From: Tomocerus qinae
Lineage: Eukaryota; Arthropoda; Collembola; Entomobryomorpha; Tomoceridae
Direction: 5' to 3'
Assembly: GCA_020055645.1 (NCBI GenBank)
Contig: CM034549.1
Coordinates: 22,775,930 to 22,839,929 of the forward strand
Length of the DNA stretch: 64,000 nucleotides
Shown: piece after piece, positions 1 to 64,000 of the stretch
Numbering within the stretch: position 1 is the first letter of the stretch
Layout: each line of letters starts with the position of its first letter
Notes under the pieces: model-generated
The model's input: the letters and a program-made list of their open reading frames with translations, nothing else
The model's database searches: none
What the model was told of the DNA's origin: nothing
Made by a program: the position numbers and the translations under genes

Positions 1-41
1 TCACACATAAAATTAGAAAAATAATGCAACTACTTGATAAA

Positions 42-3000
42 TTAAATACTGATTCCTGTAATACCTTCGTCGATCGAGCTTCTTTTAAAATAATTTTTAG
101 CTTGAGCCCACACTTTCGGAAAAAGTTGCTTATCCGGAAGTGGCAATAATGGAAGCAACTTGTTTAACGTAACAACATCCCACTCTTTCTTGTCAGTCCA
201 TGCGAGTGTACATATTGCTTCGATAAAACTTTCGGCTGTTAATTCTTCGCGCAAATCCCATGACCTTTCCTGTAAATAATCAATGGTTTATATCTGATTG
301 ATAAAAATAAAATTTTTGAAATTGGAGGGAAATGTACCTGAAGTAACTGCCTAATTTCTTCAGGAGAGTTTAAACGACTTTTTAGCACCGGAATAATTTT
401 TTGCGATAGCGACTGAATAGATTCACCCGTCAACTGAGCTAACCACGGTACACTCTATAAAAACAAATTGCATCAGTTAAGAAATTATTAAGCAACATAT
501 GCATTTACTTTTTTTTGTCCTTCATTACCTGTTGTAAGGCAACCTTTTTATCTGTCTTTTTAAACAATACTTGAACTGCTTCTTCGTTTCGTCGTAACTT
601 GAGCAGATGTAAAGTATTGCTAATAAGTTCTTCACCAGTAGTAGCGTAATCTTCGTCATTTAACAGTGGATCTACCACCATCACCAACCAGTCCAAGTCA
701 TCTTCCTCGACAAAAATCTCAACAAGAAACTGTCCAAGATATGTCGTCGCCTACAATTGGTTCAAACAAATTCTACTATACTCAACATTCCATCAACTGG
801 ATTGTAATAATAATATTAAGTAAGGAAGTGCCAGAACCAAATTCAATCATTAATGTGATCTTACCTTAGGTACATCAATAACTATATCAGGAAGATCTTG
901 TACGACGCCCTGCGCTAATGCATTTAAGACTGTAGTTTTAGTGACAACCTTATGTTTTAACAGCAACCGAACTAAATGTCCTGCAGTCTTTTGCAGATCC
1001 TCTTTGGACATGTCACAAACTTGCCTAGACAATTCTTCGACGAATACCCCTATTCTCTCCCCTGCAAAATCCATAAATATTTTAGAAAAATGCCACTAAT
1101 GAAAAATAATTGAAATATATCGTTGAATATGCAATTTATTACAAAAAATAAAAGAAATAATTGCATACCTGCAAACCGACTGTTTATCCAATGTAGCGTA
1201 TCGTCGAATTTCTTAACACTAAAATATTCTTCAAATATATTTTTAACAGTTTCTCTTACATCAGCTGTACATTCATCAGCTGAAATAGCAGGAGAAGGTT
1301 CTTTGGGGGACACTGGTCTTGAATTTTCTCGAGAAGACGCAGTAGAAGTTGCGGGGGACGGTCGACGGAGTGGAGGAGGGAATTGAGAGTGCATCATTTG
1401 CTGAGGAACTGGGTCTCGGTAATTCGAAGGGGACTGGTTATTGGAAACATTACTATTAGACCGAGGCTCATCCACAGAAAGTCCATGGAAACGGTTAAAC
1501 CGCGGAGGAAGTAACGATTTTGGCGGTGTTGGTAAAGTGTTACTATGAGAGTTAGTATTTGACGCTGCTGGACCTTGTCCTCGACCCCACGCTCCTCCTG
1601 AAGGTGCCAGAACAGGCATACCAGACTAAAGAAAATAATACAGTTCATTTAGGGCATTTAATCTTTCATTTTCAACATACACAGAAATCAATGGTTTGAC
1701 AGCATAGCCAACATAACATCTCTTACTAGTTACTATAATGTATAAATTATATGATTGAAGCTCAAATACAATTGTTTTACCTGGTCGGGTTTTTTAACTT
1801 GGAAGCGAGAGGATTTATTACTTTGAACTGTATTCCAATCACCCGTTTTCTTCTGTTGAGTGCCACCCATACTAGATTGCTGTCTTCCGGATTGAGCTCC
1901 TCTCTGATCCATTCCTGGACCACCACCACCACTGCTGGCTGGAGGAAGGCTGTTAATCTGGCGTTTCTCTTCCATTTCCTGTCGAATAGCATCGCGTCTA
2001 ACTTCCTCAATAGTCTTCGGTGCATTAGTATCCCGACGTGGTTTCCAACCATTTTCTCGTAACTCAACGACGTCCTACAAAGGTAACATCAAAATTAAAT
2101 CACTCCATCACTGAAGATAAACAGTGATTGAATATATTTTTAAGTTTATTTACCAGCAATGCAAATCGTATTCTTGAGGAGAGTGCTTTGTTTTCTGACA
2201 AATTCCTTAATTTCCCAAAAGTTTTGTCCATATATTTATCGTCTGGATTAAACTTTGGCAGCTCCAATTTATTGGCTTTACAATGCTTAATTTTCGCTTC
2301 TTGGTCACTAAGATTTTCATCCAATTTTTGTCCAACGGTGGAAAGCAATTTACATAAGCACTCGAGATTTTCTTCATCCGGAGAATCTGTTGAAATTAAG
2401 TCATCAATTGCATTAAATCTAACAGGCACTTCAATTAACTTTTATAAAACTCATTTAATTTAAATTAGCATTAATTTGTAAACTTATTTATTTCTATTGT
2501 TATGTGCTCTCTAGAGTCCTATGCATTGCACTATTGTCTATAATCTTAAGAAAATGACATTTTTGAACAGAAGTAAAAAATATTGGACCCAACAAGGTAA
2601 ACAGTATATCAACAAAACTTCATATAGAAGACTTAGGTTTGCCTGATATCCCTTTCTTCTTGCTTGTCAGCATGTAACGTATACAATAATATTGCGCATT
2701 GTGTTTATTAGTTAGGTTAAACCATCATTAGGCATACCAATATGATGGCAATCATAGAATCCCTATTATGCAAGGTTCAACATATTGCACACTATACAAT
2801 GTACCACCTGACCATGGGCTAAATACTAAGTAGTAGTAAGTAGATAACATAATTAAATAGTAAAGTTTATAACAATTTCATTGGCCAAATCAATTTCCAT
2901 AGGTGAAGTTAAACCTGATGAATAAGAATTAAAAATTAAGTCCGATATTTGGGGTTTTCCTTTTCATTAGTATTCTCAAAGTCAGCGAAATTAGCAATTA

Positions 3001-6000
3001 CTTGCAAGTATAGCCGAATGACAATTACAATCTTAAACTCAATATCAGTATACCAAATTACCTCCTAGAATAAAAACATATTTAGTGAAAAAAATTCTTT
3101 CGCTAATATCAAAGGCAGCACTTACTTAATAACATGTTGACACATTCAACCATAATTTTCGGTGTGAGCATTTGGAGTTTATATAATTCTCCAATAAACC
3201 TAACATTTCCAAGAGATCGTCTCCTCATTCCATATTTCATTTCTTCCAAGTCAAGTTTTAACTGTTCCTTTTTATCCTCTGTAGCTGCAGCCAACTTTTC
3301 TTCGGCCTGTTTGATTTCATCTTCATCTGAAGTATTTTTCTGGAACTCTCGCTGACACTGATCTAAGATTTGCTTACGAAACTTTCTCGAAGTCTCAGGA
3401 GAATTTTTACATACAGTAAAAACCTAAAACAATTTAACTTTATAGCCAACATACTCATATCAATGATAAAATATATTCTTTTAAACATTAAAAGCAGTAC
3501 CATTTTTGCATATGTTGCAGAGAATGACGGTTCATCAATCGCTTTCTCAAACACAACCTTAATGACTTCCTGTATCCGGTGCTCAATATCATTTAAAGGA
3601 AGCTGCATAAATTTTCCTAGGAGTTTGTCAAAATTTTCTGGAGTAAGTTTATTGAGAATTCCTCTCGTTCGTTTCACGATATCCTAAAGACAAACGATTC
3701 AAAATATACATTACAATTGTTATGATTATTCTCAATTAATTACTAATAAGCTAAATATTTTACCTCCGTTATACTTTCTTCCTCAGATTTATCTTGATCA
3801 GAACCTCCTCCTCTTTGTTTAATTGCAGACGGTTTCCATGCGTGTTCTGCTTTATGCAGTTGGACTCGTTCAGTGTTTAACTCTATTATCTTTGGCGGAT
3901 GACCTCTTGGTGGTGCAGGAGGTACAAGCATTGGGCCCCATTGCTGCAAATGCAGAGGACTTGGGCCTCCTCTAATCCCACCAATTTGATTCATGATGGG
4001 TTTGGCGGGACCTCCTCGATTATTTCTCATATAATTATCTCTTACATTTCCAGGAGAGTTATTTTTAGACATCGGTTGGTTCTAGAAATTGAGTATATGA
4101 TTGAATTTCGATTGAAGAAGTAACAATAAATCAAGTGAATAACAACATTTTAGATAATAACATTAGATGCTCGCTTACATGGCCTTTAGCATTATTAGCA
4201 TCCTTTGCTACATCCGGAATTTCAATTGCAACTTTCATTCTACTCAGCGGCTGCTTCTCTAACTTCAGCAGGAACTCTCTTTCGTATTTGATTATGCCAC
4301 TCTTCTTACTTTTAAATTCAGTTTCAGATTCGTCGGCATCATCTGCCCCTGACTCATACGAAGGAGATTGTTCCTCATCAGGCCCAATTTCCCCTTCTTC
4401 CAATTTCGCATTTCCATTTTGCTGCTCTTCCACATGGACAGGTGCCTTGCTTTTCTCATTCTCCAGATCTTCTTCCAAATCCGGTGTTTTTTCAGGGACA
4501 AATGACTCCTCCTTAATTTCTTCTTCTGGGACAACTAGAGGATCTTCCACAGTGTCCGACACCGGACTGAGTGCTTCTTCTGACACCGGGGCAGATACTT
4601 CAGCTTGATTATTTGCAGGAGCGGCCAGAGGCGTTTCAACAATCTCGACCTCAACAGTAGGCTCCTCATCTTCAACATTTACAACACTATCTTCCAGTTC
4701 CTCCTGAGGCAACTCTATTGGTATGACAGAAGGAGGGCTTGTTTCTCTAGCTGATTTCGGGGTAACATAATTTTCTATAGGTGTGGGGGAAATAGATGCC
4801 AAACTGGTATCCTACACAATTTACATCCATATTTATAACATTATACACTTCACATATGCATACATTATATTTATATTAGCTACACAAAATAAAGTGCTAG
4901 TACTATTATGAACCTTAGATTCTTCCGGAGTTGGAGTCGGAGTGTTCTCTTCAGTAACCGGAACTGTGGAATTGAGTTTACTCGTATCTGACTGAGTATT
5001 CGATGTATCTGGAGCACTTTGGGAAGTCTGTTGAGTCTGACTTGCATTTTGATTCGAGCTACTGCTACTGACTCTTCCTGCAACGTAAACGTAAAAAATT
5101 TGAAAATCAACCTAAATTACAACACACTTTGAACAAGAAATATTGACGATATAATATAACTTGGGTGTCTACCTCTACTGGTGTGTTTCACCTTATTATT
5201 ATTCTTTCGCTTTTTTTTGTAATTACCCATAAGAATGTCCACTAAACTAAATTACTATGTGAAAGGCATGAAGGTAGTTTTATAAACAAGTAGTACTCAC
5301 AGTCACAATACAATCCAATCAAACGAAAACTCCAAATAAAACTCCGTTGCAAATTGCAAATACTAAACAAGGCTTGTTTAAAGACCTAAAAAGTAAAACG
5401 TAACTTCTGTTCTATTTTACTACGTTTGCCATGAATAGCCATCGTTCTTTATTTAGAAGTCTATGTAGAATAGGGGAAGGGTAGAGTCAAGAGTATTATT
5501 GGAAATTTATTTTTAGTTCAGCACTCTGATTGCGGGAGTGTTTGAGCAAGAACCCAAACCAAATATTTTGCATGATTTTGTCAAGTTACCCCCAACTTTA
5601 TTTCACAGCACGTATGACTATCAGAGTATATACCAAAAGATTGTGATCCTATAGTCTTGCGATTTGTTCTGTTTCCTACTCTCTGAGTCTGTCTAGTATG
5701 ACTCTTGTTCCACATTAATGATCCCTGCAGATAATCTCACTACTAGGTCTACTCTACATTCACAATTCACATGCTTTTATTTTTTGTGAAGGCCAGCAGA
5801 ATGCATGATGATAAACAAAATGAGCACGGCAATAGACGAAGAGAGGAGCTAAGGTAAAACCCTTTTTGCCAATAAACATAAACAAACGGATTATATAATC
5901 TGATAATAGAACAAGTATATCTTAAATGTACCTAACTTCAGTATAATTTATATTCATTTTAGATTAACCTTTTAACCTAACCCGATTTTCAATAATATGT

Positions 6001-9000
6001 AGCCGGTAGAAACCAACGTTGGACATTTCCTACTTAATCTTAATTTAACGTATGGAATACCCTCACATCCTACTATCACTAAACAGATTAAACTTTGCAA
6101 ATACTTTAATCATTATAAGGCTGTGGCTGTAAAACTTTATAAGGAAGTGTCTGAGTAAATATATAAGGTCTCAGGTCAACCGCATACATAAATCCTGCTA
6201 TAAATTATGAATACCTATAGGTATAGTTACCATTATCATACATAGATGCATATAAGGAAACGTGGATGCTAGTTCTAGTGTTTATAAAAAGGATCCAAAT
6301 CAAACCAACTGCAACTTCATTACGTAAGCAAGAATTATTATAATATTGTAATGTAACTCTGTATGTTTAAAGTAGTATTTTGTAGTATGTATGTTCTACA
6401 TTACGCCAGCAAAATTGAACAAAACAGTAAGTTGATACACAGACATGGATGTGATTCATTCCTGATGCCCTTGCATTATGTCCCAGCTATACGAATTTAA
6501 TTAAATGATTTGCAGTATACGGGGTAAGACGAACGTTTTTGCTTCAAAGAAGTTAACCAAGTAATGATAAGCTTTTCCCAACAGACTAATTAATTACATT
6601 AAAATTACATACCAACAAAAAAGTTGTATCTTATATTACATAAAACCATTTCTTGAGTTAGCATTAGAATCGAAATTAAACGAAATTTTGATGACTTGAT
6701 GATGCCTAAGCCGTTAGAAATTCAATGGCACTACTGGTGACTTAATCAATTCCTAGAGTTTCTGTATCATCATAATGCTAAAAAACATCTAAATTCCATA
6801 ATAACTCCTATTTTAATTCTATTCCAAATTCCAATATTATTACATTGAACAACAATTTAAGCTCACTAGAAGCAAACATTGGCGTCTTTCGAAATTAAAC
6901 CAAAAGTTGATGCCTAAACATTTTGTAATTCAGTGGCAGTATTGGTGGTCTAGTTAAAAAATAAAAACGAAACGTACCTTCATCACTTGCTTGAGTTATT
7001 TTCTGGAAAAATTCAGCCCTGATGGCTTTTACATTGGATTTGCTTTGTTCCCCTGTTTCAGCTACTGTTTCTTCAGGTGAGAGTTCCTCAACTTTGTTTC
7101 CTGTGGCGATACTAACCTCGTCCACTTGTTTAGCTCCTACATTAGGAAAACTTTGATGCTGATTAGTAAACTGACTGTGAGCGGAAGTGTCTATTGCTTT
7201 TTCTAAGGCAACATTTGAGCTGGCGGAGACCGATGACGGTGTTACCGAAGTGGAATCGGCTGGAGCTGTGTGAACGGGTTTATTTGAATCTCCAGAAGTC
7301 GTTCCAGACGAATTACTATCAGTTGGCACGGGTGCATCATCCAACACATTTTGACCTTTACACAAAAACGATTTTCGCATTAATTATATAGCTTAAAACA
7401 CAAGTTTTATGTCCCAAGAGTCAAGCTCAGGAGTGAAAATTTCAGCCAAAAATAACTACAAAATACTTCTTTATTAGATCAATACTACTTAATGAGATTT
7501 CAATGAAAATGTGATTACAGTATGAATCTGTTTTGGCTAGACATCCTATGCTAGTTTTAGTATACTACAGCAGGCGACATACGGTACTTACCAGTATTAG
7601 GATTTATAATATTTAAAATTTTTCTTTTTCGTTCTGGTTGAGGTGGAGGTACCCCATCATTCCTCTGAGTCTGAGGTATTGGATTGGACACCGTCTGCGG
7701 CTGATGCTGATGGGCATGTGAAGGTCCTTGATGATGAACAGTAGCTGCTGCTGGCGCTACATGGTGTTGACCTTGGTGATGATGCACTGGGTGCTGTTGT
7801 TGAACAACATGTTGTTGTGGAACATGAGCCTGCTGCATCTGTGCTGGAATACGGGTTTGAGTTTGCATATATTGGGGTGACGCAGCTGCTACCTGATTGG
7901 TTGTAAAATATGCATTATGATGAGGGTGCGCTTGATGGGAACCATGCTGCAGTGAAGTCTGTAAATCATTGAAAAGGTGAAAATAATCATTAGAAATTAA
8001 TTTACTTGAATCAACGAATCTTACTAATTACTAAACTGCAGTTCTACGAAATACCACTAAATCAGCACTCGGCACCACTGAGTCAAAATTATGACAGAGG
8101 TCAAACTTTCAAATACGAAGTTGGACCTCAGTAAAAAATTTAGACTATGAATGCCGTTTTACAGGTATTTCGAGGTCCTGTTTAAAATTCCATTACTTAA
8201 GGAAATAAACATATTTAGTAGATAACAGTGTGCGTACCGGATAATACTGCCCAGGAAAACTTTGCTGGGCAATATAGAATTGCTGAGCTTGAGGATACGG
8301 TGCTAATCTATAACCCAACACTGGTCCTTGATTAGGAGTAGCTCCGTATTGTGGCTGAACCATAATAGGGCCTTGAGCTGTCGGATATCCATAAATATTC
8401 TGTTGTTGCACAGCAGCTACATGTTGATGCTGCTGTTGTTGTTGAACAGCAGCAGCAACGGCATTTTGTGTTGCAGTTTGTTGTGCAAGTTGAGGCTGCG
8501 TTTGTCTTGTAGGGCCATTTTGACCCCGAATGTTCCCCGTCGGCGCCGCATTTCTTTGAGGAGGATTGGCTTGTGGCCCTTGTTGCGCTGATGCGTAACG
8601 AGGATAGTTAGGCTGCTGAGCATTATCAAAGCGCCTGAAACAAAATTTTATAGATTAGTTTACAATCATAAAAAGACATTTTAAAACATGGGTTTTCAAA
8701 TCATTCAAATTTCATTTTTTAACATAGTTTTACGATTTTCCAATTAATGAGTTTATGTGCTGGAAATTCTATAGTACTGTCATTATAAGGTCAGTCTTTT
8801 AATATTGACTATTGACTCATGGCTGGGCTGGGGTCAACTATCAATTTTCGTTGTTAAACGGTATGGTTGTAAATCAAGGTATACGATAAAGAGAAAAAGC
8901 TATATACAAAATACAAGTATATACTTGCCTCAGTTTTAAGTTTATGTATACCTTAATTTTAATTTTTTTATAATTTTTTTTGCTTTAAAATAATAAAATC

Positions 9001-12000
9001 TTTAAAATGTTTTCTCCGAAAGCGAAACGCAAAAAAATGTGAATCTACATATTTAGTCAGGAAATTAACTTCATTTTTACCACTCCATTATCCATGCTTC
9101 ATCCAGCAAAAAGTAGAGTAACTCCTATCTTCTTTGCGTATAAATGTAATCTGTGTCAGTGCAGGCGATGCAATGAAAGATAGATAGTTATGTCACTGTC
9201 ACTTATGTCTGTTTTGCTATATAGCGTATTACCGTATTGTATTAGTATAGATCACTAATCACTTGTTACGTCATAAATAAAGTTCTTTAATTGTTTTAGA
9301 TTTTAGAATTTAGGTCAATAAAAGTACATACAGTATAATGCAAATGGTTAAGAATTTGATTCTCGGAAAACAACGAACGCTTAGTTAGTTAATGTTATTT
9401 TGACATTTATGCCCTTCGTTGGTATTAGATCAAGTGGCACTATACAACCTATTAAAAAATTGGAGCGTTCTAAGTGTGGATTTATTTCATTTATGATATA
9501 TTAAGTCAAGTAATAGTATATATTCCAATTCCACCCAGTGTACAAATCACAATTTATAACGAAGTATAGAACTGTCGATTTTTTAATGTTCAACACTTTT
9601 TATTTTGAAAACTTCAATATTATTCAATCCAATCCCAATGCCAATCTACCATGGATACCGCCCATGTAGGACGTAGTAGGTAGTAGGACACAAGAAAGGT
9701 CGACTTCAGCCTGAATCTAACAGTATGAACAGCACCACAAAAACCTTTTAGACTTTCGGTGTAGTACTTTTAGCTATGTCACCATCAGCATCGTCACTAC
9801 TATAATATTATGGTGATTCTGTCTTCTGTAGTAGTAATTGTAATCATAATAAATAATAACGTATATAGTAGGTAAGTTTTCTTTATGATGATGATGGTAA
9901 TCTCGTGTATCAATTCATCCATTTATACATTTCTGATAATAAAATGGAAAGAAAGGAGGAGATTAATCGAGGAAAAAATTATGAAAATGAAGTGTCTTTA
10001 CGTCTTTATTATGCTTTAATATGAAAATGGAACAATCGGATATAGATACTACTTATACCTTTCCCCTTTCTCTAGTCCAATAGATCACTTTCTCCCAAAA
10101 GCCTCCATTGCCAATTAAGTTATTCAAACGTTTATTTTTTCGCCATCCTTACCAAATGAACTTAATATGTTCCTATTTGTTTTTAATTGTATACATGATC
10201 GATCGCATCAAATTTGCCAAACCAAGGTGATTGAGATGGAAGATATAAGAGGGGCCGTATATAAGAACCTGGTATCTCCATACTAAAATTTTGAAACTAA
10301 AGTGGTAGTTATTAGTAACCTACGTGTTTTAAATTGGAAATAATTTAAAATTTTAGTTGTTATTTGAGGTCAATTTGAGATACCAGGTTGTTATACACTG
10401 CCCCTCTAGTAAAGTTGTACTCTTTGCACAACTAATGTGTAAATAGATGTCACAATGTTGTTTTATAGTTTTGTTTTTGGTTTTGGACAATGGAAATCCG
10501 TAACTGTTATATAGCATTCGAATCAATGAAGCATATTTTATTTATTCGAGAATTCGAAATACTACTTTTCAGAAAAGACATTCGAATTCAAGGGAGACTA
10601 CTTGCCTTTAGTCTTTAGATTTTGTTTCTAATTTCTATTAATGTGATATGAACATGAACAGAGACACACTTACTAGTTACAAGTCAACACAATATGCGTT
10701 CGTAGCCTTGTAGCACTGCATTGCTTTATGTAATACCTACAAGTAGAAGAGAGCGAGTGATCGGGTGATTACGTAAGTGTGATTGTTTGTGTAACTGCTA
10801 TACTTTTAAGCATACTTACTCTACTACCAATTACATTCAACATTACATCTTTTGACACTGCTACATGCAGCACAACATGGGTACAAGCGCAACACGCTTT
10901 ACACGCTGCGATGTGCTGATTAATATTATATTCTACTGAATTTTGAGTTTTATAAAACTCAACCAACAATACAACATTGTCCTTCTGTCTGTCAAGTGCC
11001 TTTTTTGCTGTGACTAGGACATGTCAAGAAAGGCGTATAGTGTGTTCTGTACAGTAAGCAGTAAATAGTAGCATTATAATTGAAACTGTTATTATTGGCT
11101 GCTACAATTTGTATATGATAACTATAGGGTGGAGTATTGTAAAGTGAATAAGTAAGTGAATGTATATAATAATGCAAATGCAACCTAACTTGTATGGGTA
11201 CATAAATATGATGCTCCAGTTAAAAGTATAACTGTTTTCAAATTGGTAACTTAAATTAACTCTAACTTCCCCGCCCCCATAACCACTTCGTACGACAAAA
11301 ATGCAAATACTCCCTAATATAAACGCTTATAATATTTGAAACTTATAACGTTATTTTATTTTTATTATGCGTACACGTGGTGGGTCTAACTTTTAATTTC
11401 ATTTTAAATAAAGTTTAAAAAACTTGTAGAATTCGTCATTCGAATTAAATTCATTTTTCTATTCCAAAACGATAAACAATAAAAATCACCTAGTACAAAT
11501 TGCAACAAGAAACTAAACAAATACAATTTTAGGAACTTTGAAAACTTCGCATCCAGAATTTTTAAGTGGTTATTATTGAATAAAATGTATTTTACATTTT
11601 TTAATAAACATTATTATTTGTGCCATTCAATAAAGCCTAAACAGGTCAAATTGATGTTATAAGTTACAATAGATAATAGAAATAAAGCAAAAGTTAGTTA
11701 AAATGTTATATTATTATATATCTTAATTTTAATTGTAATACTGCATTTATCTTTTAAGCACTATGACACAAAACGTTAAGCAAACGTGTCGATGACGTCG
11801 ATACGTCGTCTTTACGTAGTACGTCATATTTTATTTGATTGTGTTATGATAGGGCATAAAACGAACGAATGAAATTTTCTATCCACCTACACCTAGGACA
11901 CGCTCTCACCGGTTTAAGCGGGTTAGATGTATTCGAATATTACTGCAGTAGTCTTCAGTTATATTATAAAATACGACCATATTATTATTCGCAATTGCAT

Positions 12001-13104
12001 CAATCAAAATGATATAATAATCATTTTAAATATCAACTATGCAAATTCATTGAAACTAAAACTGTACAATACTCATTTAACATTGCATGCATTGACAATA
12101 ATAACTGCTGCTTTTGTAGTTGTTCAGTGTCTTCATAATTTATTATTATTTTTAAAATTTGTTACAGAAATTGTCACGGTAGTAGTTAAAGTACAAATTC
12201 CGAAAACACCGATAAAACCAAAAACGACTGTAGGACACTGGACATAGGGCCCATACGCCGGTTCCGACATAGTCAAAGTTGAAAATAAAGACTTCCCAAC
12301 AGTCTTTATTTTATATGTCATACGTTTAATTAATTTTTCTACCCGAACCAAACCTCTATTCAGTATTATTATTATTTCAGTGTTGAAATTGAAACTGTTG
12401 AAACTGCTTGCCAGAAAACAAGGAAACGTGTCAAGCATGAGGATTTCGTAACAACCAGAATGCATTGTATTTTAATGACTCATACTCATTCATTCACAAA
12501 ATTAATATATTGAAATATTATTGTAAGTTGGAACAACCAACATATAACATAACAGAGCCAATAGCACAAATTCATTAATAATGTTAAATGAAAGAGTTGT
12601 AAAATTGTTAAAAAAATCGGAAATTCACTCATTGCGACACTAGGCGCAAAAGGTGAACATGTCATTTCGGCTTTGGAAATTACGTTTCTTGAACATGAGA
12701 GCGTGACTATTACGACCGGCAACATTTTAACACTAACATCTGTTTAACGAAAGTTTGCAGTGCAAAAATTGAAAATGTATAACGATTGTCTGGTCTGAAG
12801 TCTGACGAAGGAAATATTTTGCAGTAATAAATAACTGATAAAGAATGATTAACACTCGTTATCTGTTGAATTATTAATGGCTACGCTATATTCAGTCGGA
12901 ATGAATGATCCATTGAATAATCTAGTAATATTGCACACATAATTTCAGACTGCCATAGGTAATATAATGGTGACCATATTGAGATGAAAACACCCCTAGA
13001 TTTAACATTATTATTGCTCTGGTGGTTTTGTTCGATAAAATTCTTACGAAATAAATGAATTAAAAAATGACTTACCTCTTGCTGTTCGGATTATTTGCCT
13101 GCAT
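42..13104 (-). CDS. eIF4G: Eukaryotic translation initiation factor 4G (eIF4G), 16-17 coding exons
   Basis: eIF4G is the scaffold of the cap-binding complex eIF4F and recruits eIF4E, eIF4A and eIF3 to mRNA in the cytoplasm. Exons in transcription order: 13104-13076, 8634-8238, 7958-7595, 7355-6978, optional 5241-5173, 5077-4914, 4811-4179, 4081-3764, 3683-3501, 3423-3126, 2386-2154, 2074-1781, 1625-1169, 1061-865, 750-529, 454-338, 269-42 (TAA at 44-42). All phases agree, giving 1526 residues with the optional exon and 1503 without. The N-terminus is Gln/Ala/Pro-rich; the eIF4E-binding motif YEREFLL lies at 4286-4266. MIF4G (about residues 785-1030) contains RGILNKLTP, RRRSLGN and ECLCKLL; MA3 and W2 follow. 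The donor after 4914 is GTTCAT, which is weak, and GTGTAG 30 nt on would also keep frame. Family identity is secure; the N-terminal limit and isoforms are inferred. Confidence 0.95.
2387..3125 (-). other. eIF4G intron inside the MIF4G domain (739 nt)
   Basis: This intron joins MLLN (donor A|GTAAGT) to SPDEENLECLC (acceptor ttcaacag). I see no open frame, repeat or RNA gene in it. Confidence 0.85.
4266..4286 (-). other. eIF4E-binding motif of eIF4G
   Basis: The seven codons read Y-E-R-E-F-L-L, which fits the canonical YxxxxL-phi motif that contacts the dorsal face of eIF4E. It sits after a long acidic Glu/Asp-rich stretch and before the MIF4G domain, as in other eIF4G proteins. Confidence 0.93.
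5173..5241 (-). other. Cassette or alternative first exon of eIF4G
   Basis: This 69-nt block has an acceptor (tttag at 5246-5242) and a donor (AGAG|GTAGAC). Both ends are phase 1, so it can be included or skipped without changing frame between exons 7355-6978 and 5077-4914. It holds an ATG at 5230 followed by MGNYKKKRKNNNK, a strongly basic run. A strong donor, ACT|GTGAGT, lies 59 nt upstream, with the exon side ending at 5301. The block could therefore be the first coding exon of a shorter isoform made from an internal promoter. Confidence 0.6.
5301..6977 (-). other. eIF4G intronic region, possible internal promoter
   Basis: This AT-rich stretch separates the exon ending at 6978 from the optional exon. 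It contains no coding frame that I can support. A donor-like GTGAGT at 5300-5295 suggests a non-coding leader exon just upstream, so part of the region may act as an internal promoter. That function is inference. Confidence 0.4.
8635..13075 (-). other. Large first coding intron of eIF4G (4.4 kb)
   Basis: The donor is AG|GTAAGTC after 13076 and the acceptor is tttcag before 8634, both phase 2. Most of it is AT-rich with no supported gene. Two patches stand out: an ACGT/CpG-rich cluster at about 11,780-11,830, and coding-like frames at 12,130-12,740 (see findings). Confidence 0.85.
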
Positions 13105-14843
13105 TTCAGCTGAGGGTATCAGCCCCGGGAAGGAGTATCCGTCCGCCGTGGTTGGTATTTGATTTTTATTAAATTCGGAAAATTGTAAAAAGCAGCCAGG
13201 CCTGCTGTTGAGTGAAATAAATAGGAAAGGTCAGGTTGGAAGAGAGGCCAGGCCGAGGACCCGAGTCCAGCTTAATTAGCTGTCCTCATTTATTCTGCCG
13301 TCTGTTTCCTGTCACCTTCGGCCAGTGTAAATAAAATATGTTGGATCAGAGATTAGGAGAGAGAAGGGGGAAGCGAGGAGACTTGCTTCACTCAAGTGAC
13401 TGCACAACTAATCTATAGTAACTTTAATGCTTATTACTACAACATACAACAATAGAACTGTTTTCAACTTTCAACTCAACCTTCTTAACTGCATATTATT
13501 ATTTCTTAATAATAAATGTGCTATATTGCGACGGATAATAGTCAATATAGACATGAATGACCTGATGGTCGATCGATAAATAATCAACAATGTTGTGAAC
13601 CCGTTCACAATAAGTCACAGGACCTAAACTACACCACACTAAACACCGAATTGTGAAATTACAAAAATTGAGAATTATCTAAAAAGACAATTCACAAAGT
13701 CTTCTTCTGGCAGATTGAATCCAATTGAAATTCAATCTAATAAATGAAAGTCTTGTTCCTTCTGCTGTCTGATACTTTTCTTTACTACCAATAATAGTGA
13801 ACGTAGTAATGTCGTGTAGTAGTGTAAGTACATACCACGTACATACGTGAAAGTTTTCGTACTCGGTAAAGACAGAGTTCCTTTAACTTTACGTTACGAT
13901 CTGACGGCTATACAATCCATCCCATTCAGTATTTCCATTCTATTCTGTCATGTCAAGTCTCCTCCAATCTTTCGCCATTACTTCCCATACATTTCCATAT
14001 ACCCTCGCTCAGACACAGCGAGCGAACTACAAATACGAACACACTTCGTCAATCTGCTCCTCATCTACTCATAGAACGCAGCAGCTAGCTCACCAAAAAT
14101 CACTCACCCTTCATCAACTACAGCGGACCCTACCAGGCCCTGCCCCAACTACTCAAAATCCTACCTATCCATATGGCTTACACTCATTTTTAACTTACTA
14201 CCTCACTCTTAATCCACACTTGCATGACATCTTACATCGGCGGTAGCCACCAGCTCCAGGGCTGGACAATCCGCTGAGACCAACCGCTGCAAAAATATTA
14301 TTTCCAGCAACTATAATATTGATTTTCTACTAAGGCAGCTATGAATAATTAATATCTAGAAATTGTCCTCCCTAGCATTGTGACATTGTGTCATAATTAA
14401 CACTAATTTTATGACTCTTTACTTGCAAGCACACACATAGTCTTGTAAAACTCAACTATTCTTTAAAAAATGCCAATTTTCTCACACCAAAAGTATTCTT
14501 TTACGTCACACATAAAGTAAGTTATCATTAGGATTGTTGCATATCGATGGCTATGAGTCATTCTGTAGCCCCTGTATCCCTTTATGGGACTTAGATAGGT
14601 AAGTGGGTTTGTTTTATTAGTCACTCACGGTCTTCTCATTACTCATTCATTACTGTCATTACTAGAAACTGTGGGAGCAGAAATTTTACATAATACAAGC
14701 GATTTCTTTCTTTACAACCATTTAATATTAATAGCTTCCTAAATACAAATATACCCTTAAAGATCCCTCCCACGGCTACGGTATAGTAAAATAGGTTTAG
14801 AATTCCAGGCACAGTTTGGATTTTTTGTTGTTTAGATTATGTG

Positions 14844-14983
14844 ACGTCACACGGCGACAATTCATGTTTCGCCATGCTGAAACATTTCTTGAAAAAAATT
14901 GGAAATAAAGTTTTCCCAGATTTTTCCGCACCATTATAGGAATGAGTCAAGGATTGAGTGGGGAAATTGTCGCCATGTGACGT
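14844..14983. repeat. Short inverted repeat with CRE-like palindrome
   Basis: The arms are 14,844-14,862 (ACGTCACACGGCGACAATT) and 14,965-14,983. They are reverse complements with one mismatch in 19 and enclose about 100 nt. The left arm overlaps TGACGTCA, the consensus CRE/ATF palindrome. It could be a small fold-back (MITE-like) element or a paired regulatory site. I see no obvious target-site duplication. Confidence 0.6.
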
Positions 14984-15062
14984 AGCAATAGACGTTTCTC
15001 ACAATTCCAGGATAACACAGGCAGGTACTGTAGTCATTTCAATACCTATTCATGTTAATTTA

Positions 15063-15115
15063 GTGACCGGTCACCAATTACCGATATCTTTATTTCCATC
15101 GATGTCGATGGAAAT
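15063..15115. repeat. Pair of perfect palindromes
   Basis: GTGACCGGTCAC at 15,063-15,074 is a perfect 12-bp palindrome. ATTTCCATCGA-tg-TCGATGGAAAT at 15,092-15,115 has perfect 11-bp arms. They lie about 1 kb upstream of the RER1 start codon. Binding-site function is possible but unproven. Confidence 0.6.
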
Positions 15116-16117
15116 ACAGGTATGGCTTATTGTGGGAAACCTCTATAGCTAAGCAACACAAAAAAACCACAATTTTAAACTACCAAGAGCCGAAGAAGAT
15201 TAATAACTTTAGCATAATATAGCAGTCTTAGCTATCAATAGCAATGTGGTTACCCGAATCGTGAGATTGATCAGTGTGATTCGAACGTGAGCAGGTACGT
15301 ACTTATCCAGAAATTTGGTCAAGAGGGGGGGGGGGGCGCAACCAAACATAATGTCATAAATGGGACATATGAGAGCGAAAAGTTTTTGCAATTTTTGACC
15401 TTTTTTGTTAGCTATCCGATTATCCCATTGTATACATTAACTCAGCAGTAGTACGGACTGATGTCATTAAAAGGCTGTAAGACTAGCCTGTAGTCTGTAG
15501 CTTCTAATGATTTGTTTTAAAAAATATTGCTAAATTGCAATCGGCCTGTGCGTGCCTAAATGAATCAGCGTTTAATGGTAGAATTGGTTCATGGTTCACG
15601 TAAAGTGTAAAGTCCACGTAGTCCAACAAAAATGCTTTTACGGCGGCTAGTCTCGGCAGTTTAGTACACGTGTACAATCTATAGATAAATACACAAATCA
15701 TGGCTTACGCTTACGGTTACGTGTTACGTTTACCTTCCAATTGGAATACAACTACAGCCTTTTACAAAAAATATCTAGTGTCATTTCTGTAGTGTTTATT
15801 CTAATAAGCAAAGTACTGTACTATGTGTCTAGTGTCTACTTTCCGGTTGGCAAAAGATTGAAGATTTATTATTGTACGCTGTTATTTGCTGTTTCCTTAT
15901 TTCGATTTCAAAAAACTTCATGTGACAGTCTTTTCATCGAATTTGTGTCTGACGGAAAGCCGAAAAATGTTATTTGAAATCGAGCGATTTTAGTGTGCTG
16001 TTCTATGGTTACTTTAACGTAGTCCGCTTGGAAATTCTACAGTTCGCTTTTATGTAGATGAGTTACATCATTCTAGTGAATTAAATCCCTGCGTTTGACC
16101 CACTACACAATACAGAT

Positions 16118-16898
16118 ATGTCAAATTTTGTTACAAATATATTTCGATCGGCTGGAGTCCGGTATCAGTCATTATTGGATAAGTGGACACCACATGTAAA
16201 GTCAAGATGGGCATTCGCAGTTGCTTTAATTATCCTCTTTGTTTTAAGAATTTTATATGCACAGGTACGTAAATTTGTCATAATATAATCTAAATTTTAA
16301 CTACTGAAAATTGAATAAGAAATCTATAACGATTGCAATTTGCAATGAATGATGAAGTGATATTTAACTAAGATACTTTTTGATTTTTCCAGGGCTGGTA
16401 CATAATCACGTACGCATTGGGCATCTACCACCTCAACCTTTTCATCGCTTTTTTGACCCCAAAAATTGATCCCGCGTTGGATTATGAAGGTAGGAAAACC
16501 TTAAATGAAAGTAAACAATTAATGGTATTTGGCGTAAAAACAAGCCGTCAATCCTACTGCCATTGCCTTTTTAGTCATGAAGTAATTTTATTTTTGCAGA
16601 CGATGGTCTTGACCTTCCAACACGGTCGAGTCAAGAATTCCGCCCATTCATTCGCCGCCTTCCTGAATTCAAGTTCTGGGTTGGTTTTGTGAAATCAACC
16701 CTAATCGGGTTAACGTGTACGATGTTCGATTGCTTCAATGTACCCGTCTTCTGGCCAATTCTTGTTATGTATTTCATCACTTTACTGTGTATAACAATGA
16801 AACGCCAAATCAAGCATATGATAAAATACAAATATATACCCTTTACGCATGGGAAACCCAAATATCAACCGACTGGTACCACTGTACCTCCTTCATAG
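16118..16898 (+). CDS. RER1: RER1, Golgi-to-ER retrieval membrane protein
   Basis: RER1 is a four-span membrane protein of the cis-Golgi. It recognises transmembrane segments of escaped ER proteins and unassembled complex subunits and returns them in COPI vesicles. Exons are 16118-16264, 16393-16489 and 16600-16898, joined in phases 0 and 1, giving 180 residues. Diagnostic stretches are [20 protein letters not shown], the [14 protein letters not shown] block, [13 protein letters not shown] and [19 protein letters not shown], nearly identical to animal RER1. The N-terminus ([13 protein letters not shown]) is shorter than in vertebrates and begins directly before the conserved [10 protein letters not shown] helix. 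Introns are 128 and 110 nt. AATAAA at 16,980-16,985 fits a short 3' UTR. Confidence 0.97.
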
Positions 16899-19800
16899 CG
16901 TAGTAATTAAGTCCCGAATCCGATATTTGGTATGAGTTTTGGGTTTGTTTATTTCTGCTAATCTAAGTTTTGATTATGTAATAAAACAAATTGTTTGAAT
17001 GTATTAAATTTTTCTAATGTAATTCATTTTATAGTCGACTTCTGTGTACTCCTAAAAGTAGTGGTAAATTATAATTTGTTGCAACTGAAACAAAAAATAT
17101 CACCAAATATTTCCTATAATGTGTAAAATTAACAGCAGTATGTGAATTGATGTATAGCAAAAGATCTAACGTATTTATTAGGTTTACATTGTAAAATATT
17201 GTTTATATATGTCGCTAATCGCTCCCTTTTGGGTCTTCAATCGTTAGTCAATCAAGTTATAAAATGTATAGTTATTTACGATGCAATTATAGTTATGTGA
17301 TCATTTGGTCATGTCAATATAAATATCTATTTGCGATTGTTTTATTATATTATTTGCTTATAATATTTAACAGTAGAGAAGTTTCATGACCAAGAGGAAC
17401 TCTTGGGTGATAGTTTGTACTTCTTGCACTCAATAATGCAACTTTTTCACCTTCTAGTAGCAAATTAATTTGAGATAAGTAGAAACTAGGTAAGGTCAAT
17501 ATATGTTGACAGCAACGAATTTCGATAGTGTATATGAATAATGACTCATCAATGAACTCCATTTATAACTATGTTCAATTTCAAGTTTATAAACAAGTGT
17601 TAAAACTTTAATTCTAGGATTTCTCGGCGTCTATTGCTACTCAAATAGACTCGAGAAGAGAAGGGGGCATGTCTTTTCTTTAGGAAATATTCTATTTTAT
17701 CTGCATAATAAATAGTTATCTGTTTCTATCAATGTCAAAATTGCCTTTCAGAAATAATAGATTCTATCTAAACATTATCATTCACTATATTAATTGTTAA
17801 TAATTGTCTTATACATCCATTAGTCCAATATTCGTTAGTTAATTTAAAGTACAGTTTATAAAATGCTTAAATTGCATTCGATTGTGTCAATTGTAATAGT
17901 ATTATTATTATAATAGCACTTCGATTTACGGCATTCACTTACGATTTACAAAATATCATATGGTTACTTACTGGTATATCCTAATCGACATCAGTTTCTT
18001 CTTTTCTGTCTGTATCTGTAGGCTCATGATGCAAAAATATCCCTGTTTGCAATTATAGTGCCTCTGTTTCCTGAGCCAAATACGCTGCTACAACCTACCG
18101 TATGGGACCGTGGTCTGATGAGCTAGAGGCTAGCCTCCCCTCAATTTCCTAAAAGGGAAATACCTTAAGCTCTAGAAAGAGTTGATACATCTCTACGTAG
18201 CTAAAAGTCATATTGACGTTGCCCTACCCAACCTAACCCTACAACTGCTAATTAAGGCTTGTAGGTAGGGCAGAAATGTTTCCTTTGTTAAAATCTATGA
18301 ATAATATAACACTGGGATATACTTACTCGTTGTGAAAATCTAAATATAGTTAATAGCTATAGACTATAGATAACGAACGACTTAATTGTTTCATCAGACA
18401 AGTGTCTGCAAAAAATTTGAAGTAGGATTTAACTTTAACTATTTAAATGAAGTGTAAATGATGTTAGGTTGAATGTGCATAAAATTTAAAATCCCAAACT
18501 TTTAAGGTGCAGACCTATGGTATAATGGTTATACAATGTATTCATCCTTTTTTGCCAAACTATACCCCGAATGTCCCCGATACAAGCACGAGTCTTCATT
18601 TATTTAACGTTTTCTTTTATTATTAAATCATATTTTAATAAGCACCAAGTAGGGAGCTGAACTTGAGTTAAGATATCCTCTGTGGCTATACAGAGAGTGC
18701 ATTTGTGCCGTTTAAATTGGGAAAAACAATTGTCATTTTGTCATTGTATGCCCATGTGCATAGCATAATGTTTTGTGAAAAGGAATTAAATATAGTACCG
18801 TAATTAATTAATAATATATTCTAGGTATACACTATATGTACGTAATTATTTACAGCCCTCAGTGATTTAATTTAATTGGCAGTTTTTTCAGGTGCTAGTT
18901 TGACTGCATTGATACTAGGAGAAAACTGAGAACAGTAGTTGGTGCTAAAGTATTGGAAAGCTAAACATTTTTGGGGCCCAAAGATGTATAAAATCAGTGA
19001 TTGTTGATCATTCATTGATATATTGCATGATAATAATATATCACTGAAAACCTGATCTTTTTCCCCTCGAGTCAGAAAGCGCCGTGTGCAATTAGGTATG
19101 TCAAGTATTAAGGTATATAAAGTAGTTCCACAATAATGAAAATTTGTCTTTCTTGATTGCTATTTATAATACTGATAGTGTAGACAGTGGACAATATGTA
19201 TTACATTTAAGTACATCACTATAATATTCACTCAAAATCATAACGTGAAGCTTGTCTTTTAGAACGGTTTTACCCGAATAGGTGACTGACAATATAGCAT
19301 TTGTCTTTATTGCTCGATGACCCTTCAACTATCAATTATACAGAAATGTCCCACCATAGTGTAACAGTTTGTATTTTAATCCTATAATCAATCGTTCATG
19401 TAAATTCAACACTTGGTATTTCCTACTATTATTACGATGTGCGAAATATAAGCATACAAAATGTAATGAATCAAAAAGAAAGCAAACAGATAATAATAAA
19501 CATCTTATTGATACTTATCTAAACACGCATACAAAATTAACTGTCAGGTATACTCTCATTAAATAAGAAAGTGGACACACGTACTTCCTTCATTAATTAG
19601 CATTCTACTTTACTTTTGTACATTGTTTTCAAAAAAATCAGCCAAAGACAAATCTCATTTTCACTTTAAAATATTGTTGGTCATATTGTTATCTACAAAA
19701 TACGGGTTAATGATAATCGGTATTTGTTACAAAGGATGAAGAAAAAAGCCAATTTTTAAAATTACTTAACAATATCGATGGGGCTTATTCGATATAATAT

Positions 19801-22800
19801 AGATTGTATTTAGGTCTATTGCATGATGCTTTACACTAGTTTGCATGTACAAATCCTGTTAAAATGGTATTGCCACAATAATTTTTTCGTATGTGTGCAG
19901 TGCATCTAGTTATAGTAGCTGCTATGTAAATGTGTACAATCACATATGAATCATGCATAAACATGAAGTACTAAGTACTAACTCTAATTCTGAAATATCA
20001 TATTTCGTTACTTTTATTGCTTTTAATTATTACATACTAACTGTCACCACCTGTTAGTCTCATTAGTGTATGAATAGCTCTAATACACATTGCACACTTT
20101 CATCGATACACATACACTACTGGCATGTAAAAAGCATTAAATTCTCTTATAGATAAAACTTTTCCTACTCTCAGTAACTTAATTCTTTATTCTATGCAAC
20201 TCAAGCTCGAGTCAATGCATTGGAATTTGGAATGTATGTATCTCATGTAAATGTTGATTTCGTTTACTTTACTTAGCTATGAGTTGGAGTGTTTATACCA
20301 CTCACTCCATCGTACCGAATTCATTATCGTAACTTGATCACATCATGCATGCTCAATGCTCAGTTTTGTGCACCCTGCACATTTAAAGCTTAGTTGCATT
20401 TGATTAACCGAATTTTCTTTTGTAGTAATAACACAATAATTGCAGATAATTTTCGACAAGCCTGCAAATGTTTCAGTCGATATAATCATCGATTAAATGT
20501 CAAATTTTACCCAACCTACCTATTTTCGGCTTGATTTCATAGATTTTTTGAGTGAAACCTGTATTATTGAAACACACACGTTGATATAAACAGTCTCATC
20601 CCTATGCCTATATAGTCCTATTAGGTACATGTTTAGTAACGACGACTTACAACATGATAGCATAATAAATACCTTTCCTAGTGGTTCTATCCAAGCTTCG
20701 TTTTTCACAATTGTATAAACAGTAATTCTCAGATTAGCCAAATTGTCATGTTGAGATGATTCTACCAGGATACTACCGACGCAAGTAAATTGCATGTGAT
20801 TTAAATATACCTACCAATGCATGTATATAGTATAGGTATATATTATTATGTAATTTACTTTGTACATAGTTGGATACAAAGGTTCGTAGTTGCAGTTTCA
20901 TATTCATTTATAGTGGCATATGTCACATACCTATTCTTATATTCTTTATGATGAAAAATGTCTTGTAGTTGTATGGTTTACTTGAAAAAGGACGGCCGCC
21001 CAGCTTATAATTATTAGATAACTTCAATTTAAGGATAGGAATTTCCATTCTAGGTATGTAGTCTTGTGTAGTGGTTTTACCAAGTTATTATTACATGCAT
21101 AGCCAAGGACATAATTATTACATACTAGGCCAACAGAGCTGAAATTAAATTTCGAAAGATTATGTGTCAACATTTTGGTTGAATTTCAAAATATGCTAAT
21201 ACTAACCTAGAGCGTAGTTAATTTTTTTGTAATATGCATTTTGCTTTTAATATTGCCCTACCAGACATACATATATAGATAGGTAAATTTACTGCTTTAT
21301 CCAGTCTACGATTATAATATAGAGATTACAATTCGGAAAGTTTTAGGCGAAATCATGAAAACACTTAAAACTTGGATTACTATTTTGAAAACGGTATGTC
21401 ATGTAGAAATTGTTTTCCATTGACTATAATCAATAAATAGCTGTTGTTGATTTTACGGTTTCTATATAGCTTTCGTTTTATGATCCACATTGAAATCCAA
21501 AGCGTCATAAATAAATTACTATTGAAGTGTACATATTGGTTTTTATACTCATTTTATTGTCATCCTTGTGATTGTGGAAGGCATATGTACAGGGCTTGCA
21601 GTTTGAAGTAATAATGCATTTAAGAGCAAAACAGTAATTTACTACCATTTCAAAGACTGTTAATACTAGCTTTTGTGATAGTCTGAATGATTTAATAGGA
21701 TAATTGTTTTCCATATTTATGCTCACAATCCGCGGATTGCAAGGTCAAGCTCAAGCCGATAGATTAATGTAGTATATTGTTTATGCCCGTAGAATTCAAC
21801 ATATCTCTAACAAAACTTCTATCAACATAAGTATATTAAATGTTAAAGCAGTAAATAACAAAGTTTCCATACGTTGTAGCGTGAATAATTACATAGTCAA
21901 GTGTAAGGATATACTACGCAGCATGAGCTAGATTTTTCAATTTTGTCCGTGATTTTCCAGACTAGGTAAAACGACTTGCATGAGTGAGTGTGTTCCAGCT
22001 TGGTGATTTTAATTTTATGGTAGTTGTCTTAACGTTAACCACGAAGGTTCCAGTTTGATGTAACGTGAAACCGGTTTTAAGTCACCCTGTATAGGAATCT
22101 ATTCGGAATAAGCCATTCCCTCCCTGCATCACCACCGCCAAAAAAAATGAGCAGAAAGCTTAAGGCAAAAGAAAAGATCATGTACCCCAATCTCTGATGT
22201 TAAGCAAGGAGTATTGGAACAACATCAACTAAGTAGTAGCAAACAGATAGGAGGAATAGTGATTATTGCTAATACCTATCTGTAGCTAAAATGCATGATG
22301 TTATGTGCATGAAGACAAGTTAAGTGTAAAAAGTTCAGTTCCTTTACCCAATTCATAATAGGTATAGAAGAGTATACAAGAACAACAGCGAGTAGATAGC
22401 AACTGAGTTTACATCTGCTTAAGAGTAGGATAGACAGAGAGTAGACTCTCTTCCATTCAACTAGGCACCTAAAAACTCGACTACCCTTTGAGCTCAAGTA
22501 TTAACTTAACTCTTGAGTTTTGACTTGTTTGCAAGTATTCTTGTGTATGTTAAGATATCATTCATTCAGTGTCTTTTGGATTTCAAGAGTTGAACGTTTA
22601 TCTTCCTTGCTTCTTCATACATACAATTTCAGTTCAGTCCAGTCGCCTGGTGGAACTGTTGTTACTGTTGTCATTCTATAGTTTAGTCTTATCTTTAGTG
22701 TTTTTTATTCATTTGCCCTGTTAACTTCTGTCTTTAGTCATTATATTCTAAGTCTGAGAATTATTCTCTTCTGACACCATACAATAAACGACGGACTCTT

Positions 22801-22837
22801 GGCGTGTTGTCTTGTTGAGAGTCTGGAAAACATAAAC
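16899..22837. other. Gene-poor intergenic region between RER1 and PLOD
   Basis: This AT-rich sequence has only short frames of random composition. I see no coding exon, tRNA or clear transposon. The last 300 nt before the PLOD start are the likely promoter and leader: TCAGT initiator-like pentamers occur near 22,566 and again at about 22,629-22,642. That promoter assignment is inference. Confidence 0.5.
16980..16985 (+). terminator. Probable RER1 polyadenylation signal
   Basis: A canonical AATAAA lies 82 nt after the RER1 stop codon. Confidence 0.6.
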
Positions 22838-25800
22838 ATGCGACTACTCAAAAACGCTATTTTAATATTTTTATTACAATTATACGTAGTTTATGTGCTA
22901 GCCGACGAAAAGACTGATAACAAATCAAATGGAGATGCAACTGACAAAGGTAAACAACCATTTCATTATATTATGTCAATACTATTTCAATTCATTCTCT
23001 CCTGCTACAAGTCCAAACACTCTGTTTACAATTTCTCCCATGTGATCATACTAATAATGTGTGATTGACACTAAAATTCAGTAATGTGAATCAGGTAGCT
23101 AAACATAATACATTTGGCCTATGCTAATCTTTTCTTATAGCAAGGACATAATAAATTATTGGATCAATTACAAGAAATATTAACCTCACAAATTACTTAT
23201 GCTCATTAAAGGATGTAGGTGGTACTATCTAACTGAATATAAGAAATGGTCATAATTATACATAAAATGTACTCTCAAAGTCAAAAGGAGGAAATTCTCA
23301 GGCGACTTAACCCTAGTGACTTTGAACGGATGCAATGAGATAAATACTAGCTACAACAACAATACTTACGATCATGACATTTGGGATTATAATCCGCATT
23401 AACGAATGCACAGGAATTCTGTTAACCTTGTATTGTACTATTGATCGCACACAATGTGCACAACTTATGCATTCAACTTTTAGCTTCATATCTGCACTAC
23501 TACAGACTTATTACATCTAGCTAAATTAAAGCGTATAAATATTTATTCAATATAGTTACAACATTCGTGAATGTTTCGCTTGCATCAAAATCCTTTTACT
23601 TCGCAATTGACATGCTGTATGATTTCAAACTGTTATAATGTATTTGCATCACAGTTTTACAATTCTGTGTTAAACATTTAGTAATTCTTGCAAATATCAA
23701 ATCACATCTTTCAAAGAAAAGGTATGAGTCATAATATTTCCTTCCGTCACAACATTATCAATATCTATCAATATTTTCTACATTGCAGAAAATCTGCTCT
23801 TATCTTAACCTCAACAGGTGCAGAGTTACAATAAATAAACCCAATCTAAATCTACATTATAATTAAGGTAGAAAAATAATAAAAATGAAACGTAAATGTG
23901 AAAGTCATCTTAAGTATCAAAAATTGAACATCAATTTTTATTTGATAGGATTTGCTTTTTTGCTTACTTAGGAGCATAATATTTTTGCAACATGAAATTC
24001 CAGGAGTAGTTGACCGCAGGTTTAATGAATGTACGTGTAATGTATAATTTTAATACTATAGTCTGTCCAGAAAGTAAAACCGGTTGGTTAGATGTGTTCA
24101 TAATATAAAATCTGAAGATAGATATTATATAGAAGTTGGGAAGAGTTTGGTATGAGGAGGGTAATGTGTATATGCATAACAGGGCATCAGGAGAGTGAAT
24201 CGAGTAATTGCCGGTGTGTTCTCTTAAGCAATGGAGAGGTTGTTCCTATTGTAGTTACCAGTCACCTTATGTAGTTTTCGTACGTGTATAGTTGATTGTT
24301 AAACAGGTATGAGGTTTGACTGGCCATGAACTTGCGTTTTTACGTATGTGGATCTTATATTTTATTCTGGTAGATTAGCATTACTGAAGAGAATTGCACT
24401 ATTGTAGGTACACGACTCTAAATTAGCTGTGGATAATGTACAGGCATATCTAATGCTAAATAAATGTGTAAGTAGCCAGACTGGGCTACAAATCTGCTTA
24501 AAGCATTTACGATGTTGTAATACTTACAGCATACAAAATGATAAAATCATTTCAAAATACATAATTATGGGGCTATTGTCTGAAAATACTGTAACTGAAA
24601 ATCTAGTGGCTAAATACGTTATGAAAAATAGAGGCATAGTTATTTATTTACATAGAAAACGTCAATCATGCAGTGTAAATCTATTTTACTGTTACATCTC
24701 TATGATTAATTTATAAAAGGATAGAGGAGATGTAAGCAGCTGCTGAAATAATGAACGTTATTCCACGAGACTGTCATTAGACACCTTTCATTAGGAGAGA
24801 TACAACGAACGGGATTTATTATTAGAAGAGAAGTATGAATGTGTGATGATGGGCATACGTAAATTATTAATGAATTTTGCGGTGCTTTGTTGCACACCTG
24901 CAGTTTCTAAAGCCTTCGTTGGAGATGGTACATTACTTACCCAGTGCGGAAATGTCTGTTAAAGAAAGGATTAGGAACGCTGTGCTTAAAATACACCACA
25001 ATCAGTTCAATCATCTTAAGTGACTTAGTAAGTGCATGCGGACACCACAAAAAATGATCTCCAGACTCGAGAAAATGCTGACTCAATTTGATACCGTTAT
25101 AGTAATGAGCAAATCATTTTCCATTGACAGTCTGCACACAATATAACAAGTACATTCTTTAGCACCATTTTTACGCTTCATGATCATCTGCGGTCTTCAA
25201 ATCGTCCCAAATGCCTTTTTTTATTTATAGGCTAAAGCTTTTGTTAGTTTATGCATTTATATACCTACTTAATCCTTAGGGAATACTTCAAATGCTTGTG
25301 TTTTTCCGTTCTCTCACGATGTCACGATCATTGTGTGAGCATTAATTATTTTGTTAGAGGATTAATAGTTTTCTACAAGCAATGTAATATCAACACGAGC
25401 GTAAGGAATACGAATTTAATTTTGATGCTTTTTTAAACAGAATTGGTGGTAATTACTGTCGCGACAAAATGGACGGAATCTCTTACTCGATATTTGAGAT
25501 CTGCAAAAATTAATGGACTACAAGCAGAGGTACTTGGACTAGGAGACACATGGACAGGGGGAGATGTCCGAACCAGCGAAGGTGGTGGACAGAAAGTTGT
25601 TATTGTTAAGCAGTACCTAGAGAAGAACAAGGATGAACTTGTCGGGAAAGACAAAATTGTCATGTTTACTGACAGGTACCCCTAATTTAACTGTCTACTT
25701 TGTAACTGAACAATGTTAAGCTTTGAGGAACAACTGTCATAGCATTAATTTGCTTCAGATACCATTTCTGCATTTTGTGACATGGAGTGTGACAAATTAT

Positions 25801-28800
25801 TATGAATCTGTTTTACAGCTACGATGTTTTACTCCTTGGCTCGGCTGAAAAAATCCTGAAGCAGTTCCAAATGACCAACGCTCGAATTGTATTCGGCGCT
25901 GAAAGCTTTTGCTGGCCAGATGAATCTTTGGCATCTCAGTATCCTGAAGTACTCCGCGGAAAGAAATATCTCAATTCAGGAGGTACATAAAATTCATTTG
26001 AATTTAATGGAAATTATTGTGTTTGAATATGCTTTAATGAATAATGATTTTCTTAGGCTACATCGGATATGCTAGTGACTTGTATAAATTACTACGTCAT
26101 GAGGAGATTACAAATTCCTCCGATGATCAACTTTACTTCACCAAATTATTCCTGAATGAAGATATCCGAACTGAATTAAAGATAAAACTTGATACAAAAT
26201 CGACAATCTTTCATAATCTTAATGGCGCTACTGGAGAGACAGAAATGTAAGGATTTTACACATCACATCTCTCGATTTCTGTTAGTTTCTATTAATAGAT
26301 TGAGTACAAGCACAGCAGATACTGATAAAGTTGATGAAATTGACTAACACTTTCAATACTAAGAGTATTGAGATGATTTAGGGTAAAATGATGATTTGGT
26401 AGTACAATTAGATGCAGCTGCATAAAAATAAATGGGAAAAGTGAAATGTCTCGATTGTAAAAGGACCATTATCAATTATACTAAGGCTATTTACTATGTA
26501 AGATGCTATATGCTATCTGTTCTATGGAGGATGAAAGCGAAGACATCATTTGTGAACATGAAAACCAAGGGAATGAGAAACTTGCCCTTTTAAAGAAATA
26601 CGATTCAGCAAAAGGAGCATCAAAGCGTGACGCTTGACTTAACGGTTTCTCAACAATGTAGCCGTTTTTGCAAGGAACCTACATTTTCCACACTATTAAA
26701 TCTTGGCCAATCTTGGTGACATTTTCACATAGAACTTCACAGTAAAAATACTTTCTACTAGATACTTCAGCAATTTGTAAGCTTCTGATTTTATGTAGCA
26801 CATTTAGGCTACTAACAATTGCTGTGTACAAGTATCTGTAAAATTCAAAATGTCATGCATTATCATGTGCAAATTTGTTGCAGGATTATTTTTACGCAGT
26901 GACTCTATTTTTGCATTTGCTCCTCAGTATGGCATATTTTCTAGTGTATATCTAGGTTATAAGTGCTATTAAATGCAGTTATGTTTTAACTCTACTCATT
27001 ACCATGTTTATTGAGTTGAACTTGTGGTTTATTTAATATTTTCAGGCGATTTGTCGACGGTAAGGCTAGTTTAATCAATACTGTGTACAACACGCACCCT
27101 CTGGTACTTCATGGAAATGGTCCTACTAAATCTGTCCTCAATTCTTATGGAAATTATCTGCCGGAAAATTGGGCACAAGAAAAAGGCTGCAATGATTGTT
27201 GGGAAAATATGATCAGTCTTGCTGATACGAAGGTAAATTGTCCTTAATGAAGAAAGGTTTACCTGAAAGTTTATGAGAGAAAATTTTAATTTCTACAAAT
27301 ATTTATATGTAGGACGCTGATTTGCCTAATGTTTTGGTGGGACTCTTTATCGAAAAACCGATTCCTTTCTTGGAAGAATTTTTCCACAAAATAGAAGCAC
27401 TTGATTATCCCAAATCCAAGATAAATCTTTTCATCCACAATGCGGTAAGTTGTTTTTATTATCCAACCAAATCATCTATCATTGAAAAGCAATAAAATTA
27501 TTTCCCTTCTCCCAGGCACCTTACCACGAAAAATTGGTGGAAGGCTTTGTGGCCAATTTCAGTTCTAAGTACGCTAGTGCAAAAACAATCGTGCCTTCCG
27601 ACAACACCAAAGAGTGGCATGCAAGGAACTTGGCTGTGTAAGTAGTAGAATTTCATTTTACATGGAAATAAATATCAATAAATGTGTAATTTAATTTCTA
27701 TTTTTAAACAGGGAACAAGCAGTGAAGAAAAATTGCGATTTTTTCTTGAGCGTTGACGGTGAAGCTCATTTGGACAATCCATTTACACTGAAGCTGTTGA
27801 TAGAACAAAATCGTGGGATTGTGGCTCCATTACTCGTCCGACCTTACAAAGCTTGGTCAAATTTCTGGGGAGCACTCAGCTCTGAAGGGTTTTATGCCAG
27901 ATCTAACGACTACATGGATGTTGTGAAAAGTGAACGAAGGTCAGTGATTATTTCAATTCCTAAAATGGATGCTATGAATATTTATGTGAAATGAGAAAAT
28001 GAAATTCCAAAAGAAAAGTGCTTTATTAACGAGTCTCCACAAGTAGTGAGGATGTAATTATTGCATTAGTCATTGGTGAAGACATTATTTCACTGGACAT
28101 AATAAATACTACTGTTAGTACTGTTAGGTAATACTAAATTCACACACACACATTGAAGACGAAATTTATAGCTGTCAAAAATTTGGGAAGAATTTATCGT
28201 AACGTCCGATCTTTATTGCAGAGTCTATCTTTCGTTTCAAGATCCTTTAATTAGATATGTATAAGTAAGTAGATCAGTAAGATCAACACGTTAATGTCTG
28301 TCTATCCGTTATATTATACTCCGTATCGGTATTATATTGACTCATTGTCAGATGATATGGCATTCATGTCTCTTCAAGTTAGGTTTTTAGCAATTAAGGT
28401 CACTACTCTTGAAATACTATAAAATATCTTTAATTCAAAATTACACACACCAAGGAATGATCTACATTTGAAATGAATTCTCTTTAATATGAAAAAGTAT
28501 TGGGATAATTTTACTAATATAATAACATTTTCTTTAACACACATTTTAGCACAAGTAATATATTTGACGTACCTAATTGTACTTATGTTAAGGTTTTTTT
28601 GGAAACGACTACATTGAAATATATTATTACAGATATCAGAAGTATTAGTAGTACCTAAGTAATATGTAAGCTTCCCAGTCATTGGCAAATGATTATTTTA
28701 TGTATTCTCAAGCTCTAGATTGCAAATGGATATAAACTGGACATTTCTTTCTTTAGTATATTTTCTCTTTAACCTTATACAATACTCGTTAAGTGCGATT

Positions 28801-31800
28801 TAATTTTCTATCGTTTCCTACAAGTGTAATTGGATTTTAAGGTACTACACAAGTTATGCCTATTAGTTTTCAAAGCTGCGGTTATTGGTAAACGCCAAGT
28901 AGTAATGTTAATTGCAATAGAAATCAAAAAATGGGAAATCAATAAGAAACCGAGAATTAGTGACGCTTTTCGCTTATAATTAAGAAATGAAACTGTGACA
29001 TTGGATTTCACAGCATGATGTTTATTTTGGTAGGAAATTCTTGGTAGAAATCAAATAAATCAATATATTGGCTTTGCTTATATACCATATATCCCTATAG
29101 ATGGTTTCTCTATTCAGGTAGAGATATTTGTAAATGTACCTGTACAGATATAAGTCAATTTCCAGCTTTGTTCTAAGTTGCACGTCAGGAAACGAACGTG
29201 CGTAAGTAGTCCCGGAAGACTACGTAGTTAAATGAGAGATAAAATTTCTTTCGTGACGAAAGATTGTTTGTAAACATCTTACAGATTAGTCGAAGACGGT
29301 GACAAAATCTGTCCTGAATGTACGTTTGTCAATGGCAAACTTATTGTCAGCGTAGCAATCATAAATGCCAGCATCCATTTGTGTCGCTGGGTCGATTTCC
29401 ATTTTCGATTTGATTTTCTCGTCGTATATCCACTCGTGGATCTAGTAAATTAGAATTTATGACATGCAATAAACTTCAAGAGTAATGATATATTATTATT
29501 ATACTTTCTCTATATATACCTGTAAGAAATTGTGAGCGTAGAGTTCAATGCCATCTTTAAACCATGTAATATGCGGTCGAGGTTTACCTTGTGCTTCGCA
29601 CAAAAAGTTTATTTTGTGTCCAAGCACATATTCCAAGTCAAAATGAGATGCTTTCGTTATTTTAGCTCCCTGGAAAAAGTGAAAATTATTATTATTTACT
29701 ATTTTGGAGAGACAGTAGTAGTAATTAAGAAATTATGGATGCAAACCTCTGGATTATTGTAGTACTGAGAAGTTTCTGAATCCCTCCATTTACCTCCAAT
29801 GGGAACTCTGGACATTCCTCCTTTTTGTCCTCTTCCCCTTCCTCTACCCTGTAGTGTGTTAAATATGATATACCATACCTCAGAATAATGATTAGTAATT
29901 TTTGAAAACTCACCCTTTTACAAAATATTTCCTGTGTTAAAACTAAAAATATTAAAATTGTTAATAGCACTTGAAGTTGCTTCATTTTCACTAGTGACCG
30001 CAGTGAGTTACACTCTCAACTCAAGGCTGCCGACACTGCATCGGCTCGATCGATAAGTAAAAGTAATTCAGCCATCCCGGCGGGATAGTTTACCCACTGG
30101 ATACGTAGTAAGATGCCCGAATGAATGAAAAAACTACCTTACTACGTATACATTGCACTAAAATCAACTGCCGTAGGTTATACAACTCTTCCCAAGCATG
30201 TAGCTAGCTCTACCTACCTACTCTATCTACTTGGAGAAAGTTCTCGGCTATCTCCACACGCTTGCATGAAATTAGATTAAATCCCATTAGCAATGCCCTA
30301 ATTATTCCTTTAAAAGACACAAATCGAATACAATTAGACCATTCGGCGAATTCAATAGTCGTAGATTCACAAATGTCCATTTGTAAATTAGATTCTTCAG
30401 ATTGCTTTTTATGGAATTACCTAATAAAATGAACCTCCCATTACAAAATGTCTTTTTCTTTACAGAGGATTGTGGAATGTCCCTTTCATCAGTGGGGCTT
30501 ACTTAGTCAATGGAACAGTCCTTCGCAATGAAGCTACTCGACCAAATTATATCAACAACCTTTTGGATGCTGATATGGCCTTCTGTCTTAATAACAGGGA
30601 TAGAGATCTTTTCATGTTTGTTACAAACAGAGTTGACTGGGGACATTTGGTAGGCTCATTTTTATGCATAAACACTAAAGTATTCACCGGAGAAAGTTGC
30701 TTTCTCCATAAACTATTAAAATATTTAATTTTAATTTTACTTTCAATAGGTAAATGCGGATAATTTCGAAACAACACATAAAAATAATGAAATCTACCAA
30801 ATTTTCGACAATCGATGGGATTGGGAACTCCGATACCTCCATCCAAACTGGTCTCATATTCTCAGCCCTAACATTACTCTTGATGAAATGATGAAGGATC
30901 CTAATCAAATGGTAAAAGATAAAGTAATTTTTAGTTTTCTGCTAAAAGATTTTCAGAGCGATAATAATTTTGAATTGTTATGCCGCAGCCTTGCCCAGAT
31001 GTATTTTGGTTCCCGATGGTCACTCCTAGGTACTGTTCAGAATTCATTGCTGAAATGGAAAACTTTGGTCGCTGGTCAGACGGGTCCAATTATGTAAGTT
31101 CCTAATGGAGAAAGTAAACATTTTGAATTCTCTAGGCCATAATGAGAAGATTAACAGATACAAACTTATGTACACATATAATTCAATCTAGTTCCACTCG
31201 TGTACTTATTACGAATGACAAAACATGATCTTTCGAATTAGGCTTATCTTCTAAACATACTTATCTGTATGTATAAATATTATTAAACATAAATATAAAG
31301 TAATGGACTGTAACAAATGGACGGAATTTCTAGGCACAGATTGACTTGACTGTGACCATTGTGTACTAATTTTGTTAATTTCCATCAATAATTAAAATGA
31401 ATTTAATTTCCTCTACAAAAGGATCCTAGACTCGATGGTGGTTACGAAAACGTACCAACAGTTGATATTCATATGAATCAAGTTGGTTACGACGCCCAGT
31501 GGTTGGAATTCTTAAGGCTCTACGTGGAACCTTTGCAGAGCAAAGTTTATACGGGATATTATCATTATGTATGAAATAACTTATTCTTATCAAGTCCAGC
31601 GGATAATAAATAGCTTGCAGGGTGGTAAATGAGATCAGTAACAAATATAAAACCGAAAGATTACCTAGGAAGAATCTTAATGTTCAAACCTGAATTCCAA
31701 AACGATCAAAATATCTGCATATGTTGAATTGTAGAATTTATTGGGAAACATCTTTCGTATTTGTGTGGAATTAAGTTTGTATTTGTAAATTTGCTTCGGT

Positions 31801-32948
31801 ATATAATATCAATATGTAATTAGGATCCGAATCGAAAAGAGACAGGATACGACGACCACCCTACAGTAGATCAACATTTATTCCAAATTGGTTTACAAGA
31901 TGCATGGATTGTTTTCTTGAGGAATTATGTTGCCCCGCTCGCCTTCAAAGTTTACGAAGGTTATGAAGAGGTCTGTGGAATTCCTATAAATCCTTTTTCG
32001 AAACATTTCCAGTATTTTGATGTAGTATCAATAAGTAGTTAAATTGCGTATTGTAAAAATTACAATTCTAAGCATTCAATATTATTATAGTCGAAAGTAA
32101 ATTAATTATTAGACGCTAGAAAAGTAAATGTTGTCGAATGGTTTCTAATGGACCTAGGAAAATAGTTTGAAATTGTATTTTGTAGAATTGTATTTATTCT
32201 TGCATATTGGCGTAAATTTGAAGTATTTGATTTCTAAGTAAGTTGGCCTGTATATATGCTAATTCCTTATGCGTTTAATCGTAGGTACCTAGTTTTCACT
32301 TCCCTATTTTGCTTTAGAGTGCGTAGTTGATTTCCATTGATCAATTCTGAGCAAGAACTGTAATGTACTATTGTACTGTGCGGGTAAATATTTTCTGTGT
32401 ACTCTATAAGATCTCAATCTCATTTACTATTCATTATTATTTACTTTATCATTACCACCCTGAGCTTTTTGTAGCTGGACTTGACTTTTATTTATCTCTT
32501 GGTGTGTGTGCAAGTACAGCCTGTGTGGGCATGTACAAGTGCACAATTAAATGAGAGCCAATCTAAAATTGCACAATTTATTTCCAGCCTCCGTATGCAT
32601 CAATGAATTTCGCTGTTCGCTACAAGCCGGATGAACAAAAGGAGCTGAAACCCCATCATGATACCTCAACCTACACAATAAACATAGCTTTAAATACACC
32701 TCATAAGGATTATGAGGTGGGTTCAACAAAAGATAGTTTACTATTGTCATTGATTAGGGTTAGATGACTCAATAATGTGTGTTTATTTGCAGGGAGGAGG
32801 ATGCAGGTTCACAAGGTATAATTGCTCAGTCACTGAAACGAAACTTGGGTGGATGATCATGCATCCTGGGAAACTGACACATCAACATGAAGGTCTTCGT
32901 GTGACAAAAGGAACGAGATACATAATGATCTCATTCATCGATCCATAA
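22838..32948 (+). CDS. Plod: Procollagen-lysine,2-oxoglutarate 5-dioxygenase (lysyl hydroxylase, PLOD)
   Basis: In the ER lumen PLOD hydroxylates collagen lysines (Fe2+, 2-oxoglutarate, ascorbate); LH3-type enzymes also glycosylate the product. Exons: 22838-22949, 25441-25675, 25819-25982, 26057-26246, 27046-27232, 27313-27444, 27516-27637, 27712-27939, 30466-30649, 30750-30911, 30989-31093, then 31422-31568 or 31824-31970, 32588-32716, 32793-32948. With one alternative exon the phases give 750 residues (human LH3: 738). The signal peptide is about residues 1-22, cut after VYVLA. The N-terminal glycosyltransferase domain shows [14 protein letters not shown] and [10 protein letters not shown]. 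Iron ligands by alignment are H679, D681 ([11 protein letters not shown]) and H731 (LTHQHEG), with R741 for 2-oxoglutarate. It ends in SFIDP like animal LH proteins. An antisense gene lies in intron 8. Whether it acts as LH3 cannot be told here. Confidence 0.97.
22950..25440 (+). other. PLOD intron 1 (2.5 kb)
   Basis: This separates the signal-peptide exon from the glycosyltransferase domain. It contains no supported gene. A short frame near 24,955-25,020 reads [18 protein letters not shown] and resembles the C-terminal part of mariner-like transposases, so part of the intron may be a decayed DNA transposon. That reading is weak. Confidence 0.7.
29286..29985 (-). CDS. oig-4: Secreted single immunoglobulin-domain protein, OIG-4 type
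   Basis: Members of this family are small secreted proteins with one I-set Ig domain; C. elegans OIG-4 is an extracellular component at the neuromuscular junction. Exons are 29985-29914, 29848-29747, 29669-29520 and 29441-29286, all phase 0, giving 159 residues. A hydrophobic signal peptide ([16 protein letters not shown], cut near FCKR) is followed by a basic Gly/Arg linker ([11 protein letters not shown]). The conserved block YYNN...[17 protein letters not shown] comes next, then the Ig fold: first Cys in [13 protein letters not shown], Trp in ITWFKDG, and [11 protein letters not shown] with the second Cys. The donor after 29747 is GTTTGC, a weak site. The gene lies antisense within PLOD intron 8. 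TTTATT at 29,021-29,026 may be its polyadenylation signal. The family is clear; its role in this animal is inferred. Confidence 0.92.
30074..30149. promoter_or_regulatory. Palindromes upstream of the OIG-4-like gene
   Basis: ATCCCG-g-CGGGAT at 30,074-30,086 and a hairpin with perfect 12-bp arms (ATACGTAGTAAG at 30,101-30,112, CTTACTACGTAT at 30,138-30,149) lie 90-165 nt upstream of the start codon. They also lie inside the PLOD intron. A promoter role is inferred from position only. Confidence 0.35.
31422..31568 (+). other. PLOD alternative exon A (canonical-like)
   Basis: This 147-nt, phase 0/0 exon encodes 49 residues beginning [19 protein letters not shown] and ending KVYTGYYHY. The acceptor is ctacaaaag and the donor is TAT|GTATGA. 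It matches the segment before the catalytic HxD in other PLOD proteins, for example [17 protein letters not shown] in human LH3. Confidence 0.93.
31824..31970 (+). other. PLOD alternative exon B (duplicate of exon A)
   Basis: This second 147-nt, phase 0/0 exon lies 255 nt after exon A. It encodes 49 residues starting [18 protein letters not shown] and ending FKVYEGYEE. It aligns with exon A throughout: shared PTVDxHxxQxG, W..FLR.YV.PL and KVY.GY, and both start GATCC. The donor GAG|GTCTGT is weaker. Only one of the two exons can fill the structural position, so mutually exclusive use is inferred; including both would keep frame but duplicate the segment. Confidence 0.85.
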
Positions 32949-35900
32949 ACTACCTTTTTATACTTTTCTTTATACTTTGATATTTGTTCTTTTTTTATTT
33001 CCAAAGATTTTTGAGTGTACTTTTGAATTTGTTATTTGTTTATACCTATACTAATACTCTGACTTAGTGTATTCTTGTGTACCTACTCAGCCCGTGTACA
33101 CTAAACTTCTCCTACACTAAACAAAATACAATCTACACGATAATAGAAATGTTTCGGGGACTCAAATGTTATAGCTTCATAGTCTGCATTGCAATAAATA
33201 AATTGTATTTCGGTCGTGGTGAAATAAAACAAGTATATTCCAACTTTTAAAAATGTTTTTCATTCCATCATGCAAAAACATCTAAAATCATTATTAATTT
33301 TCATAAAAACAATTCTTGAACAATAATCACAACAGGTATCAATCCATATCGAGTAGAAACTTGAAAAGGCAAAGTGAACTTTTTAAAAGTTAATAATAAT
33401 AAGTACATACTTTGACAGCTGAACGTCAATTATTAACCAATTATTTCAATTTCAACAAAACCGAGATTAAAACCTGAAGGAAGCAGTAGATTATTCCATA
33501 GTTATTTCACATTTCCACCAATACAATAACCTGCACTAAAAAGGTCTACATTAAAGCAATTGAATTTTCTGGACTTCTTTCATGCCCAAAACTGTCCCTT
33601 ATGTCTGGCTTTTTTTTATACGGTACTATATAAAACGTTACCATTTTAATTCATAACAAAAGTTTACTACTGTTTAAAAGTATGAATTGTCAAGTAGCAC
33701 AAAAATAAGTCAAAATTTTACTTCCATAGCTGATACTTACTCCATTTCATGAATTCCGGTAATATCCATAATATCAATCTAACGAGAGAAAATGTTTTTC
33801 TTTATTTCGCCACAAATATAGCAAGTAATAAAATGACATTAGGAGAACACTACAAACGTCCATGTAGCTTAATTTGCATTACATTACAGTAGATATAAAT
33901 GTAGCAGACAATCCCATCTTCTCTTATACAAACCCAAACCTTATCATACACAAGACATGCTTTAGCAATTAAACATTTTGGTATATGATTTTAATATACA
34001 TGCAATCCAACATTAAACGTACATGTATTAAAAGGCTCCTCACATCTTTGCTAATGAAATGTTATATTCGGTTGATAATCATAATTATAAGTCTTTTGAA
34101 TACAAAGATATCTACTCGAGTGATAAGATATGTTAAAAAGAAAACCATTTACATACACAGGTACATTTCTCATAGTTCTGGCTCAAAACAATTATATATT
34201 TGCAAATACAAAAAAATGTCTATTATAATTTCAAGATCATTAGCAGCTAAGAGGGAATTTTTTAATTTTCCTGAAAAACTTATCCTGAGGTAATGAAGGA
34301 GTATTTTCTAATAGGCTTGCATTGTAACTTGATATACATGTGCACATTTGTGTGAATGAGAAATACTAGGCCACTGCATATGAATAGAATCAGATAATGA
34401 GATAAGGTAGTATTCTCACGGTTCAGGTACTTCATTTACAGATGTACACAATCAAGTATCTTTAGACTTGTAGGTAGTAAATGGCTATTAAATACAATTA
34501 CTGCAGCATGTAATTATTCTTTTGACTCATTCGGCTATAATTATGCTTAACATGAATATGACATAGGCATGCAACTAGAATGAATGGCTACAGGTACTTT
34601 GTTTACTGATATATGAGTATGAATTAAAACTAATTATTTATACGCACTTACTGTACATACATTAATCTTTAATTAATTAAAATATACATGTACCTATTAA
34701 TTAGTAAATTATGATTTTTAATTATTTTCAGAAAAAATATAACTGGTCTTACATTCAGATAACATTTTCATTTGACTATTAATTTTTAAGCGTGGAGTGG
34801 ACTACGAAGGACAATAGCAGAGTAAATTGGACTGTTTACAGCAACAACATACTCTACAAGTGATACAAAATTAAATAATATTTTATATTTTGCTACCCAA
34901 TAATACATTTCATGGCTATTTAAATATAACTAATATATAATATTGTAGGTTTTCAAAGAGTATAGCATAGAGCATTAAGAAAAATCAATGAAAAAAATTT
35001 CTAATACAAATCAATTTCAATTGTGTTAAAGTATCTAAATGGATGTTTCAATAGGATATGCTATAACAATTTATTATATAGATTTAAGAAAATATACCAT
35101 GAAGGTACTACTAAGATTGGACTTATGTACATAAACGTACAATTACATATAGCAGTTATATACATTTTTCACATAATTATTACTTAAATATGTGGTTTTG
35201 CAGCTTTTCAGAAGAAGAAAACAAGTGAAAGTTCATAATAGCAAGACAAATCACTGAATGCTTGATAATAATTTGCAAAAATGTGCTATTATTGCATAAT
35301 ATTGAATAAAAATGTACAAATAAAAATCTGCATGCAAATTGACACAAACTTTTTGCATAAAATTTAGTATTTTTGTACCCTATGGTATGCTAAATAACTT
35401 TCTCCTGTTCTCAATCCACCCCCGTTTTATTCGCACATGCAAAATAAACTATGCAAATTTTAGCAAAAGTATACAAACTATTTTTTAAATAAGTCATCTA
35501 ACACTCAATTTTACTTCCCACACATTAAAATACAGATTTTGATGAAATTATGCTGAAAACGAATTAAATATCAGTATTTAAATTAGAGAAAGTTATTTAA
35601 AAATTAGTGAAAGCTTTTATAGGAAATTTATTTTGTAACAAGTAAGAAACTCAATAAAAATACAAAGTGTTGGTAAATAGTGTATAACCATTTTCTGTTT
35701 TATTTCACATGAAAAACTGTTATAAATTTATAAAAACAGGGAAAGATAATACTAAAATCTGATAATACAATTTACATTACAAAATAGTACTGAAAAAGCA
35801 TTGAGAGAGAAGCAAAACTTGCTGTAAAAATTATTTGTTAGATTTCTATAAGTATTTCTCTGTGAAGGGCTACTAAATGAAGGGTTTGTAAGTACCTAGG

Positions 35901-38900
35901 CCTGAAATAAAGCTGAATTGCAATATGGTTCCCTGAAGAGAGCTTTGTTGTATAAAATATGTAGTAGAAGTGCTATATACGTCTATATAGCAGATAAAAT
36001 GTCTAAATTGTTTAGAATTTGGGCGTAAATTGCGAATCTTTGTAAAATGCTTTCACTTATTTAAGTGTTTATAGTAGTATGAAATATTTGGCAATGAATG
36101 AATGAACGAATGAATGAAATATTTAGCACTGTAACGACAATTTAGTTACAATAAGAATAGTCTATATTGGATTGTTTGTTTATAAAGGAGACTTTAGCGG
36201 CTAGAAAATAAGGGGATGTCGTTAGGGAGTAGGAGTTTGTTTAAGGGATGCGTTTGTACATTGTAAAAGGGACGCAGCCCTTTGCCGGCTTCACCCCTTC
36301 GCTGAGAGTAGGAGAAGAGTTGAGAAAAGTATTTTGTAAAAGAATGTAGTTTGGCATTTTAGAATAAAGTTGGAAGAATTTCACCTGCGGAATAGTTAAA
36401 CTCTACAGGTAGACTATAGTCATATTATTATTGTAAACAAAAGAGTTCCTTAAAGGATTGTAGGAGTCTTAATAGTCGTGAGAAGAAGAGATGTTATGTG
36501 ATCTCTTAGTATTGTTGTGTGTAAAAGCTTGAAAATATTGGGAGATCAGCCCATGGGAAGGTAAAACGACTGCGCAGTCTAGAAAGAGGTGTTTTATTTA
36601 CTCTGACGTACGTATGAGTCAGTTGTTAAATAAAATGGTTGACGATTCCTCGTCCAAATAGCAAATTTATTTTTACTTTTTTATCATCTTCGTTCACCTT
36701 TTTTGCAATTTTTACTTTTGTGACAAGAGCACGCAGAAATTTTTATAGTGAGCACTGCCAGCCCTTGCCTATTTCAAAATTGAGTCCGAGTGAGAGTTTA
36801 GCATCTGCTTTCTGTATACAAACCTACACGCAGACTTAACAGGTACAACTACTTATAATACATTACATCTTCACTCTCATCTACTAAACTTCCAACTATA
36901 TTCTCCTAAAATCTTTCTTTTCTAATCTTTTACAATAGATTTCCCTAATATGATTTCTCCTATCTGTTTACCATAAATTGATAAAGATTGATAGCACAAA
37001 CACAAGGTCCTTATGGTTGTTTATGTACATTTGCGGTCGTTAGCATTCTTTAGCAGCTGCGTTTGCCGGTCCGGTTCCACCACCTGAGCATATGACCAAA
37101 ATTCACTTCTAAGGCAATTTAAATCATTACTATCATCTTTCTCTATCAATCAATAACTCTCCTATACATTTACTCTATCTCTAGATCATATGTTAATCAC
37201 TCATTATGCCCTTCGCTCTATTTTATCTACGCTAATGCCCAACATTTTACAATTTTTGCATCCCTTGTCCGGCTTTTCTCTCTATTTTCATTTTACACTC
37301 GCATTTCCAATTTTTCTTTTGTTAGCTACAACTACACTAACTAAGCTTGCTATCTACAATAATATCTCAACTCAATTATCTCATTAACATGCTCATTTTC
37401 TCTGTTAATCTGTGTGATTCTTCAAACACTCATTTCAGGTTTTCTCGCTGTTTCTCCGTACTAAACTACTGTCAAAACTATCTTTCAATCTCTCTAACAA
37501 ATGGAATTTATATACTTACCATTAAATTCAGTGTTTTATAAATTCATTCCACATTATTTTGTGCAACTGGTGATTCTCTACTGCCTAAATTACGCAGAAT
37601 ACCTCTTTCTTCGCCTGTACGCACCGAATTCGCACAAACTCTCCTCTTCTCTACTTTTCTAAAACATTTCAATGTTTATCATCACTTTCATTTCATAGCC
37701 ACTGAAATAAGCAAACAGACAATGCAAATTAATTATTTTGTCTATCGTTTCTTTATCCAATATAAATTTAATGCTACAATTGGGAAAGAGCGCATAGAGA
37801 AATTCGCTAAATCTTTACAATCCAACAAATGCAAATACCTATGTAAAATTGTGCATAATTTCATAAATCTTAATGAATATAATCCTTTTATGAACTCTAT
37901 TATTCGTATTAAGCCAGTTAGAAATGCCCATTAACGTTATTATTGTCAATTTTTGCAATTTTCAGTTACAAAAACGTACTATCTCGTTTTAATTGTCTAA
38001 TGCCAACCATTTGGCAATTACAGCTCTACACAACGTTTTCAATCGTAAAATTAAAAATTAAATTTGTCCTTTATCATATAGATTGAATAAGGTGAACATT
38101 TGCATAATTAAAGTTAATTGACATTAATAGAGCTACAGTTAAATTACTAAAAATTAAAATTAGAATCTGAACCGCTGCAACTTACGTGTAACAAATAGTG
38201 TTAAATTACGAGGAAATATACACAGAAGATGTATTTAATGGCTATAATGGTCATTAATTCGTTTAAATATGCATGAATCAAGCTTAGTTAAAAATAATTA
38301 AATTTGCAAACTAAGTTAAAAACAAATGAGATAATAATTAAAACACTAAATACTCATAAAAACGAAAAATCGGAGTAAAATAACCTAAAATGGAGGTGGG
38401 AATTCACTAAAACGGCCAGAATTTAAGCATAAACTAACTGAGAAGGACATTAATTAGGAATAAAATGCAATTAACTATTAAAGTATCATTTAATTTATGG
38501 AAATATAATTAAACTTTTATAGAAAATGCAGTTTAAACTATAGAAAACTGATCAACAGATAGTAAGTTAGACCATAGACGTGATATATGTTGCATTTGTT
38601 GCATGTCATAATATTTATAATGTAACTATCGATTCTGGGATAGGAAAAGTAATATTCACCCAGTAAAAGTGTCATATAATTGTAGAGTAGGTATAAATCT
38701 ACTAATAAAGATGCTAAAATATGACAATCTGGGCAAAAATGGCGAGTGAAAATAGAAAAAAGGGAATTGATGGGGGAATTACTTAGGTATGTAGAGTAAA
38801 GTTGGTAATTTGCCCCCTAAACAAAGTTAAATGCTATAAAAAAGGGTCTTAAAATAAAGCGCTTGTCATAATTTACATATTAAAGTCCTAAAAAATCACA

Positions 38901-39853
38901 ATACTCTTTCAAAAACGTGATTAAAATGGGATTTTGCAAAAATTAATGAATGAAAGCAATAGGTATACTTAAATAGGGAAATAAAGGGGATAAATAGATT
39001 AGAATAGGCTATTAGGCAGTGCATTAAATTAGGTACATATATAAGGAATAGGCTGGGCGAAAAAAAAGTTACATTTTTTAATTGATTTAATTTGGAATTG
39101 GTTAAATTAGTGCAGAAAATTAGCACTATTCTCTGCGACTACATCAAATATGGCGGAATTTCGCGAATGGCTTAGTGCTCCTCCAGCGGGTGGAGCTAAG
39201 TTTAGCATTGCAATTTGATTCGCAACATTCCCATAGTTGTCTGTCTGTGTGGATCTCCCAGTCTGTGCTCAATAGTTGTTTGACTCAACTGTGATTGCGA
39301 TTGTTAGTTTATATTATAGCCTTTTCAAAGGGTAACTTCACCTTTAGTGTGTACTATCATTAGACATCACTTTTGCAACCACCACCACTCTCCTCCACTG
39401 CTTTCCATACACACACTTTTTGCAAAGGGGTATCTCAAGAATGGCAAAACACTCTTTCATGCAATTATTATGTCTCTCTCTCTCACATAATAGACATCAT
39501 GCTATCCACATTAAACCGGCCGGCTGCATTTATTTATTTTTATATCATTTTATAAAGCACATAGTAGATACTATCATTTTTATCTGCAATTCATAGCTAT
39601 AGCTGTGTGAAAATTAAATCCAGTTCTATCAAAGAATTATTTTTATTCTACTATAATATTCTCGTACTACGAATCACTCTACTGTGGAATTAATTACAGT
39701 GTACGCTTACAACATGCACGCAACGTTTACTTTACATGTAAACATGCGATTTCACACACGATATCAGCCTCAATCCTTTAAATAAATTATTAACTAACAG
39801 GTTGGACTTGTTAACTAACTACATTTACCACTATCTTCTGTACCTCGTTAACT
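32949..39853. other. Long region without a supported gene between PLOD and the DIRS element
   Basis: It starts with the PLOD 3' UTR. From about 33.3 to 36.0 kb the sequence is very AT-rich with no frame above 102 codons and no recognisable product. A degenerate GAAT repeat lies near 36,094-36,118. At 36.2-37.1 kb base composition is less AT-rich, but I recognise nothing. A 22-codon ATG frame at 39,150-39,218 with a good start context stands out slightly. Upstream leader exons of Imp could lie here, but none can be assigned. Confidence 0.45.
33193..33198 (+). terminator. Probable PLOD polyadenylation signal
   Basis: AATAAA lies about 245 nt after the PLOD stop, with further AATAAA-like hexamers within the next 40 nt. 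Confidence 0.55.
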
Positions 39854-40040
39854 AATTAAATAATTAAACGAACTACTGAAGTTCGATATTAATTCTATGA
39901 GGGCGACTCATGGGAAGGGGTTATAGTTATATACAATGTAGTACGCCTATTTTCTGCGTCAAAACCACAATTTTTAAAGTAGCCGGTTAAAAAAGAAGCT
40001 TTCTTAATCCTCCAATTCAACCGCTACTCAGTCTTCATTT
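39854..40040. repeat. DIRS right inverted terminal repeat (3' end of element)
   Basis: About 150 bp (39,891-40,040) are the reverse complement of 44,532-44,680 except for a few differences near the tip (GAGGG versus TTCGGG, and GGGAAGG versus GGTCGG). A further 37-40 bp at the outer end are absent from the left ITR, like the extension on the right ITR of DIRS1. Confidence 0.88.
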
Positions 40041-40118
40041 ACTTTTAAGTTGTTTGCATGACTAGGGCTTTCGAATGTAATTATCGAAGATAATTAATTC
40101 AAAATTGGGTAGGGTGGG

Positions 40119-40235
40119 TAACCCCTTCCCATGAGTCGCCCTCATAGAATTAATATCGAACTTCAGTAGTTCGTTTAATTATTTAATTCTATTTCGGGCG
40201 ACTCATGGTCGGGGTTATAGTTATATACAATGTAG
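40119..40235. repeat. DIRS internal complementary region (ICR)
   Basis: Positions 40,119-40,188 are a perfect 70-bp inverse of the outer right end (39,854-39,923). Positions 40,185-40,235 are a perfect 51-bp inverse of the outer left end (44,630-44,680). The two parts share a single AATT. The ICR thus spells out the predicted junction of the two ends in the circular intermediate. Confidence 0.9.
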
Positions 40236-40312
40236 ATGTTCAAAGATTCATGCAAACATTTTAACATACAAATTACCCATTTTATTTGTAATTTGATTGT
40301 TTACATTATGAG

Positions 40313-41272
40313 CTATGAGCTACCAAATACGGATTTTCCAAATTCTTCTCTTGAGTCCATTGGTCGATGATAGAATTTTGCAAAAACATTAGATTTATCT
40401 GACCAGCCGGCAGTGGATCTAATATAGTTTATATCGATGCCATTCTTACTTGCCAATGATGTCGATGCATGACGTGTACTGTAAGCGCTGAATCTAGTGA
40501 CATCAATTCCGGCAAGTTGTAATGATTTTTTGATCCAACGAGATATAGTCTGGGTACAAACCGAGTGATATGGTTTTTGAAAACTGATGAGCACGGTTTG
40601 TTCAGCACCTCTGAGCGATTTTGTTCTCTCTAGATATTGTTCCAGGAGCGAAGCCACACAAATTTCAGGGTTGGTGGTAAATCTCGGGAGATACAAACAT
40701 GGCTGATCTCTCCCTGGTGCAGAGGTTTTAACTTTATCAGGGATGAATATTTCAACACAGTTTTCAGATATTTTTACGTTACATATTTTCATAAGTGAAA
40801 ATGTCTGAATTCTATGAGCCGTTGATAAGGCTAGTAGACAGATGAGCTTATAGGTTAGATTTTCCAATGAGAGACTCGAAACTGGGTACCAAGACTTAAA
40901 GAACTCGATAACTTGTTGCGGATCCCACAACACAGAATAGCGGGCCTTCGGAGGGTTACTGTTGGCAAAAGCCTTCATTAAGCGTTTAACCCTGTAGTCT
41001 TCACCAAAAGTCTCGTTATTTTGTACAGGTAAAATTAAAGACAACGCAGAACGCGTTGTATTCAATTTGGAGTAACTAGCAGTCTTGGAACGAATGTTCA
41101 AGTATTCTAGTACAGAACTAATGTCCGGATCAAAAACGGCGTTTGGATCGCCATTATTGTAATTCCACCAGTCTATTAATGACGTAGAGTATTGCTTGAT
41201 TGATGAGGCGGACAATGATTGGATCATTGTATCAGCTGTTGACGGTAGAATTTCTTTTCTTAATAGAGCCAT
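40313..41272 (-). CDS. DIRS tyrosine recombinase
   Basis: This enzyme would integrate the circular cDNA by site-specific recombination in place of a DDE integrase. The 319-residue frame is intact. An N-terminal helical DNA-binding part (SIKQYSTSLIDWWNY) precedes the catalytic domain. Likely active-site residues are R154 (LSTAHRIQTF), R267 (AYSTRHAS), W290 (AGWSDKSN) and the nucleophile Y301 (FAKFYHRP). The first position of the HxxR box is Tyr264 rather than the usual His, which may weaken catalysis. The start overlaps the end of the RT frame, as is common in DIRS elements. Family identity is secure; activity is uncertain. Confidence 0.88.
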   Translation of the reverse strand: MALLRKEILPSTADTMIQSLSASSIKQYSTSLIDWWNYNNGDPNAVFDPDISSVLEYLNIRSKTASYSKLNTTRSALSLILPVQNNETFGEDYRVKRLMKAFANSNPPKARYSVLWDPQQVIEFFKSWYPVSSLSLENLTYKLICLLALSTAHRIQTFSLMKICNVKISENCVEIFIPDKVKTSAPGRDQPCLYLPRFTTNPEICVASLLEQYLERTKSLRGAEQTVLISFQKPYHSVCTQTISRWIKKSLQLAGIDVTRFSAYSTRHASTSLASKNGIDINYIRSTAGWSDKSNVFAKFYHRPMDSREEFGKSVFGSS

Positions 41273-43106
41273 CCTGATAGTTTCGCTACCACCAGGGAAA
41301 GTTGACTTGACAGTGGGTGATGGTCTCTGAAAGGAGAAATTAGCAAATTATCCTTGGGTCCCAGTATAATAGATTCACCATCTATAACTTTCTGGAATAA
41401 TGGATACCAGGCCTGACTAGGCCAATTTGGTACAACGACAATGCCAGATACTCTTTCAGAAACAATTTTTCTGATTACCCTTGCCACCATATTAAAAGGT
41501 GGAAATGCATAAAATTTGATGCCGTCCCAGGGCACCGTGAATGCATCGACATGCACGGCATTTGGATTAGGTTTCCAAGAAACAAATTTTTTGCACTTAG
41601 AGTTACTGTGGGTTGCAAACAGGTCTATATCTGCTGTCCCAAAATACTCGCAAATTATATTGTAGTATTCTGGGGCCAATTCCCACTCTGAATGAACCTC
41701 TTTAATTCGCGACTGGTAGTCCGCGTCATAATTTTGCTTCGAAGGAATGTAAGAGGCCCTAACCCATATCGCTCTGAATTCGCAAAATCGCCATATACGT
41801 TTAGTCACTTCATGCAAATTTGGGAATTGTACACCACCCATTTTATTGATATACGACACGGCAGTCGTGTTATCAATACGTAATAAGACTCTGATGTTGT
41901 TGTGACTAGCCATGAAACTCTGCAACGCATACAATGCAGCTAACAATTCCAAAGTATTGATATGGTATATGGACTCTATCTTATTCCACCATCCATTTGC
42001 AGTGATGCCATTACAAATGGCCCCCCAACCAGTAAGGGATGCATCACTATTAATAATGACATCGTAAATATCTGTACGAATAGGGCTGGAACAATTTGGT
42101 AATTGTTGTTGCCACCACCGAAGATCAAATTTGCTAGTTTCAGATATTTCCAACTTTGAATCATAGCTGTTGAATTTTTTCAGCGCTAAAAATTTATCTC
42201 TCTCCAAGGACTTAGTATACAATAAACAATAAGGTACTGCATATCTAATAGAGATGAGCAATCCTGTTAAATGTGCAAGTTCACGAATTGCTGATGTTTT
42301 TCTCTTTAGACAAGAGATAATTGAGTTTTGTATTTTATTTCTTTTCTCCTCGGTAATACTTAGGGCCATTCTATTAGAATTAAGAATATAGCCTAAGTAA
42401 GTAATTATATTGCATGGTATTAAACATGATTTTTCAAAGTTAATTACAAAACCGAGGTAATCTAATAATTTGCAAGTGAGAGATACATTTGCGGAACATT
42501 CAGTCTGCAATTTTTCGATGAGTATAAGGTCGTCGAGGTAGTCGACAGATGTGTGACCAAGATTTCGTAAATATTTCATTACTGGCTTCATCATTTTTGT
42601 AAAAATGAAAGGAGCTATATTTAATCCGAATGGGAGACAAGTAAATTCGTAACAAGAGCCTTGCCAGCAAAACCGTAAATATTTACGAAATTTTGAGTGG
42701 ATAGGTATCAAAAAATACGCATCTTTTAAGTCAATAGTGGCCATAAAGGCATCTTGGCTTAATAAGTGCATTACCGAACGAATGTCAGTTAGTTTGAAGT
42801 GAGGAGCAGATATAAACTTGTTCAATTTCTTTAAGTTGAGAACAAATCTGTAGCCTGTATGATGACAAGAACTCCTCGTTTTCATGAACACAGGCATTAA
42901 TTGCACCTTTCTCAATCAAACTGGAAATTGCCTTTTTCATTTCAATGGCATCCAGTTCAGATAATTGAGGATCAGGTGGAACAGTAAACTGTTTTGGCTG
43001 AGTATCAAAGGGTATTTTATATCCTGAGATACAACTTAAAACAAACGAGTCGTTTGTTATGGATTTCCACTGGGGTAAATAGAATTGAAGGCGGCCAGCT
43101 AGCTTT
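41260..43106 (-). pseudogene. DIRS reverse transcriptase / RNase H / methyltransferase-like ORF with a frame break
   Basis: The main frame is 42,915-41,260. It shows FVLNLKKLN, DLKDAYF, the RT active site YLDD (frame residues 126-129), then RNase H with D291 (INSDAS), E323 (TLELLAAL) and D348 (RIDNTTAV). A C-terminal domain with FPPF (471-474) and VPNWPSQAWYP matches the methyltransferase-like region of DIRS polyproteins. The first part of the protein, including LAGRLQFYLPQW and KKAISSLIEKGAI, is in another frame from about 43,106 and must change frame near 42,857. There the usual block between FLSS and YRFVLNLKKLN is missing, so a small out-of-frame deletion is inferred. The 3' end overlaps the recombinase frame by 13 nt. 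Confidence 0.85.
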
Positions 43107-43110
43107 ACCT

Positions 43111-44274
43111 TTAGTGTTTCGGATGGTATCTCTTCTGTTGCCCGCCCTTTCGGGGATGCGACGTCTTCCGGTATGACGGGCGCTTGAAGTTTAAAGAACT
43201 GGATTCAGACTTTGACTTCTTGGGCGCCGGGACAGTTGACGTTTTGGGCTTCGATTGAATTTCAACTGAAGCTTTTTCCATGTCCTTTGCCGCTTTGATG
43301 CGGGAAGGAAAGTCCTGTCCAAAAAGAAACTCGTCAGTTAAAGCGGACTCCGCTAACTTCCGTATGTTGGGTTTTAACTGGGGAAGGATTGATGCCTTCC
43401 GCTTTGCTGTCAGGCAATGGTGTAACCCAGCAAAGATTCGGCCAGCATCAGATATTGGTGCTATAGCCTCTGCTTCCGGTATTAACTTGGAAGTTAATAA
43501 TCGAGTTAAGCCAGTACCCAAAGCTTATAAACCGGCCAGAGTTTGGCTTTGGAAATCCTGTAACTGCTCGTCCTTTTTCTTCCCGTCTGCCAGGAGTACA
43601 AACTCCAGCTCAGGGTTTAATTTTGGGACAGCCAATTCTTTTAAATTCGATGGCGTGGCGAATTTCTTAAAAAATTCAACCTTCTCGTCTTTTAGGATGC
43701 CCTTATGAAGAATAGGTCCCCACCTGGCAGCTAATTCTTCATTTATTGGACGATCCGTATCATTCAATTTTTCTGGAAGCTTTCCTAGGTATTCCAAGAT
43801 AGAAGGATCCATAGGGACGGAAGTCTCGAGGATCTCTTCGTTGTTGTCATTGGGCCCATCGACATTTTTATTGCTTATCGACGATAAGCCTGTCATTTGG
43901 CTGTTCTCTGAATCCGGAGAAGAAGAGCGACTGGGACATTTTGTTCGTGTCTCGAAGAGATTCGAACAATGTTTCCCCGTCTCGATGAGATGGGGATTTG
44001 GTTTGTCAATCCTTTTTTCCAATTTTTCCAGTCTCTTGAGAACTTGCTTACAAAGGGCCATTGACGATGAGGAAGATACCTTGCTTGAGGATCTAGAGGA
44101 GAATCTCGAGTACGAATCATCTCCATAATGTCTCCATCTTTGCCCGTAGCTAGGAGACCTAGACCGACGTCGTTTTTCTCCATGCTGGGATCGTGAATTA
44201 TCCCTGCTAGAGTGACGGTGACGTTCCCGTCTCTCTGGAGAATTTGATTTGTTCCTTTTCCGATGAAAACTCAT
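43111..44274 (-). pseudogene. DIRS gag-like ORF with an internal stop codon
   Basis: The frame runs from the ATG at 44,274 (MSFHRKRNKSNSPERR) to the TAA at 43,113-43,111, but is split by an in-frame TAA at 43,527-43,525. The first part is Arg/Ser-rich with RSRSPS repeats and carries a short leucine/lysine helix (VLKRLEKLEKRIDK). The second ends in a basic tail (KGGQQKRYHPKH). This arrangement suits a nucleic-acid-binding structural protein. The frame is the same on both sides of the stop, so one base change explains it. Deliberate readthrough cannot be excluded but is less likely. Confidence 0.8.
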
Positions 44275-44531
44275 AGCTCTAGAAAAAACAAGTGAAGATA
44301 ACAAGAATCGATTAAAATAACATTTGCAATAAATATCAATTAATAATGATAATTGTTAGAGATTATAAATAAATGTTATATATCCTGTTTTTACTGTTGT
44401 GAATCTCAAATCAACCTTCTTTACAATATTTGGAAGGTAATCACAAAATAAAAACAACACGGATTTTTCAAAAAATGAATAATTCTGGAAGAATTTTTTA
44501 GTCAAGTGTATGGTTGACGCACAAAAAAGAC

Positions 44532-44680
44532 AATGAAGACTGAGTAGCGGTTGAATTGGAGGATTAAGAAAGCTTCTTTTTTAACCGGCTACTTTAAAAA
44601 TTGTGGTTTTGACGCAGAAAATAGGCGTACTACATTGTATATAACTATAACCCCGACCATGAGTCGCCCGAAATAGAATT
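44532..44680. repeat. DIRS left inverted terminal repeat (5' end of element)
   Basis: This is the inverse of 39,891-40,040. The outer tip reads CCCGAAATAG-AATT on the plus strand. The gag frame starts about 260 nt inside it. Confidence 0.88.
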
Positions 44681-45523
44681 ATAGTTTTTTACCACTCAAT
44701 AAGATTTTATCTCAAAAAAATCCTGAATCTACTCTAGTAGAGAAAAATCATAATGTTTGGATATATTAATATAACTAACAATGCATTCACATATATATGA
44801 AACTATTATCTATTGTGTTCTACAATTTTATTCATAAACATTTTCATTAAAATTAATTACTATTTTATAATTAATTGCCACGTTAGATAATTACTTAATT
44901 ATATAAAATTCCTTCTAAAATCCATTCTCAGGTTATCAATTGAATTGACTTATCAAAAAATAAATTTTATTACATGTATAGTCACAGGAAACAATGACAA
45001 GAGTAAACTTTGCAATATTGGAAAACCTAACTGATTTAACAACTACATTGTTTATGTGTGGCAAGTATGTACAATTAGAATAAATGTAAAGTCATTTTAT
45101 CTAATTTCAGAGCTAGGTAAATTTCAGCTATATATCGAAATGAGTAGATGCACATAAAGCTCAAAATTATAACATATTTTGTATCATGTTCAGAGTAATT
45201 TATGTAGATTTAGCCTATACTGATTAGCCTGTAGCTATACATTGCAGTAGCGTAAATATTTTATACACGCTTATATGCAATTTGAAACAGCAATTTTTGA
45301 AATTTTTGCCAGCTAATAGCTGCATAGAACTATCATTGCAAAAACATTTGTTTTAATAATGGCATTAGTTTAAGTAGTTTAAGCTCCTTTTTAAGCAGAC
45401 AATTTATAATGTCATTTAATTTACGCCAAGGGCTAGAGGGCCGCATTGCCAAATTAATATGGATATGTTTTGATGAATGTTTTGATGAAATTGCAGGCTA
45501 CACAATAGCACGGAAAAAGGAGA
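44681..45523 (+). other. Region between the DIRS element and the Imp start codon
   Basis: This AT-rich stretch has no supported coding exon. An acceptor (attgcag at 45,490-45,496) opens the first coding exon 27 nt before the Imp ATG, so the upstream leader exon(s) and promoter lie further left. Their position cannot be told. Confidence 0.5.
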
Positions 45524-48322
45524 ATGTCCGAAGACAGAAGTCGCAGCCGAAGTCGAGGAAGAGCAGCTTTCCCAAATACTACCGGTCCAAATCCAAATAC
45601 CCTGGGTACTGGAGCAGTACCCGGAAGGGGAACGGGTAACTCCAGTACTGACTTCCCTCTTAGGTTTGTTAAAATTATTTTAATTCCCAAATAATCTATT
45701 AAATGATACTAAAAATGATTCTGAGCTTTAAAAAACAAATATTTTTGAGTTTAAAACAATTTTTAAATGTTTAGAATGCTTGTGTCCAGTGAAATGGTGG
45801 GAGCAATCATCGGGAGGGGTGGGTCAACTATTAGAATAATAACTCAGGTAATATAAATTTTTCAGGTGTATTTATTATGTTGGGCAAATCAGCACTGAAT
45901 GTTGGATTGCAAATATCTTGAGACAGGAATAGCCGATAATGGTAAAATCGCTATATAACAATGACATATAATTAATTCACGAAATCAGGCCACCAGAGCA
46001 AGAGTAGACGTCCACCGAAAGGAAAACGTGGGGAGTGTGGAAAAAGCTATAACAATATATGGCAATCCTGAAAATTGCACGCAGGCATGCAAAAAAATCT
46101 TGGAAGTAATGAGTCAAGAATCCCAATCTACCAACAAAGGGTATGGTACTGAGTATGTTTCCTATTTCTATTCTCCCTCACGGTAACAAAATAAAGCAAT
46201 CATCAGCCATTGTGCTAATTATCAATTAAATAATTGTTAAGTTCACCTTTTGTATGTTTTAGGGATGTTACCCTAAAAATTTTAGCCCATAACAGCCTGA
46301 TCGGGAGAATTATCGGGAAAGGAGGAGCTACCATTAAAAAGATTATGAATGATACTGAAACCAAAATTAATGTTTCAAGGTAAATATACCGAAAAATTAA
46401 ATAAAAAGCAAAATATCTTGTTGAGGTTCCCAATTTTTTAATCTGTTTTGCGTTTGTAGTGTGAATGAGGTCTCAGGACTAAATATAGAAAGAATCATTA
46501 GCATTCGTGGTACAATTGAGGGAATGTCTGCAGCGGAGGCTCTCATATCTAGCAAACTTCGTACGTCGTATGAGAATGATCTCCAGGTATAATTCCCCAT
46601 TTTCATCTTCAGAAACTATTGAAAAGTGCAAAAACGTATTTGTTTTCGTTTTGTGTTAACAGCAAGCACTTGCCCCTGGTGTTGGTGGAATGTTTCCTGG
46701 TCTTCACCCAATGGCAATGATGAGCACCCTTGCTCCAGTTGCTCGGCCCCAATTACCCCCGCCCTTTGGACCACCAGCAGGAGGAAGTCTTCCTAACACA
46801 TCCGTTGCTAATTACCCGATGTTTAGTGGTAATCCTGCCGCCCAAGCAGCTCAGGCTATGCAAGGCCCGCAAGTACAATTAATGCAAGTAAGTCAACACA
46901 CTGAACAGGTACATACAAAATCTTCTAGACCTCATTCTCTAATTTATATTTCAATTTGCTACTTGCACGTGCATATGCATGCAAAGCTAGCAGTGTAGTT
47001 CAAATAATCGTAAAGATTATGCATCCGAACTACACAAAAATAAGTTTAAAGGACCAAATGGAAATCCTCCCATTCGAAAATCAAGGTTTAGGAAACTTCA
47101 TTGCAAATACAAAAATTTGCAATCTTCATTTTGGTCCAGTAGAGCTTTTTAGCAATTGTTATGCCTGTAAGTGTTTTTAATTGGATGTAACTGATGAATG
47201 ACATTTAATTCGCTCTACGTTAGGAAACTGTGCACATGTACATCCCTAACAATGCAGTAGGAGCAGTCATAGGGACAAAAGGTTCTTACATTAGAAATAT
47301 TATACGTTTTTCGGGAGCCTCTGTCAAAATTGCCACTGTTGTTCAAGGGGAAAAATCCGAACAACCAAATGAGAGGCAAGTTACCATTACTGGGAGTCCT
47401 GAATCGCAGTGGAAAGTAAGATCATTATTTTTTGATTAATAACCAATCAAATATTTTTCGCATTTCCCGAATTATTTTATTGAAAATGTTATAGGTAATA
47501 ACTCGGTATATAAAAAGGTCTTATTAAAATTTAGGCTCAATGCATGATTTTTGAGAAAATGCGCGAGGAAGGATTCGTGCCCCCAAATGAGGAGCCCCGG
47601 TTGACTGTTGAAATTTCTGTGCCATCAGGTAAAGTATTTAGCGAATGCAGAAATGATCTGCAAGCGATGAGACTGTAAATGCTGAAATCCCTAATACCTA
47701 TATAGCTATAAAAGACACAATGAGAAAACACACTAATTTATTTGACAAGTTTTACTAGTTCACGTTTGATTTATTTTTGTTTTATTTCTCGGTAATTAAT
47801 TTTCAATAGCCCAAGTAGGACGCGTAATAGGAAAGGGGGGAACAAATGTACGCGAGTTACAACGATTAACAGGTAAAAATGAGTTCTGTAAACTTTTTCT
47901 CCTATTTGACATTAGTTTAATTTTATTTGACTACTACAATTAGTATTTTTTCTATTTACATGTACTACTTTTCAATTTATATACCTATCTTGTACCTTTC
48001 TTTCTAGTAAGTCTTTACTTTAACAAAACAAAACTAATAAGTAATCTAACCCTTTACGCCAGCTATGGAATCCAAAATTGTAATATAGGCAATAGTAATA
48101 ATAATTCTATTTTTCCTAGGATCTATTATAAAATTTCCATCCGAAGGAAGTACAGACACCGAATCTACCGATGTTCATATTTATGGAACTTTTTACTCTG
48201 TTCAGGTATTTAATATTATTAATTAGACTAAAAGTAGAGATTGAATTTGTCTAAAATTGAATTTTGATTTTCAGTCAGCCCAACGGAGGATCCGATCCAT
48301 GCTCACAGGAAAATCCAATTAA
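45524..48322 (+). CDS. Imp: Insulin-like growth factor 2 mRNA-binding protein (IGF2BP / Imp), four KH domains
   Basis: Imp/IGF2BP proteins bind mRNAs in cytoplasmic granules and control their localisation, stability and translation. Exons: 45524-45663, 45775-45847, 45989-46152, 46263-46379, 46460-46586, 46663-46908, 47224-47415, 47535-47628, 47810-47872, 48120-48205, 48275-48322; phases agree, giving 449 residues. Four KH domains carry GxxG loops: GRGG (60-63), GKGG (144-147), GTKG (306-309) and GKGG (392-395). RVDVHRKEN and [14 protein letters not shown] are family-specific blocks. A Pro/Gln/Ala-rich linker (about 208-289) separates KH2 and KH3. The ATG at 45,524 follows an acceptor at 45,497 and an in-frame TAG at 45,506-45,508, so no RRM can precede it in this transcript. 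The N-terminus is SR-rich ([13 protein letters not shown]). AATAAA lies at 48,357-48,362. Confidence 0.96.
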
Positions 48323-48356
48323 AAAGAAATCTGTACAAAGGAAGAAATCTGTATTG

Positions 48357-48362
48357 AATAAA
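48357..48362 (+). terminator. Probable proximal Imp polyadenylation signal
   Basis: AATAAA lies 35 nt after the Imp stop codon. This would give a very short 3' UTR. Longer forms from later signals are possible. Confidence 0.5.
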
Positions 48363-51014
48363 AACTTTCTATGGTATAATTGACTACAAGAAGTAGTTTA
48401 TTTTAGCTTGCTTTCGTATATTATAAGATTTTTAAAAGCTTCACATTAAAATTTTTATAAAGAATTCATTTGAGCATAGACTGATATACTTGTAAAGTTA
48501 TTATTACTATAACTGATAACTAAAAGAGATGGAATTTGTGTAAAATGGAACCTATACAGTTATACGTACATTAAGTATCAAACCACAGACAACATTAAGT
48601 CACAAAAAAGTAATTTAGTAAAGTTTTACATCAAACTTTTAAAAAAGAACAACATTTAAATAAAATACTGTATTACTGTTGAAAAATCACTTGGACTAAA
48701 TTTTTATTTAAATCTTTCTTTAATTTTCCCATTTCTATTAGCATCAAATTATTTTAATCAACATTCCTTCTACACTGAATACATAAATCACACAATCTTT
48801 TACATCTTTACTCTCAGTACGCTTTTCTACAGGTAGAATATATTTAGTCCGCATTTATTTAGCTTTTAATAGTACAACAAGTAGGCAATCAAATGCATTT
48901 ACAATCTTTAAGTTGCATAATTAATCATCTTCTAATTCCAATCTTTTCAAAATCATATTTTAATTCCTCTTTGAGCAGTAGTCAAAAGCATTAGATGCCT
49001 CTCTGCTACTAATTTTCTCATATGGTATTTGTAGCATTATTTTATTAGAGAGAAGCATGCATTCCAGATTCGTTTAGCGAAGGATCTCTAGTAGAAATCT
49101 ACACCCTCACTTTTAAAACATGTTTTAGAACTGACATTCTTGGTTATAGATGACGATGCATTCGGCTGTTCAGAGCAATCGGTAGAAGAGAGTAGCTTAA
49201 CAGTATGTAGCACAAGTACATGTGTATGTTATTTGCTTTGCTTCCAGTTTGTTGCAAATACCAATACCCTTTAAATAAGCTAAAACTCAAACATTTTTGC
49301 TGGTTTTAACTTTTATTTATCAAAATAATGTACATGTTTTGAAACAAATTCATCAAATAATAAAGAAACAAACAATTCTCCAGTTATTTTAAATTTTTAA
49401 AGTGTATAATTCTGCTGTGTGAACACTTTTTTATTTATTTTAGATATTTTGCACATCTCATTGTAGATTTCATCAGTACGGTAATTGCATTAATTTAATG
49501 GTCTTTTGGCATTCAAACTCAAGTATCGGCCAATCGTTTATAACCAAAACATTTTGTGTTTAACGAATACTTTTAATGTATTTACTATTTCAAATCCAAC
49601 TCTGATTAACTCTAATTAAATTAATTAATACCAAATAATCATGAAAATGTTCATCTCGAAAATTGAAATTAGTTTCTTCCCATCAATCTGCAATTCACTA
49701 TGTATCTATTTCCATGTACCAGTTGCAACAATTTACAGGCATTAAAATGGTATTTTTTGCTCCATGAAATTACTTCTGTGGAAAATCTAATTTTGGGAAT
49801 ACATCAGCGGCTATGCTATATGAATTTGATTAGCCGTGGAATTTTCATACTAAATTTGCACAGATGGGTATTTCTAACTAATGTATGATTACTTTTGGAA
49901 TTTCTACTATGAAAAGCACAAATATCCAATGCAAATGTTAATGTTGAAATAGAAACAGGGAAGTGTATACGAGAATTTCTGGACATCAAAAGCCACAAAG
50001 CAAGGACAAGCATTTCTGTGTAGATATGTATTGTGTGGCTTCTGTAGTTTTAGGTCTTAAACAATTTTGTCGCATTTTGTGAGGCTTCGTTTTCCTTTCT
50101 GCTGTTAACTATTGCCTGTAGGAAATAGTAATTCGTTCGTAAACGCCTATTACGTGATTCATTTATAAAATGTAAGTTCTACATGCGTATAGATAGGGTT
50201 TGTTAGATGACATTCTTTTACACGCCCAATAGAGGAGTTGGTGGAAGACCTCGTTTTGAGTTTGATAGGAGAATGAAAGATAATTGAAGTCGTAAGGAAT
50301 GGAATAAACTTGTCAATGGAAATGTTGGGCGATGAAGATTGAGTAATAGAATCTAAAAGTTAACTTTGACTTTAAGCATGTGTTGCTTCCACTTGACTTG
50401 AGTGACTCGTCTTGGGATCTCATCTTTTCCAAACTGCGACTCTAACTCTAACATTGCGCTCGTATGCACCGCATGATTACAATAATGCAATTCCAGACTG
50501 GAAACTAGCACGAGTTCCATCTGAAATACGCAGACTACTATACAAACACATAAGTCCTGAATATCAAGGAATATCATGCTACCGATTTTGTAGCAAGTAC
50601 CTACCTATACAGAATCCTGGAAAAAGACAAGTATATTTTACTTTGACTACTAAAGGGCACATCATCCCTACGAGAATGATTATGGAACATTGCTCGCTCA
50701 GACGAATTGTAAAATGGTACTTGACTATACTTCTAACTTAGGACAAAGATTCTATAAATTACAGATACCTACATGAATACAAACAATATCACATTGTCCA
50801 ATGTAGACATGTCTCATCAACTATTCCGTGGAATCATCAATCTCCCTAAGAGGAAATGCCTATTTCCTTTTATTCTTTTACTTATCGTTTACAAGAATTG
50901 ATGTAGAATATAACAACTGTGTCACTCGGGGAATTTATCAGTTTCTGAAGAATTATTTTCGAATGGTTATGACAATTCTCAAAATTATGTCAAAACTGAC
51001 TGCTTGTGCACTTA

Positions 51015-51755
51015 TTTTCTACACTATAGTAGTTACTCTTATCTGCTATCTATTGTCAAAATAATAATAATATCATGTTGAAATAGTTTTATCGGACTTT
51101 AACCGCTTTTCGGATGCTGCGTTTGCTGAATGTAAGTTTAAGCTGGATAGTTCAGTAAATACGTGATGTCGACTAAACAGTAAGTAAAATTCTAGTAATT
51201 AGTAATGAAGAGACAATTTTCTACAATTAAATCATCTCATTCGAATTTTACTTTCCACAACAGATTACCTAATAGTTGTTACTATTCAAATCTACATCCT
51301 ATTGTAATTGCAATATAATTTCATGCTGAAATGATTTTATCGGAGTTGAGTCATTTTTTCATTTTTCTGATTACACATGTAGAAGATAAGTTTGGGTTGG
51401 GCTGTGCAGTTAGCCTAAATAACTGATTAGATATCCATTAAACGATAAGTAAAATCCTATAAATAAACGAACGACAATTTCCTTGAATGAAGATTCCCCC
51501 CTCCCCGGACTTTATTTTCCACAGTTTTCGAATGTTACATCTGTATTTCATAACCAAAACAAAAATAATTTCATGTAAAAATGATTTTATCGGCCGTGAG
51601 TCAATTTTCTGACGCTTTTCTCGATTTTCTGTGTTGAAGATAAGTTTAAGTTGTGTAGTGGAGTAAAGCCTGGTAACTTACGGTAAGATGTGTACTAAAC
51701 GGTAAGTAAAATCCTAGTAACGGGTGACAATTTCCTAGGATGAAGATTCCCTGTA
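51015..51755. repeat. Diverged tandem repeat, three units of about 250-265 bp
   Basis: The anchor CATGNTGAAATGATTTTATCGG recurs, with changes, at 51,074, 51,322 and 51,572. A second anchor, TAAACNGTAAGTAAAAT, recurs at 51,174, 51,439 and 51,695. GAAGATAAGTTTAAG and the ACAATTTCCT...GAAGATTCCC tail are also shared by two or three units. A partial extra unit precedes the first copy. Units differ at many positions and by small indels. No long frame is shared. Confidence 0.8.
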
Positions 51756-54700
51756 ACAAAAGTGATAGGAGAAAGTGGGAGAAGAAGAAAGTGTGTTTAG
51801 TAGAAGGTCGAGGAGGAGCGTGGATAGCTTAGTGACTGAGTGTTGGAATGGTGAATGTTGAGAGTGTCTGGTGATAGATATAAATTCGTATGTAGAACTG
51901 TTAGAGGTTTGTAGTTGTGGAAGAGATAGTTAAGTTACATAGTTGAGTAGTGAAAGAGTTCTCCTGGTTGGTTCTCGCTCTCTTTTCTCACAGATAGTCT
52001 TTTTACGATTGTATTCAGTTGAGTGGGAGAGAAGAAGCTGAGCTGGTGCTCGGTGGTTTGACTCCAGTAGTCATCGTCATGCCGAGTTCAGTTTTCCCAT
52101 CCTAAGTTGAGAGTAATTTTTACACGTCTTGGAACGGCAGACTATTTTACATGATATATACCTATGCGAGTAGTTTGAGTGTATGTATGATGTTAGGGAG
52201 CCAAATTGAATTTGTTGGAGCGCCTCCAGTCTAAGCATATTTATTTTACGCCTAGGCAAAAGAGTCAAGGAATCGCATGCATGAAAAATGTCCCAGTGGA
52301 TTGCCCCTTTAGGAAGCGATATGGAATCTAGGATCGCCTCACTCTTTCACTACTGAATTCGGGATTATCGGTATTAATCTGTGGGGAGTCGTTGGCTGAC
52401 TTTTGCCTTTCTCCCTATTCCCAACCTCCATCTCCTCGCCAATTGAATTTTCCAATGAATCCTAATGATCCTCAACCCCGAAATAGAGGGATCAAATCAT
52501 CCTAAACCAGACCGTACCATCCATTCAACAAAATATACACTTTTCCTTCAATTCACTCCTTTCGTCCCAAGACTCAGCTCAACTCACGACCTTAACATGT
52601 ATCTCCTTCTGTAAACCCAGAGCAGAGAAAACCACTTTACACTTTTATCGTCTTATTACAAGACTACAAATGCACCGTGTCCGTTTCCCCTTTCCCTCAA
52701 TTCGCCTATGATATTATAGTCTTCTAAGACATTCTCTCGGAGGCAACCACTGCTATCTAAATACAATCAGGATGCTCTCTATACCACTCTGTGCATTCAT
52801 CACTCTAAAATATTGCTACAAACACATAAACCATACTTACCTTTTATTCCACCCAAACTTTCTAACTTTTCTTTAGCATTTCACTACTTTCAATCTTCTC
52901 AAGCCCTACTAACTTTTTCATATATAATTAGAAAGTTCCCGCTTACAATCTGTCCTTTTGTTTCAACTTTTCCCAGCTAAACTCTATTTACTATTTATGT
53001 TTATTCCGAACATGTAACAAATTTTATTTGTGTCAGTGCCACTACTATTACTGCTGCCAACGGACCACAGAATTTTATCGTCTATTTGTTTTTCCTCTGC
53101 GTCAAGACGGGACAAGGACTCCTTTTCGGACTTTTTCATCCTAAATGGAATGGAATGTTGAATGCAAAGTGAGTAAGTGAATATGTTTTGTAACATTAGA
53201 GTTAGGGTGAAGGATTCTGAGGATGGATGGGTCAAAGTCTATTAACATTCTCTTCCTCTTCTTCCTTTTCTACTTTCGTCTGGAGCAAGAATGCTGTTAT
53301 TCATTTTCTGTCTTGTAAACGTCATGCCCGTAATTTTTCTCAGTCAATTCACAGCTCCATAAATTTTCTCACTCTCATCCTTCCTCCGTTTTCTCGGGTG
53401 GCACATGAAATTTTAATAATTACACATGCAATTACTTACCATTTTACCGCACTGCTCTTCTAATCTGCCAGACTCCATCCGTTCCCCTACTAAGCTTGTG
53501 GTAAATGAATATAGTACGATATACTTTATAGCATTTTAATGCATTAACATAAATTTAATGAGATTTTGGCAGAGAGAAAAGCACTTGTTAATTTTCTTCC
53601 TGCGAAAATTCAAGCTGGGAAACTTTACAACTATTCCTCATACATAATTCATATTTTAGACATTGTACGGTAGGGCACATTAGTGCGTTACAACTTTATT
53701 TTTGAATTCTTCTGGAACTACCTAACAGAAGATGTAAAAGCTTTTCTGTCAAGGTAAGCTTAAATAAAGCAAAAGAGCTGTGCTCCGGAGTTTCAATCTT
53801 GTTAAAAGAGGAACAAATGAACTCATTCTGCGAATTAAATAATATATGTGCTGTAAATACCCAAGTTCCCTTTTTCCTATTCTGTAAGTCCTAGAGTCGG
53901 GTCTATTTAGGTAAATTCCTCGTGGAGACAGAAACAATAGGGGAAGAAGGGAAGAGAAATGGGCAGAGAGGATTGACAAGACTGGAAACGCATCGAAAGA
54001 ATACAAAACGACTAGGGAAAGGAAAATCTCTTGGAGAAAGTCAAACTTCTCAATAACACTGGTAGTGATCAACTGTGAAGTAATCGATTGGTAAGATTGT
54101 GTTGTTGATTGTGAGGTAAGAGGAGAAAAGTTGGATTCAATTGAGTCGAAGGCACTAAAAGTAAACTGATGATATTACGACGTCTCCCTAAAACTCCGTC
54201 TATAGTCTATCTATTCGGATAAAATGGTTTTACTCCCGATGAAAGCTTTCAGCTGACCAAAATCTGTCTGATCGTGATGTGACGTGAGCTAAAAGTATGT
54301 AATATGTATCGAGATACATTTGGACTGATTGTTAGTGCATCCCATCATGTCTTCTCCTATTTTACTTTGATGGACAACACTTGTATTTTCTTTTTCCTAC
54401 CACAAATACTATTTGCCCAATTGCCATTTTCCTTCTGTTACAAAGACAATTGCACTGACATGACATGAGTGATCACTTTCGGAGCACAACGGACATATCC
54501 ATGACAAGAATCTACCTATATTACAGATGATGATGTCCTAAAAAAGGTAAGGCATAATAGAATGTGTTACGAAAAGGGAGTGTTCTAGTTATATATTCTC
54601 TAATCCATGATGTATTAGGATGGTTTAAGGACGAATGGGATACAGTGGTTAAGTAATCATGAGATTGGACCAACTCTGAATAATAAATGAAACAGAAGAT

Positions 54701-57700
54701 GTGGTTCTGTGAATGTAAAAATGAGACTTTAGGGACTTGCGTGACTGTGACGATGCAAAAGCATAGAAAATATGAAATTTCAGCCGATGTTTCGTTTCGT
54801 CTGATCTGATCCGTCCGTCCGTGCTTTCCTCTCCTTTCGTCCATCCAATTCATCCGTCGAAAAGACGTTCCTACTTTACTTTTCTGCTTTCGATCTGATC
54901 TCTTCGTCGGATTTTGTTTGAAAGGATATAGAAAGCGAACTGATCGACGAGAGGATCGCGTCTGTCGATTTAAGGCGATCAGGGGTCTCTCGAGATTCTC
55001 CTCCTACTAAAACTATACATATGTTACTAATGCAAACATATACATATACAAATACCTTTTCCTCCACTTGAAATCCTATACTTATAATGCCCGACTACTA
55101 TCTACCGTCTATCGGGACAGAAATATTTCTTTCTATATTTACTACAACTTGGCTTTGCTTGGCTCTTTCGTCAGAAATTCGGAAATGTTATCCCTATATC
55201 TATCTAATACCCTAATGCACGTACTTTACTTCTACTAATACACCAGTTATACCTTAAGTGATCCTAGTTGTAATAGTAGATTTTGTAACGCAGTAAGTGT
55301 GTATCGATGGACTTCGTCGAACTTGAGTAAAAGTTGTAACATTATCAGGGAAACATACTACTTACACCTTTAAGAGAAAGCAAAAGTGCTGCATTAGGAC
55401 CACAACAACACTTTTTACTTATCTCTTCCTATGTAGACCTTTCCACAAGTATCGTTTTCCAAACTATCTTGCAGTATAAAAGCCCTGAATTATTATTTCT
55501 AAATGAATATTCCCACGCAGATAGTTTCTTTTCAAAACTTCAATTATAAAATGTTTGTCTCAAAATATCGAATATAATTTGGATTTCCTTAAATGATGAC
55601 CTCAGTAGTAATATGCAATAAATCAGTCATATTTTCAATAGTTTCGTTTCCATTTGCAGTGCAATTTATTGAAAGTAAGGAATTAGCCCTCAACATTATT
55701 AACCAAGCTGGCGATAAAGCATTTTGATCTAACAGTGATAAATACATTAATAAATCAGCGTACATAAAATTATGATCAGTAGGTAAGACAAATAAAAATT
55801 TATTCTGTAGATCGTCACCGCTTTTTATAGCAAATGCTAACATAAGTTACACATTCATGTTTCTACTAGTAGGATAACTTTTGACTTTTAGACTTGTGTA
55901 AGTTAGTAAGAAATAAAATTCCTAATTTCATAGGCGACATATCTGTATTTAGTATTGGATCAGAATAGATAATATTAGTATGAAAAAAGTAGAAGCGGTC
56001 AATAGTGGATAAATGGAGGTTTTCTCGTGAAGAGTGAAGTTTCAGCACTCGACTCTTCATCAAACTGAAGTTACGACGTCCCTCTGAGATATATTTCTGC
56101 TTGATTTTGCATCAACGCAAAGATGGTTTCTTTGAGATGAAAACAAGAGAGGGAAAAGTGGACGCGAAGTGAGTGGGTAGTTGGAGTGAGATATTGAATG
56201 TAGTGAACTATTGAGTTTGAGAAATAAAGCCTCCTCCTACGTTCCATCGGGTCATCTTGAATTTCATGTGATCTCAGTGTTCACAAATTGAAGAACCTGA
56301 TAGAAATTCTCTTAGGATATAAAACTACGAATCCCCGAACTAGTGTTCCTGGAAAAGCTTATCCATAAAGCTCTTTTCCCAGCTTACTTACCACAGATAC
56401 TAGATAGAGTCATACTTATATTTTGTATGTACTTAGGCGATTACTCAACTTTTGTTTACTTCCTTTTCGACTTTATTCATTCCTGCCCATATAATAGAGT
56501 AGATTACAGGCAATCATTTTTGCTCAGGATCAAATCGGACACAACATCAAGTTTTTTGGCTCTCCGACAGCACGCAGATATAAACCCGCAGAGACTAGTC
56601 GCATGCATCTACCCGTTAAGAGAGAAAATTCTCTATTTTCAATCTATCCGTCTCTATTATACATAACAACATTTAGTAGGGGTGCTTCACGTACTATATA
56701 CTCTCCCTTGTATTATATTATATAGAGACAAGTCGTAGTCTGTTATGTTTGAGAATCGGGTGGGATGGCAATTTGAGTGTGCAAACACATAAACCATAAA
56801 GCCATGTGTGAGCGCTCTTAAAGTAATTCGTTTCTTGACTTAATTTGTTCAAAGATATCGATCGCTTAGAAGTGATGTACAATATCCTAAGCCTTTTTCA
56901 CTTGTTTTCACTCTTCCATATATATCACCTCCATTACTATGTTATGTGAGCCTGGTGTGACTTTTGCTACAGATTCTCAAACCAAACCAAACCAGTCGAG
57001 ACTGGAGAAGAGTGTGCAAGTGGAATGATGGTACTATATAATAGTGTGCAGCTCTATAGTCGAATGAAATTATAAATATATCTGTACAAGATAACAAAGG
57101 GGGTATATAGACTGGAGAATGTGAAGTATAGTTAGTACAGAGAGAGCGAGCGATAATATTTAATAGCATAATAGTAAAGTAATCTAATCCAGCAGTAGTT
57201 TAGGTAGTTTTAGTGGTGTGTAGTGGGAGAGAGACAGAGCTCAACTCTCTCCTCTCTCTAATGTACGTATGGCGAAAAGGAGCATAAATTGATTTTGATT
57301 AAAGGCCATCAATCCTTGTAAAGGAGCCGAAGAGAAATGGTCAATGAGCTGGAGGAAGCTCAGCAGGATGATGAAGGCAATTATTTTAATCAGATTCTCT
57401 AGTGTCTGCGTGATTCCAGCGTTTAATGATGCCAAATTTCAATGTGGTGACCTGGCATCTGCCTAGTTTAACGAAGCGGATTTCGTATATATAGATATTT
57501 TTCCTCGCATTCTTTCACATAATTGCATGCCTTGACTTCCTCATAAATAACCCGAACCACTCAGCTCCGCTCAGCACAGGCTCAACTTCAGAGAGAGAGA
57601 GCATCATTTCAGTTCTAACATCAACTCTCTCCTTCTTCGGATTAGTCAGCTCACATCACACTAGTCTATATTATTATATGTTTGTCTGTGTAAATACGAC

Positions 57701-60700
57701 AGAGAGACTTCTATTTACATAGCAGAAGACTATTATTCCATATTATGCCTTAATGTATAAGTAAATACTACTGTTTATAGCCTCAAATCGGGATTCACCA
57801 TATAACAGTGTAAAATGTGTATGTAAGTATGTAGTATAGAAAGAATTTTACATACCACTGCAGAGTTAAACAGATATTTATGTAGATGTGTACTATAGGA
57901 GAATGGTAGAGATAGACAACAAACCTTCGTCGAGGTTTTCTGCATTTCGGGATGAAAGTGAATTGAAATGGACTTTGAGTTCAAGTTGAGCTGAACGATT
58001 ATCTTTCCTCCGTCTGCGGTGATGCCCATTTCCGTTTGTCTTATTGCTCTTTTTCCATCCAGTTTTCTCTTCTCGACGAGACTGGATGTTTCTAAAGTTA
58101 TCTAGTGTGTAGTTTCCATTCCACTTGCAGAATCTGAATAGGCGCATCAGCTTTGCGGCTTAAAATCAAACGAAAGAATTGCCAGCCAGAGAAGGAATCA
58201 GATAAGGCAGAAAGATCAATGTAATGATGCAATCGCAAAGATTTTTTCTAGTACAGCGAATTTTTCCTCCTTTTTTGCTTTTCTCCCGAACTTTTACGAA
58301 TGCATGCTGAATACCGAGAGTTTTCAGAACAGCCTAAAAGTCCCGACACATTACCCGTTTTTTCACTCTCTGTATTTACATAGCACTGGGCGGAAAACGT
58401 AAATATACGTACCTACTAAGTAGATCCTCATAAATAAAGTTTAGCAAGGATTATCTCTGCGGAGAATTCGTATTTTATCTGCAAGTATGCCACACGTAAA
58501 TTCAATTATCTCTCGTGAATAATTTTCCTCCGACACAGATGCTCATCCTCTTCTCGTATTATAGTCTTGTTTACGTTTACCCCTTTTATTTTTCATTTTC
58601 CCTATCGTTATCATTGCACGCTAACATTACTTAGCGTGCCTTTTCCTTACTCAGAGCTGACATTAATTATATCAAAATTTTTAGCGAGCTTGAGTCATTG
58701 AGAAGTTTTACCTCTCCTTGCATGATGCCTTTATTAATAATTCAATTTTTAATTTTTGGTGATTATATTTTCTTCCGTGATCCTGATGGAGTACTCTAGC
58801 CTAGTAGAAATGGGAACTATACTAACTGTATATAAACAGCCTTTTCAGAGTACTATAACGTTTTACTCTCACTCACTGCGATTATGAGTCCATCAGTTCT
58901 ACGGCCAAACCACGCCGAGCATGCCTTTCATTCACTCGCTTTCACTTGATGGATTCGACTAATTTTCACTCTGCGGATTTTTCCGACTAATGAAACTCTG
59001 AATATTTCATGTCCTCCTACAGACTTGACTCAGCCCTTTTCCTTTCTCCTACATTTTTACCTAACTTTTCTACCTCATTTGCCAAATTAGAACTAGCTCT
59101 CACAAACTCCATTCATTACTCTAATAAATGGGATGAAATTAACTATTTAAATAGTCCATTTTAACTAAGCTATAGTACTATATCATAATACCGGCATAAT
59201 TTCAATAGTAAACCTAATATTGCTCGAGATACGAATAGGAGTACCCACAAAAATACAAAAATAGGCTTTGAAATAATAATGAATATTTAGTAAACTTGAA
59301 AATATTCATCGGGAAAAAGACATTTTAGGGGGATTTCTTGGGATGAATGAAGACTACAAATCAAGAGTTGCATTTTGTTTTGATGTGTAGGAATTTTTGT
59401 GAGGATGAGGAAGATAAATAGAAAGGTAATCTCATTGGGGTGTTATGATCCTTTTAGAGATGGTTTTGGTTGATACAAACGGTGAACTTGTTTGGTTGTT
59501 TCCGGATCCTTTGTTCTCTAACGTGTTTGTAATGTAATATAGACAATAGGAGTACAATCCCAATCACAATAGAGAAAGAGAGCCGGGAGAGAAACCCGAA
59601 TGTCAAACCACCGTGGTCGTAATCTTTGTACAAATAATAGTTTGTTGTAACACCCCTTCTTGTTTTCCCTGGCTAAATGATGGAGTGAAACGGAGTTTGA
59701 GGAGTTCATAGCATGTAACATGAATAGAAAGGGATTAGTTACTTTAGTGCCTTCAGTTTACGCTCATCGTCAGCAAAATACAAATAAGTGCAAACCCCCA
59801 GCTTATATCCCTCCGAACTATATAGGAATTATTATGATTATGAGTGGGCAATAAAAGAACACATTATCCTGAAACACAAAGGGGAAAGGACGGTACAAGT
59901 GTTTTCTACATTTACTGTTGCTCTCCTCTTCTTTACCCGTTTTTCCTATACGGACGCTATTTTCTCTATTATGTATTAAGTATCAGTTCATTGTTATGCA
60001 ATAAAATCCCCGGATTAGCAGATGACATCAGCAGGATGTATGGCTTATGTCTAAACTACCTTGTGATTAAGAAAATGAGAATGCGCTGCATATTGGATGA
60101 ATGTGTATATTGCTCCTAATGTGATAAAATGTCCTCGCCTCGAGATGCTAACCAGATTTCGTGTAATGAATGCATTGTGTTTCCGAACAATATCTGGAAG
60201 AATGATTTTCCATGCACGTGCTGCTTTGGGGCATTACTCCATTAGAATGATATGATAATCAAGAATATCCTTTGCATTGATGTGATTCAAAGATTATACC
60301 AAAACATACATCCGATTTCTCAGCATAACTTTATTGTGAATCTTTCCACTAAGCAAATTAAGAATATTTAGTAAAATTGACATTTTGATTGCATTGCATA
60401 CGTATGTGTGTACCTGATACATTCATTAATTATTGATATGGTATTGTGTGATTTAACATTAGTACATTAGTCCCTTACATCTAGAATTAATTTTATAATA
60501 GTTTTGCAGCACAAGAGAAATGTTAAATTAAAACAGAAACTGCGCACTGCACTGATCCAAAAGACTCATTTTCCACAGATTCAATAGAAGAAATGTTCCA
60601 AGTCAAAGAACACTTTTATCAATTGTCTTCGGATGTAATCAGGGAATAGAATGCAGTTGTCCCCATTACACAAGGTTAGCGTCTAAAATAGCACGACCCT

Positions 60701-61883
60701 TGTCGTGCAGATAATGCTAGAAACATGAAGGTAGCGGAATAACAAGTATTATGCCTAAACACATAATTTATACAGTTAATGACGCAAATATATTTTGCTT
60801 TAATTTGTACATAGCACAGTTTCGTCAGACAAACTAATGGAAATAATAATTGCGTGTACAAGATTTGCCTTATTTAATTAAGTAGGTACTAAATAGTATA
60901 AAAACAAGGATGTCAAACCAACGGGGTTAATTGTTGGTCTGTTCTGTAGTGTAAGAGAAGTATTTAAGGTATGATCATAGATTACGCTTGGAATTCTAGC
61001 ACTTGCTTACGTATCTTGTTCATTGGACTGAAAGTTTTTATAAAAATACTTGCGAGAACTCACCTAGATTTCTTGTGACATAAAATCCTTCTCTCTCAAA
61101 AATACAAATCGAAATAGCAGAATGAAAAAACATTTTTTGGTATTTTATTGATTGCCACAATTACATGAAACATTTAATAAGCTGATAAATGAGAATGATT
61201 AAGCTTTTTTTAACCTAAGAAGGAATACTTAAATTATGGAATAAGTATATACTTAGTATTAAATACAATGATTTTTAGGCATGTAGATTTATGTAAGGTG
61301 TGTATAATGAAATGTTTCAGTTGCCAGCGTCGTATATATAGATAGCTTGTAGTAATATGTAGTAGATAGTCAGAGTTAATGTAAATGTGTAATAGAACTA
61401 CACATTTTAACTTACAATTAGTTTGCAGACGACAATCAGTACATTAGATACAAATAGAGTACACGTTAATTGTAATTTAAGTACGATCAGATCAAATCAC
61501 GAATATTAATGGTTTGTATTATTTTATAGTAGCTCTAACCCACTTTTAATGATGATGGAGAGTTGTGAGGAAATTCGACGAGACATCATTATGTTGCGTT
61601 TCCCTGCACAATCAAGTTCACAATTGTTAACATCAATTTGTATGTATCTCATGCATTCTACTAGCAACAATAAACCTTTTATGTCATTGCACGACATACT
61701 TTGTATCAATACCAAGAACATTACTGGCAAAGCTCACAGATAAAAAATGTAAATAATTCTTTAATTTCAAGAATTGTAAAGGAAAATTACGGAAAATATC
61801 ATTCCGGTAGTTATTAAGTAGTCTTCTGATTCTCACATGAACAGATTTTATCATATCTTGCATAACATCAAAGGGGATGCGCT

Positions 61884-62127
61884 TCAATGCAATTGTTGCC
61901 TAGAAAATCGTTTTCCCACAACGATAAGCACGACAAGCTTGTTAAATGGGGAATAGTAACAGGAAAAACTAACCTGTGACGCCGGAGGTCAACCTTCCGT
62001 TGAAACGCTCTTCCACAAAGGTCGCATGCGAATGGTTTAAAGCCAGTGTGCTTACGGGAGTGAGTTATCAGGTTTGAAGATTGAGAAAACGCTTTCCCAC
62101 ACACCAAACATTTATGAGGCTTCTCCC
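61884..62127 (-). CDS. sens: Gfi-1/Senseless-type zinc-finger transcription factor, last two coding exons (partial)
   Basis: Gfi-1/Senseless proteins are nuclear C2H2 factors; Drosophila Senseless drives sensory-organ precursor fate. Exon 62127-61974 (phase 1 to 2) encodes [39 protein letters not shown] and [13 protein letters not shown]. This is the penultimate finger and most of the last finger of the Gfi-1 array, nearly residue for residue. After a 74-nt intron, exon 61899-61884 adds only QQLH and TGA. The final His completes C-x2-C-x12-H-x4-H in the last finger (Gfi-1 has RETQH there). Upstream fingers and the SNAG region, if present, lie beyond 64,000. Retaining the intron would give a different 33-residue tail lacking that His. 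Confidence 0.92.
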
Positions 62128-64000
62128 CTGAAAATATTTCATATTCAATTTTCGAAATTTGAACAGTTTTCCCATTAAAGATCTACACGTATTTTAATCT
62201 AAATTATTATAGTTGAACTAAAATTTAACAGTTAAGGCTGCCACGTTTCCAATTTATGGACTCATTTCAAAAGATAGCCAATTTTCCGTCTTCAATTTCT
62301 TGACTTTTGTACCGAGGGTGTGTAAATCCCCATTTTTAAAAATTGTCAATATTGAATGAAAACAGGATAATTGGAAAAAGTTTGGAGTCTGGAGTGGAAA
62401 TGTCTCACATTATACTGCTCCAAAAGAAAGCCTGCCAAATTCCCTCCTCGTTCTTTTGATCCCAATTTTGCCTTTCTACGCCCAATCTACGATAATAATC
62501 ATTTTGTTCATACTTTACTCCACTACTTGCTAGTCGACTATGTTTTATCATTTACAGCAATCATCACGTGGCATAACAAAGTTGGTAATAGCAGAGGCAA
62601 CCGTATGTTGAAAACTCAGATGCAGAGGAGGAATCTAAATTGTTTAGTTAAGTATAATATAAGTAAATCTTGTTCAAACGGGAAGCTGACGTAATAGTAA
62701 TTTTACAAATCGAAAAATGTATGTGCATTACCGGCATTACATACTAAATTGGTTAAATTAAATAGAATGAATATACTAAAATTAACCAAACCTAGCAAAA
62801 AATATTTTGAAGAATGATTGATGCATTTTCTTAAAGATTGTAAATTAGATGGGCGTGGGCCATTAGATGGTAAAAATGTTATTTATTAGTGAGGAAAAGG
62901 GCAGATTGAGATATTCATTTGATGGCATGTGGAATGCTTAGATCCACTATATGTCACCTGTCAACCTGCCCATCAACTCCTTTTCTTATGACTTTGGCCC
63001 AATTTGTGTGAACCCCTTCTTCAGACAAAACATTGGAAATTGAGGGTTCGTTTCTTCTATTTAAAACAGACTAATCATTATTTTGGTGATAAATTGACTT
63101 ATCACTTATCAGGGTAGGTATATAACGGGTAACTGGGCATTACCTCCTGTTTACTTTAGGTACAGTTCTATATGGAAATGTTTAAGATTAGATTGTGTAT
63201 TCAATTCTCAATTTTGGCCATTAAGTAGAAGTAGGGAAGAAAAATATTAGCGAAAGGCCGGGGAAAGGAGAAAACAAAAGGTCAAATGACATCCGATTGA
63301 ATACTAATGTTTTTTTACACTGTCGATTTGATAGCACTAGAGTGGAGTCTGTGGAAGTTTGTTACAATTGCTTTCATAGAAAATCCAATATCTTGGTGTA
63401 GTAACCCTTCGTTGAAAATACGTATTCTCGTCACTCTCGGAATCGCAAGTCGTAACTATTGAGAGGAGTAAAGTAAAGAAAGCGAATGAGACTGGGGAAG
63501 TGGAGGAATCGAGTCGTAAAGAAGGAACGGGGCTTATTGAATGTTATTCAGAGCAGAGTGACATTTACATTAGTGCGAGTTCCTCGACTTGAGTAAAGAG
63601 ACACCGGGTGCAGTGAAAACATTATCAAGTGGTAGTACATATTCCCAAGGTCTAATGAGATTTCCTTTTCCAACTCTATTTGCCACAGAACGATTTTACC
63701 AATGAAAACATTTGCTCAAAAATCTGGAAACACTGTCTCTGGCTCTAGTCTGACCTGCAACGATGAAAGCAAGGTTTTATCTCTATAGTCCGCAACTTCC
63801 AACTATTATTGCAGTTAGGTACGTATCCCTTCAGGAAAGTTACTTAAATACTGTGATACTATTATCCTCATATAGCATGTATAGTTCTTCCAAACAAACT
63901 CGAGATATACGTCGAAATTTTCGTGAAAGCTGAAAGGCATAAATCTTGTTTCTCGACCGCTTTCAACTCAAGAGTCGCAAATTGAATAAAACTAAATGAA
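62128..64000 (-). other. Intron of the Senseless-like gene, open at the window edge
   Basis: The acceptor attttcag ends at 62,128. No further zinc-finger exon is visible on the minus strand up to the window end, so at least 1.87 kb of intron is present. I see no other gene here. Confidence 0.75.

Follow-up and report, generated by a model that had tools for sequence, protein, structure and literature searches.

A tandem exon pair that probably exchanges most of the capping loop in the lysyl hydroxylase of Tomocerus qinae

The lysyl hydroxylase (PLOD) gene of Tomocerus qinae carries two adjacent versions of one coding segment, raising the question of whether this animal makes more than one enzyme from the gene. 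Our analysis of the window (the whole stretch of 64,000 nucleotides) suggests that the pair arose by an old tandem exon duplication and that both exons are alternative, most likely used singly, thereby swapping most of a self-inhibitory loop along with a segment that contacts the partner subunit. This is the best explanation as a whole, to which we assign a probability of roughly 0.7. If it is true, it would show how one animal, with one PLOD gene detected, could produce lysyl hydroxylases that differ in function, something for which humans have three genes.

One detected PLOD gene with two versions of exon 12

A complete PLOD coding gene occupies 14 exon positions in the window (Table 1). Splicing either 12A or 12B in frame yields a complete protein of 750 residues with GT, accessory and 2OG-Fe(II) oxygenase domains in the order found in human LH3 (PLOD3), and with the HxD iron motif. 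This domain order and motif indicate a PLOD, or collagen lysyl hydroxylase, gene. The A-form protein is homologous to LH3 over its whole length (match spanning query residues 12-750, E = 5.9e-228) and contains a GT_PLOD domain (E = 8.9e-100), while the 2OG-FeII_Oxy domain is detected with 12A and with 12B alike. When the 334-Mb assembly was searched for a second PLOD C-terminus at E values up to 1, only the C-terminal exons 13 and 14 of the same gene matched, and this locus is the only PLOD gene detected in the T. qinae assembly.

Table 1. Positions of the PLOD gene, its coding exons and predicted intronic pairing arms within the window.
Feature	Position	Strand	Remarks
PLOD coding gene	22838-32948	+	14 exon positions
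Coding exons 1-4	22838-22949, 25441-25675, 25819-25982, 26057-26246	+	joined in frame by hand, AG/GT borders
Coding exons 5-8	27046-27232, 27313-27444, 27516-27637, 27712-27939	+	joined in frame by hand, AG/GT borders
Coding exons 9-11	30466-30649, 30750-30911, 30989-31093	+	joined in frame by hand, AG/GT borders
Exon 12A	31422-31568	+	consensus version of capping-loop segment (LH3 597-644)
Exon 12B	31824-31970	+	divergent version of capping-loop segment (LH3 597-644)
Exon 13	32588-32716	+	HxD iron motif (PHHD)
Exon 14	32793-32948	+	final coding exon, with stop
Main stem, 5′ arm (predicted)	31590-31647	+	21 nt past the 12A donor
Main stem, 3′ arm (predicted)	32435-32484	+	103 nt upstream of exon 13
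Weak candidate arms (predicted)	31145-31176 with 31764-31795	+	78% complementary; would loop out 12A

The original prediction of two adjacent 147-nt exons in phase 0/0, both beginning with GATCC, is borne out, with AG before and GT after each. They had also been described as aligned 49-residue versions of one segment located just before the HxD motif. Their homology is clear, with an alignment score of 123 against a maximum of 48 among 5,000 shuffles and tblastn E values of 1.5e-11 within the window and 2.2e-8 in the assembly. However, the two versions do not correspond position by position, as their ungapped comparison gives 3 identities. The gapped alignment contains 25 identities in 48 aligned columns, leaving 23 of 48 residues different; relative to A, B gains one residue in the loop and loses one close to its end. 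The shared PTVD, WxxFLR and KVYxGY motifs are seen in both versions, as claimed. The segment does lie upstream of HxD, but that motif resides in exon 13, about 25 residues further on.

Within the window, no convincing third copy of the exon was found (the next tblastn hit has E = 0.06), and among the best candidates scored in the 334-Mb assembly there were only two matches. A search for relatives in genome contigs, a set in which T. qinae supplied the sole arthropod genome, found none. Three scans of viral contigs returned one locus each, of which two (L004 and L005) are distant phage-type oxygenases and the third (L001) matches just partially.

Both exons had been proposed to be under selection, and this view is supported, with a strength of the test that varies with the assumptions made. 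Codon differences between A and B number 19, 14 and 31 at the three positions, corresponding to a dN of 0.51 and a saturated dS of 2.97. In simulations of neutral drift, which include no indels, 0 of 20,000 runs resemble B when it is allotted an equal (half) share of the divergence, and up to 0.12 of runs do so under other splits, the highest value arising if B took a quarter of a low-end divergence. Moreover, B keeps 12 of the 16 columns common to A, LH3 and the viral lysyl hydroxylase L230 (P = 0.03) and matches A in retaining the functional positions mapped here, and the B-form domain scores 147.9 bits against L230 compared with 145.4 bits for the A form. By the simulations, neutral drift of B is unlikely, less firmly so under the other divergence splits.

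The encoded loop and dimer contact

In human LH3 numbering, exon 12 aligns with D597-T644. The LH3 capping loop and its second iron have been observed in crystals and examined by simulation and with two point mutants. Exon 12 covers most of this iron-dependent self-inhibitory loop, including the plug residue R599 and, of the four residues that bind the second iron, D597, D611 and H613, and it also holds helix 618-639 and the dimer-pocket residues F639 and Y642. Positions D597, R599, D611, H613 and Y642 are conserved in both A and B, and F639 is replaced by Tyr in both. From the set that typifies the iron-locked loop of LH3, the two forms lack H595, a second-iron ligand that is Asn in T. qinae and is encoded in a constant exon, hence the same for A and B. 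This replacement may leave A and B alike with a weak iron lock.

The original prediction called for the differing residues to be mapped onto LH3, and their placement by LH3 numbering reveals changes at 6 of the 14 positions of 597-610, plus one inserted residue in B directly before plug R599, and at 3 of the 5 positions of 640-644. In LH3, both stretches are reported to move and to make contact across the dimer. B also has a new His at position 607. The earlier reading of the pair, partly supported overall, becomes more concrete where it suggested that the two enzymes might differ in substrate or assembly properties, in that the alternative exon would provide most of the capping loop together with the dimer-contact segment.

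By this mapping, the B gate would be one residue longer beside the plug and would face the partner subunit with an altered surface. Such an altered gate may lead to different iron self-inhibition, uncoupled 2-oxoglutarate turnover or collagen-site choice, although we hold this only tentatively, at somewhat less than even odds. A more elaborate and doubtful proposal is that one exon choice, by swapping loop and partner-contact surface at once, would cause A/A, B/B and A/B dimers to be gated differently, and that His 607 of B might replace the missing H595 and make B iron-sensed. If two natural versions of the gate do share one scaffold, its regulation in living animals would become directly testable.

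Intronic pairing and exon choice

Both exons are intact, homologous and in phase, are bordered by usable splice sites and retain the residues of known function in LH3, and T. qinae can probably make two enzyme forms from its single PLOD gene. The pair shows the preconditions described for mutually exclusive exons (PMC3923563), being adjacent, homologous, similar in length and alike in phase and borders. Inclusion of A and B together stays in frame, as does skipping of both, so mutual exclusion is not enforced by the reading frame. Exon anatomy and a predicted intronic stem make it likely that each mRNA receives one exon.

The main stem comprises 43 predicted pairs with 12B in its loop, and its energy of -49 kcal/mol is matched by 0 of 60 shuffles, by 1 of 149 placements and by 1 of 40 in another placement test. 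A gapped helix score for the introns around 12B did not separate from shuffles (53.5, where 12 shuffles reached up to 58.0), whereas by whole-intron duplex energy, a crude measure, the introns flanking 12B stand out (0 of 100 shuffles). A predicted pairing that would loop out 12B is present, and it would favour 12A. The candidate pairing around 12A is reached by 1 of 60 shuffles, yet 27 of 149 placements are equally strong; it crosses the main stem, and folding of the full region leaves it with approximately zero expected pairs. The stem would explain loss of 12B, but the pairing that would remove 12A is not exceptional.

The 3′ arm region is also predicted to pair with exon 12A (-28.5; 1 of 200 and 0 of 200 shuffles), this being one of five regions tried, while the first intron, exon 12B and the 5′ portion of the last intron are no better partners than shuffles. 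A repeat origin of the arms was rejected, as each arm-bearing stretch matched itself alone in the assembly when very common words were skipped. No Rfam family scored above its gathering score at 30989-32950.

The splice sites of 12A are weak and those of 12B score better. In the model we propose, 12B is hidden by the stem, which also draws the weak donor of 12A close to exon 13, and opening of the stem, or a splicing factor, would switch the choice to 12B. We give this switch model nearly even odds.

Alternative explanations and known systems

If 12B were decaying or rarely used, T. qinae would have essentially one enzyme, containing 12A, with 12B spliced in as noise. A long stem predicted to hide 12B fits this idea, as does the fraction of neutral runs resembling B when its share of the divergence is smallest. 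However, the open frame, intact borders, retained functional positions, splice sites that outscore 12A's and absence of matching neutral runs at equal share all argue against decay, which we judge quite unlikely. Even less probable is that 12B is a cassette which some mRNAs include alongside 12A; their product would have 799 residues and two successive loop-helix segments. The frame would survive and the 255-nt intron between the exons is presumably long enough for splicing, but a second loop and helix before the oxygenase core should spoil the fold, the main stem would keep the donor of 12A and the acceptor of 12B apart, and equal-length homologous neighbours instead fit exclusive use (PMC3923563).

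A stronger, though still rather unlikely, competitor grants exclusive use of two functioning exons but holds that the swap has little gating effect, acting instead on expression or stability or on nothing in the gate that selection could see. A and B are identical at the mapped functional positions, and the LH3 mutations D597A and D611A reportedly altered coupled activity only about 1.5-fold (PMC9453210). Against this stand the extent of divergence between the versions and the concentration of changes, with the insertion, in the moving, dimer-touching stretches. We favour singly used exons that exchange most of the loop and the partner contact.

Human LH3 is taken here as one fixed sequence, whereas the T. 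qinae gene has two versions of the segment. In vertebrate PLOD2, alternative splicing alters a lysyl hydroxylase through one optional extra exon, which lies at another position and is not known to offer a choice between two gate versions. Drosophila Plod (CG6199) is likewise reported as the sole lysyl hydroxylase gene of its genome, with two annotated transcripts that differ in the 5′UTR alone (PMC3044864).

Clusters of two mutually exclusive exons are a known kind, accounting for 102 of the 126 mutually exclusive clusters reported in D. melanogaster (PMC6071210). Those of insects likewise have adjacent homologous exons of equal length and phase and a strong loop-out stem; the T. qinae pair differs in having one exceptional pairing of the two expected, and its exclusivity is only inferred. 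Titles and opening abstract lines of the matches listed from the open-access literature describe no exclusive PLOD exon and no such cluster at the PLOD gate. The mimivirus L230 lysyl hydroxylase domain (6ax6) contains the homologous segment in a single version, with Gln where LH3 has H613, and shares 19 identities with A and 18 with B.

The exon pair and its surroundings

The lysyl hydroxylase gene (PLOD), whose exons we joined by hand, comprises 13 constant coding exons plus either 12A or 12B. Its product of 750 residues contains a GT_PLOD domain, and the 2OG-Fe(II) oxygenase domain is recognised with either exon. The protein carrying 12A (A form) matches human PLOD3 (LH3), from which residue numbers are taken here, nearly end to end. 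The original prediction of two adjacent 147-nt exons, both of phase 0/0, stands, but the encoded versions align with one-residue offsets rather than straight through. They are clearly homologous, with 25 of 48 aligned residues identical and an alignment score of 123 (maximum of 5,000 shuffles, 48). No further copy of exon 12 was found in the animal's own assembly (334,443,149 bases, 115 contigs), within which the window is G000:C4:22775930-22839929.

The annotated transcripts of Drosophila Plod differ in the 5′UTR only (PMC3044864), whereas the Tomocerus qinae gene carries the exon 12 pair. The main text of a 2026 lysyl hydroxylase article (PMC13382579) contains none of the words “insect”, “arthropod” or “Drosophila”. 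No such PLOD exon appears among the matches listed in searches of open-access papers, so both forms may already be present in gene sets annotated automatically for related species.

Features of the PLOD locus and neighbouring genes and elements (window coordinates)
Feature	Position	Strand	Evidence or remark
PLOD	22838-32948	+	
Asn at the H595 position	31088-31090	+	end of constant exon 11 (WSDGSNY)
Exon 12A	31422-31568	+	
Exon 12B	31824-31970	+	
Main stem (predicted)	31590-31647 with 32435-32484		arms in the 12A-12B intron and the intron 3′ of 12B
Weak candidate pairing	31145-31176 with 31764-31795		would loop out 12A
Single-Ig-domain gene, signal-peptide-like start	29286-30015	-	two joined pieces match I-set, E 1.2e-14; nested in PLOD intron 8 (27940-30465)
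Rer1 family gene, upstream of PLOD	16085-16895	+	hand-joined pieces match PF03248, E 7e-75
MIF4G-domain gene pieces	2103-2441 and 3366-3683	-	MIF4G domain; presumably an eIF4G-like gene
Retroelement, which we take to be DIRS-like	40316-44355	-	frames for a tyrosine recombinase (Phage_integrase, E 3.2e-10) and a reverse transcriptase (RVT_1, E 1.5e-20)
Perfect 70-nt inverted repeat	39854-39923 / 40119-40188		adjoins the retroelement

The assembly also holds eight COX1 matches (G000:C1:36670928-36672268; contig C1 near 139.1-139.8 Mb; contigs C81 and C11). One is full length, open under the invertebrate mitochondrial code and situated inside a 140-Mb contig, explained either by mitochondrial DNA that recently entered the nuclear genome or by a misjoin in the assembly. 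The COX1 frame was identified by profile, and the two further frames beside it are presumably ND2-like and COX2-like; together with the mitochondrial code they point to an arthropod, probably a hexapod.

Exon 12 on the LH3 structure

Residues 590-610 of LH3 form a capping loop, which a second iron, with ligands H595, D597, D611 and H613, locks over the active site; when the loop is locked, R599 sits before 2-oxoglutarate (PMC6082870, PMC9453210). The mutants D597A and D611A have uncoupled activity 3-5 times higher and coupled activity ∼1.5 times higher (PMC9453210). A helix (618-639) comes after the loop, residues 640-646 of one monomer touch the capping loop of the other, and in simulations with the second iron the loop gains contacts to residues 643-648 of the other monomer. 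F639 and Y642 are among the residues lining the pocket that receives the partner's L715 (PMC6082870).

Because V610-D611-I612-H613 of the LH3 chain (numbering of these papers) aligns to exon 12, the exon extends from D597 to about T644. A single exon thus encodes most of the gate together with the plug and three of the four ligands of the lock; the linking helix and two residues of the interface come from it as well. D597, R599, D611, H613 and Y642 are retained in both versions, and each has Tyr at position 639. When the differing residues were placed on LH3 by alignment, as the original prediction had proposed, substitutions in 12B relative to 12A, V607 to His among them, fell in 597-610 (6 of 14 aligned columns), 618-639 (10 of 22) and 640-644 (3 of 5). 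In addition, 12B has one Asn inserted before R599, although an alternative ungapped reading of its first residues puts Asn at 599 itself, and the exon ends differ (EGYEE in 12B, TGYYHY in 12A). Exon choice may alter gating. The H595 position is Asn in a constant exon, so the four-ligand lock is incomplete, one ligand short, in both isoforms.

Divergence of 12A and 12B

Differences between the exons at codon positions 1, 2 and 3 number 19, 14 and 31 (48 codons), and the NG86 method gives dN of 0.51 and dS of 2.97, the latter saturated. We simulated a neutral copy drifting from 12A without indels; a run passed if its frame stayed open and 25 or more identities survived. With the third-position distance as observed, 0 of 20,000 runs passed when half of the divergence was assigned to 12B, and the passing fraction was 0.0004 and 0.013 for 12B shares of 0.35 and 0.25. 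With the distance lowered by 1.5 standard errors, the fractions were 0.001, 0.03 and 0.12 for the same three shares. Moreover, 12 of 16 columns common to 12A, LH3 and the Mimivirus lysyl hydroxylase domain (L230) are also kept in 12B (P = 0.03). These simulations and conserved columns support the earlier proposal that both versions are under selection, which for 12B is probable from sequence comparison.

12A is nearer to LH3 (31 identities versus 20 for 12B), while identities to L230 are about equal (19 versus 18), as are the whole-domain matches to L230 (145.4 bits for the A form, 147.9 for the B form). It follows that 12B has departed from the animal consensus and is still within the family. 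When relatives of the oxygenase region were sought, two viral contigs (L005:2698-3264 and L004:3-818) were found to hold distant lysyl hydroxylase-like oxygenase frames; that of L005 contains QDLHL, which by eye only resembles the D611-x-H613 position.

Splice sites and a predicted intronic stem

The splice sites of 12A are poor: U1 pairing of its donor amounts to −0.5 kcal/mol, whereas the 12 constant donors range from −4.8 to −9.5, and scores below those of 12A occur in just one of 12 constant donors and one of 12 constant acceptors. For 12B, U1 pairing of the donor is −5.0, and the acceptor outscores 6 of 12 constant acceptors.

The introns flanking 12B are predicted to form a 43-pair stem with two perfect 11-pair blocks (duplex −49 kcal/mol), beginning 21 nt after the 12A donor and ending 103 nt before exon 13. 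Its windowed score of −38.5 was matched by none of 60 shuffled intron pairs and equalled once when the same geometry was placed at 149 overlapping positions across the window. The full fold has 36.9 expected pairs between the arms, and the stem appears in both the MFE and centroid structures of 31569-32500, a region whose folding surpasses that of all 20 shuffled versions. Counting against the stem, one of 40 other stretches has as many expected pairs, and its gapped helix score of 53.5 lies below the shuffled maximum of 58.0 (12 shuffles). An Rfam search of the region returned no family reaching threshold.

Such a stem would loop out 12B and draw the weak 12A donor near exon 13, an arrangement resembling the loop-out models described for exclusive exons of insects (PMC6071210). 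12A and 12B are probably used exclusively, and the stem may control the choice between them. The pairing that would loop out 12A crosses this stem, is unexceptional (27 of 149 placements are equally strong) and is missing from the full fold. As a lead only, the region of the 3′ arm can also pair with exon 12A itself, one of five partner regions tried, at −28.5 (1/200 and 0/200 shuffles).
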